Of a stretch of DNA of 64,000 nt, positions 1 through 64,000 are shown piece by piece. Origin of the DNA: Mumia sp. Pv4-285 (GTDB lineage: Bacteria > Actinomycetota > Actinomycetes > Propionibacteriales > Nocardioidaceae); NCBI RefSeq assembly GCF_041320275.1, contig NZ_CP162023.1:868001-932000 (forward strand). The letters run 5' to 3'. Numbering within the stretch: position 1 is the stretch's first letter; each line of letters starts with the position of its first letter. The position numbers and the translations under genes were made by a program. The notes beneath the pieces were generated by a model. That model saw only the letters and a program-made list of their open reading frames with translations. It did no database searches and was not told the DNA's origin.

Positions 1-143
1 CGGCGATCGTCGGCGGCGCCGTCGACCTCACGAGCTGGTCGAGCATGCTGTTCGACATCGCTGTGCTCACCGCGTTCGCCCTGCTCGTCGTCAGCCGGGT
101 CAGCATGCTCCAGCGGCGCCGGACGGACGGGGTGGCACTGTGA
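1..143 (+). CDS. C-terminal fragment of a membrane protein, possibly an ABC-2-type permease
   Basis: Only the last 46 codons are in the window, read in the frame whose codons begin at base 3 and ending at TGA 141-143. The fragment contains one hydrophobic segment of about 20 residues followed by an arginine-rich tail (QRRRTDG), the usual end of a final transmembrane helix with a positive cytoplasmic side. The stop overlaps the GTG start of the next gene (GTGA), so the two are probably translationally coupled and the membrane protein may be a transporter for the hydroxyacid pathway that follows. An ABC-2-type permease is a guess from the shape of the tail; the family cannot be fixed from this fragment. 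Confidence 0.5.
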   Translation, partial: AIVGGAVDLTSWSSMLFDIAVLTAFALLVVSRVSMLQRRRTDGVAL

Positions 144-1116
144 CCACGCGGGTCCTGATCACCACCGACTACCTGCGGCCGGGCGACGCGGTCGACGACT
201 ACCTCCGCGACGCAGGGATGCAGACCCTCCATCTTCCGATGCACGGCGCGCGTGACCCGCGGGAGCTCGTCGCCGCCCTCGCCGGCGTCGATGCCGCGCT
301 GATCGCGAACGAGCCGATGACGGACGGCGTGCTCCGTCACGCCGACCGCCTCCGCGTCGTCGTCCGGACGGGTGTCGGCTACGACTCGGTCGACGTCGTG
401 GCCGCCGCTCAGCACGGCATCAGCGTCAGCAACCTGCCGGGGATCAACGCGAACGCGGTCGCGGAGTTCACGCTCGGGTTGCTCCTCACGTCGGCGCGAC
501 GCCTCGTGCAGCTGAGCGCCGGTGTCGCCGCGGGCGGCTGGCCGCGCGGTGACGGCCACGAGCTGCGCGGATCAACCCTCGGCTTGATCGGCCTGGGCGC
601 CTCGGCCCGCGCCGTCGTCCCGCTGGCTCGCGCGTTCGGCATGGAAGTGCTGTGCACGACGCGCGTGCCGGCCGACGAGCGCACGGACGTGGCGGCCACG
701 GTCGTCGGCCTCGACGAGCTCCTGGCCCGCTCCGACTACGTCTCGATCCACACCGCGCTCGACGAGACCACCCGCGGGCTCATCGACGCCGCAGCCCTGG
801 CACGCATGAAGCCGACCGCCGTCCTCCTCAACACGGCGCGCGGCGGCATCGTCGACGAGCCCGCCCTGGCCGACGCCGTACGACGCGGCGTGATCGCGGG
901 CGCCGCACTCGACGTGGTCGCCGCCGAGCCGCTCCCCGCCGACAGCGTGCTCCGGGGGATCGACGGGATCGTCATCACGTCACACATGGCCGGCCAGACC
1001 GCCGAGGCGCGCGCCGCCGCCGGCATCCGAGGAGCGGAGGAGCTCGTCGCCGCGCTCGCCGGCCGCGCCCAGCACCGCGTCAACGCTCACCTGCTCGACG
1101 CGAGAGGAGTGTCAGC

Positions 1117-1120
<4 letters not shown>
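140..1120 (+). CDS. D-2-hydroxyacid dehydrogenase (phosphoglycerate-dehydrogenase-like)
   Basis: A 326-residue NAD(P)-dependent oxidoreductase of the D-isomer 2-hydroxyacid dehydrogenase family, normal length. The Rossmann motif GLIGLGAS lies at about residues 148-155; the third glycine of GxGxxG is replaced by alanine (about A156). The catalytic triad expected for the family is visible: R234 in NTARGG, E263 in AAEP and H282 in SHMAG. It would interconvert a 2-oxoacid and a D-2-hydroxyacid in the cytoplasm; the substrate is not readable. GTG start overlaps the upstream stop, and its own TGA overlaps the ATG of the next dehydrogenase, so it belongs to one operon with the following three genes. 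Confidence 0.85.
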
Positions 1121-2172
<1,052 letters not shown>

Positions 2173-2218
2173 CCTCCACGTCTCACCACGACCAGCAGAC
2201 CCCGACCAGAGGACGACC

Positions 2219-3610
2219 ATGACCACGACCAAGGACCCGCAGCAGACGGAGTCGGTACGCATCCTCGTCCCGGCCGGCATGCTCGGTGCGGGCTTCGCGG
2301 AGTCGACGGTGGAGCGGGGCATCGCGCTCGGTGCCGACGTCATCTCCATCGACGGAGGCTCGACCGACTCCGGGCCCGCCTACCTGGGCGCGTCCAAGCC
2401 CAAGACGACCGCCGCAGCGGTCGCTCGCGACCTGCGCATCATGCTCACGGCGGCCGCAGGCGCCGGCATCCCGGTGATCGTCGGGTCGTGCGGCACGAGC
2501 GGCACGGACGCCGGTGTCGACTGGGTGGCGGGCATCGCCGCGCAGGTGATGCGCGAGGAGGGGCTCGATCTCACCGTCGCCCGGATCTACAGCGAGCAGT
2601 CCGCCGCCGACCTCAAGGAGCACCTCGACGCCGGGCGTACGCACCCGCTGCCGCCGATGGGCGAGCTCAGCGTCGAGGTCCTCCAGAGCTGCACCCACAT
2701 CGTCGGCATGATGGGTCACGAACCGATCGTCGCGGCCCTGGAAGCCGGTGCGCAGGTCGTGCTGGCCGGACGCGCCACCGACACGGCCGTAGCGGCGGCC
2801 TTCCCGCTCATGAAGGGGATGCCGGCAGGACCCACCTGGCACGTCTCGAAGATCGTCGAGTGCGGCGGCCAGTGCACCACGAACCCGCGCTCCGGTGGCG
2901 TGATCGCGACGATCGACGCAGACGGCTTCACCATCGAGCCCCTCGACCTCGACGCCGCCTGCACGCCGACCTCGGTCTCCGCGCACATGCTGTACGAGAC
3001 CGTCAACCCGTTCCAGATGCGCGAGCCGGACGGCACGATCGACGTCAGCGAGGCGACGTACGAGGCGCTGGACGAGCGACGCGTCCGGGTCGAGGGCTCG
3101 CAGTTCCACGTGGCTGACCAGCACACGATCAAGCTCGAGGGTGCGCGCCTCACGGGCTACGAGACGCTCTCCTTCGCCGCGATCCGCGACCCGCTCGTGC
3201 TCGCGGACATCGACGGCTGGGCGGACCTGCTCCGTACGATCCTGGAGCAGCGCGTCTCGCAGACGCTCGGGCTCGGCCCGGACGACTACGAGTTCGACAT
3301 CCGCCTGTACGGCCACAACGCGGTGCTCGACAACCTCGAGCCGGCCACGGGACCACCCCGTGAGGTCGGCGTGATGCTGCTCGTCAGCGCCGCCGACCAG
3401 GCCACCGCGACGGCCGTCGCCAAGGTCGCGAACCCGCTGATGCTGCACCTGCCCACCCCGGACATGGACTACCTGCCGAGCTTCGCGTTCGCGACGTCGC
3501 CGGCCGAGATCGAGCGCGGAGCCGCGTACGAGTTCGTCCTGAACCACGTCGTCGACTCGACGACCCCGACCAGCATGTTCCGGATCGAGACGAAGGAGGT
3601 CCTCGCATGA
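2219..3610 (+). CDS. AtuA-like (DUF1446) protein
   Basis: 463 residues. The ATG at 2219 is preceded by AGAGGA at good spacing, and the family signature DGGSTDSGP occurs at residues 45-53, so the longer open frame upstream is not coding. This is the AtuA family (acyclic terpene utilization, DUF1446), whose biochemical activity is unresolved; AtuA is needed for citronellol/geraniol breakdown in Pseudomonas. Here it overlaps (ATGA) a DUF4387 gene, the split arrangement in which the small domain is a separate protein. Its neighbours are hydroxyacid dehydrogenases and a CoA-transferase, not citronellol genes, so a role on a hydroxyacid or its CoA ester is more likely than terpene use. Confidence 0.8.
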   Translation: MTTTKDPQQTESVRILVPAGMLGAGFAESTVERGIALGADVISIDGGSTDSGPAYLGASKPKTTAAAVARDLRIMLTAAAGAGIPVIVGSCGTSGTDAGVDWVAGIAAQVMREEGLDLTVARIYSEQSAADLKEHLDAGRTHPLPPMGELSVEVLQSCTHIVGMMGHEPIVAALEAGAQVVLAGRATDTAVAAAFPLMKGMPAGPTWHVSKIVECGGQCTTNPRSGGVIATIDADGFTIEPLDLDAACTPTSVSAHMLYETVNPFQMREPDGTIDVSEATYEALDERRVRVEGSQFHVADQHTIKLEGARLTGYETLSFAAIRDPLVLADIDGWADLLRTILEQRVSQTLGLGPDDYEFDIRLYGHNAVLDNLEPATGPPREVGVMLLVSAADQATATAVAKVANPLMLHLPTPDMDYLPSFAFATSPAEIERGAAYEFVLNHVVDSTTPTSMFRIETKEVLA

Positions 3611-3939
3611 CGCACGACACGATCACGCTCGGCGAGGTCGCGCTGGAGGTCCGCTCGAAGAACGCCGGACCGTTCTGGGTCACGATGGAGCTCTTCATGC
3701 GCGACGAGGTGTCGTACGCGCTCGCGGCCGACGCGTCGTACGTCAACGAGGAGGTCGTCGCTGCGCTGTACGGCGTCGAGGCGGGCGCCGTCCAGCTGTT
3801 CAGGATCCCGTCGCTCAACGTCGTCAAGATCTCGTTCCCACGGCCCATCAGCCAAGGGTCGCTCCGCGACCGCGACATGCACGCCGGGCAGCACCACGTG
3901 CCGCTCGCGCTGGTCCGGGTCCCCGCACCAGTCGCGTAG
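3607..3939 (+). CDS. DUF4387 small partner of the AtuA-like protein
   Basis: 110 residues matching the DUF4387 pattern: an RSKNAGPF motif at about 18-25, an ALYGV segment in the middle, and FPRPISQGSLRDRDMHAGQQ-like C-terminal region ending in HVPL. A strong AGGAGG lies 7 nt before the ATG inside the preceding gene, and the start overlaps that gene's stop. DUF4387 commonly occurs as the C-terminal part or partner of AtuA-like proteins, so the two products probably form one complex. No catalytic function is known. It ends only 3 bases from the convergent CoA-transferase gene. Confidence 0.8.
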   Translation: MTHDTITLGEVALEVRSKNAGPFWVTMELFMRDEVSYALAADASYVNEEVVAALYGVEAGAVQLFRIPSLNVVKISFPRPISQGSLRDRDMHAGQHHVPLALVRVPAPVA

Positions 3940-3942
3940 CCG

Positions 3943-4572
3943 TCAGTCGCGCACCGGTGCGTCGGTCTTCGCGCGGATGTCGTCGGCGGTCATGCCCGGA
4001 CACACCTGGACGAGCTTCAGCCCGTCCGGCGTGACGTCCAGGACGGCCAGGTCGGTGATGATCCGGTCGACGACTCCCGCACCGGTGAGCGGCAGCGTGC
4101 ACTCCTCGACGATCTTGGGCGTGCCGTCCTTCGCGACGTGGTCGGTGATCACGACGACGCGGCGGGTGCCGGCCACGAGGTCCATCGCGCCGCCCATGCC
4201 CTTGACGAGCTTGCCGGGCACGGTCCAGTTGGCGAGGTCGCCGTTCGCGCCGACCTGCAGCGCCCCGAGGATCGCCACGTCGACGTGGCCGCCGCGGATC
4301 ATCGCGAACGACGTCGCCGAGTCGAAGATGCTCGCGCCCGGTGCTGCGGTGACGGTCTGCTTGCCGGCGTTGATCAGGTCAGCGTCCTCCTCGCCCTCGT
4401 AGGGGAACGGGCCGATCCCGAGGAGGCCGTTCTCGCTCTGCAGCGACACCGAGACACCCTCCGGCAGGTGGTTGGCCACGAGGGTCGGGATGCCGATGCC
4501 GAGGTTCACGTAGTCGCCGTCGCTCAGCTCGAGTGCCGCGATAGCGGCCATCTCGTCACGGGTCCAAGCCAT
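3943..4572 (-). CDS. 3-oxoacid CoA-transferase, subunit B
   Basis: 209 residues, family I CoA-transferase beta subunit. The catalytic glutamate is in [10 protein letters not shown] (about residue 46), and GAMDLVAG and the C-terminal TPDGL motif are typical. The frame stays open upstream through subunit A, but the ATG at 4572 follows the subunit A stop by 2 bases and starts at the family N-terminus ([11 protein letters not shown]). It forms the active enzyme with subunit A, moving CoA from succinyl-CoA or acetyl-CoA to a 3-oxoacid or a related acid. Transcribed towards the AtuA-like operon, probably controlled by the adjacent IclR regulator. Confidence 0.9.
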
Positions 4573-4574
4573 GG

Positions 4575-5294
4575 TCAGGCCTCCTCGGTCGTGCTGGCGG
4601 GGCGGGGGCGCGTCGTACGCTGCTCGATCGGGTACTCGCGGGGGCTCGACGCAATGACGCGGTCGACGTAGATCCCAGGGGTGTGCACGTCGTCGGGATC
4701 GAGATAGGTGTCGAGCACGTGCTGGGCATCGACGACGGTCGTGCGTCCGCAGGTCGCGACGATCGGGTTGAAGTTGCGCGCCGTCAGCCGGTAGCGGAGG
4801 TTGCCCTCGGGGTCGACGGTGTGCGCGTGGACGAGCGCGAGGTCGGCGACGATGCCGCGCTCGAGCACGCACGTCTCGCCGTCGAACTCCTCGGTCGGCT
4901 TGCCCTCGGCGACCGGCGTGCCGACGCCGGTCCGGGTGTAGAACGCGGCGATCCCCGCGCCCCCGGCGCGCATGCGCTCAGCGAGCGTGCCCTGCGGCGT
5001 GAACTCGACCTCGAGCGCCCCGTCGAGGAACTGCCTCGCGAACAGCGCGTTCTCGCCGACGTACGACGCGATGACCTTGGTGACCTGGCTGCTCTCGAGG
5101 AGGATCCCGAGGCCCTTGCCGTCCACGCCCATGTTGTTGGACACCACGGTGAGGTCCTGGACACCCGAGTCGCGGACGGCCTCGATCAGGTCGAACGGGT
5201 TGCCCGACAGGCCGAACCCTCCGACAGCGATCGTCATGCCGTCGTGCAACATGCCGTCGAGCGCCGCCTGAGCGTCGTCGCGGAGCTTCCTCAT
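4575..5294 (-). CDS. 3-oxoacid CoA-transferase, subunit A
   Basis: 239 residues, family I CoA-transferase alpha subunit, with the CoA-binding signature [14 protein letters not shown] near residues 25-38, NNMG and the [13 protein letters not shown] stretch. An ATG six codons further upstream is in frame, but the ATG at 5294 has GGAGG 7 nt before it and gives the normal N-terminus MRKLRDD. It acts with subunit B, encoded 2 bases downstream. The 153-base gap to the divergent IclR gene holds a candidate operator (5359-5380), so the pair is probably regulated by that protein. The A/B pair is of the ScoAB/PcaIJ type; the acid substrate is not determined. Confidence 0.9.
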
Positions 5295-5358
5295 CGATGT
5301 GCCTCCGTCCATCCAGTGGTCACGTCGAGTGAACGCGATGCGGGTCTTCTCGTCAATG

Positions 5359-5380
5359 ATCCCGGACTTGTCCCTGGGAT
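5359..5380. promoter_or_regulatory. Dyad symmetry between the CoA-transferase and IclR genes, candidate operator
   Basis: Inner arms GGAC and GTCC around TT, flanked by outer arms ATCCC and GGGAT. It is the only clear dyad in the divergent intergenic region and sits between the two start codons, where IclR proteins usually bind. Inference only. Confidence 0.4.
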
Positions 5381-5435
5381 TCCTCTCGGTCGGCGGTCAA
5401 CCTCCGCCTCCAGCGTCCACTCAGCGGATACCTCG

Positions 5436-5441
5436 TACGAT
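5436..5441 (+). promoter_or_regulatory. -10-like hexamer TACGAT for the IclR gene
   Basis: TACGAT ends 6 nt before the ATG at 5448, and no Shine-Dalgarno sequence precedes that ATG, so a leaderless transcript is predicted. Confidence 0.4.
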
Positions 5442-5447
5442 CGTGGC

Positions 5448-6203
5448 ATGGCGCAGTCCTCCCAGCTCGTCGGTCGCGTCGGCCGGATCCTGCGCGCCGT
5501 TGCTGCCGGGTCGAGCGACGGCGTGACGACGAGCGACCTCGCGCGCGACACCGAGCTGCCCCGTGCGACGACGCACCGCCTCCTGGAGTCGCTCGCCGCG
5601 GAAGGCATGCTGGACCGCGACGGCGCCACCGGCCGCTGGTTCCTCGGCCCTGAGCTCTACGTGCTCGGCACCCGAGCCGCGTCGCGGTTCGACGTGACGC
5701 GCGAGGCGCGGGGCAGCGTACGCCGGCTGGCCGAGGCGACCGGTGAGAGCGCGTTCTTCTCGGTCCGCCGCGGCGACGAGACAGTGGTCCTGCTGCGCGA
5801 GGACGGGGCGTTCCCCATCCGCTCCTTCGTGCTGTACGAGGGAGCGCGGTTCCCGCTCGGGGTGGTATCCGCAGGTCTCGTGGTGCTGTCGTACCTGAGC
5901 GACGACGACATCGACGACTACCTGAGGCGGGCGGACCTCACGACCCAGTGGGGCGCCGCCCACGAGCCGGCGTCCGTGCGGGAACGGATCGCCCGGACGC
6001 GCGAGGCGGGGTGGGCGGTCAACCCCGGTCTGGTCGTCGAGGGCAGCTGGGGGATGGCCGCCGCGGTGTTCGACACGGCGGGCGCACCGCGCGGGGCGCT
6101 CACGCTCACCGGGATCGAGTCGCGGTTCCGTCCCGAGCGACAGGCCGAGCTGGGGCGGCTGCTGCTGGACGAGGCGCACCGGCTCTCGCGCGCCCTGGGT
6201 TGA
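5448..6203 (+). CDS. IclR-family transcriptional regulator
   Basis: 251 residues. An N-terminal winged helix-turn-helix (about 1-70, with TTSDLARDTELPRATTHRLL as recognition region) is followed by the IclR effector-binding domain (about 80-251), normal for the family. The ATG at 5448 starts at the first helix; the much longer open frame upstream is antisense to the CoA-transferase gene. IclR proteins usually sense an aromatic or small carboxylic acid and control the neighbouring catabolic operon; here the divergent CoA-transferase pair is the obvious target. It ends 3 bases before the convergent HD-domain gene. Confidence 0.9.
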   Translation: MAQSSQLVGRVGRILRAVAAGSSDGVTTSDLARDTELPRATTHRLLESLAAEGMLDRDGATGRWFLGPELYVLGTRAASRFDVTREARGSVRRLAEATGESAFFSVRRGDETVVLLREDGAFPIRSFVLYEGARFPLGVVSAGLVVLSYLSDDDIDDYLRRADLTTQWGAAHEPASVRERIARTREAGWAVNPGLVVEGSWGMAAAVFDTAGAPRGALTLTGIESRFRPERQAELGRLLLDEAHRLSRALG

Positions 6204-6206
6204 GGG

Positions 6207-6851
6207 TCAGCCCTCGGACGTGCGGATCCAGCCGCGGCGGACGCCCTCGTCCACCATCAGACCCGCTGCGTCGCCGAGTGCGGCGGACGCGGCGACGACG
6301 CCGGCCTCGCGGGCTCGGACCCGTGCCTCGGTCGCGCCCGGCATCGACCAGGTCCCGCCACCCGCGAGCCAGTTGAGCAGCATCGGCTGCAAGCGGTCGA
6401 TCCCCTTGCCGAACCGTGCCTCGGGTGTCGCGCCGGCCTCGAACTCGTCCCACAGCTCCCGGATCTCGCGTGCCTGGTCCGCAGGGAGCAGCGAGAAGAG
6501 CCGGTCGGCCGCAGCCTCCTCGCGCGCCTGCTGGTCCAGGACGGCCTGCGGGTCGTAGACAGGGCTGTCGCCGGCGTACACCTCGACCAGGTCGTGCACG
6601 ACCACGAGCTTCACGGCGTGCCCGACGTCGATCGGGGCGTCCGCGTACTCGGCGAGCAGCACGACCATCAGGGCGAGGTGCCACGAGTGCTCGGCATCGT
6701 TCTCGCGCCGGTCCGCGGCAGCCAGCGGCGATGCGCGGAGCACCGTCTTGAGCCGGTCGGCCTCGGCGATGAACGTCAGCTGAGCGGCGAGTCGTTCGTC
6801 GATGCCGTCCGGCAGGGGTTGGAGGTCGAGGATCAGCGCGTCGTCTTCCAC
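6207..6851 (-). CDS. HD-domain hydrolase (YfbR/5'-nucleotidase-like)
   Basis: About 214 residues. The metal-binding HD-superfamily motifs are visible: the first histidine in NDAEHSWHLALM, the HD pair in VVVHDLVEVYAGD, and a distal aspartate in FGKGIDRLQP. This pattern fits the YfbR/HDDC2 group, which hydrolyses deoxynucleoside 5'-monophosphates. The frame is open for 450 codons upstream but that part is antisense to the oxidoreductase gene. The GTG at 6851 is the best start, although its GGAGG is very close (1-2 nt), so the exact N-terminus is uncertain. Divergent from the FAD oxidase with 54 bases between. Confidence 0.75.
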   Translation of the reverse strand: MEDDALILDLQPLPDGIDERLAAQLTFIAEADRLKTVLRASPLAAADRRENDAEHSWHLALMVVLLAEYADAPIDVGHAVKLVVVHDLVEVYAGDSPVYDPQAVLDQQAREEAAADRLFSLLPADQAREIRELWDEFEAGATPEARFGKGIDRLQPMLLNWLAGGGTWSMPGATEARVRAREAGVVAASAALGDAAGLMVDEGVRRGWIRTSEG

Positions 6852-6905
6852 GCCTCCGACACTCTCACGCGATGAGTTCGGCGCAGGTGGGCGGTCACTC
6901 CTGCC

Positions 6906-8261
6906 ATGGGGCGACCAGTCGAGAATGCAGACAAAGGCGAGGCGCGAGAGCCGCGGACGATCCCGGACACCAGGATCCTTCGCCCGGGCGACGACGGGTA
7001 CGACCGTGCCCGCCAGGTGTGGAACGCGATGGTGGACCACCGGCCGGCGATGATCGTGCGCTGCCGAGACGTCGGCGACGTGGCGGCTGCCGTGCAGACG
7101 GCCCGACGCGACGGGCTCGAGATCGGGGTGCGGTCCGGCGGCCACAGCGTCATCGGGCACGCGGTGCCGGACGGCGGCCTGATGATCGACCTGACGCCGA
7201 TGGGAGGCGTCCGCGTCGACCCGCGACGGCGGCGCGCTTGGGTCCAGGGCGGCGCCCTCCTCGGCGCGCTCGACGCGGCCACCCAGCCGTACGGGCTGGC
7301 CACCACGGCCGGCAACGTCTCGCACACCGGTGTGGGCGGGCTGGCCCTCGGCGGCGGGATGGGGTGGCTCGCCCGCCAGTACGGGCTGACCTGCGACAAC
7401 GTCGTCTCCTTCGAGGTGGTCACGGCGACGGGCGACGTCGTGCGCGCGGCGGCGGATGAGAACCCGGAGCTGTACTGGGGCCTGCGGGGCGGCGGTGGCA
7501 ACTTCGGGGTGGTGACGGAGTTCGAGCTCCGGCTGCACGACACGGGAACCCGCACGCTGAGCGTCGAGCTCGACTTTCCGGCGGACGAGGCAGCACCGGC
7601 CGTCGCGCGTTGGCGCGACCTGAGCGCCATGGCGCCGCGACGGGCGACGTACGCCGCCAGCATCTGGGCGGGGGTGGTCACGCTCGGGTTCGTCTGGATC
7701 GGTGATCCCGACGAGGGGCGCGAGCACGCGCGCCAGCTGGAAGCGCTCGGGCACCCTGTCGCCGAGCGCGTCGTCGAGCTGTCGTACGTCGACCTCCAGC
7801 GACGCGAGGACAGCGCTGAAGGCCATGCGCTGAGGCGCTACTGGAAGGGTCACTACTTCCGGGACCTCACGGACGCCGCGATCGAGGTGCTCGTCGCCCA
7901 GGACCCTTCGGTCGCGTCGAGCCTCCAGGCCTACGGCGGCGCGATCGCCGACGTGCCGGACGACGAGACGGCCTACAGCCAGCGCGGCACGACCTTCGAG
8001 TACGTCGCTGCAGTCCGCTGGACGGATCCGGACGAGGACGAGTCGCGCATCGCGGCGGCCCGAGCAGCGGGGGCCCGCCTGGAGCACTTCGCGAGCGGCG
8101 TCTATGTCAACGTGCTCAGCGACGACGGCGCGGCCGGCGTGCGAAGGGCGTACCCGCCGGCGAAGCTCGCCCGGCTCACCGCCCTCAAGGACATGTTCGA
8201 CCCCGACAACGTCTTCCACCTGAACCAGAACATCCCGCCGTCCGCAGCCCCGGCGTCCTGA
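6906..8261 (+). CDS. FAD-linked oxidoreductase, berberine-bridge-enzyme type
   Basis: 451 residues. The FAD_binding_4 (PCMH) fold is shown by RSGGHS with H80, the histidine that binds FAD covalently in this family, and by the TGVGGLALGGGMGWL loop at about 137-151. The cysteine used for a second covalent link in plant berberine bridge enzymes is not present (GNVSHTG instead), so single covalent attachment is expected. The C-terminal BBE motif YVNVLSDDG and the DPDNVFHLNQN end are intact. Likely oxidises a sugar, alcohol or secondary metabolite; substrate unknown. It stands alone in its direction, followed by another flavin oxidase 55 bases downstream. Confidence 0.85.
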   Translation: MGRPVENADKGEAREPRTIPDTRILRPGDDGYDRARQVWNAMVDHRPAMIVRCRDVGDVAAAVQTARRDGLEIGVRSGGHSVIGHAVPDGGLMIDLTPMGGVRVDPRRRRAWVQGGALLGALDAATQPYGLATTAGNVSHTGVGGLALGGGMGWLARQYGLTCDNVVSFEVVTATGDVVRAAADENPELYWGLRGGGGNFGVVTEFELRLHDTGTRTLSVELDFPADEAAPAVARWRDLSAMAPRRATYAASIWAGVVTLGFVWIGDPDEGREHARQLEALGHPVAERVVELSYVDLQRREDSAEGHALRRYWKGHYFRDLTDAAIEVLVAQDPSVASSLQAYGGAIADVPDDETAYSQRGTTFEYVAAVRWTDPDEDESRIAAARAAGARLEHFASGVYVNVLSDDGAAGVRRAYPPAKLARLTALKDMFDPDNVFHLNQNIPPSAAPAS

Positions 8262-8316
8262 CGTGATCTAGCGTGTTCTCCGGCGCCGGACGGGCGCCGC
8301 AGCAGGAGGAGGCGCC

Positions 8317-9606
8317 ATGACCACGACCCCCGCACGAGGTGCCGGCATCGACCGGCTCAATGCGATCTACCGCGCGGGCGTGCTCGGCCGCCGCCCCGCC
8401 GTGCCGGCCGACTTCGGTGAGCTCGAGCGGCGTGCCAAGAAGGTGAGCAGCGCCAAGGCGTGGGCGTACGTGGCGGGTGGCGCCGGCGAGGGACGGACCG
8501 TCCGCCGCAACCGTGCGGCCTTCGACCAGTGGGCCATCGTCCCCGCGATGGCCTCGGCGCCCGGCGACCGCGATCTCTCCGTCGAGCTTCTCGGCGCCCG
8601 GCACGCGAGCCCGCTCCTGCTCGCGCCGGTCGGTGCCGCGGCGCTCATGAAGGACGACAGCGACCTCCACATCGCTCGCGCCGCCGCGGCGACCGCCAGC
8701 ACGTACGTCATGTCCAACCAGGGCTGCAGCCCGATGGAGGAGTGCGCCGCCGAGATGGGCGACGCGTCCCGGTGGTTCCAGCTCTACTGGAGCAAGGACG
8801 AGGGGCTCGTCGACAGTCTGATCCAGCGCGCCGAGGCGATCGGCGCCGGTGCCCTCGTGGTCACCCTCGACACCACCGTCCTCGGCTGGCGTCCGCAGGA
8901 CCTCAACCTCGGCTCGCTCCCCTTCAGCCGGGGCATCGGGATCGCGCAGTACACCTCCGACCCGCGGTTCCAGGAGATCGTGCGCGAGCGGCTGGCGTCG
9001 CCGTCCGAGAAACCGTCCGTCGAGGTCACGCTCGGCGCCGTCCGCACCCTGCTCGACATGTCGCGCAACCACCCCGGCGACTTCTGGGACAACGTCCGCT
9101 CACCGCAGCCCCGCGCGTCCGTCGAGACGTTCCTCGACATCTACTCCAACCCCGGCCTCAGCTGGGACCACCTGGCCACCCTGCGCGAGCGGACGTCGCT
9201 GCCGGTGGTGCTCAAAGGGATCCTGCGTCCCGACGACGCTCGCCGCGCACTCGAGCTCGGCGTCGACGCGATCGTGGTGTCCAACCACGGCGGACGCCAG
9301 ATCGACTCCTCGATCGCCTCGCTCGACGCGCTGCTGGACGTCCGCGCGGAGATCGGGCCCGAGCCGACCGTGCTGCTGGACAGCGGCATCAGGACCGGAG
9401 CCGACGTCTTCACCGCACTCGCGCTCGGGGCGGACGCCGTGCTGCTGGGCAGGCCGTACGTCTACGGCCTCGCGCTCGCGGGTCAGCGCGGTGTCGAGGA
9501 CGTCATCCGCAACGTCGTCGCCGAGCTCGACCTCACGATGGCGCTCAGCGGGACGAGAGACGTGGGCTCGATCGGTCGCGGTCACGTGGTCGAGTCACGC
9601 TCCTGA
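8317..9606 (+). CDS. FMN-dependent alpha-hydroxyacid oxidase (lactate 2-monooxygenase-like)
   Basis: 429 residues, somewhat longer than L-lactate oxidase and closer to the lactate 2-monooxygenase branch, which has an insert before the active-site strand (YSNPGLSWDHL here). Key residues: K300 in VVLKGIL, the catalytic base H324 in VSNHGGRQ, and the phosphate-binding region DSGIRTGADVFTALALG. A strong AGGAGGAGG precedes the ATG. It would oxidise L-lactate or a similar L-2-hydroxyacid with O2. A perfect 12-bp palindrome (TCCGGCGCCGGA, 8279-8290) lies just upstream and may be a terminator for the preceding gene or a binding site. Confidence 0.85.
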   Translation: MTTTPARGAGIDRLNAIYRAGVLGRRPAVPADFGELERRAKKVSSAKAWAYVAGGAGEGRTVRRNRAAFDQWAIVPAMASAPGDRDLSVELLGARHASPLLLAPVGAAALMKDDSDLHIARAAAATASTYVMSNQGCSPMEECAAEMGDASRWFQLYWSKDEGLVDSLIQRAEAIGAGALVVTLDTTVLGWRPQDLNLGSLPFSRGIGIAQYTSDPRFQEIVRERLASPSEKPSVEVTLGAVRTLLDMSRNHPGDFWDNVRSPQPRASVETFLDIYSNPGLSWDHLATLRERTSLPVVLKGILRPDDARRALELGVDAIVVSNHGGRQIDSSIASLDALLDVRAEIGPEPTVLLDSGIRTGADVFTALALGADAVLLGRPYVYGLALAGQRGVEDVIRNVVAELDLTMALSGTRDVGSIGRGHVVESRS

Positions 9607-9627
9607 GCTGCCGGCGGAGCGTCACCC

Positions 9628-9633
9628 TATGCT
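9628..9633 (+). promoter_or_regulatory. -10-like hexamer TATGCT
   Basis: TATGCT ends 6 nt before the ATG at 9640 with no Shine-Dalgarno between, consistent with a leaderless transcript. Confidence 0.4.
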
Positions 9634-9639
9634 CCCCGC

Positions 9640-10098
9640 ATGGCCCACGTCAGCACGTTCACGATCGAGATGCGCAGTGAGCGTGGGCGTGACCTCGCCG
9701 TCCTCCACGCCGACGGCGTCCCGATCGCCCGGCTCCTCGACGGACACGAGCCCCTGCCCGCCGACGAGGTCCTTGCCACCGGTGCGCTGCTGCCGGCCGA
9801 CCCGCCGCGCAGGATCGCGCTGTACGAGTGTGCGTGCGGCGGCGGCGTCGGCTGCGGCAACGTCTCGTGGGTGATCAGCGAACGCCACGGTCGCGTGCGC
9901 TGGAAGGATGCTGCCTCGGCATCCTGGTACGCCGGGGCGCTCCCCCCGGAGGCTGATCTCGACGAGTTCGAGCTGGCGGTGAGGCCGAGCCCCTTGGACC
10001 TCCCGGATCTCGCCTTCGCGGCCGAGCAGTACCACGCCGAGATCCAACGCGTCGTGGCCGACGTGGAGTGGCGGCACCTCCGCCCAGGGGATCGTTAG
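9640..10098 (+). CDS. Hypothetical protein with an ECAC...GCG cysteine motif
   Basis: 152 residues, family not recognised. It is soluble and acidic with no signal peptide or membrane segment. The one notable element is a cysteine cluster, ECACGGGVGCG at about 65-75, which looks like a small metal-binding or structural knuckle, followed by a strand-rich WVISERHGRVRW region. Codon usage matches the neighbours, supporting a real gene. Its stop overlaps the stop of the convergent MFS gene by 3 bases. Function unknown. Confidence 0.65.
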   Translation: MAHVSTFTIEMRSERGRDLAVLHADGVPIARLLDGHEPLPADEVLATGALLPADPPRRIALYECACGGGVGCGNVSWVISERHGRVRWKDAASASWYAGALPPEADLDEFELAVRPSPLDLPDLAFAAEQYHAEIQRVVADVEWRHLRPGDR

Positions 10099-11294
10099 AC
10101 GCGTCGCCGTCCGTCCAGGACACCCGCGAGCGCGACCAACGTGATGCCCGCAAGAGGAACGGCGAGCAGGCCGACCCGCAGGCTCGTCGCGTCGGCGACG
10201 AGACCCACGATCGGCGGCGACGCGAGGAAGCCGATGCGCATGAGCCACGTGAGCAGGGTGAGGCCGCTGCCGGCCTTGAAGCCGGGCAGCTCGTCCGCCG
10301 CGTGCATCGCGGCCGGGATGACGGTCGCCACACCGAAGCCGGCGGCCGCGAAGCCGGCGATGGTCCCCGGCACGGTCGGGAAGGCGAGCGCAGCCCCCAT
10401 GCCGGAGGCCGTGATCAGGCCACCCACGCGGACGACCGCTCGCTGCCCGAACCGGTCGACGAGACGGTCGCCCAGCACACGGCCGACGAACTGCGCGCCG
10501 ACCAGCGCGACGTACCCGAACGCCGCGATCGAGGCCGCCGCGCCGAGCGAGTCGTTGAGGTAGACCGCAGCCCACGTGCTGCCCGCGTCCTCGACGAGAG
10601 CGCCGGCGATGCCCAGGAGCACGAGGGCGCCGAGGACGAGGATCGTCCGAGGGGTCGGCCCGCCGGAGCGGTTGACGCGTCGCGCAGGGGTGCCGTCGGG
10701 CTCCACGTCCTCGACCGGGTCGGCTTCGGGGCCGCGCAGCAGGAACGGGAACGCAGCGATCGCGACGAGGGAGAACAGCGCCGACGACAGACCGAGGTGC
10801 ACCGCGGTCGAGAGCCCCAGCGCGACCGCGCCCGCCCCCATCAAGCCACCGAGCACCGCGCCCGCCGACCAGACGGCGTGGAAGGCGTTGAGGATCGACC
10901 GCCCGTACCGGCGCTGGACGCGCAGTCCGTGCGCGTTCTGGGCGACGTCGGTGATCGCGTCCATGGCGCCGAGCACGAACAGTCCGGCAGCGAACGCACC
11001 GAGCGTCGGGGCGACGCCGATCATGAACGCGCCGAGGCCGGTGAGGATCGTGCCGACGACCGCCACCCGCGACGAGCGGAAGCGGCGGATCAGCACCCCT
11101 GCGGCCAGCCCGGCCACCAGCGCACCGACCGGGAGCGCGGCGATCGCGAATCCGTACGAGGCGTTGGTCAGGTCCAGGTCGGCCTTGATCTCCGGATAGC
11201 GGGGGAGGACGTTCGCGAAGATCGCGCCGTTGGTCAGGAAAAGCACGGCCACGGCGACCCGCGCACGGCGGAGCGTCTGGTCGGGGGAGGTCAC
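10095..11294 (-). CDS. MFS transporter (YbjJ-like)
   Basis: 399 residues with about 12 hydrophobic segments. The N-terminal FLTNGAIFANVLPRYPEIK and the GAMDAITDVAQNAHG helix are typical of the YbjJ-like branch of the major facilitator superfamily; a basic GVLIRRFRSSR loop follows helix 2. It is an inner-membrane secondary transporter or drug exporter; the substrate is unknown. GTG start, with TAGCGT 6 nt upstream and no ribosome-binding site, so translation is probably leaderless. Confidence 0.85.
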   Translation of the reverse strand: MTSPDQTLRRARVAVAVLFLTNGAIFANVLPRYPEIKADLDLTNASYGFAIAALPVGALVAGLAAGVLIRRFRSSRVAVVGTILTGLGAFMIGVAPTLGAFAAGLFVLGAMDAITDVAQNAHGLRVQRRYGRSILNAFHAVWSAGAVLGGLMGAGAVALGLSTAVHLGLSSALFSLVAIAAFPFLLRGPEADPVEDVEPDGTPARRVNRSGGPTPRTILVLGALVLLGIAGALVEDAGSTWAAVYLNDSLGAAASIAAFGYVALVGAQFVGRVLGDRLVDRFGQRAVVRVGGLITASGMGAALAFPTVPGTIAGFAAAGFGVATVIPAAMHAADELPGFKAGSGLTLLTWLMRIGFLASPPIVGLVADATSLRVGLLAVPLAGITLVALAGVLDGRRRV

Positions 11295-11300
11295 CAGACG

Positions 11301-11306
11301 ACGCTA
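11301..11306 (-). promoter_or_regulatory. -10-like hexamer TAGCGT for the MFS gene
   Basis: On the minus strand TAGCGT ends 6 nt before the GTG start at 11294, predicting a leaderless transcript. Confidence 0.4.
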
Positions 11307-11416
11307 GTCGATGACCGTCAGGCGTACGACGCCGCGTACTGCACGGCGGAATGGACAGGAACCCCAGGATCTCGGACACGACCCGTCGCGCGGGGTCCTG
11401 GTCGGTGGGACGTTCG

Positions 11417-11422
11417 TACCGT
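11417..11422 (+). promoter_or_regulatory. -10-like hexamer TACCGT
   Basis: TACCGT ends 6 nt before the ATG at 11429; no Shine-Dalgarno sequence lies between. Confidence 0.4.
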
Positions 11423-11428
11423 CGTCGC

Positions 11429-12010
11429 ATGCCCAGTGCGACCGAGGGACGAGAGACCGGAACCGGGCGGCGTGGCCGTGCGCCTTGGCTCGTGAGGCGG
11501 TGGCCGACCATGCTCGGCGTCGCGACCGGCGCGTACATCGTGTCCGACATGACCGAGGGGTCGGAGGCCGCGCTCGTCCTCGTCGTTGCGGCGCTGGGAT
11601 ACATCGCGACCGCGGTCCTCGACCGGCAGGGCCTGATCTGGGCGGTCGTCGCGGCCGAGATGGTCGCGGTCGTGGTCCTGCGGGTCGTCGACGTCGACCC
11701 CGTCCCGGTGCTGGCGGTCGTCGCCGTCGCCCTGGCACTTCTCGGCGCCGTACGACACCGGTGGGGGCCGTCGCGCTTCGAGCGGCTGTACCCCTGGTTC
11801 ACCGCCCTCTTCCTCGTCGCCGGACTCGTCGGTGCGTACGCCGACCCCGTGCTCGCGGCCACGATCGTCGGCACCGCGCTGATCGGGCACGCCGTCTGGG
11901 ACGCTGTCCACTGGCACGAGGACGCCGTCGTGAGCCGGGCGTTCGCCGAGTGGTGCGGCACGCTCGACCTGCTGCTCGGGGTCGGCGTCCTGGTGATCGT
12001 GCTCGGGTGA
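11429..12010 (+). CDS. Hypothetical multi-spanning membrane protein
   Basis: 193 residues from the ATG at 11429; an in-frame ATG at 11351 exists but the leaderless promoter favours 11429. After a basic N-terminus there are six or so hydrophobic helices separated by short charged loops, and a conserved-looking WDAVHWHEDAVVSRAFAEWC segment before the last helix. The histidine/glutamate-rich WHED could bind a metal or heme, but this is not established. No family recognised. Convergent with the sortase gene, 12 bases apart. Confidence 0.65.
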   Translation: MPSATEGRETGTGRRGRAPWLVRRWPTMLGVATGAYIVSDMTEGSEAALVLVVAALGYIATAVLDRQGLIWAVVAAEMVAVVVLRVVDVDPVPVLAVVAVALALLGAVRHRWGPSRFERLYPWFTALFLVAGLVGAYADPVLAATIVGTALIGHAVWDAVHWHEDAVVSRAFAEWCGTLDLLLGVGVLVIVLG

Positions 12011-12022
12011 CGACGGCGACGG

Positions 12023-12733
12023 TCAGGCCGGTTCGGTGCGGACGAGGACCCCGATCTTGTCGATGCGGTGCTCGGGGTTGTCGAACTCGTCGGCCCAGAA
12101 GTTCCCCCGCGCATGGTCCTCGGGCGTGGCGCAGGTCGAGAGCGTGATGTACGCGCGGTCGGGCGTGCGACCGGGCTGACCCGGGACGGCAGCGCGCTGC
12201 TCGCTGAGCGAGCGGGCCGACCGGAACGAGGTCGACCGCGTACGCACGATCTCGTACGTCCACCGCGTCCCCCCGGCGCTCACGTGCACGCGATCGCCGC
12301 GCCGCAGCTCGGGCAGGTCGAGGAAGGCCCGTGTCGACGAGAGCCGGTGCGCGGTGACCTGGTAGTTGCCGACACCGCCGGGTCCGGAACCTCCACGAGG
12401 TCCGTGCGGACTGGCGGCCCGCCCGCGGTTCTGGATCCGTGTGCCGGCAGCGTCGTCGGTCCTGCCGCGGTACGCGACGACACGCAGGTCCTCGACCCCG
12501 AGGGACGGGATGTCGAGGAGCGCGTCGCGATGAGGGGCGGGATGCACCGCGACGGGCTCAGGTGACCGGGTGGTCACCGCGGTGGTCGGTGCCGGTGTCG
12601 GCGACGTGGGGGCAGGACGTGACGAGCTGCTCTCGGCGGGTGGCTCGGGCGCACGTTCGACAGGCGGGCCGCCACACCCTGCGACCAGCAAGGCGATGGC
12701 GCCCGCCACACCGAGAGCCGCGCGACGGACCAT
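12023..12733 (-). CDS. Sortase-domain lipoprotein (class E/F-like)
   Basis: 236 residues. A signal peptide ends in the lipobox VAGC with C20, followed by a proline/serine/threonine-rich linker (about 22-66) and a sortase domain. The catalytic histidine is H129 in NYQVTAHR, the catalytic cysteine C201 in TLSTC, and an arginine follows at about R223. Sortases cleave sorting signals and attach proteins to the wall or to each other; this one would be anchored outside the membrane by lipid, as in some actinobacterial sortases. No LPXTG-type substrate gene is nearby. The frame runs on upstream through the antisense of the cyclodeaminase gene, but the ATG at 12733 begins the signal peptide. Confidence 0.85.
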   Translation of the reverse strand: MVRRAALGVAGAIALLVAGCGGPPVERAPEPPAESSSSRPAPTSPTPAPTTAVTTRSPEPVAVHPAPHRDALLDIPSLGVEDLRVVAYRGRTDDAAGTRIQNRGRAASPHGPRGGSGPGGVGNYQVTAHRLSSTRAFLDLPELRRGDRVHVSAGGTRWTYEIVRTRSTSFRSARSLSEQRAAVPGQPGRTPDRAYITLSTCATPEDHARGNFWADEFDNPEHRIDKIGVLVRTEPA

Positions 12734-12739
12734 CTCTCG

Positions 12740-12745
12740 ACGGTA
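12740..12745 (-). promoter_or_regulatory. -10-like hexamer TACCGT for the sortase gene
   Basis: On the minus strand TACCGT ends 6 nt before the ATG at 12733, predicting a leaderless transcript. Confidence 0.4.
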
Positions 12746-12764
12746 CCCGCGCGGGTGTGGCGAC

Positions 12765-13811
12765 CTAGTGCGCGACGAGCGTCTCAGCCCGCACGGGAGC
12801 GACCATCGCGAAGAGGTTCTTGGGGTCGCTCGGCTCGGCGACGAGGTCGAGCGACGCCTCGTACGAGGTGCCGCGCACGGCGTCGCGGACGAAACGCAGC
12901 GCCATGAAGTCCTCGATCGCGAACCCGACGGAGTCGAAGACGGTGATCTCGTCGATCGACGCGCGTCCGGGTGCGTCGCCGGCGACCACGCGCCACAGCT
13001 CGGTGACCTCGAACTCCGGACCGAACGCCTGGATCTCGCCCTCGACACGGGTCTGCTCGGGGTACTCGACGAAGACCGTGGCCCGCTCGAGGATCGCCTG
13101 GTCGAGCTCGGTCTTGCCGGGGCAGTCGCCGCCGATCGCGTTGATGTGGACGCCGGGAACGACGTCGACGTCACGCAGGACGGTGGCGTTCGTCTTGTCG
13201 GCGGTGCAGGTCGTGATCACGTCCGCTCCGAGGACGGCGTCCGCGGCGCTGGTGGCGACGGTGATCTCGAATCCGAGCGGCTCGAGGTTGCGGACCAGCT
13301 TGGCCATCGCCGCCGGGTCCGTGTCCCACACGTGCAGCCTGCTGATGCCCAGAGCGGCGCGGAACCCGAGCGCCTGGAACTCGGCCTGCGAGCCGGTGCC
13401 GATCATTGCCATCGTCGTCGCGTCCGGACGGGCGAGCCAGCGTGCGGCCATCGCCGAGGTGGCCGCCGTACGGAGGGCGGTGAGGAGCGTCATCTCGGCG
13501 ACGAACGTCGGGTAGCCGTTGTGGACCTGTGCGAGGACTCCGAACGCCGTCACCGTCTGGAAGCCCCGCAGCGGGTTCCTGGGGTGCCCGTTCACGTACT
13601 TGAAGCCGTACTCGTCGCCGTCGCTCGTGGGCATCAGCTCCATCACGCCCTCGACGGAGTGAACGGCGTGGCGGGGCGACTTGTCGAACACCGGCCAGCG
13701 GCGGAAGTCGTCCTCCAGGGCGGTGACCATCTCGCCGATGATGCGCTCGGCACCCTGCTCGGAGATCCAGCGGCTCATGTGGGGGACGTCGACGAACGAG
13801 ACGGTGGTCAT
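12765..13811 (-). CDS. Ornithine cyclodeaminase family protein
   Basis: 348 residues of the ornithine cyclodeaminase/mu-crystallin family. K71 in GFKYVNGHP, the NAD site MIGTGSQAE (136-144) and D229 in NAIGGDCPGKTELD match the residues used for ornithine binding and catalysis in the Pseudomonas enzyme, so true ornithine to proline plus ammonia activity is likely rather than a mere paralogue. The ATG at 13811 has GGAGG 7 nt upstream and overlaps the stop of the preceding arginine-deiminase-superfamily gene (ATGA); the eight extra upstream residues in frame are not needed. The pair probably works in sequence on arginine. Confidence 0.85.
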   Translation of the reverse strand: MTTVSFVDVPHMSRWISEQGAERIIGEMVTALEDDFRRWPVFDKSPRHAVHSVEGVMELMPTSDGDEYGFKYVNGHPRNPLRGFQTVTAFGVLAQVHNGYPTFVAEMTLLTALRTAATSAMAARWLARPDATTMAMIGTGSQAEFQALGFRAALGISRLHVWDTDPAAMAKLVRNLEPLGFEITVATSAADAVLGADVITTCTADKTNATVLRDVDVVPGVHINAIGGDCPGKTELDQAILERATVFVEYPEQTRVEGEIQAFGPEFEVTELWRVVAGDAPGRASIDEITVFDSVGFAIEDFMALRFVRDAVRGTSYEASLDLVAEPSDPKNLFAMVAPVRAETLVAH

Positions 13812-14683
13812 GCTCGTACCTCCAGAGTGCAGCACTTGACGCTTCCGCCGCCCTTGAGCAGCTCGCTCAGGTCGACGCCGACAGGGTTGAAGCCGCGCTC
13901 GCGCAGCCGCTCGTGCAGGCGGACCGCCTTGTCCGTGAGGACCACGTTGTGGCCGTCCGAGACGGCGTTCAGGCCGAGGACCTCGGCGTCGGCGTCGGTC
14001 GCGACGATCGCGTCCGGGAACAGCTGGCGCAGGACCGCGTTGCTCTGCGCGCTGAACGCCGGCGGGTAGTACGCGATCGTGCGGTCGTCGAGGGCCGCGA
14101 GCGCGGTGTCGAGGTGGTAGAAGCGCGGGTCGACCAGCTGGAGCGAGATGACCGGAGCGCCGAAGAACTCCCGAGCCTCGTGGTGCGCAGCGACCGACGT
14201 CCGGAAGCCCGTCCCGGCGAGGATGATCCGGCCGACGACGAGGAAGTCGCCCTCACCCTCGTTCGTGGACTCGGCCTGGATCGTCGGACGGAAGCCGGCG
14301 TCCTCGAACCACGCCTGGTACGCCGCGCCCTCGGGCTGGCGCTCGGCGAAGGTGAACCGGGCCGCCATCGCCCTGCCCTCGAAGACCACGCCACCGTTCG
14401 CGGCGTAGACCATGTCGGGGAGGCCTTCGACCGGGTGGATGAGATCGACCTGGTGACCAAGCACCTCGTACGTCGAGCGCAGCAGCTCCCACTGCGCGAT
14501 CGCGAGAGCCGTGTCGACCGGCTTGCTCGGGTCCATCCACGGGTTGATCGCGTACGTGACGTCGAAGTGCTCGGGGCGGCACATGAGGAAGCGGCGAGGC
14601 GACGCGTCCCGCTGTGTCGTCCGTGGCGCCGTACGCTCGTGGGTCGCCGAATCGGGCGCGAGAGCGCCCGTGGTGATCGTCAT
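13808..14683 (-). CDS. Arginine-dihydrolase/dimethylargininase-like amidinotransferase-fold enzyme
   Basis: 291 residues of the guanidino-modifying superfamily (arginine deiminase, DDAH, ArgZ/AgrE). Catalytic histidine H190 in FYHLDT and cysteine C284 in GGGSVKC are present. The N-terminal LMCRPEHFDVTYAINPWM (34-50) and PDMVYAANGG (89-98) closely resemble cyanobacterial ArgZ/AgrE arginine dihydrolase, and the asparagine of the AAN motif (N96) is at the position tied to dihydrolase rather than deiminase activity, as far as I can align by eye. It would release ornithine, CO2 and ammonia from arginine; dimethylargininase is the common automatic label. Good GGAGG before the ATG. Translationally coupled to the cyclodeaminase. 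Confidence 0.75.
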   Translation of the reverse strand: MTITTGALAPDSATHERTAPRTTQRDASPRRFLMCRPEHFDVTYAINPWMDPSKPVDTALAIAQWELLRSTYEVLGHQVDLIHPVEGLPDMVYAANGGVVFEGRAMAARFTFAERQPEGAAYQAWFEDAGFRPTIQAESTNEGEGDFLVVGRIILAGTGFRTSVAAHHEAREFFGAPVISLQLVDPRFYHLDTALAALDDRTIAYYPPAFSAQSNAVLRQLFPDAIVATDADAEVLGLNAVSDGHNVVLTDKAVRLHERLRERGFNPVGVDLSELLKGGGSVKCCTLEVRA

Positions 14684-14724
14684 CCATACCTCCGTGCCGT
14701 GCGGTGACTCGAACGTATGTCGAC

Positions 14725-14755
14725 AAGCGTTGCGCGCCGAGGGCGAATCGTTGCG
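14725..14755. repeat. Two direct repeats AA(G/T)CGTTGCG, 21 bp apart
   Basis: AAGCGTTGCG at 14725-14734 and AATCGTTGCG at 14746-14755 match at 9 of 10 positions and are offset by two helical turns. They lie 42-72 bases upstream of the arginine-dihydrolase-like start codon, in the region where a promoter is expected, so they are a candidate tandem regulator site. Confidence 0.4.
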
Positions 14756-14803
14756 AAGATCGACTCAAGAACTGCGATGTGTTGTGAGGCAGGCGCGGAA
14801 ACT

Positions 14804-15493
14804 TCAGTCGTCTGGAGGCGAGTCAGCCAGGGCGCCGAGGGTCGGCAACCGCTCGCGCAGCGATATCCAGCCGTGGCGGATGTGCGACCGCATCGCGGAC
14901 TCGGCCCAGTCGGCGTCGCCGGCTCGCAGGGCCTCGACGATTTCGTGGTGCTGGGCGAGGCTGCGTGCCAGGGCCGTCGGCGTGTAGTGCGCGAAGGTGC
15001 TCTGGACGAGGGGGACCTGCACGATCGATGCGAGCAGGGAGCGCAGTCGATCGCTGCCCGATGCGATGACGATCGCGGTGTGGAAGCGGTTGTTGAGCGC
15101 GGTCAGCGCCTCGGGGTCCCGTCGGGGGTCGGCGGCCCGGTCCATCGCCGTAGCCAGCTCGTCCAGCGCGTCGAGGTCGAGCGCCTCCGACATCGCGGCG
15201 AGGCGAGCACCGAAGGGCTCGAGCAGTCCGCGGATCGTGAAGATCTCCTCGAGGTCGTCGACGCTCCAGCTCAGGACCTGAACCCCGCGGTGCCGCTCGT
15301 GGCGGACAAGCCCGTCGGCAGCGAGCCGACGCAACGCCTCGCGGACGGGGGTGCGGCTGACGCCGATCTCGCTCGCCAGGTCCTCCTCGCGCAGCCACTC
15401 CCCGCCGAACCGGCGCCCGGAGAGGATCTGCGCACGGATCTCCTCGTACACCCCTTCGGCGGTGATCCCGCCGTCCGGGGCCCTCGTCGTCAT
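14804..15493 (-). CDS. GntR-family regulator with FCD ligand domain
   Basis: 229 residues from the ATG at 15493. An N-terminal winged helix (LREEDLASEIGVSRTPVREAL) is followed by an all-helical FCD domain; the metal-binding FCD residues are recognisable as NNRFH and the later HHEIV histidines. Two upstream in-frame ATGs exist (15511, 15532), but a TACTCT hexamer 8 nt before 15493 favours the shorter form. It is divergent from the CoA-transferase/hydantoinase operon, and TTGTATACAA-like palindromes lie in between, so it most likely represses that operon and itself until a pathway acid binds. Confidence 0.85.
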   Translation of the reverse strand: MTTRAPDGGITAEGVYEEIRAQILSGRRFGGEWLREEDLASEIGVSRTPVREALRRLAADGLVRHERHRGVQVLSWSVDDLEEIFTIRGLLEPFGARLAAMSEALDLDALDELATAMDRAADPRRDPEALTALNNRFHTAIVIASGSDRLRSLLASIVQVPLVQSTFAHYTPTALARSLAQHHEIVEALRAGDADWAESAMRSHIRHGWISLRERLPTLGALADSPPDD

Positions 15494-15526
15494 GGTCTCG
15501 GAGAGTAGCATCCGCGAACCTGGCAA

Positions 15527-15536
15527 TTGCATACAA
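15527..15536. promoter_or_regulatory. GntR-type palindrome TTGCATACAA
   Basis: One mismatch from the perfect palindrome TTGTATACAA, which fits the TNGTNNNACNA pattern of FadR/FCD-type GntR proteins. It sits near the expected -35 region of the GntR gene and pairs with a second copy at 15602. Confidence 0.55.
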
Positions 15537-15601
15537 TCTTCGCGCTCGGCCCTTGACCCGCATCCGGCTGGAGCCTAGGTTCGCAGAAATTCGTCTCGCG
15601 T

Positions 15602-15611
15602 TTGTATACGA
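15602..15611. promoter_or_regulatory. GntR-type palindrome TTGTATACGA
   Basis: One mismatch from TTGTATACAA, centred 75 bp (about seven helical turns) from the copy at 15527 and ending 17 bases before the GTG start of the CoA-transferase. Occupancy here would cover the promoter of the operon. Confidence 0.55.
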
Positions 15612-15628
15612 GAGCGGGGTCCTGATAC

Positions 15629-16831
15629 GTGGCTGCTCCTTCCGCACCGCTGTCCGACGTCCGGGTCGTCGAGATGGGGCAGCTCCTTGCGGGCCCGTTC
15701 TGCGGCCAGCTCCTCGGCGACTTCGGAGCGGACGTCATCAAGGTCGAGGATCCGCGGCACGGAGACCCCATGCGGCAGTGGGGTCGCGAGAAGCCGTACG
15801 GGAAGTCCCTGTGGTGGCCGGTCGTCGCGCGCAACAAGCGCTCGGTGACGGCCGACCTGCGCGACGCACGCGGGCAGGACGTCGTCCGCGACCTGCTCAC
15901 GCACGCCGACGTGCTCGTCGAGAACTTCCGCCCCGGGACGCTCGAACGCTGGGGCCTCTCGCCCGAGTCGCTCTGGGAGATCAACCCCGGGCTGGTCGTC
16001 ACCCGCGTCACCGGCTTCGGTCAGAGCGGTCCGTACGCCGCCCGCGCCGGTTACGGCTCGATCGGCGAGGCGATGGGAGGCATCCGCTACGTGACCGGTG
16101 ACCCGGACAAGCCGCCCGCACGCACCGGCGTCTCGCTCGGCGACTCCCTCGCAGCGACCTTCGCGTGCGTCGGGACGCTGGTGGCGCTGCACTCCCGCGA
16201 GCGCACCGGACGCGGCCAGGTCGTCGACGCCGCCATCTACGAGTCGGTGCTGGCGCTGATGGAGTCGATGGTCCCGGAGTGGCAGATCGCGGGCTACCAG
16301 CGGGAGCGCACCGGCACCGTCCTCCCGAACGTGTCGCCGAGCAACGTCTACCCGACGCGCGACGGCGAGACGATCCTGATCGCCGCCAACCAGGACACCG
16401 TCTTCCGACGGCTGGCCGACGTGATGGGGCAGCCCGACCTGGCCGAGGACGACCGGTACGCGACCCACGGCGCGCGCGGTGCCTCGATGGACGAGCTCGA
16501 CGCCCTGATCGCGCGGTGGACCGCACAGATCGACGCCGAGGACCTGCTGGAGCGGCTGAACGACGGGGGAGTGCCTGCCGGCCGGATCTATCGCGCCCGC
16601 GACATGCTCGACGACCCGCACTTCGCCGCCCGCGAGGCGATCGTCCGTCTCCAGCATCCCGACCTCGGCGAGTTCGCGGTGCAGAACGTGGCACCCAAGC
16701 TCTCGGAGACGCCCGGGTCCGTGCGCCACCTCGGGCCGGAGCTCGGCGAGCACAACGACGACGTCTACCGAGACCTGCTCGGGATGGACGATGACCAGCT
16801 CACCACGCTGCGCGAGGCAGGCGTGATCTGA
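15629..16831 (+). CDS. CaiB/BaiF (class III) CoA-transferase
   Basis: 400 residues, typical for the formyl-CoA:oxalate CoA-transferase family. The N-terminal VVEMGQLLAGPFCGQLLGDFGADVIKVE block, VENFRPGTLERWGL (97-110) and the catalytic aspartate D172 in SLGDS are all present. It moves CoA between organic acids and probably activates the acid produced or consumed by the hydantoinase-type pathway in the same operon. GTG start without a clear ribosome-binding site; the GntR palindrome is immediately upstream. First gene of a five-gene operon ending at 22332. Confidence 0.85.
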   Translation: MAAPSAPLSDVRVVEMGQLLAGPFCGQLLGDFGADVIKVEDPRHGDPMRQWGREKPYGKSLWWPVVARNKRSVTADLRDARGQDVVRDLLTHADVLVENFRPGTLERWGLSPESLWEINPGLVVTRVTGFGQSGPYAARAGYGSIGEAMGGIRYVTGDPDKPPARTGVSLGDSLAATFACVGTLVALHSRERTGRGQVVDAAIYESVLALMESMVPEWQIAGYQRERTGTVLPNVSPSNVYPTRDGETILIAANQDTVFRRLADVMGQPDLAEDDRYATHGARGASMDELDALIARWTAQIDAEDLLERLNDGGVPAGRIYRARDMLDDPHFAAREAIVRLQHPDLGEFAVQNVAPKLSETPGSVRHLGPELGEHNDDVYRDLLGMDDDQLTTLREAGVI

Positions 16832-16856
16832 GAACCGTGTGACCTAGGAGGACACC

Positions 16857-18944
16857 ATGACCTATCGGCTCGGTGTGGACGTCGGAGGCACGTTCACCGA
16901 CATCCTGCTCGTCGACGAGAGCTCGGGCGAGACCTATCGGGCGAAGACGCCGTCGACGCCGCACGACCAGTCGATCGGCGTCCTCCGGGGCATCATGCAG
17001 GCCTGCGCGGCCGCCGACATCGGGCTCGAGGAGGTCGGTGACGTCATGCACGGCACCACGGTCGCGACGAACGCGATCCTCGAGGGCAAAGGGGCGCGCG
17101 TCGGGCTGGTGACGACCCGCGGGTTCCGGCAGGTGCTGCAGATCGCGCGGTCGTTCGTCCCCGGCGGTCTCGCCGGCTGGATCATCTGGCCCAAGCCCGA
17201 GCCGCTCGCCGCGCTGGAGGACACCGTCGAGGTCGGCGGACGCATCGCCAGCGACGGCTCGGTCGTCGAGGACCTCGACGAGGACGACGTCCGCGCCGCG
17301 CTCGAGAAGCTGGCCGCGCAGGGGGTCGAGGCGCTGAGCATCAGCCTCATCAACTCCTATGCCAACCCTGAGCACGAGCGCCGGGTGGCCAAGGTGGCCA
17401 CGGAGGTGATGGGCGACCTCACGGTGTCGGTGTCCTCGTCGGTCCTGCCCGAGCTGCGCGAGTACGAGCGCACCCTCACCACGGTCGCCAACGCGTACGT
17501 GCAGCCGCGCGTCGCCCGCTACATCGCCAACCTCGGTGAGCAGCTCGCCGAGTCAGGCGTCGGTGGCAGGCTCTACATCCTGCGCAGCGACGGAGGGCTC
17601 GCCTCGGCGGCGACCGCAGCCGACAACCCCGTCTCGCTGCTGCTGTCGGGACCGGCCGGTGGGGTGAGCGGTGCGGCGTGGGTGGCCGAGCAGGCGGGGT
17701 TCGCCGACTTCCTCACCTTCGACATGGGGGGCACCTCGACCGATGTCGCGCTCGTCCAGAACCGGATTCCTCGGATCGGGCGTGAGACGAAGGTCGGTGA
17801 CCTGACGGTGCGTGCGACCTCGGTCGACGTGCGGACCGTCGGCGCCGGCGGCGGGTCGATCGCGCACGTGCCACCGCTGACGCAGGCGCTGAGGGTAGGC
17901 CCGCAGTCGGCGGGGGCGGTGCCCGGACCTGCTGCGTACGGGCAGGGCGGCGCGGAGCCGACGGTCACGGACGCCAACGTCGTCCTCGGCTACCTCCCGA
18001 CCTCGTTGGCCGGCGGCGAGGTGACCCTGGACCGGGACGCCGCGAGGGCCGCGGTGCAGACCATCGTGGAGGCGACCGACCTCGGCAGCGTCGAGCAGGC
18101 CGCCGAGGGGATCGTCGACATCGTCAACGAGAACATGCTGGGCGCGCTGCGGCTCGTCTCCGTGCAGCAGGGGTTCGACCCGCGCGACTTCGCGCTGGTC
18201 GCGTTCGGTGGCGCCGGCCCGCTCCACGCGAACGCGCTCGGCCGGCTGACCGGAGCATGGCCGGTCATCATCCCGCCGTCGCCCGGCGTGCTCTGTGCGT
18301 ACGGCGACGCGACCACGAGCATGCGCGACGAGGCGGTCCGTACGCTGATGCGCCCGTTCTCCAGCCTCGACGACGACGCGCTGCGCGGCCAGCTCGTCGA
18401 GCTCGCCGACGACGCGAGGGCCTCGCTGATCCGAGACGGTCTGAGCGAGTCCGACCTGACCGTCACCTACGCGGCAGACCTCCGGTACCACGGGCAGGGC
18501 TTCGAGATCCCGGTGACGGTCGACGCCGCGACGTTCGACGGGAGCGGAGGAGGCCTGGCCTCGTTGCGCGCAGCGTTCGACGCGGAGCACGAACGGCTCT
18601 TCTCCTTCCTGCTCGACAACGAGCACGAGATCGTCACCGTGCGGGCGACGGCGAGCGGTCCCCGTCCTGACGTCGCAGCCCCGGTCCTCGCCGCCGGTGG
18701 CGAGGATGCCTCCGGTGCTCGAGTCGGAACGGAGAGCATCTGGGTCGACGGCGCGGCGGTCGACGCCGGCGTCTACCAGCGTGACGAGCTGCTGGCCGGC
18801 AACGTCGTGGCGGGCCCGGCGGTGATCACCGAGATGGACTCCACGACTCTCGTTCTCCCCGGGCACGCCGCCACGGTGCACCCGAGCGGGAGCCTTCTCA
18901 TCCGACCCATCGACCACAGCGCCGGCGACGGCGCGGAGGGCTGA
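16857..18944 (+). CDS. hyuA: Hydantoinase/oxoprolinase subunit A (HyuA)
   Basis: 695 residues. The N-terminus has the ATP-binding actin-like-fold motif DVGGTFTD (8-15), then HGTTVATNAILEGKGA and a second phosphate motif FDMGGTSTDVAL; the GGAGPLHA motif follows near 450. These are the Hydant_A_N and Hydantoinase_A domains. With HyuB it forms an ATP-dependent amidohydrolase that opens 5-membered cyclic amides such as 5-oxoproline, N-methylhydantoin or hydantoin (caprolactamase and acetophenone carboxylase are relatives). AGGAGG precedes the ATG; HyuB follows after 3 bases. Confidence 0.9.
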   Translation: MTYRLGVDVGGTFTDILLVDESSGETYRAKTPSTPHDQSIGVLRGIMQACAAADIGLEEVGDVMHGTTVATNAILEGKGARVGLVTTRGFRQVLQIARSFVPGGLAGWIIWPKPEPLAALEDTVEVGGRIASDGSVVEDLDEDDVRAALEKLAAQGVEALSISLINSYANPEHERRVAKVATEVMGDLTVSVSSSVLPELREYERTLTTVANAYVQPRVARYIANLGEQLAESGVGGRLYILRSDGGLASAATAADNPVSLLLSGPAGGVSGAAWVAEQAGFADFLTFDMGGTSTDVALVQNRIPRIGRETKVGDLTVRATSVDVRTVGAGGGSIAHVPPLTQALRVGPQSAGAVPGPAAYGQGGAEPTVTDANVVLGYLPTSLAGGEVTLDRDAARAAVQTIVEATDLGSVEQAAEGIVDIVNENMLGALRLVSVQQGFDPRDFALVAFGGAGPLHANALGRLTGAWPVIIPPSPGVLCAYGDATTSMRDEAVRTLMRPFSSLDDDALRGQLVELADDARASLIRDGLSESDLTVTYAADLRYHGQGFEIPVTVDAATFDGSGGGLASLRAAFDAEHERLFSFLLDNEHEIVTVRATASGPRPDVAAPVLAAGGEDASGARVGTESIWVDGAAVDAGVYQRDELLAGNVVAGPAVITEMDSTTLVLPGHAATVHPSGSLLIRPIDHSAGDGAEG

Positions 18945-18947
18945 GAC

Positions 18948-20819
18948 ATGGCACAGATCATCCAGACCGCGACCGAGCCCCTCCCGACCGTCGACGTCGA
19001 CGTGGTCACGCTCGACCTCGTCGAGAACGCACTGCGCAACGCTCGCTACGAGATGGACGAGGTCCTGTTCCGAACGGCGCTGTCACCGGGGATCCGCGAG
19101 CAGCACGACGAGTTCCCGCTGATCGGCGACCCGGAGGGCAAGATGGTCGTCGGCCAGTTCGGTCTCTCGATCCCGGACTTCCTCGAGAACTTCGACGGCA
19201 CCATCCAGGAGGGCGACATCCTCCTCACCTCCGACCCGTACTCGTGCGGCGCCGCGATCAGCCACGCCAACGACTGGCTCGTCGTGATGCCCATCTACTT
19301 CGAAGGGCGCGTCGTCGGGTGGGCCTCGATGTTCGGGCACATGTCGGACGTCGGCGGCAAGACGCCGGCCTCCATGCCGACCGACGCCCGCACCATCTAC
19401 GAGGAGGGCGTCGTCATCCCGCCCTTCAAGCTCTACAAGGCAGGCGTGCTCGACGAGGACGCGCTGCGCATCATCCTCAACCAGGTACGCAAGCCCGACT
19501 GGAACCGCGCGGACCTCAACGGGTTGGTCGCAGCCTGCAGCACCGCGTCACGCCGCGTGCAGGAGCTCTGCGCCCGGTTCGGTGCCGACACCTACACCTC
19601 CGCGCTCGACGCCCTGCTCGACCGCAACTACCGGGCGATGAAGGCGCTGCTCCAGATGGTGTTCAAGGACGGCGAGACGCTCTCGTTCACCGACTACATC
19701 TGTGACGACGGCGTCGGCTACGGGCCGTACGAGCTCAAGCTCAGCCTCACCCGCAACGGCGACAAGGTCCTGCTCGACTTCACGGGCAGCAGCCCGCAGG
19801 CGAAGGGGCCGATCAACTACTACATCAACGAGAACCTCGTCCGGATGTTCTTCGGGATCTACATGATCACGGTCGCGGACCCGCAGATCCTCTGGAACGA
19901 CGGCTTCTATCCCCTGGTCGACGTCGAGATCCCCGAGGACTCGTTCTGGAAGCCGAAGTTCCCGGCAGCGCTCAATGCCCGCAACCACGGGATCGGGCGC
20001 GTGTTCGACCTCTTCGGAGGCCTCCTCGGCCAGACCAACCCCGACCTGCTGAACGCCGCCGGCTTCTCGTCGTCGCCGCACTTCATGTACTCCGGGAACT
20101 ACAGCGAGGGCGAACGCAAGGGGGAGTGGTTCCAGCTGTACTCGATCGGCTTCGGTGGCATCCCAGGCCGTCCGATCGGAGACGGCCCGGACGGGCACTC
20201 GCTGTGGCCGTCCTTCGTCAACATCCCGTGCGAGTACCTCGAGTCGTACTACCCCTTGCGGGTCGAGGCGTGGGAGACCGTCTCGGACACGGGCGGCGCA
20301 GGGCTTCACCGGGGCGGCAACGCGGTCGACGTCGCGTACCGGTTCCTCGAGCCTGGCACGATCGCCATCCACGACGACCGGTGGCTCACCTATCCATGGG
20401 GCGTCAACGGCGGCGAACCCGGAGCCCGTGGCCGCAAGTGGATCCTCCGGGCCGACGGCACGACCGAGATCCTGCCGAGCAAGATCCACGACGTCGAGGT
20501 CGTGCCCGGCGACGTGCTCCACTTCGTCACGTGGGGCGGCGGCGGATGGGGCGACCCGCTCGCGCGTGACCCCGAGCTCGTCGCCCTCGAGGTACGGCGG
20601 GGGCTGGTGACCGCCGACGGCGCACGGCGCTACGGCGTGGTGTGCGACGAGTCGGGCTCCGTCGACGCCGACGCGACGGCGACGCTGCGGGTGGAGATGG
20701 ACGCCGGTCGGCCGGACGTCCTGCCGACGTTCAACTCCGGCCCGCCGCTGGAGGAGATCCTCGCACGGTGCGAGGAGGAGACCGGGCTACCCGCCCCCAA
20801 GCCACCGGTGGCCCTGTGA
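18948..20819 (+). CDS. hyuB: Hydantoinase/oxoprolinase subunit B (HyuB)
   Basis: 623 residues, Hydantoinase_B family. Recognisable are the EMDEVLFRTALSPGIREQHD start, the SDPYSCGAAISHANDW segment, GHMSDVGGKTPAS with metal-ligand candidates, and the glycine-rich end GAGLHRGGN and TWGGGGWGDPL. It is the partner of HyuA in the ATP-dependent ring-opening enzyme. The stop codon overlaps the GTG of the next gene (GTGA), so an amidase is translated directly after the ring-opening enzyme, suggesting that it acts on the ring-opened product. Confidence 0.9.
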   Translation: MAQIIQTATEPLPTVDVDVVTLDLVENALRNARYEMDEVLFRTALSPGIREQHDEFPLIGDPEGKMVVGQFGLSIPDFLENFDGTIQEGDILLTSDPYSCGAAISHANDWLVVMPIYFEGRVVGWASMFGHMSDVGGKTPASMPTDARTIYEEGVVIPPFKLYKAGVLDEDALRIILNQVRKPDWNRADLNGLVAACSTASRRVQELCARFGADTYTSALDALLDRNYRAMKALLQMVFKDGETLSFTDYICDDGVGYGPYELKLSLTRNGDKVLLDFTGSSPQAKGPINYYINENLVRMFFGIYMITVADPQILWNDGFYPLVDVEIPEDSFWKPKFPAALNARNHGIGRVFDLFGGLLGQTNPDLLNAAGFSSSPHFMYSGNYSEGERKGEWFQLYSIGFGGIPGRPIGDGPDGHSLWPSFVNIPCEYLESYYPLRVEAWETVSDTGGAGLHRGGNAVDVAYRFLEPGTIAIHDDRWLTYPWGVNGGEPGARGRKWILRADGTTEILPSKIHDVEVVPGDVLHFVTWGGGGWGDPLARDPELVALEVRRGLVTADGARRYGVVCDESGSVDADATATLRVEMDAGRPDVLPTFNSGPPLEEILARCEEETGLPAPKPPVAL

Positions 20820-21442
20820 CCGGCGTCGACGACGACGCCTTCCCGCCGGCGTTGGGCGTCGACCTTCCCCCGGGTCGACGCCCAGCGCTGGTCGTGGTCG
20901 ACCTGATGCGTGCGTACTTCGACCCTTCGTCGCCGCTGTGCCTGCCGTCGGCCGACGTGCTCGGTCCCGCGCGGCGGGTGCTCGACGCGGCCCGTGCCGC
21001 GGGCGTACCCGTCGTGCACACCCGGGTCGCCTACGACGCCGACGGAGCGAACGGCGGCGTGTTCCTCCGCAAGCTGCCCGCGCTGCGAGGCCTCGTCGGG
21101 GGCGGACCGCTGAGCGAGATCGTCGAGCCGGTCGCGCCTGCCGGGGGCGAGCCGGTGGTCGTCAAGCAGTACGCCAGCGCGTTCTTCGGCACCAGGCTCG
21201 CCTCGATGCTCGCGTCGATGGACGTCGACACGGTCATCGTCATCGGAGTCTCGACGAGCGGATGCGTCCGTGCGACGGCGGTGGACGCGCTTCAGCACGG
21301 GCTGGTGGCACTCGTCGTCCGGGACGCCGTGGCTGACCGGGCGTCCGGACCGCACGAGGCCAACCTGTACGACCTTCAGGCGAAGTACGCACAGGTCGTC
21401 AGCGCGGCCGAGGCGGTCGACTACCTGGCGTCGGTCGCATGA
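20816..21442 (+). CDS. Isochorismatase-fold cysteine hydrolase, N-carbamoylsarcosine-amidase-like
   Basis: 208 residues from the GTG at 20816, which overlaps the HyuB stop; the longer open frame upstream lies inside hyuB. The catalytic triad of the family is D29 in VVVDLMRAYFD, K117 in VVVKQYASAFFGT and C150 in VSTSGCVRATA. The KQYASAFFGT and GVSTSGCVRATAVDALQ patterns resemble N-carbamoylsarcosine amidase more than isochorismatase or nicotinamidase. Behind a HyuAB enzyme this suggests ring opening to an N-carbamoyl compound and then loss of CO2 and ammonia, as in N-methylhydantoin breakdown; the actual substrate is not proven. Confidence 0.8.
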   Translation: MTGVDDDAFPPALGVDLPPGRRPALVVVDLMRAYFDPSSPLCLPSADVLGPARRVLDAARAAGVPVVHTRVAYDADGANGGVFLRKLPALRGLVGGGPLSEIVEPVAPAGGEPVVVKQYASAFFGTRLASMLASMDVDTVIVIGVSTSGCVRATAVDALQHGLVALVVRDAVADRASGPHEANLYDLQAKYAQVVSAAEAVDYLASVA

Positions 21443-22332
21443 CCAGCGTGGAGATCTGCGAGGTCTCGCCGCGAGACGGCCTCCAGAACGAGTCGGTCGT
21501 CCTCTCGACCGAGGTGAAGACCGAGCTCGTCGAGCGGGCAGTCGCCGCCGGCGCACGCCGTGTCGAGGCAGTCAGCTTCGTCAACCCTGCGCGCGTCCCG
21601 CAGATGGCCGACGCGGAGGCGGTGATGGCGACAGTCCCCAGGGTCGAGGGTGTTTCGTACGCGGGCCTCGTGATGAACCGTCGCGGGCTCGACCGGGCCG
21701 TGGAGGCCGGCGTCGACGAGATCAACGTCGTCGTCGTCGCGACCGACACCTTCTGCCAGCGCAACCAAGGGAGGACGACGGCGCAGGCGTGCGACGAGGC
21801 CCGCGCGCTGGTCGCGGCCGGGCGCGAGGCCGGGTTGTTCACCACCGTCACTGTCGGAGCGTCGTTCGGATGTCCGTTCGAGGGCGAGGTGAGCTTCGAC
21901 CGGCTCGCGGACGTGCTTGCCCGGGTCGCCGACGCGGCACCGGACGAGGTCGCCCTCGCCGACACGATCGGTGTCGCCGTGCCTGCCGCCGTGACGGCCC
22001 GGCTGGCGCTCCTCGACGCGAGGATCGCCCCAGGAACCAGCACCCGGCTGCACCTGCACGACACGCGAAACACCGGCGTCGCAAACGCGCTCGCCGGCGT
22101 AGCAGCGGGTGTCGACGTGCTGGACGCCAGCATCGGCGGCACGGGTGGCTGCCCCTTCGCGCCCAACGCCACCGGAAACGTCGCGACGGAGGACCTCGTC
22201 TACACCTTCGAGCGCTCGGACATCGCCACGTCCTTGTCGCTGTCGGGCCTCATCGAAGCCGCGAAGTGGCTGGAGGAAGAGATCGGTCGTCGCCTCCCGG
22301 GCGCGCTGCTGCACGCGGGCACGTTCCCCTGA
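21439..22332 (+). CDS. HMG-CoA-lyase-like DRE-TIM enzyme
   Basis: 297 residues. SPRDGLQNE (10-18) supplies the catalytic arginine and metal-binding aspartate, LHLHDTRNTG the metal-binding histidines, and GGTGGCPFAPNATGNVATED the cysteine loop of HMG-CoA lyase. It cleaves a 3-hydroxy-3-substituted acyl-CoA, classically HMG-CoA to acetoacetate and acetyl-CoA. Last gene of the operon, overlapping the amidase by ATGA, so in this pathway it probably cleaves the CoA ester made by the class III CoA-transferase rather than serving leucine breakdown. Ends 6 bases before the convergent PPK2 gene. Confidence 0.85.
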   Translation: MTSVEICEVSPRDGLQNESVVLSTEVKTELVERAVAAGARRVEAVSFVNPARVPQMADAEAVMATVPRVEGVSYAGLVMNRRGLDRAVEAGVDEINVVVVATDTFCQRNQGRTTAQACDEARALVAAGREAGLFTTVTVGASFGCPFEGEVSFDRLADVLARVADAAPDEVALADTIGVAVPAAVTARLALLDARIAPGTSTRLHLHDTRNTGVANALAGVAAGVDVLDASIGGTGGCPFAPNATGNVATEDLVYTFERSDIATSLSLSGLIEAAKWLEEEIGRRLPGALLHAGTFP

Positions 22333-22338
22333 CGGATG

Positions 22339-23232
22339 TCAGTCGCCGACGGACTCCTTGCCACGCCGGACGAGCTTCGGGTCGGGATAGCCGACCACCG
22401 CCGTGTCCTTGCCGGTGTAGTCGAACTGACTCAGGAAGAAGCGCAGGGCGTTGAGACGGCCGCGCTTCTTGTCGTTGCTCTTGATCGCCGTCCACGGGGC
22501 GATGTCGGTGTCCGTGTGCACCATCATCGCCTCCTTCGCATCGGTGTAGGCGTCCCAGCGGTCCAGCGACGCGATGTCCATCGGAGACAGCTTCCACCGG
22601 CGTACGGGGTCGATCTGGCGGATCGCGAACCGGGTGCGCTGCTCGTGCTGGGTCACCGAGAACCACAGCTTGGTGAGTGACATGCCGCTCTCGATCAGCA
22701 TCTCCTCGAACAGCGGCGCCTGGCGCATGAACAGCTCGTACTCGGCGTCCGTGCAGAAACCCATCACCCGCTCGACACCTGCCCGGTTGTACCAGGAGCG
22801 GTCGAAGAGGACGATCTCACCGGCGGTCGGGAGGCGCTCCACGTAGCGCTGGAAGTACCACTGGCCGTTCTCTGTCTCGGTCGGCTTCGTGAGCGCGACC
22901 ACGCGGGCGGTGCGTGGGTTGAGGTGCTCGGTGAACCGCTTGATCGTGCCGCCCTTGCCGGCGGCGTCACGCCCCTCGAAGAGGATCACGTGGCGGGTGC
23001 CGCTGTCCTGCGCCCAGTACTGGAACTTCAGCAGCTCGACCTGGAGGCGGTACTTCTCGGCCTCGTAGACGTCGCGGTCCATCCGGGTGTCGTACGGGTA
23101 GTCGGCGCGCCACGTCTCGATCGGGTTGCCGCCCGGGTCGATGAGGTCGGGGTCGGAGCCGTGGCCGTCGTGGCGCACGGTGTAGCCCGAGTGGACCAGG
23201 TCGTCGAGGTACTCGCGGAAGTTCTGGATCAT
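22339..23232 (-). CDS. ppk2: Polyphosphate kinase 2 (PPK2)
   Basis: 297 residues. Walker A EGRDAAGKGG (86-95), Walker B LFDRSWYNRAGVE (142-154) and the lid arginines define a one-domain PPK2, which transfers phosphate between polyphosphate and nucleoside di- or monophosphates. The frame stays open upstream, but ATG 23232 overlaps the stop of the GAF-ANTAR gene (ATGA) and gives the normal N-terminus. No independent ribosome-binding site is visible, so translation probably depends on the upstream gene. Pairing with an ANTAR protein suggests that polyphosphate/nucleotide balance responds to a GAF-sensed signal. Confidence 0.9.
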   Translation of the reverse strand: MIQNFREYLDDLVHSGYTVRHDGHGSDPDLIDPGGNPIETWRADYPYDTRMDRDVYEAEKYRLQVELLKFQYWAQDSGTRHVILFEGRDAAGKGGTIKRFTEHLNPRTARVVALTKPTETENGQWYFQRYVERLPTAGEIVLFDRSWYNRAGVERVMGFCTDAEYELFMRQAPLFEEMLIESGMSLTKLWFSVTQHEQRTRFAIRQIDPVRRWKLSPMDIASLDRWDAYTDAKEAMMVHTDTDIAPWTAIKSNDKKRGRLNALRFFLSQFDYTGKDTAVVGYPDPKLVRRGKESVGD

Positions 23233-23906
23233 GATGAAGGGAGCTGCCGCGTTGCCGCGATCTCGGCCGCGACCTCGTGCAGTCGCGTGTTGGAGTGCTG
23301 CGAGTAGCGCTTGAGAACAGCGAAGGCCGTCACGTCGTCGACTCCGAAGCGCTCCATGATGATGCCTTCGGCCTGCCCGATCACGGTCCGGTTCTCGAGG
23401 GCCGTGGTCAACGACTCGATCGTGTGCGCGGAGGCGAGCGCGGCGGCTGCGTGCGCCGAGAAGGTCACCAGCAGTGCGACGTCGTTCTTGTCGAACTGGT
23501 CGATCTTCGTGCCGAAGATGTTCAGCGCCCCGATCCGCTTGTCGTCGGCGTGCAGGTCGGCCGCCATCATGCTGTTCACGCCGTGCTCGCGCGCGAAGGG
23601 CCCCCAGTTCGGCCATCGGGGGTCTTCTCCCAGGTCGCCCGTCAGGACCAGGCCCTCGTCGGTCGCCGCGTCGACGCACGGGCCTTCGCGCAGGTCGTAC
23701 TGGACGGCATCGAGGCGCTCGACGATGTCGTGCGTCGCACCCTCCGACTCCAGCCGCCCACCTCCCCGGATGAGCGTCACTCCGGCGTAGTCCGCTCCGA
23801 AGAGCACTCGCGCCGACTCGGTCACCTTCTCGATCGAGGACGTGAGCCCCCGGATGGAGCTCAGCTCACGCACGACCTGGCTGACCACCTCGTCATGCCC
23901 TGTCAT
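23229..23906 (-). CDS. GAF-ANTAR RNA-binding regulator
   Basis: 225 residues from the ATG at 23906, which has AGGAGG 7 nt upstream; 20 extra in-frame residues are not needed. A GAF domain (about 20-150, with LREGPCVDAATDE) precedes a C-terminal ANTAR domain (ALENRTVIGQAEGIIMERFGVDDVTAFAVLKRYSQHSN). ANTAR domains bind tandem-hairpin RNA and act as antiterminators; with GAF this is the common actinobacterial signalling form. It is translationally coupled to PPK2. A second GAF protein of the same type begins at 63614. Confidence 0.9.
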   Translation of the reverse strand: MTGHDEVVSQVVRELSSIRGLTSSIEKVTESARVLFGADYAGVTLIRGGGRLESEGATHDIVERLDAVQYDLREGPCVDAATDEGLVLTGDLGEDPRWPNWGPFAREHGVNSMMAADLHADDKRIGALNIFGTKIDQFDKNDVALLVTFSAHAAAALASAHTIESLTTALENRTVIGQAEGIIMERFGVDDVTAFAVLKRYSQHSNTRLHEVAAEIAATRQLPSS

Positions 23907-23995
23907 CGGAATCCTCCTCGATCGTCTGCCGTACAACCGGCCCGAACCACTAGTGTGCTCGCACACCCCTCACAGCAAAGACCATACGGAGCAAC

Positions 23996-24766
23996 ATGTC
24001 CGTTCTCACAGCCCTCACCGCCGCCTTGAGCTCCGGCTCGATCGAGGTCGTCGACCTGACGTCGCCTCTGTCTCACGAGACCCCGATCCTGGAGCTGCCG
24101 CCCGAGTTCGGTCAGACCCAGCGTTTCACCCTCGAGGAGATCAGCCGCTACGACGACCGGGGCCCGGCCTGGTACTGGAACAACTTTCGTACCGGCGAGC
24201 ACACCGGTACCCACTTCGACGCCCCGAACCACTGGGTGAGCGGCAAGGACCTTGCCGACATCGACTCCGTCCCGGTCTCGGCGCTCGTCGCTCCGGCCGT
24301 GGTGCTGGACGTCACCGACGAGGTCGCCTCGAACGCCGACTTCCTCATCGAGGTCGAGCACCTCGAGGCCTTCCAGGCCGAGCACGGCGCCTTCCCCGCG
24401 GGCGGCTGGCTCCTGTGCCGCACGGGATGGTCGGCCCGCACGACCCAGCAGGAGATGATCAACAACACGGAGACCGGTCCGACGAGCCCCGGGATGTCCG
24501 CCGAGTGCGCCCGCTGGGTCGCGGAGGAGTCTCCGTTGCAAGGCATCGGCGTCGAGACGGTCGGTACGGACGCGGGTGCCGCGCACTCCTTCGACCCGGC
24601 GTTCCCCTGCCACGCGTTCCTCCTCGGCAACGGCAAGTACGGCCTGGCGCAGCTGCAGAACCTCGACCGCCTCCCGGTCACCGGTGCCGTGGTCGTGGCG
24701 TCACCGCTACGGATCGTCGGCGGCTCCGGGTCGCCCGCACGGGTGCTCGCCCTGGTGGAGCGTTGA
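23996..24766 (+). CDS. Cyclase-family metal hydrolase (kynurenine-formamidase-like)
   Basis: 256 residues. The zinc-binding signature HTGTHFDAPNH (about 70-80) of the cyclase/kynurenine-formamidase family is complete, and the C-terminal PCHAFLLGNGKYGLAQLQNL region is typical of larger bacterial members. GGAG 5 nt before the ATG. It hydrolyses an ester, amide or lactone; the substrate is unknown. The stop overlaps the next start (TGATG), tying it to a ThDP-dependent enzyme, so the two probably act on one metabolite. Confidence 0.8.
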   Translation: MSVLTALTAALSSGSIEVVDLTSPLSHETPILELPPEFGQTQRFTLEEISRYDDRGPAWYWNNFRTGEHTGTHFDAPNHWVSGKDLADIDSVPVSALVAPAVVLDVTDEVASNADFLIEVEHLEAFQAEHGAFPAGGWLLCRTGWSARTTQQEMINNTETGPTSPGMSAECARWVAEESPLQGIGVETVGTDAGAAHSFDPAFPCHAFLLGNGKYGLAQLQNLDRLPVTGAVVVASPLRIVGGSGSPARVLALVER

Positions 24767-26409
24767 TGCAGGTCGCCGAGGCCGTCGGTCGCGCTCTCGT
24801 CGAGTCCGGCATCGACCACGTCTTCGGTGTCGTCGGGTCGGGCAACTTCCATCTCACCAACGCGATGGTCGCCGCCGGTGCGCGCTTCGTCGCGACCCGC
24901 CACGAGGGCGGCGCGACGACCGCAGCGGACGCGTACTCCCGCACGAGCGGTCGCGTGGCGGCCGTCACCGTGCACCAGGGGTGCGGGCTCACCAACGCGA
25001 TGACCGGACTCGCCGAGGCTGCGAAGAGCCGGACGCCCGTCGTCGTCGTCGCTGCCGAGGTGACCCAGCCGCTCTCCAACTTCTTCGTGGACCAGGACGC
25101 GCTCGCACTGGCGGTCGGTGCCGTCCCGATCCGGGTCGGGTCGGCGGACTCCGCGATCGCCGACGCACGCGCGGCCGTCGCGGTCGCCAGGGACGAGCGC
25201 CGTACGGTGCTGCTGAACGTGCCGCTCGACCTGCAGGCGGGCGAGGCGTGGGCCGGTCCCAGCGTCGTCGGGGCCTCGGCCCGGCCGGTGGCGAGACCGC
25301 CGGAGACCGACCTCGCCACCCTGTGCGACGCCCTCGCGGCGGCGCAGCGGCCCGTGTTCGTCGCGGGACGTGGCGCACGGGGCGCCGGTCCGGACGTCGC
25401 CCGCCTCGCGGAGGCGTGCGGCGCGCTGCTCGCCACGTCGGCCGTCGCGCGTGGTCTGTTCGCCGGCGACCCGTGGTCGCTCGACGTGTCGGGCGGCTTC
25501 GCGCCACCGGTCGTCGCCGAGCTGATCGCCGATGCCGACCTGATCGTCGGCTGGGGGTGCGCCCTCAACATGTGGACGATGCGTCACGGTCGGCTGATCG
25601 GCCCCGGAGCGGTCGTGGTCCAGGTCGACGACGACCCCGACGCCATCGGTGCGCACCGACCCGACGCGGTGGGGGTCGTCGGTGACGTCGGCGCGACCGC
25701 CCGGGCGATGATCGAGCGCCTGACCGGCTCGCGCCAGGGCTACCGCACTCCGGAGGTCGAGAAGCAGATCGTCGCGCAAGGTCGGTGGCGCGACGTCGCC
25801 TACGAGGACGACAGCACCCAGGACGCACAGGGGCGACCCGAACGGATCGACCCGCGGACGCTCACGATCGCCCTCGACGACCTGCTGCCGGCGGAGAGGG
25901 TCGTCGGCGTCGACTCCGGCAACTTCATGGGCTATCCGAGCGCCTTCCTGGCTGTCCCTGACGAGCGCGGGTTCTGCTTCACGCAGGCGTTCCAGTCGGT
26001 CGGCCTCGGGCTCGCGACGGCAATCGGCGCCGCGCTGGCGCAACCCGAGCGGCTCGCCGTGGCCGCCCTCGGGGACGGCGGAGCGCTGATGGGCGCCGCC
26101 GAGCTCGAGACCGTCGTACGTCTGGGGCTGCCGATGGTCGTCGTGGTCTACGACGACGAGGCGTACGGGGCCGAGGTGCACCACTTCGGGCCGGACGGAC
26201 ACCCGCTCGACACGGTGATGTTTCCGTCGGCCGACTTCGCGGCCATCGGGCGCGGGTACGGGTTCGAGGCAGTGACGGTGCGAGGCGTCGACGACCTGCG
26301 AGAGGTCGGGCGGTGGCTCGCCGGACCACGTGAACGACCGCTCCTCGTCGACGCCAAGGTCACGCGCGCGGCGTCGTGGTGGCTGGAGGAGGCGTTCCGA
26401 GGTCACTGA
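24766..26409 (+). CDS. Thiamine-diphosphate-dependent enzyme (acetolactate-synthase-like)
   Basis: 547 residues with three-domain ThDP architecture: PYR domain with catalytic glutamate E47 (TRHEGGAT), central domain (about 185-320) and PP domain with the ThDP-Mg motif starting GDGG at 436. The Asn that normally closes this motif is Asp here (VVYDDEAYG, 463-464), unlike the usual YND. AYGAEVHHFG is typical of an uncharacterised branch of the family. The frame is open 300 codons upstream but overlaps the cyclase gene; TGATG coupling supports the ATG at 24766. Decarboxylation or carboligation of a 2-oxoacid is expected. The 3' end overlaps the convergent exonuclease gene by 50 bases. Confidence 0.85.
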   Translation: MQVAEAVGRALVESGIDHVFGVVGSGNFHLTNAMVAAGARFVATRHEGGATTAADAYSRTSGRVAAVTVHQGCGLTNAMTGLAEAAKSRTPVVVVAAEVTQPLSNFFVDQDALALAVGAVPIRVGSADSAIADARAAVAVARDERRTVLLNVPLDLQAGEAWAGPSVVGASARPVARPPETDLATLCDALAAAQRPVFVAGRGARGAGPDVARLAEACGALLATSAVARGLFAGDPWSLDVSGGFAPPVVAELIADADLIVGWGCALNMWTMRHGRLIGPGAVVVQVDDDPDAIGAHRPDAVGVVGDVGATARAMIERLTGSRQGYRTPEVEKQIVAQGRWRDVAYEDDSTQDAQGRPERIDPRTLTIALDDLLPAERVVGVDSGNFMGYPSAFLAVPDERGFCFTQAFQSVGLGLATAIGAALAQPERLAVAALGDGGALMGAAELETVVRLGLPMVVVVYDDEAYGAEVHHFGPDGHPLDTVMFPSADFAAIGRGYGFEAVTVRGVDDLREVGRWLAGPRERPLLVDAKVTRAASWWLEEAFRGH

Positions 26410-27634
26410 CCTCCGGGCCGGGGACGACCAGCTGTCGCGCGAACTCCTCCACGGTGATCACAGGGATGCCGAACCCGCGGGCCCTCCGCGCCTTGATCGA
26501 CATGGTGTAGGCGTCAGCGGCCACGACGACGTCGACCTGGGGGGTGACGGCGTCGAGGACCGTGAGCCCGTACGCCTCCGCGCGTCGCGCCCAGGCCTGG
26601 TGCGGCTCGGCCATCTCGCCGGTGAAGACGACGCGTGCGCCTGGAGCGACCGCGTAACGAGCCCGGGCCGGCGCGGGCTCGACCGCTGCGGCGTCCTCAC
26701 CCGCGGCGGCCCGCACGGCCGTGCGGTCGAGCCCGAGGAGCACGGCGACGCGCTCGAGGTCGGTGTGCTCCGCCGGAGACAGCCGTCGATCGCTCGACGC
26801 CGCTCGGACGAGGGCACGCAAGTAGTCGCGGTGCATGCGGGCGACATCGGCGTCGGTGAAGCCCAACGAGCGCGAGAGGCCGGCGAGGTCGTCGGCGTCG
26901 ATGCCGTCGAGGTCGCGTTCGGCGAGCTCTCGGTCGAGGACCGCGAGGTAGGGGTCGGCGGTCGCGGTGTGGGGGTCGCGGGGGAGATGGTCGACCAGGC
27001 TCGCCATGAACCCCGTCGGCGGCTCGGGCACGGCCGCCCGCGGTCGCGGCGCCGGGCGGAAGGCCGTCGGTGGGAGGACCGGCCACCTGAGGGCACGGCT
27101 GGACGCGAGGACGTCGTCCCACGGTCGAGGCGTGCCGACCCGGTCGAGGTAGGCCGCGAGGAGTCCGGCGGTCGCCCACGTGTCGGCCGCCGCAGCGTGC
27201 CAGCCCTCGAGCTCCACGCCGGCGGCGGCGCAACAGTCTCCGAGGGAGCGGCCCGACCCGGGGAGAAGGTCGACGCTGAGCGCCATCGTGCAGAGCCCGA
27301 GGTCGGGCGTGACAGGGAACGCGACGCCGAGGCGGTGGAACTCCGCGTCCAGGAAGGTCAGGTCGAACGGGAGGTTGTGGGCGACGAGCGTGCGACCGCG
27401 CAGCAGCGACACGAGGTGCGGGGCCACGTCGGCGAACCGCGGGGCGCGCACGGCGTCGACCCCGCGGATGCGATGGATGCGCTGCGGGCCGAGGTCGCGC
27501 CCGGGGTTGATCAAGGTGGACCACTCGAGCTCGACCGCTCCGTCACGGTCGACGAGGACGACCGCGATCTCGGCGATGCGATGGTGCAGCGACGGGCTGA
27601 GGCCGGTCGTCTCGGTGTCGATGACGGCGTACAT
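26360..27634 (-). CDS. DEDDh 3'-5' exonuclease with C-terminal BRCT domain
   Basis: 424 residues. The N-terminal DnaQ-like nuclease has Exo I IDTETTG (D6, E8), Exo II AHNLPFDLTFLD and the His/Asp of Exo III near HAAAADTWATAG. A charged middle region (about 200-330, including a tellurite-resistance-like helical stretch AASSDRRLSPAEH) leads to a BRCT domain (about 335-405: VAPGARVVFTGEM ... ADAYTMSIKARRARGFGIPVI). This fits actinobacterial DNA-repair or DNA-processing exonucleases, with BRCT mediating protein or DNA contacts. ATG 27634 has GGAG 5 nt upstream; a GTG two codons earlier is possible. Confidence 0.85.
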   Translation of the reverse strand: MYAVIDTETTGLSPSLHHRIAEIAVVLVDRDGAVELEWSTLINPGRDLGPQRIHRIRGVDAVRAPRFADVAPHLVSLLRGRTLVAHNLPFDLTFLDAEFHRLGVAFPVTPDLGLCTMALSVDLLPGSGRSLGDCCAAAGVELEGWHAAAADTWATAGLLAAYLDRVGTPRPWDDVLASSRALRWPVLPPTAFRPAPRPRAAVPEPPTGFMASLVDHLPRDPHTATADPYLAVLDRELAERDLDGIDADDLAGLSRSLGFTDADVARMHRDYLRALVRAASSDRRLSPAEHTDLERVAVLLGLDRTAVRAAAGEDAAAVEPAPARARYAVAPGARVVFTGEMAEPHQAWARRAEAYGLTVLDAVTPQVDVVVAADAYTMSIKARRARGFGIPVITVEEFARQLVVPGPEVSDLGTPPPATTTPRA

Positions 27635-27719
27635 GGTCACTCCGTACGGGCGGGGTTCGTGCTCGGAACGTACCGCTCACCGCTGACAGACTCCGGAGGG
27701 TCGGGCATCGCCAGGGAGG

Positions 27720-27733
27720 TAAGCAAGCGCTTA
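27720..27733. promoter_or_regulatory. Palindrome TAAGC-N4-GCTTA, TetR-type candidate operator
   Basis: Five-base arms TAAGC (27720-27724) and GCTTA (27729-27733) overlap the start of the -10-like hexamer of the acyl-CoA dehydrogenase gene. The AAGC/GCTT form resembles operators of TetR regulators of lipid catabolism in actinobacteria. No regulator is encoded next to it, so it may be part of a dispersed regulon. Confidence 0.5.
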
Positions 27734-27737
27734 GTAT
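27732..27737 (+). promoter_or_regulatory. -10-like hexamer TAGTAT
   Basis: TAGTAT ends 6 nt before the ATG at 27744 and overlaps the palindrome at 27720-27733, so a bound repressor would block the promoter directly. Confidence 0.45.
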
Positions 27738-27743
27738 GGCGCC

Positions 27744-29546
27744 ATGGCCGAATCGCGCATCATGTCTCGTAGGAACCTCGACTTCCTGCTCCACGAGTGG
27801 CTCGACGTCGAGGAGCTCACGCGACGAGAACGCTACGCCGAGCACGATCGCGAGACCTTCGACGGGCTCCTCGAGCTGTCCGAGCGGATCGCCACGGACA
27901 TGTTCGCACCGATGGCCCGAGCGCTCGACGTCGACGAGCCGCGGGTCGGCGAGGACGGCAAGGTCGTCCTCCTCCCGGGTGTCGCCGACGCGCTCGCCGC
28001 GTACAACGAGGCGGGCTTCCCGGCTCTGGGGTTCGACGCCGAGCACGGCGGAGCGCAGGTGCCGTTCACCCTCCAGCAGGCCTCGTCGGTCTGGTTCCAG
28101 GCGGCGAGCGTCGGCGTCAGCGCGTACCCGTCGCTGGCCAAGGGCAACGCCCACCTGGTCCTCACGCACGGGACGCCCGAGCAGATCGCGACCTATGCGG
28201 CGCCGGTGATCGATGGCCGCTGGTACGGCACGATGTGCCTGTCGGAGCCGCAGGCAGGGTCGTCGCTGACCGACATCACCACGCGCGCGGTCCAGCAGGA
28301 GGACGGCTCCTACCGGCTGACCGGCACCAAGATGTGGATCTCCGCCGGCGACCACGAGCTGGGTGAGAACATCGTCCACCTCGTCCTCGCCAAGACGCCG
28401 GACGCACCGGCGGGCGTCAAGGGCATCTCCCTGTTCATCGTGCCCAAGCTCCTCCCTGACGCCGACGGTGCTCCCGGTGAGCGCAACGACGTGTCGCTCG
28501 TGGGGCTGAACCACAAGATGGGCTTCCGCGGCACCACCAACACCCTGCTGAACTTCGGCGAAGGCTTCGCCACGCCCGGCGGTCGGCCTGGTGCGGTGGG
28601 GTTCCTCGTCGGCGAGGAGCACCACGGCCTCTCGTACATGTTCCACATGATGAACGCGGCGCGCATCGGGGTCGGGGCGGGGGCCGTCGCCCTCGGCTAC
28701 ACCGGCTACCTCCACGCGCTCGACTACGCGAAGTCGCGGACGCAGGGGCGTGCGCTCGACGACAAGGACCCGACGTCCGCCCCGGTCGCGATCATCGAGC
28801 ACACCGACGTGCGCCGCATGCTGCTCGCCTCGAAGTCGTACGTCGAGGGTGGCCTGGCTCTGGTCCTCTACTGCGCGCGCCTGGTCGACGAGGCGGCAAC
28901 GGCGCCCGAGGAGTCCGACCGCGAGCGCGCGAGGCAGCTGCTCGAGGTGCTCACCCCGATCGCGAAGGCGTGGCCGTCGCAGTGGTGCCTGGCTGCCAAC
29001 GACCTCGCCATCCAGGTCCACGGGGGCTACGGCTACACCCGCGACTACCCGGTGGAGCAGTTCTACCGCGACAACCGGCTGAACCCGATCCACGAGGGCA
29101 CGAACGGCATCCAGGGACTCGACCTGCTCGGACGCAAGGTCGTCGCGGGAGGCGGCGCGGGCCTGGCGCTCCTCGCCGACACCATCGGTGCGACGATCGC
29201 GCAGGCGCGCAAGGCGGGAGGAGACGCTGTTTCGTACGCCGACGCGCTCGAGCGTGCGCTCGGCCGGCTCGGCGAGGTCACGGGCCTCGCGTGGGCAGAC
29301 CGCGACCCGGTCGTGGCGCTCGCCAACGCGACCGCGTACCTCGAGGCCGCCGGTCACGTCGTCGTCGCCTGGACGTGGCTCGAGCAGCTTCTGGTCGCGG
29401 ACGAGAAGGAGGGCTCGTTCTACGACGGCAAGCGGGCCGCCGCACGCTACTTCTTCACGTACGAGCTGCCCACGATCGCGCCGAAGCTCGACCTGGTCGC
29501 CGCGCGTGATCGCACGACGATCGACCTGGACGTCGACGCGCTGTGA
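27744..29546 (+). CDS. Acyl-CoA dehydrogenase, large (DmdC-like) form
   Basis: 600 residues, the length of the 3-methylmercaptopropionyl-CoA-dehydrogenase-like (DmdC) branch rather than the usual 380. Flavin and substrate motifs include MCLSEPQAGSSLTD, WISAGDHEL and HGGYGYTRDYPVEQFYRD; the catalytic glutamate is in IHEGTNGIQGLDLLGRK. A C-terminal helical extension (about 470-600) completes the fold. It introduces a double bond in an acyl-CoA with FAD; automatic labels of DMSP catabolism should not be trusted without the rest of that pathway, which is absent here. The start is leaderless by promoter position; an alternative ATG is at 27762. Confidence 0.85.
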   Translation: MAESRIMSRRNLDFLLHEWLDVEELTRRERYAEHDRETFDGLLELSERIATDMFAPMARALDVDEPRVGEDGKVVLLPGVADALAAYNEAGFPALGFDAEHGGAQVPFTLQQASSVWFQAASVGVSAYPSLAKGNAHLVLTHGTPEQIATYAAPVIDGRWYGTMCLSEPQAGSSLTDITTRAVQQEDGSYRLTGTKMWISAGDHELGENIVHLVLAKTPDAPAGVKGISLFIVPKLLPDADGAPGERNDVSLVGLNHKMGFRGTTNTLLNFGEGFATPGGRPGAVGFLVGEEHHGLSYMFHMMNAARIGVGAGAVALGYTGYLHALDYAKSRTQGRALDDKDPTSAPVAIIEHTDVRRMLLASKSYVEGGLALVLYCARLVDEAATAPEESDRERARQLLEVLTPIAKAWPSQWCLAANDLAIQVHGGYGYTRDYPVEQFYRDNRLNPIHEGTNGIQGLDLLGRKVVAGGGAGLALLADTIGATIAQARKAGGDAVSYADALERALGRLGEVTGLAWADRDPVVALANATAYLEAAGHVVVAWTWLEQLLVADEKEGSFYDGKRAAARYFFTYELPTIAPKLDLVAARDRTTIDLDVDAL

Positions 29547-29551
29547 GCGGC

Positions 29552-29557
29552 TAACGT
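29552..29557 (+). promoter_or_regulatory. -10-like hexamer TAACGT
   Basis: TAACGT ends 7 nt before the GTG at 29565, inside the 18-base gap after the acyl-CoA dehydrogenase, so the peptidase can have its own leaderless transcript. Confidence 0.4.
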
Positions 29558-29564
29558 CGTCGGC

Positions 29565-30554
29565 GTGCGCGTCGACGAGCTGCCTCTGACCCTCGGCCCC
29601 CACCCGCGGGGCCCCCACAACGCGATCACCGACGTCCCGGGGGTGCGCGTCGGCCACGCGACGCTCGCGTCGGGAGACCTCCGGACCGGCGTCACCGCGA
29701 TCGTGCCGGATCAGCTGGGCGCGTCGCGGAGGCAGCTGCCGGCGGGCCTGTTCGTCGGCAACGGGTTCGGCAAGCTCGTCGGCGCGACGCAGCTGCGCGA
29801 GCTCGGTGCGATCGAGACCCCCGTCCTGCTCACGAGCACGCTGTCCGCGTTCCGGGTGGCCGACGCACTGGTCGCGCACGTGCTGGCCTGGCCTGGCTAC
29901 GCGGACGTCACCACCCTCAACCCGGTCGTCGGTGAGACGAACGACGGATACCTGTCGGACGTCCGGGCTCGAGCGGTCGGTGCGGAGCAGGTCGAGGAAG
30001 CGCTGGCGTCAGCGAGCGGCGGTCCCGTCGGCGAGGGGTGCATCGGTGCTGGGGCAGGGACGACGGCGCTCGGGTTCAAGGGTGGTGTCGGCACGTCGTC
30101 ACGACGGGTCGACGTCGCCGGGGAGTCGTACGCCGTCGGCTCGCTCGTCCAGTCGAACTTCAGTGGGACGCTCACCGTGGCCGGCGTGCCGGTGCCTGCC
30201 GAGGAGCCGGTCGGGGAGACCGACGGCAACTCCTGCATGATCGTCGTGGCGACCGATGCGCCGCTCGATGCGCGCCAGCTGGACCGGGCGGCGCGGCGCG
30301 CGGTGTTCGCGATGGGGCGGGTCGGCGCGAGCTTTGCGCACGGCAGCGGCGACTACGCGCTCGCGTTCTCGGTGGGGTCAGGTACGCCACCGGCCGACGC
30401 CGCACTGGACCCGCTGTTCGGCGCTGCCATGGACGCAGTCGAGGAGGCGTTGCTCAACTCGGTGCTGATGGCGACGACGACCCGTGGGTTCCGTGGCCAC
30501 GTCGCGCGCGCCGTACCCGCAGACGCCGTCCGTGCCCGCCTTGACCTGACCTGA
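29565..30554 (+). CDS. P1-family (DmpA-like) aminopeptidase
   Basis: 329 residues of the Ntn-fold P1 peptidase family. ITDVPGVRVGHAT near the N-terminus, GAGAGTTALGFKGGVGTSS (162-179) and the self-cleavage site DGN-S223 (S223 becomes the N-terminal nucleophile of the beta chain) are all present. These enzymes release N-terminal residues or hydrolyse amino-acid amides and beta-peptides. GTG start with no ribosome-binding site. Followed by a hairpin at 30560-30606 shared with the convergent SDR gene. Confidence 0.85.
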   Translation: MRVDELPLTLGPHPRGPHNAITDVPGVRVGHATLASGDLRTGVTAIVPDQLGASRRQLPAGLFVGNGFGKLVGATQLRELGAIETPVLLTSTLSAFRVADALVAHVLAWPGYADVTTLNPVVGETNDGYLSDVRARAVGAEQVEEALASASGGPVGEGCIGAGAGTTALGFKGGVGTSSRRVDVAGESYAVGSLVQSNFSGTLTVAGVPVPAEEPVGETDGNSCMIVVATDAPLDARQLDRAARRAVFAMGRVGASFAHGSGDYALAFSVGSGTPPADAALDPLFGAAMDAVEEALLNSVLMATTTRGFRGHVARAVPADAVRARLDLT

Positions 30555-30559
30555 GGCGT

Positions 30560-30606
30560 TGCGTATCGACATTCCGTCCGTCCCGTGGTCGCGATGTCGA
30601 GACGCA
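30560..30606. terminator. Inverted repeat between convergent genes, candidate bidirectional terminator
   Basis: GCGTATCGACAT (30561-30572) pairs with ATGTCGAGACGC (30594-30605) at 11 of 12 positions, extended by a T-A pair, with a 21-base loop. It lies exactly between the stops of the P1 peptidase and the SDR gene. There is no T-run, as is usual in high-GC actinobacteria. Confidence 0.55.
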
Positions 30607-30616
30607 GCGTCGGTCC

Positions 30617-31480
30617 TCAGAAGACCGGCTTGCCCCCCGTCACGCCGATCACCGTGCCCGTCACGTAGCTCGCGTCCGAGGGCGAGGCCAGGAACACGAA
30701 CGCCGGGGCGACCTCGGCGGGCTGACCTGCGCGTCCCAGCGGAGTGTCCTTGCCGAAGCTCTCGATCTTCTCGACCGGCTGTGTCGCCGGCTGCAACGGT
30801 GTCCAGATCGGACCGGGCGCCACGGCGTTGACACGGATGCCCTTCGGCCCGAGGGTCGTCGCCAGGTTGGCCGTGACGTTGTTGATGGCCGCCTTCGTCG
30901 CGGCGTAGTCGAGCAGCGTCGGCGAGGGGTCGTACGCCTGGATCGACGTGCAGTTGACGATGCTCGACCCCTCCTTCATCAGCGGCACGGCCGCCTGCGT
31001 CAGCCAGAACAGGGCGTACAGGTTCGTCTTGAACACCCGGTCGAGCTCGTCGGGCGTGATGCCCTCGATGCCGTCCGACCGCCGCGCCATCTGGAACCCG
31101 GCGTTGTTGACCAGCACGTCGAGCGCGCCGAGCTCCTCGACGACCCGCTGCGGCAGGCTCGACGCGGTCTCGCGGTCGGTGAGGTCGCCCGGAAGGAGCA
31201 TCACGCGGCGCCCCGCGCGCTCGATCCACGACGCGGTGTCCTCCGCGTCCTGCTTCTCCTCGGGAAGGTACGAGATGGCTACGTCGGCGCCCTCGCGTGC
31301 GTACGCGATGGCGACGGCCCGACCGATCCCGGAGTCGCCGCCGGTCACGAGCGCCCGGAGTCCCTCGAGACGCCCGGAGCCGTGGTACGACTCCTCGCCG
31401 TGGTCGGGGACCGGGTTCATCGCCGCGGTCGAGCCCGGGGGATCCTGCTGCTGCGGAGGAAATGCCTGATCGTCGCTCAT
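30617..31480 (-). CDS. Short-chain dehydrogenase (YghA-like)
   Basis: 287 residues. A 45-residue N-terminal extension (rich in proline and glutamine, PPQQQDPPG) precedes the classical SDR fold: TGGDSGIGRAVA cofactor motif, NNAGF, catalytic serine in CTSIQAY and the YAATK pair. This extended form matches the YghA/general-stress SDR group. Substrate unknown; an NADPH-dependent aldehyde or sugar reductase role is common. The upstream region (minus strand) has GGGTAC close to the start, reminiscent of a SigB-type -10, without a convincing -35. Confidence 0.85.
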   Translation of the reverse strand: MSDDQAFPPQQQDPPGSTAAMNPVPDHGEESYHGSGRLEGLRALVTGGDSGIGRAVAIAYAREGADVAISYLPEEKQDAEDTASWIERAGRRVMLLPGDLTDRETASSLPQRVVEELGALDVLVNNAGFQMARRSDGIEGITPDELDRVFKTNLYALFWLTQAAVPLMKEGSSIVNCTSIQAYDPSPTLLDYAATKAAINNVTANLATTLGPKGIRVNAVAPGPIWTPLQPATQPVEKIESFGKDTPLGRAGQPAEVAPAFVFLASPSDASYVTGTVIGVTGGKPVF

Positions 31481-31519
31481 GAGTGCCCCGTACCCCGTCG
31501 GGGTCGGGTCATGCCGTGG

Positions 31520-32293
31520 CTACGCGCACGTGAACCCGTCCTTGGTGCGCGGCCAGACGGCGACCTTCTCGCGGTTCCCGACGTACGCACGCGTGCCGTC
31601 CGGCGACCGCCAGAGGTGGTCGCCGTCGCGATGGAATCCGGTGTCCACGGCGTGCGGCGGCAGGTCGGCCTCGGAGTCGTACGGGGCATCCGTCCACTCG
31701 GCGTACTCGGTGTCGGCGTCGCGGACGTACGTCGTCTCGCCGAGGGACAGGAACGTCAGGTGCTGCCAGCCGCAGTGCTCGGGCCCGTCCGCCGAGTGGA
31801 CACGGCGGGTCGAGACAGGCCCGTCCGCGTCGAACCAGATCTCGACGCCGGCTCTCTCGGCGACGGCTGCGGGCAGCTCCGCGTAGTCGCAGCGCGCCCA
31901 CGACTCCACGTACCAGCCTTCCTTGCCGAACGCCTCGCCGTCATGGACGATCAACGCCTGCCGAACCCGCCCGGCGTCGGTGAACGTGAACAGTGCTCGG
32001 TCGTCGTCCTCGCGCACCAGCACGTAGCCGTCGTGCACGCCGGTGATCTGGGCTTCGTCGAACGCCGTGCGGAGTGCGGCCTCGGGTTCGTCGCTCAACG
32101 CGCCGTTGTCGTACTCGCCGGGATAGTTGTTGCCACCCGTGGGGGCGTCGTCGCACTCGACGACCCGGTGAGCCGCGCCTTGCCGTCCCTCCGCGGCGAG
32201 TGGCCCGTCGTAGGTGCCTGCGGCGAGCGTGTCCTCTCCGCAGGCGCTGGTGAGCAGGATCAGCATGGCGACGGCGCTCAGCAGACGGCGCAT
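31520..32293 (-). CDS. Putative lipoprotein, function unknown
   Basis: 257 residues. A signal peptide (MRRLLSAVAMLILL) ends in the lipobox TSAC with C18, so it should be lipid-anchored outside the membrane. The mature part is acidic and strand-rich with four cysteines (in VECDD, ARCDY, EHCGW and the terminal FTCA) that may form two disulphides. No family recognised and no repeat structure. It lies 39 bases upstream of the SDR gene in the same direction. Confidence 0.7.
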   Translation of the reverse strand: MRRLLSAVAMLILLTSACGEDTLAAGTYDGPLAAEGRQGAAHRVVECDDAPTGGNNYPGEYDNGALSDEPEAALRTAFDEAQITGVHDGYVLVREDDDRALFTFTDAGRVRQALIVHDGEAFGKEGWYVESWARCDYAELPAAVAERAGVEIWFDADGPVSTRRVHSADGPEHCGWQHLTFLSLGETTYVRDADTEYAEWTDAPYDSEADLPPHAVDTGFHRDGDHLWRSPDGTRAYVGNREKVAVWPRTKDGFTCA

Positions 32294-32363
32294 GAGTGGC
32301 CCTTCGACGGTGGTCCTGGCACCTCTGAGGACGCGCGCCGGCGACGATCTGTTGCGTCGGCGG

Positions 32364-32711
32364 TCAGGCGATCAGGAGCCGGGCCAGCGCGACGGCGGTC
32401 GGAAGTGCGGCGACGACGATCCACAAGGGCGACCACAGCGACCGCTGGAGGATCACGCGCACCCCGGAGTAGGTGATCGCGGCGATCACGCCCGACATGA
32501 TCGTGATGAGCACGGCGTCGCTGTGGCGGCCCTGGTCGTCCAGCACGATGCCGAGCCCGATGCAGCCGAGGACGCCGTGGATGGTGACGGCGAAGAAGCC
32601 GACGGCTGCCACGCGACGCTGTACGACGCGCAGCGCCTGGTGCTCGGCATCGAGCTGCTCGCGTGTCTTGCGCACGGGTCGCGTCGTGGTCGGCTCGGCA
32701 CGCTCGGTCAT
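32364..32711 (-). CDS. Small membrane protein, function unknown
   Basis: 115 residues from the ATG at 32711, which has AGGAG 6 nt upstream and overlaps the MarR stop (ATGA). A charged N-terminal 35 residues (TRPVRKTREQLDAEHQALR) is followed by three hydrophobic helices. The longer open frame upstream is antisense shadow. Coupling to the OhrR-type regulator suggests the same oxidative or organic-hydroperoxide control, but no function can be read. Confidence 0.65.
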   Translation of the reverse strand: MTERAEPTTTRPVRKTREQLDAEHQALRVVQRRVAAVGFFAVTIHGVLGCIGLGIVLDDQGRHSDAVLITIMSGVIAAITYSGVRVILQRSLWSPLWIVVAALPTAVALARLLIA

Positions 32712-33172
32712 GCGGGACTCCTGGTCGGGGCGGGATCGGTCGCGTGCGCGGCCGCGATGAGGCGGTGGAGGAAGGAGTTCGCGTCGACGAGCTCGTCGGT
32801 GGACATACCGAGCCGGTCGAGCATCGTCGTCGGGACGCTGAGGGCCGCGTCGCGCAGGTTCCGGCCCGCGTCGGTCAGCGTGATCGTCAGCGCGCGCTCG
32901 TCGTGCGCAGAGCGCTCCCGGGTGACGAGACCGACCGACTCGAGGCGCTTGACCAGCGGCGACGCCGTGGCGGGCTCGAGGTGAAGGGTGGTGCTCAGCT
33001 CCTTGAGCGACAGGCCGTCGTGCTCCCAGAGCGCGAGCATGACGAGGTACTGGGGGTGGCTGAGGCCGAGCGGCTCCAGAACCGGCCTGTACGCGGCGAC
33101 GACCGCCCTCGACGCGACGGCGAGCGCGAAGCACACCTGGTGCTCGAGGGCGAGGGGGTCGTCGGCAGCCAT
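32708..33172 (-). CDS. MarR-family regulator of the OhrR type
   Basis: 154 residues. The N-terminal LEHQVCFALAVASR places C14 where OhrR has its peroxide-sensing cysteine, and GLSHPQYLVMLALWEHDGLSLKEL follows the OhrR pattern; the winged helix is LEPATASPLVKRLE. No second C-terminal cysteine is present, so it would be the one-cysteine type. A perfect 14-bp palindrome lies 18 bases upstream, between it and a divergent gene. No ohr peroxidase is nearby, so its target is probably the divergent PEP-mutase-superfamily gene and its own operon. Confidence 0.85.
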   Translation of the reverse strand: MAADDPLALEHQVCFALAVASRAVVAAYRPVLEPLGLSHPQYLVMLALWEHDGLSLKELSTTLHLEPATASPLVKRLESVGLVTRERSAHDERALTITLTDAGRNLRDAALSVPTTMLDRLGMSTDELVDANSFLHRLIAAAHATDPAPTRSPA

Positions 33173-33178
33173 GTGATG

Positions 33179-33184
33179 AGTGTA
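33179..33184 (-). promoter_or_regulatory. -10-like hexamer TACACT for the OhrR-type gene
   Basis: On the minus strand TACACT ends 6 nt before the ATG at 33172. The 14-bp palindrome lies directly upstream, in the spacer between -10 and -35. Confidence 0.45.
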
Positions 33185-33190
33185 CGGATG

Positions 33191-33204
33191 GTTAGTGCAC
33201 TAAC
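33191..33204. promoter_or_regulatory. Perfect 14-bp palindrome GTTAGTGCACTAAC, candidate OhrR/MarR operator
   Basis: The sequence equals its own reverse complement over 14 bases and lies in the divergent region between the OhrR-type regulator and the gene at 33243, overlapping the promoter spacer of the regulator gene. MarR-family operators commonly take this form, so autorepression is likely. Confidence 0.65.
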
Positions 33205-33229
33205 AAAATCTCCTGACAGTGGCCACGCC

Positions 33230-33235
33230 TAGATT
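33230..33235 (+). promoter_or_regulatory. -10-like hexamer TAGATT
   Basis: TAGATT ends 7 nt before the ATG at 33243, giving a predicted leaderless transcript that faces the MarR palindrome. Confidence 0.4.
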
Positions 33236-33242
33236 GCTCTGC

Positions 33243-34067
33243 ATGACCGACGACGTACGGCGGCACGCCAAGGCCGCGGCTCTCCTCGCCCTGCACCACG
33301 CCTCCGAGCCCCTCGTCCTGCCCAACGTCTGGGACGGCGGGTCGGCCCGCATCGCGGAGGGCGTCGGCTTCCCGGCTCTCGCCACCACCAGCGCCGGCAT
33401 CGCCTTCAGCCACGGCGTGCCCGATGGCACGCTGGGCCGCGAGCCGATCCTGGAGCGCGTCGCGCAGATCGTCGCCGCGACCGGGCTTCCGGTCACTGCC
33501 GACATCGAGTCCGGCTACGGGCCGACGCCCGACGACGTCTCGGAGACCGTCGCCCGGGCGGCGTCCGCGGGCGCGGTCGGAGTCAACCTGGAGGATGCGG
33601 ACGCGAGCGGCCTGATGGGTGCCCCTCGGGCCACCGAACGCATCCGCGCCGCACGGCAGACCGCACCTGCGGGGACGATGGTGATCAACGCGCGCACCGA
33701 CGTCTATCTCGCTGGGGCCGCCGACCCGTTCGACGAGACGGTCCGCCGTGCGGTGGCATTCCTCGACGCCGGCGCCGACTGCGTGTTCGTGCCCGGTGTC
33801 GGCGACGCCGAGACGATCGGTCGGCTCGTCGCCGAGATCCCCGGACCGCTCAACGTCGTCGCAGGACTGACCTCGTCGATGCCGACCGTGGAGGAGCTCG
33901 GACGGCTCGGCGTCGCGCGGGTCAGCGTCGGTGGCAGTCTCGCGCGCGCCGTGCTCGCGTACGCCGAGCGGGCGCTGCGCGCGCTCTACGCCTACGGAGA
34001 CATGGCGTTCACCGACACCGCGCTAGCCCACGCCGACCTGCAGCACCGGTTCGCGCGACCAGTGTGA
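33243..34067 (+). CDS. PEP-mutase/isocitrate-lyase superfamily enzyme
   Basis: 274 residues from the ATG at 33243; an in-frame GTG at 33219 is possible but lies upstream of the -10-like hexamer. LPNVWDGGSARIAE, DIESGYG and GVNLEDAD are the metal- and substrate-binding motifs of the phosphoenolpyruvate mutase superfamily. The catalytic cysteine loop of isocitrate lyase is missing, so the enzyme is more likely a 2-methylisocitrate-lyase-like, oxaloacetate-decarboxylase-like or C-P/C-C lyase relative. Divergent from an OhrR-type regulator, which may control it. Confidence 0.8.
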   Translation: MTDDVRRHAKAAALLALHHASEPLVLPNVWDGGSARIAEGVGFPALATTSAGIAFSHGVPDGTLGREPILERVAQIVAATGLPVTADIESGYGPTPDDVSETVARAASAGAVGVNLEDADASGLMGAPRATERIRAARQTAPAGTMVINARTDVYLAGAADPFDETVRRAVAFLDAGADCVFVPGVGDAETIGRLVAEIPGPLNVVAGLTSSMPTVEELGRLGVARVSVGGSLARAVLAYAERALRALYAYGDMAFTDTALAHADLQHRFARPV

Positions 34068-34071
34068 CGAG

Positions 34072-34096
34072 GATTACATTCCCCGACTCGGGGTAG
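34072..34096 (+). promoter_or_regulatory. Hairpin and possible SigB-type promoter upstream of the coiled-coil gene
   Basis: GATT (34072) and GGGTAG (34091) are separated by 15 bases, near the GTTT-N15-GGGTA pattern of SigB/SigF-type promoters. The same stretch forms the hairpin CCCCG-ACT-CGGGG (34081-34093), which could instead end the preceding gene. Either reading is weak. Confidence 0.25.
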
Positions 34097-34129
34097 TGGT
34101 CGTGCAACAGAGCTCCAGGGGGAGATCAC

Positions 34130-35062
34130 ATGTCGAGTCAGGGAACACTACGTCGAGCGTCGACGCGCGTCGCCGGAGGGCTGAAGGACCTGCCCCGCAA
34201 CGCCGCATGGCTCGTCTCCAAGGCGGCGAGCATCGACCGCGTGCCAGAGGCCGCCTCGCACGCCGCGTCGGAGTCGAAGAACGGCGTCGTCGACCAGTTC
34301 CGTCGCGCAACGGCCGCGGTCGAGGACAAGGTGCCAGGGACGGACTCCGTCGAGACACGGCTGGCTCGCGCCCACTCGGCCGTCGAGCGTGCGCGCGCCG
34401 AGGAGCAGGAGGCCCTCGCCCACGCCCAGGAGGCCAAGAAGCGCGCGGACGAGGCCAGCGCGACCGAGAAGGCGGCGCGTGACCGCGTCCGGGCGGCCCA
34501 GAAGGAGGCGCACGACGAGGTCGAGCAGCGCGTCCGCGATGCACGGCGTCGCGCCGACGCGATGGTCGAGGGTGAGCGGCGCGAGGCCGAGGAGGAGGCA
34601 CAGGGGCGTCTCGAACGAGTCCGCGAGACAGCGGATCGTGACGTCGAGCGAACGCGTGCCGACGCCGACGCCGCCGCGCGCGACGCGCAGCAGCGCATCG
34701 ACGCTGCCCACGCCGCGATGAACGAGGCGCGGCAGCTCGCGGACGAAGCCACCGAGGCGGCCGAGGAGGCGGCACGGAAGGCTCGCGAAGAGGCCAACCG
34801 ACTCGTCGCGCAGGCCGAGGAGCAGGCCGGCGAGGCTGACCAGACACGGGCGCGAGCAGCGGCCGCGCGCGACGCGGTCGCCAAGAGCACCGCGCAGGCG
34901 GTCCGCGCAGAGCAGACCCAGGAGATCTCGACGAGCCTCCCGCGCCGTACGAAGGCGGAGCTCGTGGAGCTCGCCGCGTCGCTCGGGGTCGACGACACGT
35001 CTGGAAAGACGAAGACCCAGCTCGTCAACGCCATCCGCCGCGCATCACGCACCCACAGTTGA
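34130..35062 (+). CDS. Long coiled-coil protein with C-terminal SAP/Rho-N-like motif
   Basis: 310 residues. Residues about 68-265 are an almost unbroken coiled coil, very rich in Ala, Glu, Arg and Asp, with an EEANRLVAQAEEQA heptad pattern. After it comes TSLPRRTKAELVELAASLGVD... KTKTQLVNAIRRAS (about 274-306), a small helix-extension-helix of the SAP/Rho-N type often involved in nucleic-acid binding. GGGGGAG 5 nt before the ATG. No signal peptide. It heads a run of small genes (35077, 35235). A structural or nucleoid/envelope-stress role is possible; function unknown. Confidence 0.75.
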   Translation: MSSQGTLRRASTRVAGGLKDLPRNAAWLVSKAASIDRVPEAASHAASESKNGVVDQFRRATAAVEDKVPGTDSVETRLARAHSAVERARAEEQEALAHAQEAKKRADEASATEKAARDRVRAAQKEAHDEVEQRVRDARRRADAMVEGERREAEEEAQGRLERVRETADRDVERTRADADAAARDAQQRIDAAHAAMNEARQLADEATEAAEEAARKAREEANRLVAQAEEQAGEADQTRARAAAARDAVAKSTAQAVRAEQTQEISTSLPRRTKAELVELAASLGVDDTSGKTKTQLVNAIRRASRTHS

Positions 35063-35076
35063 ACGGAGAGATCCAC

Positions 35077-35238
35077 GTGAAGTTCTTCCACCGCAAGTCA
35101 CCGTTGCAGCGCGCCGTCGAGAAGGTCCCCGGCAGCAGCGCGCTCCGCGGAGGTGCTCTCACCGCCGCGGGCCTGATCGGCTTGTCGGCGGCCAGCGCCG
35201 CCGTGAGCGCGATCCGAGAGAAGCAGCGCAAGCAGTGA
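35077..35238 (+). CDS. Small membrane-associated protein (53 aa)
   Basis: GTG start with GGAGAG 6 nt upstream. The product begins MKFFHRKSPLQRAVEKVPG and then has one hydrophobic Ala/Gly-rich helix (about 25-45) before a basic end, REKQRKQ. Its stop overlaps the GTG of the next small gene (GTGA), which supports translation of both. Family unknown. Confidence 0.6.
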   Translation: MKFFHRKSPLQRAVEKVPGSSALRGGALTAAGLIGLSAASAAVSAIREKQRKQ

Positions 35239-35396
35239 GGCTCCGTACGCTCGCCGTGTTCGGCATCGGCTACGTCCTCGGGACCAGGGCGGGCCGGGAG
35301 CGGTACGAGAAGATCGTCGCCGCTGCCAGGCAGGCAGGACAACGGCTCGAGAAGTACGGCGACCCTGATGGCGCGGGCGGTCCGTCCCGCGGCTGA
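35235..35396 (+). CDS. Small YtxH-like protein (53 aa)
   Basis: GTG start overlapping the preceding stop. It contains FGIGYVLGTRAGRERYEKI, a short glycine-containing membrane segment running into a basic helix, a pattern seen in small actinobacterial YtxH-like proteins. The remainder is a short amphipathic helix. Probably translated with the previous two genes; function unknown. Confidence 0.6.
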   Translation: MRLRTLAVFGIGYVLGTRAGRERYEKIVAAARQAGQRLEKYGDPDGAGGPSRG

Positions 35397-35673
35397 CGGC
35401 GAGCCGACGCTCGCCGTCGGAGCCGTCGTCCGAGCTCATGTCGTGGCGCGGCTCTTCGGCGTGCGTCTGCTCCGGCTCGACGCGACGGTCGTCATCACTC
35501 CTCCCGTCGTGGCGCCGGTCGACGATCTGCCAGGGCCGGTCGTGGTCGGGAGCGCGGTGGTGCCGCGCGGTGCACTCCCGCAGATCGAGCAGAGGTCCGA
35601 CGGCGGTCTGCTCGAGGCAGAGCGCCTGCTGCGCCTCGCCCGCTCGGAGACCTCCAGCCGTCGGCGTCGCTGA
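35368..35673 (+). CDS. Hypothetical protein (101 aa), uncertain
   Basis: ATG start inside the end of the preceding small gene (29-base overlap), no good ribosome-binding site. Third codon positions are strongly G/C, as in neighbouring real genes, and the product has regular hydrophobic strands (VVARLFGVRLLRLDATVVIT) and an arginine-rich end. It stops 3 bases before the convergent transporter. Without it about 280 bases would be empty. No family recognised; it could be a chance frame. Confidence 0.45.
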   Translation: MARAVRPAADGEPTLAVGAVVRAHVVARLFGVRLLRLDATVVITPPVVAPVDDLPGPVVVGSAVVPRGALPQIEQRSDGGLLEAERLLRLARSETSSRRRR

Positions 35674-35676
35674 ACC

Positions 35677-37020
35677 TCACACGAAAAGCCGCGAGATCAG
35701 CAGCGCCGTCGGCACCGACACGATCGCCATCACGAGCGTCGGCAGCATGAACGAGTGGTTCAGCACGTACTTGCCGATCCTGGTCGAACCGGTCTGGTCG
35801 ATCTCGACCGCGGCAAGCTGTGAACCGTTGGCCGGCAGGGTCATCACACCACCCATCGCCGGGAGGTACGCCGCGAGCGTCGGTGTCGCGATGCCCAGGC
35901 TGATGCCGAGCGGGATCATCGTGTTCACGGCCGCCGACTGGCTCGTCGTGGCGGCAGCGACGAGGAACAACCCGATCGCGAGGAACCACGGGGCTTCCGC
36001 GGCGATGTCGGTCAGTCCCCCGATCACCGTCTCCTCGTTGCCCGCGATGAACGTGTTCGCGAGCCAGGCGATGCCGAGCAGGGCGATGATCGCGGTCAGG
36101 CCGGACTTCGTGAGCGGCGCGTCGAGCACGGCACCGGGCTTCACCTTGCCGACGTACATCACGGCGAGGGCGACGACCAGCATGACCATGATGAGCAGCG
36201 TCGTCAGGGACAACGTGACGGTCTCACCGTCGACCTCGTACGTCGGGAGCAGCTCGTCGAAGGCGCCGAGGATCACGACCACGAGGACGCCGGCGAAGAA
36301 GACGCCCGCGGCACGCTTCGCGCTGACCGGGACGTCGGCACCCTTCACCTCACCCGTGTCCGAGGCGGGCGGGTGGATCAGGCCCGCCGCGAGCCTCCGC
36401 TGGAACTCAGGATCGTCCTTCAGGTCGTGACCGATGCGGCTCTGGACCACCGCCGCGACGATGGTTCCGAGCAGCACCGCCGGGAAGGTGATGAGCAGGA
36501 TCTCGCCCAGGCTCAACGCATCGGGCTGGCCGCCGGTGAGCCCGACGAACGCCGCCATCGCTGCCGCGACAGGGCTGGCGGCGAGGGCGAAGCCGGAGAC
36601 CGCGACCGACGTCGAGAGCGGGCGCTCCGGACGGATCCCGCGCTCGTACGCGACCTCGTAGATGACCGGGAGCAGGGGGAAGATGATGTTGCCGGTGCCA
36701 GCCCCGGCACAGAACGCGAAGGTGATGAGCGGCGCGAGATAGTTCACGAGCTTCGGCCGCGCGCGGATCACCTTCTCCGCGAGGAACACCAGGTAGTCGA
36801 TGCCACCTGCAGCCTGCATCGCCGAAGCCGCCGTGATCACGGCGATGATCACCATGATCGCGTCGCTGGGGATGCTTCCTGGTGGTGCTCCGAAGACGAA
36901 CACGAGGACCAGCACGCCCACGGCGCCCCAGAGTCCGAGCCCGACGCCGCCCACCTTGACGCCCATGTAGATGGCGCCGACGACGACGAGTGCCTGCAGG
37001 ATCAGCAGGAAAGTGTCCAC
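35677..37020 (-). CDS. Dcu-family C4-dicarboxylate transporter
   Basis: 447 residues with about 11 hydrophobic segments. The DAIMVIIAVITAASAMQAAGG stretch and AEKVIRARPKLVNYLAPLITF loop match the DcuA/DcuB family, which in enterobacteria exchanges fumarate, malate, aspartate and succinate under anaerobic conditions. ANGSQLAAVEIDQTGSTRIGKYVLNHSF near the C-terminus is also Dcu-like. It lies 50 bases downstream of an M20 peptidase in the same direction, so the two could be co-transcribed and serve use of an N-acyl or peptide-bound dicarboxylic amino acid. Confidence 0.8.
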   Translation of the reverse strand: MDTFLLILQALVVVGAIYMGVKVGGVGLGLWGAVGVLVLVFVFGAPPGSIPSDAIMVIIAVITAASAMQAAGGIDYLVFLAEKVIRARPKLVNYLAPLITFAFCAGAGTGNIIFPLLPVIYEVAYERGIRPERPLSTSVAVSGFALAASPVAAAMAAFVGLTGGQPDALSLGEILLITFPAVLLGTIVAAVVQSRIGHDLKDDPEFQRRLAAGLIHPPASDTGEVKGADVPVSAKRAAGVFFAGVLVVVILGAFDELLPTYEVDGETVTLSLTTLLIMVMLVVALAVMYVGKVKPGAVLDAPLTKSGLTAIIALLGIAWLANTFIAGNEETVIGGLTDIAAEAPWFLAIGLFLVAAATTSQSAAVNTMIPLGISLGIATPTLAAYLPAMGGVMTLPANGSQLAAVEIDQTGSTRIGKYVLNHSFMLPTLVMAIVSVPTALLISRLFV

Positions 37021-37070
37021 GCGCGTACCTTTCGGTAGCCCGGTGGGAGCCGGGCGGGATGGGGGAGGTG

Positions 37071-38405
37071 CTACTCGGCGAGGGACTGGATGAGGAGAGC
37101 CTGGGCCAGCGCCATGCGCTCGATCTCGGACGGGTCGACCGACTCGTTCGGACCGTGGATGTTCGCGAGTGCCGCGTCCTCGGCGCCGATGAGGACGAAG
37201 TCGGCCTGCGGCGCTGCGTCGCGCAGCGTGTCGAGGAGCGGGATTGAACCCCCCGAGCCCACGGTCTCGACCTCACGCCTGTACGCCACGGCGAGCGCCT
37301 CGCGCATCAGGCCGAAGGCGCGACCGTCCGTCCCCTGCGTGAACGGCGGCGAGACCTTGTCCTGGTGGACGTCGACCTGGACGTTCCACGGCGCGGCAGC
37401 ACGCAGGTGGGCCATCAGCTTCTCGACGGCGTCGCGTGGGTCCTGGCCGGGTGGGATCCGCATCGCGACGATCGCGCGAGCCGTGGGCTGGAGCACGTTC
37501 GACGCCTCGGCGACCGGCGTCGCGTCCATCCCCAGCACGCTGATCGACGGCTTCGACCACAGCCGGGACGCCACCGACCCGGTGCCGACGAGATCGACCC
37601 CGTCGAGGACGCCGGCGTTGGTGCGCAGCACGTCCTCGGAGTACTCGGCGCCGTCCCACTCACCCGAGGCGATCCCCTCGACGAGGCAGTTGCCCTCGTC
37701 GTCGATGAGGCTGGAGAGCATCTTGATCAGCGCCATCCACGCGTCGGGCGCTGCACCGCCGAAGAGTCCGGAGTGGACGGGCTGTGCGAGGGTACGGACC
37801 TCGACGACCGCCTTGACGTGGCCGCGCAGGTCGATGGTGAGGACGGGCTCCCCGACAGCCAGGTTGCCCATGTCGGCCACGACCATGACGTCGGCCTGGA
37901 CCTGGTCCGGGTTCGCCTCGACCCACGCCTCGAGGTGGCTGACCGTCTCCTCCTCGCCCTCGATCACGATGCGCACCCCGACCGGCGGCTTGCCGTCGAA
38001 CGCGGCGAGCGTCGCGAGGTGGATCGCGATGCCGGACTTGTCGTCGGCCGCGCCACGGCCGAAGAGCCGGCCGTCCTTCCAGGTCGGGGTGAACGGCTCG
38101 GTCGTCCAGCCCTGCTCCTTGGGCGCGGGCTGCACGTCGTAGTGCGCATACAGCAGCACGGTCGGCTTGCCCTCGGGTGCGGGGATCTCGGCGGTGACCG
38201 CAGGGTAGCCGCCGGGGATCGCGGTGATCTCCGCATCGACGCCGCACCGACCGAAGGCGTCGACGACGTGCTGGGCCATCGCGTGGACCGGCTCGGAGGG
38301 AAACCCTGGGAAGGCGCACGAGGCGAGTGCCACCATGGCCTCGAGATCGTCGTTGATCTGTGGCATCAGGCCCTGGATCTTCGGGCGCAGGCTGGAGTCG
38401 TCCAT
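37071..38405 (-). CDS. M20-family dipeptidase
   Basis: 444 residues. Zinc-ligand and catalytic motifs are complete: YAHYDVQ (H, D), FGRGAADDKSG (D, K), IEGEEE (catalytic E), ADMGN, and the distal GSGGSIP and IHGPNE histidine. The dimerisation domain lies between about 195 and 310. This is the carnosinase/CPG2-type group acting on dipeptides. A TACCTT hexamer sits 6 nt before the ATG and no ribosome-binding site is seen, so the gene is probably leaderless. Confidence 0.9.
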   Translation of the reverse strand: MDDSSLRPKIQGLMPQINDDLEAMVALASCAFPGFPSEPVHAMAQHVVDAFGRCGVDAEITAIPGGYPAVTAEIPAPEGKPTVLLYAHYDVQPAPKEQGWTTEPFTPTWKDGRLFGRGAADDKSGIAIHLATLAAFDGKPPVGVRIVIEGEEETVSHLEAWVEANPDQVQADVMVVADMGNLAVGEPVLTIDLRGHVKAVVEVRTLAQPVHSGLFGGAAPDAWMALIKMLSSLIDDEGNCLVEGIASGEWDGAEYSEDVLRTNAGVLDGVDLVGTGSVASRLWSKPSISVLGMDATPVAEASNVLQPTARAIVAMRIPPGQDPRDAVEKLMAHLRAAAPWNVQVDVHQDKVSPPFTQGTDGRAFGLMREALAVAYRREVETVGSGGSIPLLDTLRDAAPQADFVLIGAEDAALANIHGPNESVDPSEIERMALAQALLIQSLAE

Positions 38406-38411
38406 GGCCAG

Positions 38412-38417
38412 AAGGTA
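38412..38417 (-). promoter_or_regulatory. -10-like hexamer TACCTT for the M20 peptidase
   Basis: On the minus strand TACCTT ends 6 nt before the ATG at 38405, predicting a leaderless transcript. Confidence 0.4.
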
Positions 38418-38457
38418 GACCCGAACCCGCCCGTCGGCGCGTCGAGCAAACTGCGCG

Positions 38458-39750
38458 CTACGGCACGAGGTTGGAGAACAGCCGCCTGCCGAGGTCGTCG
38501 GCAGCCAGCGCGTCGCGGGTGAGCCCGATGTATCCGCTCTGCTCGACGGTGGTGATGTCGTCCGGGGCAGCGGCGATCAGGTGCGAGACCCAGGCTTTCT
38601 CGTGGCGATACACCACCACCTCGACGCCTGCCGAGACGAGCTCGAGGACCACGTCGACGAGCATGTCTCCGACCACCGAGTCATCCGAATCGGTGCCGGC
38701 TGAGAGCTTGAGCGACCTCAGACGCGGCATGCGCGTGAGGAACGTGCCGTCGGCACCGTCGAGGTGGAGGTAGAGCCGTTCGACGGATGTCGTCTGCAGC
38801 ACGTTGAGATCGGCAGCGCTGGTCGTGCCGATCAGGTGCAGCTCGGTCAGTGCGGGCAGCCGCGTCAGCGCCTCGACGCTCGTCAGTGCCGACCCCTGCG
38901 TCGCGTGCACGGACAGTCGCTCGAGGTCGGTGCACTCGGCCAGGGGTGCGAGGTCGGCGTGGTCGACGAACACCACGTCGAGGCCCGCGAGCCCTCGTAC
39001 CGCGCCGATACCCTCGATGGTCGAGCACACGCCGAGGTGCAGCGAGCGCGTCGCGGGGCGGAACATGGTCGCGGCGAACGTACGCCGGTCGAAGCGGCCC
39101 CAAGCACGGTGCAGCTCGGCGAGCTCGGTATCGGGGTAGCGGTCGCGCACGTACCCTTCGAGCACGCGAAGAGCGGCGGGGGAGCCGAGAGAGCCCAGGG
39201 CGCGCATGGCGACCCGCCGGGCGTTCGCCCGTTGTCCCTGGTGGGCGGCGAACAGCGCCGGGTCCGCATCGGGGCGCTCTTTGAGCCACCGCGCCACCTG
39301 GGACACCTTCTCGGGGATCGCGAGGGCGTCGCCCGCCACAGGCGTCGCGGGCGAGGCTGGAGCATTCGCGAGCGCCGCGGTGTGCTTCGTGACCGCTCTG
39401 CGGATCATCGCCAGCTTCGGCGCGCCTCGCTCGGTGATCTCCGTGGGGAGGCGGTCGAGGAGGGTGACGTCGGCTCGTGCCGCCAGGGCCAGCAGCGCCC
39501 AGGCCGTCGTGCTGGAGACAGCGGGGTCGGCTCCGGTGAGGTCGCCGAGGCTGGCCGCTGCTGCGGCAGCCGGGTCGTCGAACAGCTGCAGGGCAGCGCG
39601 TTCCAGCTCGGGATCGCTGGGGAGCTTCGAAGCGCCCTTGACCGCATTGGGCTGGTTCGAGTAGCTGTCGAGTCGTCTCAGCACCTGCTCGGCGCGATCC
39701 GCGCCCAGAGCGTTCGAGAGTGCAGTAGAGACGTCCGTGACCGCGGACAT
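38458..39750 (-). CDS. HEAT/LRR-like solenoid protein, function unknown
   Basis: 430 residues, no signal peptide or membrane helix. The N-terminal 200 residues are alpha-helical with HEAT-like pieces (AMRALGSLGSPAALRVLEGYVRDRYP). The AWGRFDRRTFAATMF segment near 217-231 is followed by leucine-rich repeats (RSLHLGVCSTIEGIGAVRGLAGLDVVFV, LAPLAECTDLERLSVHA, LTRLPALTELHLIG, VERLYLHLDG, MPRLRSLKL). This resembles the sensor half of actinobacterial NACHT-LRR proteins, but no NTPase domain is present. It could be a stand-alone recognition protein. Function and partners unknown. Confidence 0.7.
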   Translation of the reverse strand: MSAVTDVSTALSNALGADRAEQVLRRLDSYSNQPNAVKGASKLPSDPELERAALQLFDDPAAAAAASLGDLTGADPAVSSTTAWALLALAARADVTLLDRLPTEITERGAPKLAMIRRAVTKHTAALANAPASPATPVAGDALAIPEKVSQVARWLKERPDADPALFAAHQGQRANARRVAMRALGSLGSPAALRVLEGYVRDRYPDTELAELHRAWGRFDRRTFAATMFRPATRSLHLGVCSTIEGIGAVRGLAGLDVVFVDHADLAPLAECTDLERLSVHATQGSALTSVEALTRLPALTELHLIGTTSAADLNVLQTTSVERLYLHLDGADGTFLTRMPRLRSLKLSAGTDSDDSVVGDMLVDVVLELVSAGVEVVVYRHEKAWVSHLIAAAPDDITTVEQSGYIGLTRDALAADDLGRRLFSNLVP

Positions 39751-39790
39751 CGGTGACTCCGTTCGAGCGAGGGACGCGACGAGCGGGAGC

Positions 39791-40549
39791 CTAACGGCAG
39801 CGCGGCTCGAGCCCCGAGCGGGCCTCGAGCAGCGACGGGCCGTACCAGGTGAGCAGCCGCCCGGACACGAGCGCCGTCGGTACGTGGGAGAAAGCCTCCG
39901 GCCCGTCGTCGGCGGCGAAGGCGTACGGCTCGTCCGGAAGCAGGACGAGGTCGAGGTCGTCGCGGTCGAGCTCGTCGATCGAGACGTGTGGATAGCGCTC
40001 GACCGCTCCGCCGTACGCGTGAACCCAGCCGAGTCGTTCGACGAGGTCTCCCGTGAACGTGTCGCGACCGACCACCATCCACGGGTCGCGCCAGACCGCG
40101 ACGGCGACCCGCGGACGTACGGCGGTGGTCGGCGTCGGCTCGGCCCACACCCGCGCTGCTTCCTCGAGCCAGGCGGGTACGCCCCAGCCGAGCGCGTCGT
40201 CGAACAGTCGTCGCATCGACGCGAAGGCCTCGTCCACGGTCTGGATCCGCGTCACCCAGACCGGCACCCCGGCCTCGCGGAGGCGCCGTACGTCGAGCTC
40301 GCGGTTCTCCTCCTGGTTCGCGACGACGAGGTCGGGAGCAAGCTCCTCGACGGCACGCAGATGGGGGTTCTTGGTGCCGCGCACCCGGGGGACGTCGAGG
40401 TCTGCCGGGTGCGTGCACCAGTCGGTCGCGCCCACGAGTGCCGCGGGCCGGGTCGCCGCCAGCGCCTCCGTCAGGGACGGCACCAGCGAGACGACCCGGC
40501 CCGCGGGCAGTCGGACATCGACCTCCGTACCGAGGTCGTCGCAACTCAC
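39791..40549 (-). CDS. Helical-backbone metal receptor (BtuF/FepB-like) without signal peptide
   Basis: 252 residues from the GTG at 40549. RVVSLVPSLTEAL, GATDWCTHP, RVRGTKNP and LVVANQEENRELDVRRL are the pattern of periplasmic-binding-like cobalamin or chelate receptors. Neither this start nor a possible GTG at 40618 gives a signal peptide or lipobox, so the protein appears cytoplasmic, and no ABC transporter is adjacent. It may be a stand-alone cobalamin/siderophore-binding protein or enzyme of this fold. The B12-dependent IcmF gene lies 640 bases upstream, an interesting but unproven link. Confidence 0.7.
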   Translation of the reverse strand: MSCDDLGTEVDVRLPAGRVVSLVPSLTEALAATRPAALVGATDWCTHPADLDVPRVRGTKNPHLRAVEELAPDLVVANQEENRELDVRRLREAGVPVWVTRIQTVDEAFASMRRLFDDALGWGVPAWLEEAARVWAEPTPTTAVRPRVAVAVWRDPWMVVGRDTFTGDLVERLGWVHAYGGAVERYPHVSIDELDRDDLDLVLLPDEPYAFAADDGPEAFSHVPTALVSGRLLTWYGPSLLEARSGLEPRCR

Positions 40550-40559
40550 GTCGTGTGGC

Positions 40560-41066
40560 TCAGACCTGTCGCGGGTCACCCGTGTCACGGTGACGCGGGT
40601 CCGACTCCAGGTCGTCACGACGGACCTCGTACGTCTCCGTCACGTCGACCGTCTCGTCGGTGGTGCGGTCGTCGCGGCGGTCGTCGCCGCGGTCGGCACC
40701 GGTGTCTCCACCCGGGCGCCCGTCCCTAGAGCCGTCCGGGTCGAGCTTGTCGGCCTTCGCCAGCTGCTCGTCGAGCTCCGAGCGCGTGCGCTGTGCGTGC
40801 TCCTGGTGCTCGCGCGCCTCACGCTCTCGCTGCTCGGCGGCCACCCGCGCTTCCTCGGCGTCAGCACGGGCTCGTGAAGCCTCCGCATCACGGCGGCTGG
40901 CTTCCAGCCGTGTCTCCTCCGCCTGCTCGCGCAGCGCGCCTGCCTCCTCGCGCCGCCGCTCGGCGGCACGCTGACGGCCCTGCCGCATCGCGGCGATGAT
41001 CGCGAGCGCGATCAGCAGCACCACGACGGCGATGATGACCCACACCCACCACTGGATGTCGTCCAT
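40560..41066 (-). CDS. Single-pass membrane coiled-coil protein
   Basis: 168 residues from the ATG at 41066 with AGGAG 6 nt upstream. An N-terminal transmembrane helix (WWVWVIIAVVVLLIALAII, about 6-24) is followed by a charged coiled coil (about 30-105, many Glu/Arg/Ala) and a very acidic, disordered tail rich in Asp, Arg and Gly (about 110-168). This build is frequent in small actinobacterial envelope proteins. It ends 10 bases before the metal-receptor gene. Function unknown. Confidence 0.7.
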   Translation of the reverse strand: MDDIQWWVWVIIAVVVLLIALAIIAAMRQGRQRAAERRREEAGALREQAEETRLEASRRDAEASRARADAEEARVAAEQREREAREHQEHAQRTRSELDEQLAKADKLDPDGSRDGRPGGDTGADRGDDRRDDRTTDETVDVTETYEVRRDDLESDPRHRDTGDPRQV

Positions 41067-41190
41067 GTCGAGCTCCTCGTTCACTCGGGGCCGCTCGGGG
41101 GAGTGCGGCCGCACTACACCGCGCGGTACCCGTTCGGTCTCCAGTCATGCACCGGAGTGGCCTCGCGGTGCTCCAGAGAGTGGCTCGCGG

Positions 41191-44100
41191 TCAGACGTTG
41201 CGGCGGTACTGCCCGCCGACCTCGAAGAACGCCTCCGTGACCTGCTCCAGCGAGCAGACCCGTGCGGCGTCCATCAGGACCGCGAACGCGTTCTCGTCCG
41301 ACGCCGCCGCCACCTTGAGCCGCGCGAGGGCCTCCTCCGCCTCGTCGCGGTGCGCCTCCTGGAACGCGCGCACGCGTGCCAGCTGCGAGCGCTTCTCGTC
41401 CTCGGTCGCGCGTGCCAGCTCGAGCGGACCGTGCTCCTCGTCGCCGCGCGGGTTGCGGAACGTGTTGACCCCGATGATCGGAAGCGAGCCGTCGTGCTTG
41501 CGCTGCTCGTAGAGCATCGACTCGTCCTGGATCCGGCCGCGCTGGTAGCCCGTCTCCATGGCGCCGAGCACTCCGCCGCGCTCGCTGATGCGGTCGAACT
41601 CCGCGAGCACCGCCTCCTCGACGAGGTCGGTGAGGTCGTCGATGAGGTACGACCCCTGCTGGGGGTTCTCGTTCCTCGCGAGGCCCCACTCCTTGTTGAT
41701 CACCATCTGGATCGCGAGCGCGCGACGCACCGACTCCTCGCTGGGGGTCGTCACCGCCTCGTCGTAGGCGTTGGTGTGCAGGCTGTTCGCGTTGTCGTAG
41801 ATCGCGATCAGGGCCTGCAGCGTCGTACGGATGTCGTTGAAGCTCATCTCCTGCGCGTGCAGGGAGCGGCCCGACGTCTGCACGTGGTACTTCAGCTTCT
41901 GCGACCGCTCGTTGGCGCCGTACTTGTCCCGCATCGCGACCGCCCAGATGCGGCGAGCGACACGGCCGATCACCGAGTACTCCGGATCCATGCCGTTGGA
42001 GAAGAAGAACGACAGGTTCGGCGCGAAGTCGTCGATGTCCATGCCGCGCGCGAGGTACGACTCGACGTACGTGAAGCCGTTGGCCAGGGTGAAGGCGAGC
42101 TGGCTCAGAGGGTTCGCTCCGGCCTCGGCGATGTGGTAGCCGGAGATGGAGACCGAGTAGAAGTTGCGGACCTGGTTCTGGATGAACCACTCCTGGATGT
42201 CGGCCATCATCCGCAACGAGAACTCGGTGGAGAAGAGGCAGGTGTTCTGGCCCTGGTCCTCCTTGAGGATGTCGGCCTGCACGGTGCCGCGTACGGTGCG
42301 CAGCGCCTCCGCAGGGTCGATCCCGCGCTCGCGGGCCTGATCGATCACGGTGTTCAGGAAGAACGCGAGCACGGTCGGCGCCGGGCCGTTGATCGTCATC
42401 GAGACGCTCGTGGTCGGGGCGAGCAGGTCGAACCCGTCGTACAGCGCCTTCATGTCGTCGAGCGTCGCGACGGACACCCCCGACGTGCCGACCTTGCCGT
42501 AGATGTCGGGGCGTTCCCCGGGGTCGCGGCCGTACAGCGTCACCGAGTCGAAGGCGGTCGACAGCCGCGTCGCCTCGCCGTCGGCCGAGAGCAGCTTGAA
42601 CCGGCGGTTGGTCCGGAACGGGTCACCCTCGCCGGCGAACATCCGCGCGGGGTCCTCGCCCTCGCGCTTGAGCGGGAACACTCCTGCGGTGAAGGGGAAG
42701 CGTCCCGGCAGGTTCTCGCGGCGCCAGTAGCGCACGAGGTCACCGTGGTCGGTCGTACGAGGAAGGGCGACGCGCGGCACGGGGGTGCCGGAGAGCGACT
42801 CGCGCTGGTGCTCGTCGTACGACGCCACGAGCGCGGGCCAGTCCGCGATCCGCTTCCGGACGTCGTCCGGAACCCGGCTCACGGCGTCCGCGGCGTAGGA
42901 CGCCACCGCGTCCACGTCGGGCAGCGCGTCGGCGACCTCCGTCGCCGCCTGCGCGCGGCGAGCCGCGTCGGCGATGCGCTCGGTCGCGGCGTGGTAGTCG
43001 CGGACGGTCTCGGCGATCTCGGACAGGTAGCGCACCCGGGCGGCCGGGACGACCTGCGCGAACCGTGTCGAGTGGCGGACGTCGACGCGGGGGAGGGTGC
43101 CCTCGGCGAGCGGGAGCCCGTGGTCGGCGAGCCGGACTGCCAGGTCCTGGTAGAGCGCGGTGACGCCGTCGTCGTTGAACGTCGCCGCGGACGTGCCGAA
43201 CACGGGCATGTCCTCCGGCCGGCTCCCGAACGCCTCGCGGTTGCGGACCATCGTGCGGCCGACGTCGCGCAGGGCGTCAGCCGCCCCGCGGCGTTCGAAC
43301 TTGTTGATCGCGACGACGTCGGCGAGGTCGAGCATGTCGATCTTCTCGAGCTGCGAGCTGGCACCGAACTCGGGCGTCATCACGTACAGCGACGCGTCGA
43401 CGTACGGGACGACGGCTGCGTCTCCCTGGCCGATGCCGGGAGTCTCGAGGACGACGAGGTCGTAGCCCGCCGCCTTCACGACCGCGATCACGTCGCTCAA
43501 CGTCCCCGGCAGCTCGTGCGCGCCGCGCGTCGCGAGCGAACGGAAGGTGGTGTGGACGCCGTCGATCGCGTTCATGCGGATGCGGTCACCGAGCAGCGCA
43601 CCGCCGCCGCGTCGGCGGGTCGGGTCGACGGCGATCACCGCGATGCGCAGCTTGTCCTGCTGGTCGCTGCGGAAGCGGCGTACGAGCTCGTCGGTCAGCG
43701 ACGACTTGCCCGAGCCGCCGGTGCCGGTGATGCCGAGGACGGGGGCCGTCGAGGATCGTGCCGCGCCGCGGACCGTGTCGGCCAGCGCGCCGTCGAGCCG
43801 CCCCTGCTCCGCCCCCGTGATCGCTCGTGCGACCGCGGCCCGGTCACCGGCCAGCACGGACTCGGGCGTCGGCTGGTGCTGCGCCCAGAGGTCGCTGCGG
43901 CAGGCTTCGACGACCTCGGCGACCATGCCCGGCAGACCGAGGCGCTGGCCGTCCTCCGGCGAGAAGATCAGCACCCCGCTCTCCCGCAGGCGCCCGATCT
44001 CTGCCGGGACGATCACGCCGCCACCGCCGCCGAACACCTTCACGTGGCCGGCTCCGCGCTCGGCGAGCAGCTGCACGAGGTACTCGAAGTACTCGACGTG

Positions 44101-44313
44101 GCCACCCTGGTACGACGAGACGGCGACGCCGTGTGCGTCCTCCTCGATGGCTGCGTCGACGACCTCGGCGACGGAGCGGTTGTGGCCGAGGTGGATCACC
44201 TCGCACCCCTGCGCCTGCATGATCCGGCGCATGATGTTGATCGAGGCGTCGTGGCCGTCGAAAAGGCTCGAGGCCGTGACGATGCGTACGCGGTCGGCGT
44301 CGTCGAATTCCAT
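41191..44313 (-). CDS. icmF: Fused isobutyryl-CoA mutase (IcmF)
   Basis: 1040 residues. Order of domains: B12-binding domain with the cobalamin-ligand histidine in LFDGHDAS (H21), a MeaI-type G-protein chaperone domain with P-loop GTGGSGKSS (197-205), then the large mutase barrel with NTCLFSTEF and SVSISGYHIAEAGANP. It interconverts isobutyryl-CoA (or a related acyl-CoA such as isovaleryl/pivalyl) and n-butyryl-CoA with adenosylcobalamin. The ATG at 44313 begins the B12 domain; longer frames are antisense. A TCGACA-17-TATTTT promoter places the mRNA start at the ATG. A divergent MarR gene is 60 bases away. Confidence 0.95.
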   Translation of the reverse strand: MEFDDADRVRIVTASSLFDGHDASINIMRRIMQAQGCEVIHLGHNRSVAEVVDAAIEEDAHGVAVSSYQGGHVEYFEYLVQLLAERGAGHVKVFGGGGGVIVPAEIGRLRESGVLIFSPEDGQRLGLPGMVAEVVEACRSDLWAQHQPTPESVLAGDRAAVARAITGAEQGRLDGALADTVRGAARSSTAPVLGITGTGGSGKSSLTDELVRRFRSDQQDKLRIAVIAVDPTRRRGGGALLGDRIRMNAIDGVHTTFRSLATRGAHELPGTLSDVIAVVKAAGYDLVVLETPGIGQGDAAVVPYVDASLYVMTPEFGASSQLEKIDMLDLADVVAINKFERRGAADALRDVGRTMVRNREAFGSRPEDMPVFGTSAATFNDDGVTALYQDLAVRLADHGLPLAEGTLPRVDVRHSTRFAQVVPAARVRYLSEIAETVRDYHAATERIADAARRAQAATEVADALPDVDAVASYAADAVSRVPDDVRKRIADWPALVASYDEHQRESLSGTPVPRVALPRTTDHGDLVRYWRRENLPGRFPFTAGVFPLKREGEDPARMFAGEGDPFRTNRRFKLLSADGEATRLSTAFDSVTLYGRDPGERPDIYGKVGTSGVSVATLDDMKALYDGFDLLAPTTSVSMTINGPAPTVLAFFLNTVIDQARERGIDPAEALRTVRGTVQADILKEDQGQNTCLFSTEFSLRMMADIQEWFIQNQVRNFYSVSISGYHIAEAGANPLSQLAFTLANGFTYVESYLARGMDIDDFAPNLSFFFSNGMDPEYSVIGRVARRIWAVAMRDKYGANERSQKLKYHVQTSGRSLHAQEMSFNDIRTTLQALIAIYDNANSLHTNAYDEAVTTPSEESVRRALAIQMVINKEWGLARNENPQQGSYLIDDLTDLVEEAVLAEFDRISERGGVLGAMETGYQRGRIQDESMLYEQRKHDGSLPIIGVNTFRNPRGDEEHGPLELARATEDEKRSQLARVRAFQEAHRDEAEEALARLKVAAASDENAFAVLMDAARVCSLEQVTEAFFEVGGQYRRNV

Positions 44314-44320
44314 AGGACCT

Positions 44321-44349
44321 AAAATAGTCGGTCGTCCTAGTAATGTCGA
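44321..44349 (-). promoter_or_regulatory. Sigma70-type promoter for icmF (TCGACA-N17-TATTTT)
   Basis: On the minus strand TCGACA (44349-44344) and TATTTT (44326-44321) are 17 bases apart, and TATTTT ends 7 nt before the ATG, so a leaderless icmF mRNA is expected. The sequence is much more AT-rich than its surroundings. Confidence 0.6.
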
Positions 44350-44360
44350 GCCAGCGCCGG

Positions 44361-44366
44361 TAGTGT
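44361..44366 (+). promoter_or_regulatory. -10-like hexamer TAGTGT
   Basis: TAGTGT ends 7 nt before the ATG at 44374, giving a leaderless start for the MarR gene divergent from icmF. Confidence 0.4.
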
Positions 44367-44373
44367 GAGCGGC

Positions 44374-44910
44374 ATGCCTGACGGACACCGCCTCCCGTTC
44401 GACCCGGTCGAACGCGCGGGCGAGCTGTGGGAGTCGCACTTCGGCGACGCGACCGCCATGCGGCTCGCCACCTCCGTGATGCGGGTCCAGCAGCTGCTCC
44501 TGGCCGAGCTCGACGCCGCGCTCAAGCCGTACGCGATCACGTTCGCCCGCTACGAGGTGCTCGTCCTGCTGACGTTCAGCCAGGCGGGGTCGCTGCCCCT
44601 CAGCAAGATCGGCGAGCGCCTGATGGTGCACCCGACGTCGGTGACGAACGCGATCGACCGGCTCGAGGCCCAGGGGCTCGTCAGGCGAGACGCGGACCCC
44701 GGCGACCGACGCCGCACACTCGCGTCCCTCACCGCCGCGGGGAGGTCGGTCGTCGCCGAGGCGACCACCGCGCTGACGGCCATCGACTTCGCGATCACCG
44801 GTCTCGACACCGTCGAGCAGGACGCCACCTTCGCGCTCCTCCAGAGGCTTCGTGCTGCGGCCGGCGACTTCCCCGCGACACCACGTCCAGAACCCTCGAC
44901 CGTCGGTTGA
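44374..44910 (+). CDS. MarR-family regulator divergent from icmF
   Basis: 178 residues from the ATG at 44374 (an in-frame GTG is three codons earlier). Winged-helix MarR fold: VLVLLTFSQAGSLPLSKIGERLMVHPTSVTNAIDRLEAQGLV, then the wing DADPGDRRRTLASLT. No sensing cysteine is evident, so a small-molecule ligand such as an acyl-CoA or phenolic acid is more likely. Divergent from icmF with the promoters overlapping in 60 bases, so regulation of icmF is the natural hypothesis. Confidence 0.85.
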   Translation: MPDGHRLPFDPVERAGELWESHFGDATAMRLATSVMRVQQLLLAELDAALKPYAITFARYEVLVLLTFSQAGSLPLSKIGERLMVHPTSVTNAIDRLEAQGLVRRDADPGDRRRTLASLTAAGRSVVAEATTALTAIDFAITGLDTVEQDATFALLQRLRAAAGDFPATPRPEPSTVG

Positions 44911-44919
44911 CGCATCTCG

Positions 44920-45594
44920 ATGCGACGCACTAGGTTCGCGGCGGGATCAGCCAGGAGCTACGTCGAGCAGGGTGGCTCGCGGTTGCACCTGGTGCGGGTG
45001 ACGGAGGCGACCTTGAGTGCGGCGCGGACCAACGATCCGATCACGCTTGCCGAGGCAGCGACGTTCGCCGTCGCCGTGGTCGGACCGTCCTGGGGCTTCT
45101 CGGTGATGATGGCGTCCTTGTACGTCGCCGGCGCCTCGTTCCTCGGGCTGATCGTGCCCATGGCGCTCCAGCCGGTCTCGGTGCTCGTCCTCGCGCTCGC
45201 CGTGCCGGGCGTCATCCTCCTCGTCCTGCGGGTGCAGGAACGCTGGACCCGGTTCGAGGTCGCCCTCGGGTGCTGCGTGATCATCGGCCTTGCGATGTGG
45301 ACCGCGCCGGTCGTCCTGATGAGCGATCACGGCACCGGCTTCCTGATGGGCATGATCCTCGTGGTGCTCGGCCTGGCGTCCGGTCCACTGCCGCTCTGCT
45401 TCTGGGTGGCGACGCGCATGTCGCGTGCGATGCGCGTCGCCACGCTCGATCCCTCCGCCGCCTCGTGGCTCCGCGACGCGGGCGCGTGGGCGCTCACCCG
45501 CTACGAGGTTCTCCGGTCGCGCTCCGAGCGGCCTCCCCTGGCGGTCGAGGTCGCGGGCACGGCGGTGTCCGACGAGCACGGGGAGCGCCGGTGA
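44920..45594 (+). CDS. Hypothetical membrane protein
   Basis: About 224 residues if started at 44920; GTGs at 44992 and 44998 are also possible and no ribosome-binding site settles it. Four or five hydrophobic helices occupy about 45-170 (for example GASFLGLIVPMALQPVSVLV and FLMGMILVVLGLASGPLPLC), with a cytoplasmic C-terminal tail. Family not recognised. Its stop overlaps the GTG of the metallo-hydrolase (GTGA), so the two are translated together. Confidence 0.6.
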   Translation: MRRTRFAAGSARSYVEQGGSRLHLVRVTEATLSAARTNDPITLAEAATFAVAVVGPSWGFSVMMASLYVAGASFLGLIVPMALQPVSVLVLALAVPGVILLVLRVQERWTRFEVALGCCVIIGLAMWTAPVVLMSDHGTGFLMGMILVVLGLASGPLPLCFWVATRMSRAMRVATLDPSAASWLRDAGAWALTRYEVLRSRSERPPLAVEVAGTAVSDEHGERR

Positions 45595-46349
45595 CCACGC
45601 CGTACTCGATCACCCGCATCGGCGACGCGTACCACGTCTCGACCGAGCACGTGAACTGGGTGCTCGTCGAGGACGGGCACGATCTCACCCTCATCGACGG
45701 CGGCTATCCCGGCAACGTCGAGGACGTCGAGCGGTCCGTCCGTGAGATCGGGCACCAGATGCGCGACATCCGAGGTATCCTCCTGACGCACGCGCACGTC
45801 GACCACCTCGGCGGCGCAGCGCGGATCGCAGCGGCGTACGACATCGACGTCTGGACCGGTGAGGCCGAGGTCCCGCACGCTCGCCGAGACCACCTCCAGC
45901 AGCTCGGCCCCGCGGCCCTCCCGATGGTGATCTGGCGTCACGGCGCCGTCGGTTGGCTCCTTGACATCACGAAGCTCGGCGGCACCGACCGAGACGGGAT
46001 CCCCGAGGCCCAGGCGTACGACGCCGGCCGGCTCGACCTTCCCGGCTCGCCCGTCGCTGTGCCGACGCCGGGCCACACCGACGGCCACACCGCGTTCCAC
46101 CTGCCGGGATCCGGCGTGCTCGTGTCCGGCGACGCACTGATCACGGCGCACGCCGTGTCCCGCAAGCACGGCCCTCAGCTGATCGTCCGGCCGTTCTCCC
46201 ACGACCGCGACGCCGCGCGACGCTCGCTCGACGCGATCGCGGCGGTGGACGCGGCCACGCTCTTCCCGGGCCACGGGCCCGTATGGACGGGCACCATGCG
46301 CGATGCCGCGGGCCAGGCGCGGGCCGGAGAGGGCTTCTGGCGGCCCTGA
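45591..46349 (+). CDS. Metallo-beta-lactamase-fold hydrolase
   Basis: 252 residues from the GTG at 45591, overlapping the upstream stop. Metal-binding motifs are complete: THAHVDHLGG, TPGHTDGHT, SGDAL and PGHGP. This is the glyoxalase-II/quorum-lactonase-like group of the fold; the substrate (thioester, lactone or other ester) cannot be read. Translation coupled to a membrane protein. A strong inverted repeat follows the stop (46363-46384). Confidence 0.85.
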   Translation: MTTPYSITRIGDAYHVSTEHVNWVLVEDGHDLTLIDGGYPGNVEDVERSVREIGHQMRDIRGILLTHAHVDHLGGAARIAAAYDIDVWTGEAEVPHARRDHLQQLGPAALPMVIWRHGAVGWLLDITKLGGTDRDGIPEAQAYDAGRLDLPGSPVAVPTPGHTDGHTAFHLPGSGVLVSGDALITAHAVSRKHGPQLIVRPFSHDRDAARRSLDAIAAVDAATLFPGHGPVWTGTMRDAAGQARAGEGFWRP

Positions 46350-46362
46350 GCCGTCGGCGGTC

Positions 46363-46384
46363 CACTCGACACGCCCGTCGAGTG
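46363..46384. terminator. Perfect 8-bp inverted repeat CACTCGAC-N6-GTCGAGTG
   Basis: Eight-base arms with a 6-base loop begin 14 bases after the hydrolase stop and end before the leader of the sigma-factor gene. No T-run; candidate terminator separating the two units. Confidence 0.55.
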
Positions 46385-46403
46385 CTGCTAGAAAAGGAGG
46401 CAA

Positions 46404-46508
46404 GTGGTCAAACAGCGTGCCACGTTCTCGAACTTTTTGAGTCGGAGCGTGCTATGTCTGATCCAGGAACCATCCTCGAGCGACCGTACGATCCCTCCCA
46501 CGATCTGA
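46404..46508 (+). CDS. Possible leader ORF (34 aa) overlapping the sigma-factor start
   Basis: GTG 46404 lies 3 nt after an excellent AAGGAGG (46394-46400) and opens a 34-codon frame that ends inside the sigma gene, 55 bases past its ATG. The spacing is shorter than ideal. The sigma gene has its own, weaker GGAG, so the strong site upstream is otherwise unexplained. It may couple or attenuate sigma-factor translation, or be chance. Confidence 0.3.
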   Translation: MVKQRATFSNFLSRSVLCLIQEPSSSDRTIPPTI

Positions 46509-47269
46509 GTCGCGAAGACCGCAGGTCCGTCACGACCGAGCTGTGCGAGGCACTGGCCGACGCCGACGAGGTCCACCGCGAGGCGCTCCGTGCGCGCCTC
46601 GTCGAGGTCAACATGGGCGTGGCCCGTGCGGTGGCCTCCCAGTACCGCAACCGCGGCATCGACGCGGACGACCTCGAGCAGGTCGCGTACGTCGGCCTCG
46701 CCAAGGCGGCCCGCGGGTTCGACCCCGACATGGGCCACGACTTCCTCACCTACGCGGTCCCCACGATCCGTGGCGAGGTCCGCCGCTGGTTCCGCGACAG
46801 CTGCTGGATGGTCCGGCCGGCGCGACGCGTCCAGGAGACCCGTGCGCAGGTCACGGCCTGTGTCGAGGAGCTCGTGCAGGAGCTCGGCGAGACACCGACC
46901 GCCCAGCACGTCGCCGACAGTCTCGGCATCGCTCTCGAGGAGGTCGAGGAGGCGATCGCTGCCGACGGCTGCTACCACGCGTCGTCGCTCGAGTCGCCCG
47001 GAGGCAACGGCGTCGGCACGCTCGCCGACGTCCTGGGTGATGTCGACGACGGGTTCACCCGTGCCGAGGAGAAGGCGTCGCTCGCGCCGCTCGTCCGTCG
47101 CCTCAGCGACCGCGACCGCGAGACGCTCGCCCTTCGGTACTTCCACCAGTGGACCCAGGAGCAGATCGCAGGCCAGCTCGGCGTGACGCAGATGCAGGTC
47201 TCCCGGATCCTCACCCGGATCACCGCCCAGCTGCGTGAGGGACTGGGTGACGGTCTGCGCGCGGCGTAG
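46454..47269 (+). CDS. SigB/SigF-type alternative sigma factor
   Basis: 271 residues. Region 2 is shown by GIDADDLEQVAYVGLAKAARGFDPDMGHDFLTYAVPTIRGEVRRWFRD, region 3 by the ELGETPTAQHVADSLGI helix and region 4 by LALRYFHQWTQEQIAGQLGVTQMQVSRILTRI. This is the B/F/G group that controls general stress responses in actinobacteria. No anti-sigma or anti-anti-sigma gene lies nearby. ATG 46454 has GGAG 6 nt upstream. Downstream genes (topoisomerase IB, ChaB, DUF6098-like, DUF4235) are plausible members of a stress regulon. Confidence 0.9.
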   Translation: MSDPGTILERPYDPSHDLSREDRRSVTTELCEALADADEVHREALRARLVEVNMGVARAVASQYRNRGIDADDLEQVAYVGLAKAARGFDPDMGHDFLTYAVPTIRGEVRRWFRDSCWMVRPARRVQETRAQVTACVEELVQELGETPTAQHVADSLGIALEEVEEAIAADGCYHASSLESPGGNGVGTLADVLGDVDDGFTRAEEKASLAPLVRRLSDRDRETLALRYFHQWTQEQIAGQLGVTQMQVSRILTRITAQLREGLGDGLRAA

Positions 47270-47272
47270 CGT
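47267..47272 (+). promoter_or_regulatory. -10-like hexamer TAGCGT
   Basis: TAGCGT overlaps the sigma-factor stop and ends 6 nt before the ATG of the topoisomerase gene, giving a possible leaderless start. Confidence 0.35.
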
Positions 47273-47278
47273 CGAGCG

Positions 47279-48286
47279 ATGAGGTTCCGCACGGTCTCAC
47301 GCAACGAGCGCGGGTGGACGAGGCGGCGCGCGGGGCGAGGGTTCCAGTACCTCGACGAGCGCGGCCAGGTCCTCACCGGGAGCGACCGCGAGCGCTGCGT
47401 CGCCCTCGCGATCCCACCCGCGTGGGAAGACGTGTGGATCTGCCGCTGGCCCTCCGGACACCTGCAGGCGACCGGACGCGACGTCGCCGGACGCGTCCAG
47501 TACCTCTACCACCCGCTGTGGCGCGAGCGGATGGAGCAGGAGAAGCACGAGCGGGTGCTGGAGGTCGCGCACCGGCTACCGGAGGGCCGCGAGCGGGTCC
47601 TTCGGGACCTGGACGCGACCGGGGTGACGCGTGAGCGGGCGTTGGGGGCAGCGTTCCGGCTGCTCGATCGCGGGCTGTTCCGGGTGGGCAACGACCGGTA
47701 CGCCGCCGAGGGCGGCGGGTACGGACTGGCGACGCTGCGCAAGGACCACGTGACCCTCAGACGCGACCGGTCGACCATGGAGTTCGCCTACGAGGGGAAG
47801 GCCGGGGTCGCGCAGCGTGTGGTCGTCGGTGACCCGCTGGCGTACGACGTCGTCGGACCGATGCGGCGACGTCGCGGCGGCGAGACGCTGCTCGCCTTCC
47901 AGGAGCGTCGGCGGTGGAGCGAGCTGTCCAGCCCCGACGTGAACGCGTACCTGCAGGAGCGGGTCTGCGCCGACATGACGGCCAAGGACTTCCGGACATG
48001 GCACGCGACCGTGCTGGCCGCGGTCTCGCTCGCCTCCGTGGACGGCACGGCCACGTCGGAGCGCGCACGACGGCGCGCCGTCGCGGCGACGATGCGCGAG
48101 GTCTCCGACGTGCTCGGCAACACGCCGGCCGTCGCCCGTGCGTCGTACGTCAACCCGCGGGTCGTCGAGCTGTTCGACGAAGGGGTGACCGTCGCGCCGA
48201 CCCTCCACCGCCTCGGGCCGCGGATCGACGAGGAGCGCGACCGGCCCGCTCTGGAGCGTGCGGTGCTGAAGCTGCTGACGGACTGA
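47279..48286 (+). CDS. DNA topoisomerase IB (poxvirus-like)
   Basis: 335 residues, the normal size for bacterial type IB enzymes. Catalytic residues: R135 in LFRVGND, K174 in EGKAGV, R239 and H242 in RTWH, and the nucleophile Y290 in ARASYVNPRVV. It relaxes supercoils through a 3'-phosphotyrosine intermediate and needs no ATP. Located 9 bases after the sigma-factor gene and followed by ChaB 15 bases later, it appears to be part of a stress-gene group. Confidence 0.95.
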   Translation: MRFRTVSRNERGWTRRRAGRGFQYLDERGQVLTGSDRERCVALAIPPAWEDVWICRWPSGHLQATGRDVAGRVQYLYHPLWRERMEQEKHERVLEVAHRLPEGRERVLRDLDATGVTRERALGAAFRLLDRGLFRVGNDRYAAEGGGYGLATLRKDHVTLRRDRSTMEFAYEGKAGVAQRVVVGDPLAYDVVGPMRRRRGGETLLAFQERRRWSELSSPDVNAYLQERVCADMTAKDFRTWHATVLAAVSLASVDGTATSERARRRAVAATMREVSDVLGNTPAVARASYVNPRVVELFDEGVTVAPTLHRLGPRIDEERDRPALERAVLKLLTD

Positions 48287-48301
48287 CGAAGGAGGATCAC
48301 C

Positions 48302-48721
48302 ATGCCGATGACACGCAAGGACGGCAAGCCGCGCAAGGAGGAGCTCCCCGCCCCGGTGGCCCGCTCGAGCGCGAAGGCGCAACGGACGTTCGCGAAGGCG
48401 CACGACGCAGCCGCTGAGGAGTACGGAGACGGCGCACGCGCGCACCAGGTCGCGTACGCGGCGCTGAAGCACAGCTTCGAGAAGGTGGGCGACCGCTGGG
48501 AGCCGAAGGAGCGACGAGGTCCGTCCGACGCACAGGCGAAAGGTGGGCGCGGCACCGATCGTCCCACCGCCGGCGGCGTCGATGCCTCCGCCAGCAAGGA
48601 GCACCTGTACGCACTGGCGAAGCGCCTGGACGTCCCCGGCCGGTCTCGGATGACGAAGGCCGAGCTCGTGGACGCGCTGCAGCATGCCAACGAGCGAGCG
48701 ACGGCCGAAGCCCGGCGGTGA
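48302..48721 (+). CDS. ChaB-family protein with C-terminal SAP/Rho-N motif
   Basis: 139 residues. The ChaB domain (about 15-70: ELPAPVARSSAKAQRTFAKAHDAAAEEYGDGARAHQVAYAALKHSFEKVGDRW) is followed by a linker and a small helix-extension-helix (EHLYALAKRLDVPGRSRMTKAELVDALQ) of the Rho-N/SAP type. GGAGG precedes the ATG. The function of ChaB is not settled; the nucleic-acid-binding-like tail fits a position next to topoisomerase. The same tail type occurs in the coiled-coil protein at 34130. Confidence 0.85.
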   Translation: MPMTRKDGKPRKEELPAPVARSSAKAQRTFAKAHDAAAEEYGDGARAHQVAYAALKHSFEKVGDRWEPKERRGPSDAQAKGGRGTDRPTAGGVDASASKEHLYALAKRLDVPGRSRMTKAELVDALQHANERATAEARR

Positions 48722-49146
48722 CGGCCATGCGGGAGCTCGAGACGTTCGCCGACGTCGTCGCCCTGGTCGAGGCCTGTCCCGGGCTCTACCTCCGCTACTC
48801 GGAAGGCCCGGAGCGAGATCTGAAGGACGGGCCCAGCCGTGACTACGAGAGCGGCCAGGACCTGCCGGGGTGGTCGGTGACGACCGTCGACCCCGAGCCG
48901 TGGTGGAGGCGCCCGACGTCCGACTGGGTCGCACGACGCATCTGCAAGTACGCCGAGCTCGGCACCGAGTCCGACCGCTTCCCGTGGCTGCTTCGGGGTA
49001 GGCGTGTCGGGTCGGGGCCGGACCACGAGCCGATCGTCGACGAGATCGCGCCGGTGGCGGTGATCGGCAAGGCTGCGCTGGACGAAGCGCAGGAGCGCTA
49101 CCGGGACCGCTTCGACGTGGGCAACGACTCGCGCGACGAGACCTAG
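48718..49146 (+). CDS. DUF6098-like hypothetical protein
   Basis: 142 residues; GTG start overlaps the ChaB stop (GTGA), with an ATG three codons later as alternative. LYLRYSEGPERD, SRDYESGQDLPGWSV and PEPWWRRPTSDWVARRICKY are the conserved blocks of an actinobacterial family I associate with DUF6098. Soluble, acidic, no known activity. Co-translated with ChaB. Confidence 0.7.
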   Translation: MTAMRELETFADVVALVEACPGLYLRYSEGPERDLKDGPSRDYESGQDLPGWSVTTVDPEPWWRRPTSDWVARRICKYAELGTESDRFPWLLRGRRVGSGPDHEPIVDEIAPVAVIGKAALDEAQERYRDRFDVGNDSRDET

Positions 49147-49187
49147 GGCCTGCGCATGTTCCGCGGGCGTCCGGGCACCCGCAGGAC

Positions 49188-49412
49188 ATGACTTCCACCG
49201 TGATCGAGAAGGTGCGTGTACGGCCTCGTCTCGGGCCCGAGGACGACGGCGGGGGGACGCCGAAGACCGAGCCCAGCGGCGACGACCCCGTCACAGACCC
49301 TGCCACCGACCCGCGGACCAGTCCGGACGCACCACGGCCCAACGAGCCGTACCCGGAGGATCCGCGAGGACCTGGCACCGTACCCGACGAGAACGACGAG
49401 AGGAACACCTGA
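49188..49412 (+). CDS. Small acidic, proline-rich protein (74 aa)
   Basis: Starts at ATG 49188 with a weak AGGA nearby. After a short strand-like beginning (STVIEKVRVRPRL) the product is low-complexity, full of Asp, Pro, Gly and Thr, and probably disordered. The stop overlaps the next ATG (TGATG), which argues that it is translated with the DUF4235 protein. Function unknown. Confidence 0.5.
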   Translation: MTSTVIEKVRVRPRLGPEDDGGGTPKTEPSGDDPVTDPATDPRTSPDAPRPNEPYPEDPRGPGTVPDENDERNT

Positions 49413-49687
49413 TGCCCAAGGCAGCGAAGCTGGCGTACCGACCCATCGGCCTCCTGACCGGTATCGCCGGCGGTCTGATCGCTGGAGCGATCTTCAAGCA
49501 GGTGTGGAAGAAGGTCTCCGACGAGGACGAGGCGCCCAACCCCCTCGCGGCTGACTCGTACAGCTGGCGCGAGATCCTCATCGCCTCGGCCATCCAGGGG
49601 GTCATCTACTCCGTCGTGAAGGCGGCCATCGACCGCGGGGGCGCGAAGGGCTTCCAGCGCGTCACGGGAGAGTGGCCCGGCTCCTGA
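49412..49687 (+). CDS. DUF4235 small membrane protein
   Basis: 91 residues. LAYRPIGLLTGIAGGLIAGAIFKQVWKKVSDE and SWREILIASAIQGVIYSVVKAAIDRGGAKGFQRVTGEWPG match the DUF4235 family, two membrane helices with short cytoplasmic loops, common in actinobacterial stress operons. GAGAGG 6-8 nt before the ATG. The last 26 bases overlap the end of the convergent glycosyltransferase gene. Confidence 0.85.
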   Translation: MPKAAKLAYRPIGLLTGIAGGLIAGAIFKQVWKKVSDEDEAPNPLAADSYSWREILIASAIQGVIYSVVKAAIDRGGAKGFQRVTGEWPGS

Positions 49688-50648
49688 CCCCCGCTCGAAC
49701 CTCGTCGAGCACCGCCTCCCAGTCGGCGAGGAAGCGCTCGAGGCCGAAGCGGGCACGGGCCCGTTCGCGCGCGGCCGCACCGGTCTCCTCGGCGAGCGTC
49801 GGCTCGGCGACGAACCGGGCGGCCGCGTCGCGGAGCTCTCTGGGGTCGGCCGACGTGAACCCCGCGTCGCCGACGGCGCGCGGGGCCTCGGTGCCCGCGA
49901 ACGCGACGACCGGCAGCCCGAGGAACATGGCCTCGAGCAGCGACAGACCGAGCGAGGTCCAGCGCGCCGTGTGGACGTAGACGCGCCTCCGTGCGACCTC
50001 CTCGTGCATGGTGTCCTGCGGAAGGTCCTCGAACGCCCACACGCGTCCGCCCGCCCAGTCGACGTCGGCCAGCGGCGCGACGCCCATCCCGAACACGTCG
50101 AGCGGCACCGACTGCACGATCGTCGGAAGAAGGTCGGTGCCGAGGACCCGGGTGCGACGCACGGGCTCGTTCATCACGACCGCCGCGCGCGGCCACTCAC
50201 CCGTGAAGCGGTGCCCCGGGTCGACGATTCCGTGCTCGACGACGAACGTCGGTGCGCTGCCGCAGTCCCAGTACGCCCGGTTGAACGGCGTCACGTGCAC
50301 GATCGGCACGTCGCGCCGGTCGGCGTACGGGTGGCGGGTACGGACGGCGTCGCCCGGAGGTGTGTTGTGCTCGACGTACACGGCGGGCACATCGACCCCC
50401 GCGCGAAGTCCCGTCCACGTCCGGAGGAGCTCCTCCTCGTGCGGTCGCTGGAGGACGACGGCGTCGACGGCGGCGCTCGCCAGCTCCTCGGCCGTCACCT
50501 CGCGCACGGTGGCCGGCCAGTCCCAGGTCCGTGCACGCCCGCGCCCGTCGGCGTCGCGCGCGGCGTTCACCGGGACGAGGTACTCGTGCGGACCCTGGAC
50601 GAACGACGTCGCCCACGACCCGTGCACGTGCCAGATCAGGATGCGCAC
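49662..50648 (-). CDS. GT4-type glycosyltransferase
   Basis: 328 residues from the GTG at 50648 with GGAGG 5 nt upstream; the frame further upstream lies in the dehydrogenase gene, whose last 13 bases it overlaps. ILIWHVHGSWATSFVQG is the N-terminal Rossmann start and TSLGLSLLEAMFLGLPVVAFAGTEAP is the donor-binding E-x7-E-like region of GT4 (GT-B) enzymes. It would transfer a sugar from a nucleotide donor in the cytoplasm, probably in the glycan cluster that begins here. Acceptor and donor unknown. Confidence 0.8.
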   Translation of the reverse strand: MRILIWHVHGSWATSFVQGPHEYLVPVNAARDADGRGRARTWDWPATVREVTAEELASAAVDAVVLQRPHEEELLRTWTGLRAGVDVPAVYVEHNTPPGDAVRTRHPYADRRDVPIVHVTPFNRAYWDCGSAPTFVVEHGIVDPGHRFTGEWPRAAVVMNEPVRRTRVLGTDLLPTIVQSVPLDVFGMGVAPLADVDWAGGRVWAFEDLPQDTMHEEVARRRVYVHTARWTSLGLSLLEAMFLGLPVVAFAGTEAPRAVGDAGFTSADPRELRDAAARFVAEPTLAEETGAAARERARARFGLERFLADWEAVLDEVRAGVRSRATLP

Positions 50649-51940
50649 GCCGACCTCCCGAGGCCGTGGAACGACCATCCCGCCGCGCGCCACTTGTCTG
50701 CGTCGAGGCACGTGCGGGCGTCGACCACCACCGGGGACGCGACGGCTCCTCGCAGCGCGACGGGATCGAGTCCGATGTAGTCCTCCCACGCGGTCAGCAC
50801 CGTCACGACGTCCGCGTCGGCGCAGGCCTCCTCCGCCGAGTCGGCGTACGACAGCCGGTCGGCGACCCGCGCTGCCGACCCCGCAGCGCGCGGGTCGTGG
50901 ACCCGCACGTCGGCTCCGAGCCGTTGCAGCGTCGTCGCGACATCGAGAGCAGGGGAGTCGCGGACGTCGTCGGAGCCCGGCTTGAAAGCGACGCCGAGCA
51001 CCGCCACACGTCGCCGCTCGCCCCACAGCTCGCGCACGATGTCGACCGCGCGGGCGCGCTGGCGCATGTTGACCAGGTCGACGTGGTGGAGCAGCGCGGC
51101 TGACTCGACGCCCAGCTCACCGGCCCGGGCGACGAACGCTCGCGTGTCCTTCGGAAGGCAGCTCCCGCCGTACCCGAGGCCGGGCTGGAGCACGTCGGTG
51201 CCGATGCGAGGATCAGCACCGAGGATGCGGACCAGGTCGTCGATGTCGGCGCCGGAGCGCTCGCACACCTCCCCGAGCACGTTCACGACCGAGATGCGCG
51301 CCGCCAGCATGACGTTCGCCGAGACCTTCGCGAGCTCCGCCGTCCGCAGGTCGGTGCGCACCACCGGCGTGCCCTCGCTCAGCCACCGCGCGTACACCTC
51401 GGCGAGGACCGCGTACGACGCGTCGTCGCGGACGCCGAGCACGAGCCGGTCGGGGTGCAGCGAGTCCTGCACGGCACGGCCCTCGCGGAGGAACTCCGGG
51501 TTCCATGCCAACGAGACGGAGACCTGCGCCTCTGCCTCGAGGACTCCGAGCAGGTCGTCCGCGGTGCCGACGGGGACCGTCGACCGGCCCACGACCAGGC
51601 AGTCACGTCGCGCGTGCCGAGCGACGGCGGCTGCGGCCGTACGGAGTGCGCCGAGGTCGGCGCCACGGCCACCACGCTGCTGCGGTGTCCCGACGCAGAG
51701 GAAGTGCACCTCGGCGTCGGCGACGTCGGCGACGTCGGTCGTGAATCTCAGCCGTCCGCTGCCGACCCCCTCCTGCAGGAGGTCGGCCAGACCAGGCTCG
51801 TGGAAGGGCGCACGGCCCGCCGACAATGCCTCGAGGCGGGTGGGGTCGACGTCGTGAGCGACCACGTCGTGCCCTGCTGCGGCAAGGCACGCGGCGTGCG
51901 TGGCGCCCAGGTATCCCGTTCCGATCACCGATGCTCTCAC
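50636..51940 (-). CDS. ugd: UDP-glucose 6-dehydrogenase
   Basis: 434 residues. NAD site IGTGYLGATHA (6-16), STVPVGT, NPEFLREG (147-154), and the catalytic cysteine C261 in GYGGSCLPKDT are all present. It oxidises UDP-glucose to UDP-glucuronate with two NAD+. K205 in AELAKVSAN is kept; a later lysine of the helix is arginine here (LAARIS). GTG start. Together with the UDP-glucuronate-decarboxylase-like epimerase at 55117 it could supply UDP-xylose or UDP-glucuronate for the cluster. Confidence 0.9.
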   Translation of the reverse strand: MRASVIGTGYLGATHAACLAAAGHDVVAHDVDPTRLEALSAGRAPFHEPGLADLLQEGVGSGRLRFTTDVADVADAEVHFLCVGTPQQRGGRGADLGALRTAAAAVARHARRDCLVVGRSTVPVGTADDLLGVLEAEAQVSVSLAWNPEFLREGRAVQDSLHPDRLVLGVRDDASYAVLAEVYARWLSEGTPVVRTDLRTAELAKVSANVMLAARISVVNVLGEVCERSGADIDDLVRILGADPRIGTDVLQPGLGYGGSCLPKDTRAFVARAGELGVESAALLHHVDLVNMRQRARAVDIVRELWGERRRVAVLGVAFKPGSDDVRDSPALDVATTLQRLGADVRVHDPRAAGSAARVADRLSYADSAEEACADADVVTVLTAWEDYIGLDPVALRGAVASPVVVDARTCLDADKWRAAGWSFHGLGRSACAS

Positions 51941-51985
51941 CGTCTTGGGGTGCCCGGGACCGAGGCGGTCATGCGTGGAAGACGC

Positions 51986-52010
51986 GTTTCACCGGCGCGC
52001 TTTCGGGGCA
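51986..52010 (+). promoter_or_regulatory. Possible SigB-type promoter GTTT-N15-GGGGCA
   Basis: GTTT (51986-51989) and GGGGCA (52005-52010) are 15 bases apart, ending 10 bases before the carbamoyltransferase ATG. Resembles the GTTT-N15-17-GGGTA pattern of stress sigma factors; low certainty. Confidence 0.25.
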
Positions 52011-52020
52011 ACGGACGACC

Positions 52021-53676
52021 ATGAAGGTCCTCGGAGTCAACGCGCTGTTCCACGACCCGTCGGCGGCCCTGGTCGTCGACGGGCGAGTCGTCGCCGCCGC
52101 CGAGGAGGAGCGGTTCAGCCGACGCAAGCACGGCAAGAGACCCGTGCCCTTCGCCGCGTGGGAGCTGCCGGAGCAGGCGATGAGGTGGTGCCTCTCGCGC
52201 GCCGGCCTCGACCCGGCCGACCTCGACGTGGTGGCGTACGCGTACGACCCCTCGCTGGCCGAGCCGATCGAGGCCCTCGGCCTGCACGACCCGTGGGACG
52301 GGCTCCGGCAGCGCTATGCCGAGCACGCGCCCGGGTTTCTCGCGACCGCGCTCCCCGGACTCGATCCCGCGGTGGTCCGGTTCGTGCCGCACCACGTCGC
52401 GCACGCCGCCTCCGCCGGGCTGGCCCTCACCGCCGGCGACACCGACGTCCTCGTCCTGGACGGGCGCGGGGAGGCGACGAGCCACCTGGCGGGTCGGTAC
52501 GAGGGCGGGGTTCTCCACCCGCTCGCCGGTCAGCGGCTGCCGCACTCCCTCGGCCTGCTGTACGAGGACCTGACCGAGCACCTCGGCTTCCTCCGCAGCA
52601 GCGACGAGTACAAGGTGATGGCGCTGGCCTCGTACGGCAGCGCACGGCACGCCGACGCCCTGCGCGAGCGGATCCACGCCGACGGAGCAGGCGGGTTCGT
52701 CACCGAGCAGGTCGACTGGTCGGCGTTCGCGAAGCCACGCGCCGACGACGAGTCGTGGACGCGTGACCACGCCGACCTCGCCGCGAGTGCGCAGCGGGTC
52801 CTCGAGGACACGCTCATCGACCTTGCACGGTGGCTGCACGACCAGACTGGTGGCGAGAGTCTCGCGCTCGCCGGCGGCGTCGCGCTGAACTGCGTCGCCA
52901 ACACGCGCCTCTTCGCCGAGACCCCGTACACGGCGATCCTCCCTCAGCCCGCCGCAGGTGACGCGGGTACGGCGCTCGGCGCGGCGCTGCAGGTCGCGGC
53001 GGGTGACGGCCCCACGCACCCGTGGCCGGGCGCGGGCCTCGGCAGCCGGTTCGACGACGACGAGATCGAGGCCGCACTGCGTACGGCGCACTGGCCGGTC
53101 GAGCGCCCGGCCGATCTCGCGGCGACCGTGGCCGACAGGCTCGCCGCCGGTGGGATCGTCGCCTGGTTCCAGGGCGCCAGCGAGTTCGGCCCCCGGGCAC
53201 TCGGCCACCGTTCGCTCCTCGCCGACCCCCGGGACGCCCAGAACCTCGATCGTCTCAACGCCGTGAAGGGGCGCGAGAGCTTCCGCCCGGTCGCGCCGAT
53301 GGTGCTGGAGGAGCGTGCCGCGTCGATCTTCGAGCGGGGCCCGCTCCCGTCGCCGCACATGCTCTTCGTCCACGACGTCCGACCGCAGTGGCGCGACCGT
53401 ATCCCTGCCGTCGTGCACGTCGACGGCACGGCGCGGGTGCAGACCGTCGACCGGACGAGCGAGCCGAGGGTCGCCGCGCTGCTCGACGCCTTCGAGGAGC
53501 GTACGGGCGTCCCGGTGCTGGTGAACACCAGCCTGAACACGGCCGGGCGGCCGATGGTGGACTCACCGCGAGACGCCCTCGAGCTGTTCGGATCGGCTCC
53601 GGTCGAGATGCTCGTGATAGGTCCGTACGTCCTGACCCGCCCGCCGGTCCACGGGCGCGGGGAGCGGGGCCGATGA
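52021..53676 (+). CDS. Carbamoyltransferase (NodU/CmcH family)
   Basis: 551 residues. The N-terminal Kae1-like half has GVNALFHDPSAALV, EEERFSRRKH and the metal ligands in PHHVAHAASA; the YrdC-related C-terminal part has EFGPRALGHRSLLADPR. These enzymes make carbamoyl-adenylate from carbamoyl phosphate and ATP and place the carbamoyl group on a sugar hydroxyl, as in Nod factors and aminoglycosides. Here the sugar is probably part of the glycan made by the surrounding cluster. Coupled by ATGA to the GT2-phosphatase fusion. The open frame upstream of 52021 is not coding. Confidence 0.9.
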   Translation: MKVLGVNALFHDPSAALVVDGRVVAAAEEERFSRRKHGKRPVPFAAWELPEQAMRWCLSRAGLDPADLDVVAYAYDPSLAEPIEALGLHDPWDGLRQRYAEHAPGFLATALPGLDPAVVRFVPHHVAHAASAGLALTAGDTDVLVLDGRGEATSHLAGRYEGGVLHPLAGQRLPHSLGLLYEDLTEHLGFLRSSDEYKVMALASYGSARHADALRERIHADGAGGFVTEQVDWSAFAKPRADDESWTRDHADLAASAQRVLEDTLIDLARWLHDQTGGESLALAGGVALNCVANTRLFAETPYTAILPQPAAGDAGTALGAALQVAAGDGPTHPWPGAGLGSRFDDDEIEAALRTAHWPVERPADLAATVADRLAAGGIVAWFQGASEFGPRALGHRSLLADPRDAQNLDRLNAVKGRESFRPVAPMVLEERAASIFERGPLPSPHMLFVHDVRPQWRDRIPAVVHVDGTARVQTVDRTSEPRVAALLDAFEERTGVPVLVNTSLNTAGRPMVDSPRDALELFGSAPVEMLVIGPYVLTRPPVHGRGERGR

Positions 53677-55214
53677 CCCCGGCCGGCGTGGTGACGGCCG
53701 ATACCACCGTCGTCGTACCCACGATCGGACGCCCCTCGCTGGCGCGGGTGCTCGCGACGTTCCTCGCCCCTGCCCATCCGGGAGTCGCCGCGGTGGTCGT
53801 CGTCGACGACCGGCCGGCAGACGACGAACGACCGCTGCAGGAGGTCGTGCCGGCGCTCCCGCCCGACGGTTCGCGGCCGTGGCTGAGCGTCGTCCGCTCG
53901 TACGGGCGTGGGCCGGCGGCCGCTCGCAACCTCGGAGCGGCACGGGCCAGGACACCGTGGATCTCGTTCCTCGACGACGACGTCGAGCCGGAACCGGGGT
54001 GGGCCGCGCACCTCGTGCGCGACCTGCAGTCCGTCGCTCCCGACGTGGCCGGGACGCAGGGTCGGGTGGAGGTCCCTCTGCCGGCCGACCGGCGCCCCGA
54101 CGACTTCGCGCGCGCCACGGCGGGGCTCGCGACGGCGCGCTGGATCACCGCCGACATGTCGTACCGCCGTGCGGCGTTCGTCGCGGCCGGCGGCTTCGAC
54201 GAACGGTTCCCGCGCGCCTACCGCGAGGACGCCGACCTCGCTCTGCGGGTCGCGGCGACGGGCGCCCGCCTCGTGCGAGGCCGTCGTCTGGTCGTCCACC
54301 CGGTCCGCGCCGAGCGTGCCGGCGTCAGCGTGCGTGCACAGCGCGGCAACGCCGACGACCGCCTCATGCGTGCGCTCCACGGACGCGACTGGCGTACGCG
54401 GGCGGAAGCACCTCCGGGTCGGCTGCGGCGTCACGCGGCCGTGACTGCCCTCGGGGCTGCCGGCGTGACCGCGCTGGTCGCCCGTCGACCGTGGATCGCC
54501 TCCGCAGCGCTCGGCGGCTGGGCGGCGGGGACCGCCGAGCTCTTCCTCGCCCGCTGGCTCCCGGGATCCCGCTCCCGTGCGGAGACGGTGCGGATGCTCA
54601 TGACCAGCGCGGTGATCCCTCCGGCTGCCACCTGGCACGCCGCGCGCGGAGCCGTCCTCCACCGCCGCGAGGAGCCGTGGCCGTCGCACCGCTGGCTGGT
54701 CCTGCTGGACCGCGACGGGACGCTGGTCCGGGACGTGCCCTACAACGGCGACCCCGAGAAGGTCGAGCCGGTCGAGGGCGCCGAGCAGGCCGTGGCGCGA
54801 CTACGAGGCGCCGGCGCGTACGTCGGGCTGCTCACCAACCAGTCAGGGGTGGGCCGAGGCTTCCTCGAGCGCGAGCAGGTCGATGCCGTGAACCGCCGGG
54901 TCGAGGAGCTGCTCGGCCCGTTCGACGTGACCAAGGTGTGCCCGCACGCGCCCGAGGACGGGTGCGCGTGCCGCAAGCCGGCGCCCCGCATGGTTCTCGA
55001 GGCGTGCGCGACGCTCGACGTGCCGCCCGAGCGGTGCGTCGTGATCGGTGACATCGGAGCCGACGTCGAGGCCGCGCGCGCCGCCGGGGCTCGCGGCATC
55101 CTCGTCCCGAACGACGTCACCCGTCCTGAGGAGGTCGCGGCGGCGACGTTCGTACGACCTGATCTGAGCTCCGCTGTCGATGCGGTGGTCCTGTGGGCGG
55201 AGCGGCGCCGTTGA
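53673..55214 (+). CDS. GT2 glycosyltransferase fused to GmhB-type phosphatase
   Basis: 513 residues. Residues about 11-245 are a GT-A glycosyltransferase: VVVPTIGR, the DxD-like DDD at 101-103 and the ED in REDAD (184-188). A mostly hydrophobic or helical linker (about 252-325) follows. Residues about 341-513 are a HAD-IIIA phosphatase: DRDGT (346-350), TNQSG, the zinc loop C423-x-H425...C431-x-C433 and GD (459-460). That loop is the mark of D-glycero-D-manno-heptose 1,7-bisphosphate phosphatase (GmhB) and the HisB N-domain. With the isomerase and HldE genes nearby this completes an ADP-heptose pathway. Confidence 0.85.
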   Translation: MTPAGVVTADTTVVVPTIGRPSLARVLATFLAPAHPGVAAVVVVDDRPADDERPLQEVVPALPPDGSRPWLSVVRSYGRGPAAARNLGAARARTPWISFLDDDVEPEPGWAAHLVRDLQSVAPDVAGTQGRVEVPLPADRRPDDFARATAGLATARWITADMSYRRAAFVAAGGFDERFPRAYREDADLALRVAATGARLVRGRRLVVHPVRAERAGVSVRAQRGNADDRLMRALHGRDWRTRAEAPPGRLRRHAAVTALGAAGVTALVARRPWIASAALGGWAAGTAELFLARWLPGSRSRAETVRMLMTSAVIPPAATWHAARGAVLHRREEPWPSHRWLVLLDRDGTLVRDVPYNGDPEKVEPVEGAEQAVARLRGAGAYVGLLTNQSGVGRGFLEREQVDAVNRRVEELLGPFDVTKVCPHAPEDGCACRKPAPRMVLEACATLDVPPERCVVIGDIGADVEAARAAGARGILVPNDVTRPEEVAAATFVRPDLSSAVDAVVLWAERRR

Positions 55215-56178
55215 TCTGGTCGCGCACCCAGGCGGCCGTCCGCGCGAGGCCGTCCTCGAGGTCCACCTCGGGCTTCCACCCCAGCGTCTCCATCGCGCGC
55301 GTGATGTCGGGGCAGCGTCGCGCCGGATCGTCCTGCGGAAGGTCGACGTGAACGACCTCGGAGTGCGACCCCGTCGCCTTCAGCACCTGCTCGGCCAGCT
55401 CGAGCATGGTGATCTCGTGCGGGTTGCCCACGTTGACGGGACCCGGTTCGTCCGCGGTCGCCATCGCGACCAGAGCGCGCACCGTGTCGTCGACGTAGCA
55501 GAACGAGCGGGTCTGCGAGCCGTCTCCTTGGACGGTGAGCGGCTCTCCGCGCCACGCCTGGGCGAGGAAGGTGGTCACGACCCGGCCGTCGTCGAGAGCC
55601 ATGCGGGGCCCGTAGGTGTTGAAGATGCGAACGACACCGACGTCGAGGTCGCGCGAGCGCCGGAACGCGAACGTTGCCGCCTCGGAGAAGCGCTTGGACT
55701 CGTCGTAGACGGCGCGCGGTCCGATCGGGTTGACGTTGCCCCAGTACTCCTCCGGCTGAGGCGTGACCTCGGCGTCGCCGTACACCTCCGAGGTCGACGC
55801 GAGGACGAAGCGCGCGTCGTCCTCGGCGGCGAGCTCCAGCGCACGCATCGTCCCGGCGCTGCCCGAGCGCAGCGTGTGCACCGGCATGCGGAGGTAGTGG
55901 ACCGGGGACGCGGTCGCGGCGAGGTGGATGAGCACGTCGATCCGGCCGTGGCCCCCACGGGCGTCGGCGGCGTCGAGATCCGAGACGTCGGCGATCACGA
56001 GACGGAACCGAGGGATCCTGGCCGCTGCCACGACGTTCGCCGCGGAGCCGGTGGACTCGTCGTCGACGCAGGTGACGCGGGCACCGGACGCGAGCAGCGA
56101 CTCACACAGGGTGGAGCCGAGGAACCCTGCTCCGCCGGTGACGAGCACGTGGGCGTCGGTGAGGGCGCCGGGGGTCAC
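55117..56178 (-). CDS. NAD-dependent epimerase/dehydratase, UDP-glucuronate-decarboxylase-like
   Basis: 353 residues from the GTG at 56178. GGAGFLG (15-21), TSE (129-131) and the YxxxK pair Y158/K162 define an extended SDR. EEYWGNVNPIGPRAVYDESKR is close to the UDP-glucuronate decarboxylase (UDP-xylose synthase) signature, and GDGSQTRSFCYVDD is the nucleotide-sugar substrate loop. It therefore probably uses the UDP-glucuronate made by the product of 50636-51940. The last 98 bases overlap, tail to tail, with the GT2-phosphatase gene. Start overlaps the stop of a 16-codon mini-ORF (56175-56225). Confidence 0.85.
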   Translation of the reverse strand: MTPGALTDAHVLVTGGAGFLGSTLCESLLASGARVTCVDDESTGSAANVVAAARIPRFRLVIADVSDLDAADARGGHGRIDVLIHLAATASPVHYLRMPVHTLRSGSAGTMRALELAAEDDARFVLASTSEVYGDAEVTPQPEEYWGNVNPIGPRAVYDESKRFSEAATFAFRRSRDLDVGVVRIFNTYGPRMALDDGRVVTTFLAQAWRGEPLTVQGDGSQTRSFCYVDDTVRALVAMATADEPGPVNVGNPHEITMLELAEQVLKATGSHSEVVHVDLPQDDPARRCPDITRAMETLGWKPEVDLEDGLARTAAWVRDQINGAAPPTGPPHRQRSSDQVVRTSPPRPPQDG

Positions 56179-56225
56179 GAGGCCACGCCGGGAAGGAGTC
56201 GCCGCCGCCGATCGAAGTCGCTCAT
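56175..56225 (-). CDS. 16-codon mini-ORF linking two glycan genes
   Basis: ATG at 56225 overlaps the stop of the upstream GT9 gene (ATGA) and its own TGA overlaps the GTG start of the epimerase (GTGA). The product would be 16 residues with a run of four arginines. The exact double overlap suggests that it is translated and transfers ribosomes from the GT9 gene to the epimerase, which has no good ribosome-binding site of its own. Confidence 0.45.
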   Translation of the reverse strand: MSDFDRRRRLLPGVAS

Positions 56226-57223
56226 GTGGAGGCGGTACCCACGTCGGCGGTCGGCATTCCCGCCCGCAGAGCCGTGCGGGCGAGGGCGAGGACCTCCTCG
56301 GCGGTGATCGCGGCCAGCGCAGGATCGAGGTGGTCGTCGTGCGGATCGCCGCGGTGCGGCACGGGGCCCTCGTCGCCGTGCCACAGGACCCGGTGCCCAC
56401 GTCCCCGGGGCGGACCCCACGTCGCCGGCGAGGTCGGTCCGAAGAGGGTGACCGACGGTGTCCCGAACGCCGGGGCGAGATGAGCGACGCCGGTGTCGGA
56501 CGAGAGCAGGAGTCGCGCCGACGCGACCACGGCGGCGAGCGCCCGTACGTCGGTCCTGCCGGCCAGCACCGACTCCGGCGGCAGCCCGGCGAGGGCGGCG
56601 ACCTGCTCGGCGAGCGGACGTTCTCGGGGTGATCCCGTGACGACGACGGGCCTGGTGCCCGCCAGCGTCGACGCGACCGAGGCCCACCTCTCCGCGGGCC
56701 AGCGCCGTGATCCTGCGGCTGCGCCGGGATGGACGACGACGGCCCCGCGAACGATCGGCTCGGCGAGCGCGAGCTCGAGCCCGGTGTCGTCAGGGTCCGC
56801 CGATACGTCGTACGCCTCGTCGATCAGCCGGCACCATCGCGCGCGCTCGTGCTCGTCCGCCCTCCAGGGGGGACCGGAGGAGAGCGTCAGTGCGTCCGCG
56901 AACGCGACGAGGCGTCGTGGCCGTGTGCTCAGCAGCAGGCGGTGGCTCTGGGGTCCCCGACCGTGAAGGTTGACCGCGACGTCGGCGCCGTGGGTTCCGC
57001 CCGGGAGCGGTCCGAGGCCCTGGTGCGGGACTACCTCGTCGACCAGTCCGGCGTCGCGCAGCAGTCCACCCGCGTCGCGCGGGCCCACGAGGACGATCTC
57101 GGCCCGGGGCAGGCCCCGCCGCAGTCCCCGCAGCGCGGGGACCGCGGCGAGCAGGTCACCGAGGCCGAGTGCCCGCAGCACCAGGACCCGCGGACGGGAG
57201 GATGCCGCAGGCAGGGAGCTCAC
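56222..57223 (-). CDS. GT9 (heptosyltransferase-type) glycosyltransferase 1
   Basis: 333 residues from the GTG at 57223, which overlaps the stop of the SDR gene. RVLVLRALGLGDLLAAVPALRGL at the N-terminus, VVVHPGAAAGSRRWPAERWASV in the middle and SDTGVAHLAPAFGTPSVTLFGPT near the C-terminus are the GT9 signatures of ADP-heptose:LPS heptosyltransferases. In a Gram-positive the acceptor cannot be lipid A core, so a secreted or wall-linked glycan is more likely. The open frame upstream of 57223 is not needed. Confidence 0.85.
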   Translation of the reverse strand: MSSLPAASSRPRVLVLRALGLGDLLAAVPALRGLRRGLPRAEIVLVGPRDAGGLLRDAGLVDEVVPHQGLGPLPGGTHGADVAVNLHGRGPQSHRLLLSTRPRRLVAFADALTLSSGPPWRADEHERARWCRLIDEAYDVSADPDDTGLELALAEPIVRGAVVVHPGAAAGSRRWPAERWASVASTLAGTRPVVVTGSPRERPLAEQVAALAGLPPESVLAGRTDVRALAAVVASARLLLSSDTGVAHLAPAFGTPSVTLFGPTSPATWGPPRGRGHRVLWHGDEGPVPHRGDPHDDHLDPALAAITAEEVLALARTALRAGMPTADVGTAST

Positions 57224-57903
57224 GGCCAGGACGGCTCGACGGAGGGCGTGACGACGAGCTCGCGTACCTCGCACCCGGCGGGTGTCTCCAGGGCGAAGAC
57301 GACAGCGCGCGCGACGTCCTCAGGGTCGTTGAGGACCGCGTCGGCCGGGGGCTTGTACTGCTCGGTCCGTCCGTCGAAGAACGCCGTCCGCATCCCTCCG
57401 GGGACCAGCATCGTGACGCCGACCTCGCCGGCCAGCTCGGCCGCGAGGGCCCGGGTGAAGCCGACCACGCCGAACTTCGAGGCGCAGTACGCCGTCGCAT
57501 CCGGCAGGGCCCGCAGACCGAGCGTCGAGGCGACCGTCACGATGCGTCCGCGTTCGGCGCGCAGCGAGGGCAGTGCCGCGCGGACCACGGCGGCCGTGCC
57601 CAGCAGGTTGACGGCGATCACGCGCTCCCAGTCCTCCGTCGCGACGTCCTCGAGACGCCCGCACGCGTCGGTCCCGGCGCAGGTCACCACGCCGTGCAGA
57701 CCACCGGTCCGGTCGATCGCCTCCTCGACCGCACGCGACGCGGCAGCGGTGTCCGCGAGGTCGACGACGGTGTGGTCGTAAGGCGAGTCCGGCGCCACGC
57801 GGTCCAGGACGTACGGGGTGCCGCCGGCCTTGTCGACGGCCGCAGCGACGGCCGCGCCGAGACCGGAGGCGCCTCCGGTGACGAGAACGGTTCCGACAGT
57901 CAT
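57220..57903 (-). CDS. Short-chain dehydrogenase in the heptose cluster
   Basis: 227 residues, classical SDR. TVLVTGGASGLGAAVA cofactor motif, catalytic serine in VASTLG and the YCASK pair; no large insertion, so it is not HldD, which is an extended SDR. AGGAGG 4-5 nt before the ATG. It could reduce or oxidise a heptose or other sugar nucleotide of the cluster; substrate unknown. It lies between the GT9 and HldE genes. Confidence 0.8.
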   Translation of the reverse strand: MTVGTVLVTGGASGLGAAVAAAVDKAGGTPYVLDRVAPDSPYDHTVVDLADTAAASRAVEEAIDRTGGLHGVVTCAGTDACGRLEDVATEDWERVIAVNLLGTAAVVRAALPSLRAERGRIVTVASTLGLRALPDATAYCASKFGVVGFTRALAAELAGEVGVTMLVPGGMRTAFFDGRTEQYKPPADAVLNDPEDVARAVVFALETPAGCEVRELVVTPSVEPSWP

Positions 57904-57938
57904 CGTTCCTCCTGTGATGGGGGTGGGACGGGAACGCC

Positions 57939-59318
57939 TCAGGCGTGCCCGTTGGCGGCCGCGACCAGTCGGGTCGTGGACCGTCCGCTGAGGTAGGGGA
58001 GCACGACGCTCCGCCCGCCCCAGCTGTCGAGCACCTGCTGCTCGGGGAGAGGGCCACCGGCGTAGTCGCCGCCCTTCACCCACAGGTGGGGCCGGAGGTC
58101 GCGCAGCGCGGCGTCCGGCCGGTCCTCGTCGAAGACGACGACGGCGTCGACGCAGGCCAACGACGCCAGGACGCGGGCACGGTCGCGCGCAGGGACCAGC
58201 GGACGTCCCGGGCCCTTCAGCCCGCGGACGGACGCGTCGGAGTTGAGCAGCACGACCAGGCAGTCGCCCAGCCGGCGAGCGGCCTCCAGCGTCGCCACGT
58301 GGCCGGCGTGCAGCAGGTCGAAGCAACCGCCCGTGGCGACGACGACGCCACCGGCGGCACGGACGCGCGCGAGGACGTCGAGGCCGTCGGTGGCGTCGTT
58401 GCCCGATCCGGTCGCGGCGGCGCTCGTGCCGACCTCGCCGTAGGCCGCCGCCCCGCCTGCGGCGACGAACGACGCTGCGGACCGGACGGCGTGCTCGACG
58501 GCCTCGGACATCACGTCGCCGCGAGCGAGCCGCACCGTCGCCGCCGCGGCGAAGCGGTCGCCGGCACCGCAGGTGTCGTGGCCGTTCACCGGCTCGACGC
58601 CGAACACCGCGGGTGGCGCGTCGCCCTGGACGAGGAGAGCACCGCGGTCGCCGAGCGTGACGGCGAGGGCCCGGGGCGCCAGGCGCTCGCGCACCCGGCG
58701 GGCTGCGTCCCCTACCTCGCCCACGGCGTGCACGTCGGTGCCGTCGAGAGCCGACAGCTCGCTCTGGTTGGGAAGGAAGAGCCACGTGCCGGCGGCCGGC
58801 GCGGCGCCGCGGGGATGGGGGTCCCAGACGACCGGGACCCGTTCGGCCAGGCGCGTGACCAGGTGCTGGAACGCCGGGATCGAGGTCAGGCCACGCCCGT
58901 AGTCGGCGACCAGCACCGCGTCGACGTCGCGCACCGCGGCGTCGAGGTCCGCCGGCGGCGTCTCCCACGTGCCGCTCGTGCCGCCCGTGTCCAACCGGAC
59001 CAGGACCTGACCCGCGGCGAGGACGCGCCGCTTGACCGGCGTACCCCCCTCGGCAGGGAGCGCGATCACCTCGACTCCGGACGGGACCACCGAGCGGAGG
59101 GTGTCTGCGTCCGCGTCGTCGCCGAGCGGGGTGGCAAGGACGACGTCCGCTCCGTCGGACGCAGCGAGGGCGGCGGCCAGGGCAGCGCCCCCAGGGCGTG
59201 GCCGCTCCACGGGGTCGTCGACCACGGCCACCGGTGCGTCCGGGGACAGCCGGGACGCGCGCCCCGCGACGTCGACGTCGAGCAGGGCCTCGCCGAGGAC
59301 GAGGACGCGCGGCGTCAC
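57939..59318 (-). CDS. hldE: Bifunctional HldE-like heptose kinase/nucleotidyltransferase
   Basis: 459 residues from the GTG at 59318. The N-terminal PfkB-family kinase (about 1-310) has the catalytic motif NGHDTCGAGDRF; the C-terminal nucleotidyltransferase (about 325-459) has TGGCFDLLHAGHVATLEAARRLGD with the adenylyl-binding HAGH. This is the order of HldE, which phosphorylates heptose 7-phosphate at C1 and later adenylylates heptose 1-phosphate. Start overlaps the stop of the isomerase gene (GTGA), so both steps are translated together. Confidence 0.9.
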   Translation of the reverse strand: MTPRVLVLGEALLDVDVAGRASRLSPDAPVAVVDDPVERPRPGGAALAAALAASDGADVVLATPLGDDADADTLRSVVPSGVEVIALPAEGGTPVKRRVLAAGQVLVRLDTGGTSGTWETPPADLDAAVRDVDAVLVADYGRGLTSIPAFQHLVTRLAERVPVVWDPHPRGAAPAAGTWLFLPNQSELSALDGTDVHAVGEVGDAARRVRERLAPRALAVTLGDRGALLVQGDAPPAVFGVEPVNGHDTCGAGDRFAAAATVRLARGDVMSEAVEHAVRSAASFVAAGGAAAYGEVGTSAAATGSGNDATDGLDVLARVRAAGGVVVATGGCFDLLHAGHVATLEAARRLGDCLVVLLNSDASVRGLKGPGRPLVPARDRARVLASLACVDAVVVFDEDRPDAALRDLRPHLWVKGGDYAGGPLPEQQVLDSWGGRSVVLPYLSGRSTTRLVAAANGHA

Positions 59319-59920
59319 CGGTGTGCCTCGGCGAGGTCGGCGACGGCTCCGGTGGGCTCGCTGATCCGAAGGTGCTCGTCGAAGACCTCGCACAGCAGGT
59401 GCAGCGCGACGAGATGCATCTCCTGGACGGTCGCGGTCGACGCCGCCTCGACCGCCACGTACGAGTCGGAGGCGTCGGCCAGCGGGTTGGGTGCGGGTCC
59501 GGTCAGCGCCCAGACCTTCAACCCGCACGCACGTGCGCGACGCGCGGCGTTCACGACGTTGGCGCTGGAGCCGCTTGTCGACAGTCCGACGAAGACGTCG
59601 CCCGGTCGACCGTGCGCCTCGACCTGGCGCGCGAAGAGCTCGTCGGGCGGGTAGTCGTTGGTGATCGCGGTGAGGCTCGACGTCTCGGCGCTGAGGCAGA
59701 TCGCCGAGAACGGCCGGCGTTCTCCCTGGTAGCGGCCGACGAGCTCTGCGGTGAGGTGCTGGGCCTGAGCCGCGCTGCCGCCGTTGCCCGCGGCGAGGAG
59801 CCGACCGCCGGAGGTGAGCACCCGGACGAGGGCGGAACCCCAGTCCTCCAGGACCGTGCACCCGTGTTCGAAGCGCTCGAGCGCGTCACGCAGGTGGGCG
59901 ACGTGCTGTGTCGTGCTCAT
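59315..59920 (-). CDS. gmhA: Sedoheptulose-7-phosphate isomerase (GmhA-like SIS protein)
   Basis: 201 residues. SIS-domain motifs GNGGSAAQAQHLTAELVGRY and GLSTSGSSANVV, plus the metal-binding QEMHLVALHLLCE typical of GmhA, are present. It converts sedoheptulose 7-phosphate into D-glycero-D-manno-heptose 7-phosphate, the first step of the pathway. Overlaps genes on both sides (ATGA/GTGA). DiaA-like SIS proteins are the main alternative, but the HldE gene beside it decides for GmhA. Confidence 0.9.
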   Translation of the reverse strand: MSTTQHVAHLRDALERFEHGCTVLEDWGSALVRVLTSGGRLLAAGNGGSAAQAQHLTAELVGRYQGERRPFSAICLSAETSSLTAITNDYPPDELFARQVEAHGRPGDVFVGLSTSGSSANVVNAARRARACGLKVWALTGPAPNPLADASDSYVAVEAASTATVQEMHLVALHLLCEVFDEHLRISEPTGAVADLAEAHR

Positions 59921-61116
59921 CGCGGCACCACCTCGCTGTGGTCGGCGAGAACGAGGTCTCGCAGTGCATCCTCCGTCCGTTTTGCGACGTCGTCCCACGC
60001 GTACGCCGCGGCTCGCTTCGCGCCGGCCTTCCCGTAGGCGGCGCGACGCTCCGGGTCGGCGAGGAGCTCGCCGAGGACGCGCGCGAGCGCGGCCGGGTCG
60101 CGCGGAGGGACGAGCTCCCCGGTGACGCCGGGCTCGACCGTGTCGAGGAGCCCCCCGACCGCCGTGCCGACCACCGGGCGCCCGCAGGCCATCGCCTCGA
60201 CCGGCACGATGCCGAACGGCTCGTACCACGGCGTCGCGACGACGACGTCGGCCGCAGCGAAGATCTCGGGCATCTGCTCACGGGCGATCCCGCCGTGGAA
60301 GACGACCCGGTCGCCGACGCCGTGCTCGTCGGCGATCGCGCGCAGGCGCTCCACTTCTGGGTCGAGGTCCAGGGCGTCCTGCGAAGGACCACCGACGACG
60401 TGCAGCTCGACCTCCGGCAGTCCCACCAGGGCCGCGACGACGTCGGCGACGCCCTTGCGCTCGACGAGTCGCCCGACGCTCAGGATGCGGGGCGGGTGGT
60501 GAGGCGCCGCGTGCCGAGGCCGGAAGAGTGTGGTGTCGACGCCGCACGGCACGACCCGGACGTGCGCGGGGTCGATCCCCAGCGCGACGAGCTCGCGGAC
60601 CTCGTCGGTGCAGGTCGCGACGACGAGGTCGACGGACCGGCAGAGCTCGGCCTCGACCTCGATCCGGTCCGCCGGGCTGGTGTCCGCGACGCCTTGGTGG
60701 CGACGCTTCACGACGCCGAGCGCGTGGAAGGTCTGGGCGACAGGGACTCCGACGCGGCGGGCGGCCCACGTGGCGGCGGCTCCGCTCATCCAGAAGTGCG
60801 CATGGACCACGTCCGGGGGATTCTCCCCCCATCGCTGTGCGAGGTACGCCGCGAAGTCGCCCATGAAGGGCCACAGCTCGTCCTTCGGGACCTCGCTCGG
60901 CGGCCCGGCAGGGACGTGCTCGACCGTGTAGCCACCGGGCGTCGTCACCCGATCGGGAAGTCGTGGAGAGTCTCGACGCGTGTAGACGACGACGTCGTTG
61001 CCCCGAGCGGTCAGGCCGGTCGCGAGCGCGTCCACGTGGACGTTCTGTCCGCCGGCGTCGACTCCTCCCAGCGTCGCCAGCGGGCTGGCGTGCTCGGAGA
61101 CCATGGCGATCCTCAT
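59917..61116 (-). CDS. GT4-type glycosyltransferase
   Basis: 399 residues from the ATG at 61116, GAGG 7 nt upstream. N-terminal SEHASPLATLGGVDAGGQNVHVDALA is the sucrose-synthase/MshA-like loop; VPCGVDTTLF, SVGRLVERKG and EPFGIVPVEAMACGRPVVGT complete the GT4 family. It is a retaining GT-B enzyme using a nucleotide sugar in the cytoplasm. Within the heptose operon it probably adds a further sugar to the glycan. Overlaps the GT9 gene upstream and the isomerase downstream by 4 bases each. Confidence 0.85.
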   Translation of the reverse strand: MRIAMVSEHASPLATLGGVDAGGQNVHVDALATGLTARGNDVVVYTRRDSPRLPDRVTTPGGYTVEHVPAGPPSEVPKDELWPFMGDFAAYLAQRWGENPPDVVHAHFWMSGAAATWAARRVGVPVAQTFHALGVVKRRHQGVADTSPADRIEVEAELCRSVDLVVATCTDEVRELVALGIDPAHVRVVPCGVDTTLFRPRHAAPHHPPRILSVGRLVERKGVADVVAALVGLPEVELHVVGGPSQDALDLDPEVERLRAIADEHGVGDRVVFHGGIAREQMPEIFAAADVVVATPWYEPFGIVPVEAMACGRPVVGTAVGGLLDTVEPGVTGELVPPRDPAALARVLGELLADPERRAAYGKAGAKRAAAYAWDDVAKRTEDALRDLVLADHSEVVPR

Positions 61117-62189
61117 GCATTCACCTCGTCTTTCGTCACAGGGGGTTTGACCGAGAGGGCTGCGTCGTCCGAGGAGTCGCGCAGCAGGCTCGTGAGCGCC
61201 TCGACGACGGCGTCGGGTGTCACCGAACCGAGGCAGGGGTGGTCCGGCACGGGGCAGCGCACCGCGCGGGTGCCGCGACATGGTGCGTCCTGGTCGCCGA
61301 GGACGGCCAGCGGCACGCCGTAGGGCGCCCACCGCCGCAGCGGGACGGTCGGCGCGAAGAGCGACACGACGGGCGTCCCGGTCGCCGCGGCCAGGTGCGC
61401 CGGCCCGGTGTTCGCGACGACGAGCGCGTCGGCCCGCGACAGCACCACGGCGAGCTCTGCCAACGTGGTGCGGCCGCCGAGGTCGACCGCGTCGGGACCG
61501 GCGACGTACGCGGTCAGGTCGCGCTCCGACGGGCTCCCTGAGACGGCTACCTGATGACCCGCACGTGTCAGCGCCCGCACGCACGCCCTCCACCTGCGGG
61601 GTTCCCACGCCCGCGCCGGCGCGCTCGTCCCGGGGTGGACGACGACGAAGCGGCCGAGAGGGGTCGCGTCGGTCGGGGCTCCGAGGCGGACGCGCAGACG
61701 CCCGTCGTCGTCGGCCGGCAGCGCGAAGCCCGCACGGCGGGCGAGGTCAAGGGCACGTTCGGCCTCGGGTACGTCTCCAGGCGGTGCAACCCGGTCGTCG
61801 AGCAGGGAGCCCGGATAGTCCTCGCTGTATGCGCTGATCCGACTCACGCCGGCGAGGCGCAGCACCAGGGCGGTCGGGAGCGCCGACTGGTGGAAGGACG
61901 TGAAGACCACCGCATGGTCGTAGCGGCCTGCGAGCGACGTCACCAGGTCGTCCAGGGAGGCGGGGTCCACGGCAGGGGCGCCGGCGACGATCCACGGGCA
62001 GGTCCAGACGTGGACCTCATCGACCCCCGGAAGGAGACGGGCCGCGTCGGCTCCGGCGGGGCCGACGAGCAGATCGACCTCGCCGGCGGCGGCCATCGCC
62101 CGCACGGCCGGACCGGCGAGCAGCACGTCGCCGGCACTGTCGAGCCGCACGGCGAGCAGCCGGCCGGCAGCACGCGGAAAGTCCTCCAT
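61113..62189 (-). CDS. GT9 (heptosyltransferase-type) glycosyltransferase 2
   Basis: 358 residues from the ATG at 62189, with GAGG 5 nt upstream. LLAVRLDSAGDVLLAGPAVRAM, FVVVHPGTSAPARAWEPRRW and VANTGPAHLAAATGTPVVSLFAPT are the GT9 motifs, as in WaaC/WaaF heptosyltransferases. It begins the seven-gene operon (plus a mini-ORF) that ends at 55117. A cysteine-rich patch near the C-terminus (DAPCRGTRAVRCPVPDHPC) is also found in some heptosyltransferases. Two GT9 genes suggest at least two heptose additions. Confidence 0.85.
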   Translation of the reverse strand: MEDFPRAAGRLLAVRLDSAGDVLLAGPAVRAMAAAGEVDLLVGPAGADAARLLPGVDEVHVWTCPWIVAGAPAVDPASLDDLVTSLAGRYDHAVVFTSFHQSALPTALVLRLAGVSRISAYSEDYPGSLLDDRVAPPGDVPEAERALDLARRAGFALPADDDGRLRVRLGAPTDATPLGRFVVVHPGTSAPARAWEPRRWRACVRALTRAGHQVAVSGSPSERDLTAYVAGPDAVDLGGRTTLAELAVVLSRADALVVANTGPAHLAAATGTPVVSLFAPTVPLRRWAPYGVPLAVLGDQDAPCRGTRAVRCPVPDHPCLGSVTPDAVVEALTSLLRDSSDDAALSVKPPVTKDEVNA

Positions 62190-62199
62190 GCCCACCTCG

Positions 62200-62225
62200 G
62201 TTCCCAGGAACTGGGCAGGAGAAAC
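62200..62225 (-). promoter_or_regulatory. Candidate promoter/operator upstream of the heptose operon
   Basis: On the minus strand GTTT and GGGAAC are 16 bases apart, near the SigB/SigF pattern. The same place holds the palindrome GTTCC-CA-GGAAC (62200-62211) and repeated GAAACG units (62221, 62236). Which of these matters is not known. Confidence 0.3.
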
Positions 62226-62328
62226 GGTTCGGTGCCGAAACGCTTCACCGACCCGACCACGAGGTCGTGAGCGAACGCCGATGGGGCGATTCTGAATAGA
62301 GCGCAGCCCGATTGGGCACCGAAGGCCC

Positions 62329-63549
62329 ATGACCACGTCTTCCGCATTGCGCCTCCGCCCGGAGCCGGACGGCCGGGTCACGACAGTGGTGATCACGCAC
62401 GACGGCCGCCACCGGCTCTCCACATCCCTCGAGCGAAACCACCGCCCCCTCATCGTCGTCGACAACGCCTCCACCGACGGTTCTCCCGCGGTGGCCCGCC
62501 AGCTCGCCCCGGACGCACGCGTCATCGAGCTGGGAGAGAACGCGGGTGCGGTCGCGCGCAACGTCGGCACGCGGGCCGCAGAGTCTCCGTACGTCGCGTT
62601 CGCCGACGACGACTCGTGGTGGACCCCCGGCTCGCTGTCCCTCGCCGCCGACGTCCTCGACGCCCATCCGTCGATCGGTCTGGTCGCCGCGCGGGTCCTG
62701 GTCGGCGAGGACGCCACCCTCGACCCGTTCTGCGAGGTGCTCGCCCGCTCGCCGCTCCCGCGATCACCTCTCGATCCCGGTACGACTGTCCTCGGGTTCA
62801 TGGCGTGCGCGGTCGTGGTGCGGCGCGAGGCGCTGCTGGAGGTCGGCGGTTTCGACTCCGTCGTCCACATCCACGGCGAGGAGGAGCGGGTCGCCCTCGA
62901 CCTCGCCGAGGCAGGGCACCGGCTCTGCTACCTCGACGACCTCGTCGTCCGCCACGTCCCCGATCCGGGGAAGACGACCGGAGCGCGCCGGCGGCGACTG
63001 GCGCGCAACGACGTCCTCACCGCCGTCATGAGGCTCCCCGCCAGAACCGTCGCCCGGCGGATCGGCCGGCACGTCCGCGAAGGGCGTGCCGGCGTGCTGG
63101 GTGTCATCGACGCCGTCACGCGACTCCCGAGTGCTCTGGCGAACAGACGCCCGGTCGGCCACGACGTCGAGCTCCAGTCGCGGATCGTCGGTCTCGCGGA
63201 CGGACCGCGACCGCTCGAGGGCGGCGCGAGCCCGCGCCGACCGGCCGTACCCTTCATCTTCCCGTCCGCTCGCGCGAGGGACCCCCTCGCGCCGGAAGGA
63301 GCAGTGAGAACCATGGCTACCTGCAGCGTCTGCGGCAACCAGTACGACGGCGCGTTCACCATCACGACCGCCGACGACGAGACACGGGTCTTCGACAGCT
63401 TCGAGTGTGCGATCCACGCGCTCGCACCTCGGTGCGCCCACTGCGGCTGCGCCGTCGTCGGCCACGGTCAGCAGGTCGGCGGCGACGTGTACTGCTGCGC
63501 CCACTGCGCTCGGGAGAGCACGGGCGCGGACCTCGCCGATCGAGTCTGA
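62329..63549 (+). CDS. GT2 glycosyltransferase reading into a cysteine-rich domain
   Basis: 406 residues in one open frame. Residues about 16-260 are a GT-A glycosyltransferase: TVVITHDGR, DNASTDGS, the DxD-like DDD in FADDDSWW and HIHGEEERVAL. After a basic linker (about 270-328) the frame continues without a stop into a 78-residue cysteine-rich domain that has its own ATG (63313) and AAGGAG. So it is either a true fusion or two genes whose separating stop was lost or lies in another frame. It is divergent from the heptose operon and probably belongs to the same glycan system. Confidence 0.75.
   Translation: MTTSSALRLRPEPDGRVTTVVITHDGRHRLSTSLERNHRPLIVVDNASTDGSPAVARQLAPDARVIELGENAGAVARNVGTRAAESPYVAFADDDSWWTPGSLSLAADVLDAHPSIGLVAARVLVGEDATLDPFCEVLARSPLPRSPLDPGTTVLGFMACAVVVRREALLEVGGFDSVVHIHGEEERVALDLAEAGHRLCYLDDLVVRHVPDPGKTTGARRRRLARNDVLTAVMRLPARTVARRIGRHVREGRAGVLGVIDAVTRLPSALANRRPVGHDVELQSRIVGLADGPRPLEGGASPRRPAVPFIFPSARARDPLAPEGAVRTMATCSVCGNQYDGAFTITTADDETRVFDSFECAIHALAPRCAHCGCAVVGHGQQVGGDVYCCAHCARESTGADLADRV
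63313..63549 (+). CDS. Cysteine-rich metal-binding (metallothionein-like) protein, internal start
   Basis: 78 residues from an internal ATG with AAGGAG 11 nt upstream. Pairs of cysteines CSVCG, C-AHCGC and CCAHC, with histidines in between (IHAL, VGHG), form a likely multi-zinc fold. FDSFECAIHALAPRCAHCGC is a block I associate with small stand-alone actinobacterial proteins, which supports independent translation. Role unknown; metal storage or a zinc ribbon are the options. Confidence 0.6.
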   Translation: MATCSVCGNQYDGAFTITTADDETRVFDSFECAIHALAPRCAHCGCAVVGHGQQVGGDVYCCAHCARESTGADLADRV

Positions 63550-63613
63550 CGCGTTCCTTCCTGAGGGATTAGAATTCGGGGGTCACGATCCTTGGCAAGA
63601 ATGTGGGGACGAC

Positions 63614-64000
63614 ATGGCAGACGACGGTCTCGACCCCCGGGAGCTCACAGACCTCGCTGAGGAGCTGCACTCGGCCGACTCGCCGCACGAGACGGCGGAG
63701 CAGATCATCAAGTACCTGTGCGAGATGCTCGAGATGGACCACGCCGGTGTGACGATGCTCCGGGCCGGCGGAGGCATCGAGACGGTGGCAGCGACCGGTG
63801 ACGTCGCCTTCCGGGCCGACGAGCTGCAGGAAGAGCTGGGCGAGGGACCTTGCTGCGACGGCGCCTGGGACCAGACGCTCCGGTCGGGCGAGCTGAGCGA
63901 GGAGACCCGCTGGCCGCGGTGGACGGATGCGCTCGCCGACCTCGGCGTCGCGAGCCTGCTCGCGGTGAGCCTGGCCCACGGCGGCAGACGCATCGGTGTG
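63614..64000 (+). CDS. GAF-domain protein, probably GAF-ANTAR (3' end outside the window)
   Basis: The first 129 codons are in the window. The N-terminal helix LTDLAEELHSADSPHETAEQIIKYLCEML leads into a GAF domain with MDHAGVTML and the GEGPCCDGAWDQ loop, the same arrangement as the GAF-ANTAR protein at 23229. The RNA-binding ANTAR part would lie beyond base 64000. GGGGAC before the ATG is a weak ribosome-binding site. Confidence 0.75.
   Translation, partial: MADDGLDPRELTDLAEELHSADSPHETAEQIIKYLCEMLEMDHAGVTMLRAGGGIETVAATGDVAFRADELQEELGEGPCCDGAWDQTLRSGELSEETRWPRWTDALADLGVASLLAVSLAHGGRRIGV

What the first reader, a model, noticed from the sequence alone, without database searches (positions are those of the whole stretch)
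12765..14683. Split arginine dihydrolase and ornithine cyclodeaminase: a possible two-gene AgrE-like arginine-to-proline route
The first protein matches cyanobacterial ArgZ/AgrE in its LMCxPxHFDVxYxINPWM and PDMVxxAN motifs, with catalytic H190 and C284; the second has the residues of true ornithine cyclodeaminase. In Anabaena AgrE these two activities are one protein; here they are overlapping genes. Automatic annotation would call the first dimethylargininase and miss the pathway.
Basis: partly seen in the sequence, partly recalled or inferred. Interest (0 to 1): 0.6.

Follow-up and report, generated by a model that had tools for sequence, protein, structure and literature searches.

The report
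Two-gene arginine-to-proline breakdown route
Two neighbouring bacterial genes most likely turn arginine into ornithine and then into proline, and the first belongs to a large family, probably including a tuberculosis protein of unsolved role, that databases seem to name after the wrong reaction.

Summary
A 291-aa guanidino enzyme (13808-14683, -) and an ornithine cyclodeaminase (12765-13811, -) share an ATGA overlap. NCBIfam names the first 'dimethylargininase' (NF045659, 468 bits, cut-off 300). Its fold and active-site signature instead match the cyanobacterial arginine dihydrolases ArgZ/AgrE: model Z 38.6 and 1.4 A to ArgZ, against 30.2 and 2.2 A to DDAH. It has an Asn+Asp pair, as do ArgZ, AgrE and E. 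coli AstB; DDAHs have Asp+Lys/Gln, deiminases Asp+Asp, CtlX Asn+Asn. Relatives often sit beside ornithine users: ornithine aminotransferase (16 of 25 places), ornithine cyclodeaminase, or a KtzI-like hydroxylase. In one congener the order is dihydrolase-OCD-PutA. Correction: this is no split AgrE; the cyclodeaminase is mu-crystallin type and does not match AgrE/ArgZ. Main consequence: Rv2323c of M. tuberculosis, needed for arginine-to-proline but called DDAH (PMC4569260), is probably also an arginine dihydrolase. No activity was measured. Arginine deiminase in 21 of 22 genomes keeps a 'deiminase plus citrulline hydrolase' rival alive.

The parts
13808..14683 (-). Guanidino-group enzyme, predicted L-arginine dihydrolase (arginine to ornithine + CO2 + 2 NH3); 291 aa; N47, N96, E142, D146, H190, D192, C284
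12765..13811 (-). Ornithine cyclodeaminase, mu-crystallin family, 348 aa (listed by the ORF finder from GTG 13835); R47, E58, K71, R114, D229 match P. putida OCD R45, E56, K69, R112, D228
13808..13811 (-). ATGA overlap: stop of the dihydrolase gene and start of the cyclodeaminase gene (translational coupling inferred)
13819..13823 (-). GGAGG Shine-Dalgarno-like site 7 nt before the cyclodeaminase ATG
14689..14693 (-). GGAGG Shine-Dalgarno-like site 5 nt before the dihydrolase ATG
14804..15532 (-). GntR/FCD-type regulator upstream on the same strand; possible regulator of the pair, or of the divergent 15629-20819 cluster
   Evidence: kept beside OCD without the dihydrolase in G351 (L163); no tblastn match at 1e-15 in the fetched stretches of G315, G332, G343, G358

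Best explanation
The pair encodes arginine catabolism to proline. The first enzyme removes the whole guanidino carbon of L-arginine in two hydrolytic cycles on C284 (ornithine + CO2 + 2 NH3). The second, NAD-dependent, cyclises ornithine to proline and releases the third NH3. Proline then enters PutA, which in this genome lies elsewhere, and gives glutamate. Shown here: sequence, predicted fold, catalytic residues, signature pair, gene order and its recurrence. Inferred: substrate, product, coupling and physiological role.
For: (1) The family profile scores ArgZ 283 and AgrE 273 bits but P. aeruginosa DDAH 65, human DDAH1 59 and ADI 29. The AF2 model (pLDDT 88.6) aligns to ArgZ at Z 38.6, 1.4 A, 261 residues, against DDAH 30.2, 2.2 A. 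(2) Signature: 134 of 135 family sequences (the other a fragment) carry N47/N96/E142/D146/H190/D192/C284, as ArgZ and AgrE do. Nine DDAH-type sequences have Asp at 96 and Lys (8) or Gln (1) at 192; 2 ADIs have D/D, one CtlX N/N, E. coli AstB N/D. PDB 6juz is titled ArgZ(N71S) bound to a reaction intermediate. (3) With ADI rows in the tree, the family, ArgZ/AgrE and two further N+D groups stand together against DDAH and ADI at 99/97; holding the family with DDAH is rejected at p-AU 0.03. (4) Neighbours use ornithine: OAT within 200 bp at 16 of 25 places and directly downstream in 26 of 80 named loci; intact OCD pairs in 7 of 149 family genomes plus 2 named Isoptericola; KtzI-like hydroxylase about 100 bp downstream in Streptacidiphilus carbonis. 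(5) Dihydrolase-OCD-PutA in G343; OCD-PutA in G377; dihydrolase-OCD-CtlX in G301. (6) The own genome has no OAT at 1e-90, no arginase at 1e-30, and one PutA. (7) The Rv2323c mutant makes no proline from arginine (PMC4569260, abstract and Discussion).
Against: No biochemistry. NF052232 (arginine dihydrolase) gives 207 bits, below its cut-off of 450, while NF045659 (dimethylargininase) is passed. ADI is present in 21 of 22 family-bearing genomes against 49 of 274 others, and within 3 kb of the gene in G038 and G074. The own genome has two ADIs. 51 of 80 named relatives have neither OAT nor OCD directly downstream. Grouping of the family with ADI is not rejected (p-AU 0.227). Gene counts are not corrected for shared ancestry.
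Confidence: 0.8

Rival explanations
1. The first enzyme hydrolyses citrulline only (like CtlX); an arginine deiminase elsewhere makes the citrulline, and the cyclodeaminase takes the ornithine.
For: ADI in 21 of 22 family genomes, two in this genome; ADI within 3 kb in G038 and G074; Asn at position 96 as in CtlX.
Against: Asp192 is kept, where CtlX has Asn (rule of Price 2022, passage read). G301 carries a separate CtlX in the same operon. G257 (1 contig, listed 100% complete) has the gene beside OAT but no ADI match at 1e-60.
Confidence: 0.1
2. It is a dimethylargininase, as NCBIfam names it.
For: NF045659 passed at 468 bits; same superfamily fold (Z 30.2 to P. aeruginosa DDAH).
Against: The DDAH residues Asp at 96 and Lys/Gln at 192 are absent. 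A separate NF045660 DDAH, over its cut-off, is carried by two genomes that also hold the NF045659 gene (G193, G182). Holding the family with DDAH in the tree is rejected, though only at p-AU 0.03. The recognisable neighbours use ornithine.
Confidence: 0.05
3. It is an arginine deiminase that stops at citrulline.
For: HLD kept as in ADI; grouping with ADI not rejected by the tree (p-AU 0.227).
Against: Asn96 replaces the ADI Asp; 291 aa against 402-418 aa for the own ADIs; closest fold is ArgZ, best ADI Z 27.2; neighbouring OCD/OAT use ornithine, not citrulline.
Confidence: 0.04

Closest known systems
AgrE (Anabaena Alr4995) / ArgZ (Synechocystis Sll1336)
   Same: N-terminal dihydrolase fold, catalytic residues, N+D signature; AgrE makes proline from arginine via ornithine (PMC8262935, whole text)
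   Different: 37-40% identity; two separate genes; the cyclodeaminase is from the mu-crystallin family, without a match to the AgrE/ArgZ chains
Rv2323c of M. tuberculosis and its cluster with rocD and rocE
   Same: The model's name, DiMArgaseDdahMtb, points to the Mtb enzyme; Mycolicibacterium L104 has Lrp/AsnC regulator, gene, rocD-type OAT, amino acid permease, as the cluster described in PMC4569260
   Different: Here rocD is replaced by OCD. Rv2323c is annotated DDAH and its reaction was left unsolved. Rv2323c itself was not fetched, so its residues are not tested here
Ornithine cyclodeaminase of Pseudomonas putida (1u7h)
   Same: 374 bits; all five substrate-site residues conserved
   Different: Here it is paired with a guanidino dihydrolase gene
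CtlX-ocd pairs (Price 2022, PMC9007349, passages read)
   Same: A guanidino-superfamily hydrolase beside ocd, thought to feed it ornithine
   Different: CtlX is a putative citrullinase with N+N signature; here N+D, predicted substrate arginine
AstB, N-succinylarginine dihydrolase of E. coli
   Same: N+D signature; two-step dihydrolase chemistry (recalled)
   Different: Acts on succinylarginine; distant (17% identity in the structural alignment)

Membership tests
Arginine dihydrolase (ArgZ / AgrE N-terminal domain) | Guanidino-enzyme fold closest to ArgZ | tested here: met
   Z 38.6, 1.4 A over 261 residues, on a predicted model
Arginine dihydrolase (ArgZ / AgrE N-terminal domain) | Cys/His/Glu/Asp set plus the two Asn (ArgZ N22 and N71; numbering and role recalled, 6juz title) | tested here: met
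   window identical to ArgZ and AgrE in all seven columns
Arginine dihydrolase (ArgZ / AgrE N-terminal domain) | NCBIfam NF052232 cut-off of 450 bits | tested here: not met
   206.9 bits; so it is said to work like ArgZ, not to be a member of that curated family
Arginine dihydrolase (ArgZ / AgrE N-terminal domain) | Sister group of ArgZ in the tree | tested here: inconclusive
   p-AU 0.516; order within the N+D group unresolved
Arginine dihydrolase (ArgZ / AgrE N-terminal domain) | Arginine to ornithine activity | not testable with these tools
   -
AgrE-type bifunctional enzyme | Second half homologous to the AgrE/ArgZ C-terminal cyclodeaminase | tested here: not met
   By sequence: no match to AgrE/ArgZ chains or NF052231 at E 0.001; PF02423 instead. 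No fold comparison was made
Dimethylargininase (DDAH) | NF045659 cut-off | tested here: met
   468 bits, cut-off 300
Dimethylargininase (DDAH) | DDAH residues Asp (FVED) and Lys/Gln (HLK/HLQ) | tested here: not met
   Asn and Asp instead
Citrulline hydrolase CtlX | FPNN and HTN (both Asn) | tested here: not met
   AAN and HLD
Arginine deiminase | FTRD and HLD (both Asp) | tested here: not met
   AAN and HLD
Ornithine cyclodeaminase, mu-crystallin type | NF005762 cut-off and substrate-site residues | tested here: met
   522 bits, cut-off 350; five of five residues
Ornithine cyclodeaminase, mu-crystallin type | Ornithine to proline activity | not testable with these tools
   -

The most novel reading that the evidence does not exclude
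The whole NF045659 family of Actinomycetota, now annotated dimethylargininase and by its name including Rv2323c, is an unrecognised arginine dihydrolase that stands in for arginase and feeds ornithine to interchangeable partners (OAT, mu-crystallin OCD, ornithine hydroxylase). The arginine-to-proline module of cyanobacterial AgrE was thus assembled a second time from a different cyclodeaminase. A two-residue code (Asn/Asp) would predict deiminase, DDAH, dihydrolase or citrullinase across the superfamily.
Probability: 0.72. Interest if true: 0.68.

Novelty: new variant of a known kind. Interest (0 to 1): 0.6.

Why it matters
It corrects the probable function of a family named 'dimethylargininase' by default. 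It offers a concrete answer to a question left open in 2015: how M. tuberculosis, without an arginase homologue and with a broken rocD, makes ornithine and proline from arginine through Rv2323c (PMC4569260). A 2024 review still treats Rv2323c as a DDAH that acts on host methylarginine (PMC11008464, passages), which this would put in doubt. It also adds a second, independently assembled arginine-ornithine-proline module.

Tried and rejected
Split or fissioned AgrE: rejected by sequence, because the cyclodeaminase is of another family. DDAH: rejected on residues and, more weakly, on the tree (p-AU 0.03). A close sister relation to ArgZ: not shown. In the tree without ADI DDAH and the family are each one group, but that tree by itself cannot say which is nearer ArgZ: the branch joining the family with DDAH had 29/0 support. 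This is why ADI rows were added. Arginase complementarity as proof: weak. Arginase over cut-off occurs in 0 of 22 family genomes against 40 of 274 others (p 0.054); at E 1e-30 it is 0 of 22 against 67 of 274 (p 0.006), both uncorrected for ancestry. Promoters and terminators: none found by the consensus scan at 12600-15700. Gene calling was swamped by spurious high-GC ORFs and replaced by a codon-position filter, itself imperfect, so gene calls near loci are approximate. 51 of 80 named relatives lacked OAT/OCD directly downstream; the immediate neighbours of 44 of them, read by eye, gave no partner common to most (a TetR-looking gene upstream in several Streptomyces, an Lrp-type gene upstream in Nocardia). 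The ArgZ and AgrE structure papers are not held, so the role of Asn71 is recalled, supported only by the PDB title. Ten literature searches showed, among the papers they listed, none whose title, abstract start or passages seen call Rv2323c or an actinobacterial relative an arginine dihydrolase; the listings were capped and subscription journals are mostly absent.

Rows dropped: 21 identical sequences of 162 before the residue count. L131-L134, L136 and L153 were not in the set after that step, so copies from the window's own genus other than the window's are missing from the trees. far90_L185 was left out of all trees; CtlX, ADI and far90_L184 out of the second; CtlX and far90_L184 out of the third, which also kept only 16 of the 32 family rows for speed. 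Some of the 135 residue-count sequences are the same gene fetched twice with different ends (window and L001). Of the 8 DDAH-like rows only 4 (L179, L181, L192, L196) were checked against NCBIfam, all over the NF045660 cut-off.

Full report
What is there. On the - strand the window holds a GntR/FCD regulator (15532-14804), a 291-aa guanidino enzyme (14683-13808) and an ornithine cyclodeaminase. The ORF finder starts the cyclodeaminase at GTG 13835, but the ATG at 13811 has GGAGG 7 nt upstream and overlaps the preceding stop as ATGA, so 12765-13811 is the likely gene; the first gene also has GGAGG before its ATG.

What automatic annotation says. NCBIfam places the first protein in NF045659 'dimethylargininase' (468 bits, cut-off 300), with only 207 bits to 'arginine dihydrolase' NF052232 (cut-off 450) and 82 bits to another dimethylargininase model, NF045660 (cut-off 340). 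The second protein is NF005762 ornithine cyclodeaminase (522 bits, cut-off 350).

What the first protein resembles. Its best solved relatives are ArgZ (186 bits) and AgrE (162 bits); DDAH1 gives 25. A profile of 29 family members scores ArgZ 283, AgrE 273, P. aeruginosa DDAH 65, human DDAH1 59 and arginine deiminase 29 bits. An AlphaFold2 model (mean pLDDT 88.6, pTM 0.86) aligns to ArgZ with Z 38.6, rmsd 1.4 A over 261 residues. P. aeruginosa DDAH gives Z 30.2 and 2.2 A, AstB 29.0, human DDAH1 28.6, arginine deiminase 27.2.

A two-residue signature. Price et al. 2022 (PMC9007349, passages read) note that arginine deiminases and related guanidino enzymes have two substrate-binding aspartates (FTRD, HLD), which the putative citrullinase CtlX replaces by asparagines (FPNN, HTN). 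I aligned these columns. Own arginine deiminases: D/D (2 of 2). DDAH type: D/K in 8 and D/Q in 1 of 9. One CtlX: N/N. ArgZ, AgrE and E. coli N-succinylarginine dihydrolase AstB: N/D. The window protein: N/D. Of 135 NF045659-type sequences, 134 are N/D with the full set N47, N96, E142, D146, H190, D192, C284; the other is a fragment. Alignment of AstB with the rest is distant, but its motifs (WVANA, FHND) are plain. The rule makes chemical sense, as a dihydrolase must bind first a guanidinium and then a ureido-like intermediate (inference). PDB 6juz, titled ArgZ(N71S) covalently bound to a reaction intermediate, fits a need for that Asn in completing turnover. That Asn71 is essential in AgrE is recalled; the paper was not held.

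Tree. With two arginine deiminases in the tree, this family, ArgZ/AgrE and two further actinobacterial N+D groups stand together against DDAH and ADI with support 99/97. Holding the family with DDAH instead is rejected (p-AU 0.03); holding it with ADI is not (p-AU 0.227). An earlier 57-row tree that also held CtlX gave 87/90 for the same grouping plus CtlX, with long branches. The order inside is unresolved: a sister relation to ArgZ is neither shown nor rejected (p-AU 0.516). The window protein is 40% identical to ArgZ, 37% to AgrE, 29% to a DDAH-like protein of G193 and 22% to P. aeruginosa DDAH. That DDAH-like gene and its counterpart in G182 pass NF045660 (384 and 391 bits), and both genomes also carry an NF045659 gene: two different genes under one product name.

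Second protein. It is PF02423/NF005762, 374 bits to P. putida ornithine cyclodeaminase. The residues named there, R45, E56, K69, R112 and D228 (PMC3497308, passages), are all present (R47, E58, K71, R114, D229). It gives no match at E 0.001 to the ArgZ or AgrE chains, which contain the second domain, nor to the bifunctional model NF052231. So by sequence this is not AgrE cut in two; the same route appears to have been put together from a different cyclodeaminase. I made no fold comparison of the two cyclodeaminases.

Gene neighbours over a phylum draw. Among 296 genomes, 22 carry the NF045659 gene over cut-off, at 25 places. Ornithine aminotransferase lies within 200 bp at 16 of 25 places, and 19 of the 22 genomes have one over cut-off, against 25 of 274 others. 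The own genome has none at 1e-90 and instead has the cyclodeaminase, which at 1e-70 is found in only 2 of 296 genomes. In the second-tier group (226-248 bits, 7 places) ornithine aminotransferase is adjacent at 4 of 7 (G162, G247, G258, G279; coordinates).

Gene neighbours in the window's family. Of 149 genomes, 39 have the gene over cut-off and 19 have the cyclodeaminase. Intact adjacent pairs occur in 7 (G000, G315, G332, G343, G358, G301, G354), and one more is broken (G437). Six of the seven lack an ornithine aminotransferase match at 1e-110. Among the 39, 11 have only the cyclodeaminase, 22 only the aminotransferase, 4 both and 2 neither (Fisher p 4.8e-5, not corrected for ancestry). The two enzymes behave as alternative partners. 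In G343 the order is dihydrolase-OCD-PutA; in G332 dihydrolase-OCD, a LysR-type gene, then PutA; in G377 OCD-PutA without the dihydrolase; in G301 a divergent Lrp/AsnC gene, then dihydrolase-OCD-CtlX (CtlX 379 bits, cut-off 334). PutA here means Pro_dh plus aldehyde dehydrogenase domains (PF01619, PF00171; G332, G343 and own genome); the NCBIfam PutA model is matched at 359-377 bits, under its cut-off of 747, in G343, G348 and G377. The own genome's PutA lies elsewhere and is 66% identical to that of G343 over 1152 aligned positions.

Named relatives. Of 80 named loci, kept for closeness to the window, 26 have ornithine aminotransferase and 2 (both Isoptericola) the cyclodeaminase directly downstream; 51 have neither and 1 is at a contig end. 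In Streptacidiphilus carbonis a KtzI-like hydroxylase (542 bits to KtzI; its ornithine specificity is recalled) follows about 100 bp downstream. Hydroxylases of this type lie within 8 kb in 5 of 80 (only the one in S. carbonis was compared with KtzI), and in L036 one sits with a formyltransferase and an NRPS. So the partners that are recognisable use ornithine, but most named relatives stand without one.

Against the reading. Arginine deiminase is found in 21 of 22 family genomes but 49 of 274 others, and lies within 3 kb of the gene in G038 and G074. The own genome has two, one beside an amino acid permease gene. A citrulline-only hydrolase fed by a deiminase is therefore a serious rival. Against it stand the conserved HLD aspartate, a separate CtlX in the G301 operon, and G257, which has the gene with ornithine aminotransferase and no deiminase match. 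Absence of arginase in all 22 is consistent but statistically weak (p 0.054 at cut-off).

Link to prior work. In M. tuberculosis the cluster Rv2319c-rocE-rocD-Rv2323c is induced by arginine. Loss of Rv2323c abolishes proline formation from arginine; rocD is broken, no arginase homologue exists, and the authors left the ornithine-forming step open while noting the DDAH annotation (PMC4569260: abstract, passages and Discussion). NF045659 carries an Mtb name, and Mycolicibacterium L104 shows Lrp/AsnC regulator, gene, rocD-type aminotransferase and amino acid permease in a row. A 2024 review treats Rv2323c as a DDAH (PMC11008464, passages). The dihydrolase reading would explain these data; I did not fetch Rv2323c itself. 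Ten literature searches showed me no paper that makes this link, in capped listings of an incomplete library.

Verdict. The 'split AgrE' framing is wrong in origin, though right in what the pair would do. I rate it a new variant of a known kind: an actinobacterial arginine dihydrolase subfamily, probably misnamed, with interchangeable ornithine-consuming partners.

Noticed in passing
window 15629-20819 (+) and 14804-15532 (-): CoA-transferase III plus hydantoinase/oxoprolinase-type hyuA/hyuB (caprolactamase-like, below cut-offs), divergent from the GntR gene. The same block sits beside OCD without the dihydrolase in congener G351 (L163).
   Followed up: partly
L167 (G437) 5181-5988: The dihydrolase copy beside OCD is in two pieces with an in-frame stop, while an intact second copy lies elsewhere (L168).
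   Followed up: partly
L186 (G150): Lrp/AsnC regulator, dihydrolase gene and amino acid permease with no OAT match between them and none in the genome at 1e-90: a rocD-less layout, recalling the broken rocD of Mtb.
   Followed up: no
L036, L041, L187, L064, L084: Family members beside a formyltransferase (L036, L041, L187), an NRPS (L036) or hydroxylases of the ornithine/lysine N-monooxygenase type (L036, L064, L084): the enzyme may also supply ornithine for hydroxamate siderophores.
   Followed up: partly
L176, L177, L178 (G356, G395, G354): A second subfamily (170-204 bits to NF045659, motif PDMVYAMN, N+D signature) is common in the window's family; its neighbours were not studied.
   Followed up: no
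L202 7714-8748 (own genome): A PAD_porph-type guanidino enzyme (PF04371, 348 bits; agmatine deiminases belong to this family, recalled) near PutA.
   Followed up: partly
L107: Streptomyces sp. ERV7 carries two copies of the gene about 5 kb apart.
   Followed up: no
window 12023-12739 (-): A sortase-domain protein (PF04203, 46 bits) follows OCD; its relatives lie near the pair in congeners L159, L160, L161 and L164, in L160 and L161 beyond PutA.
   Followed up: partly
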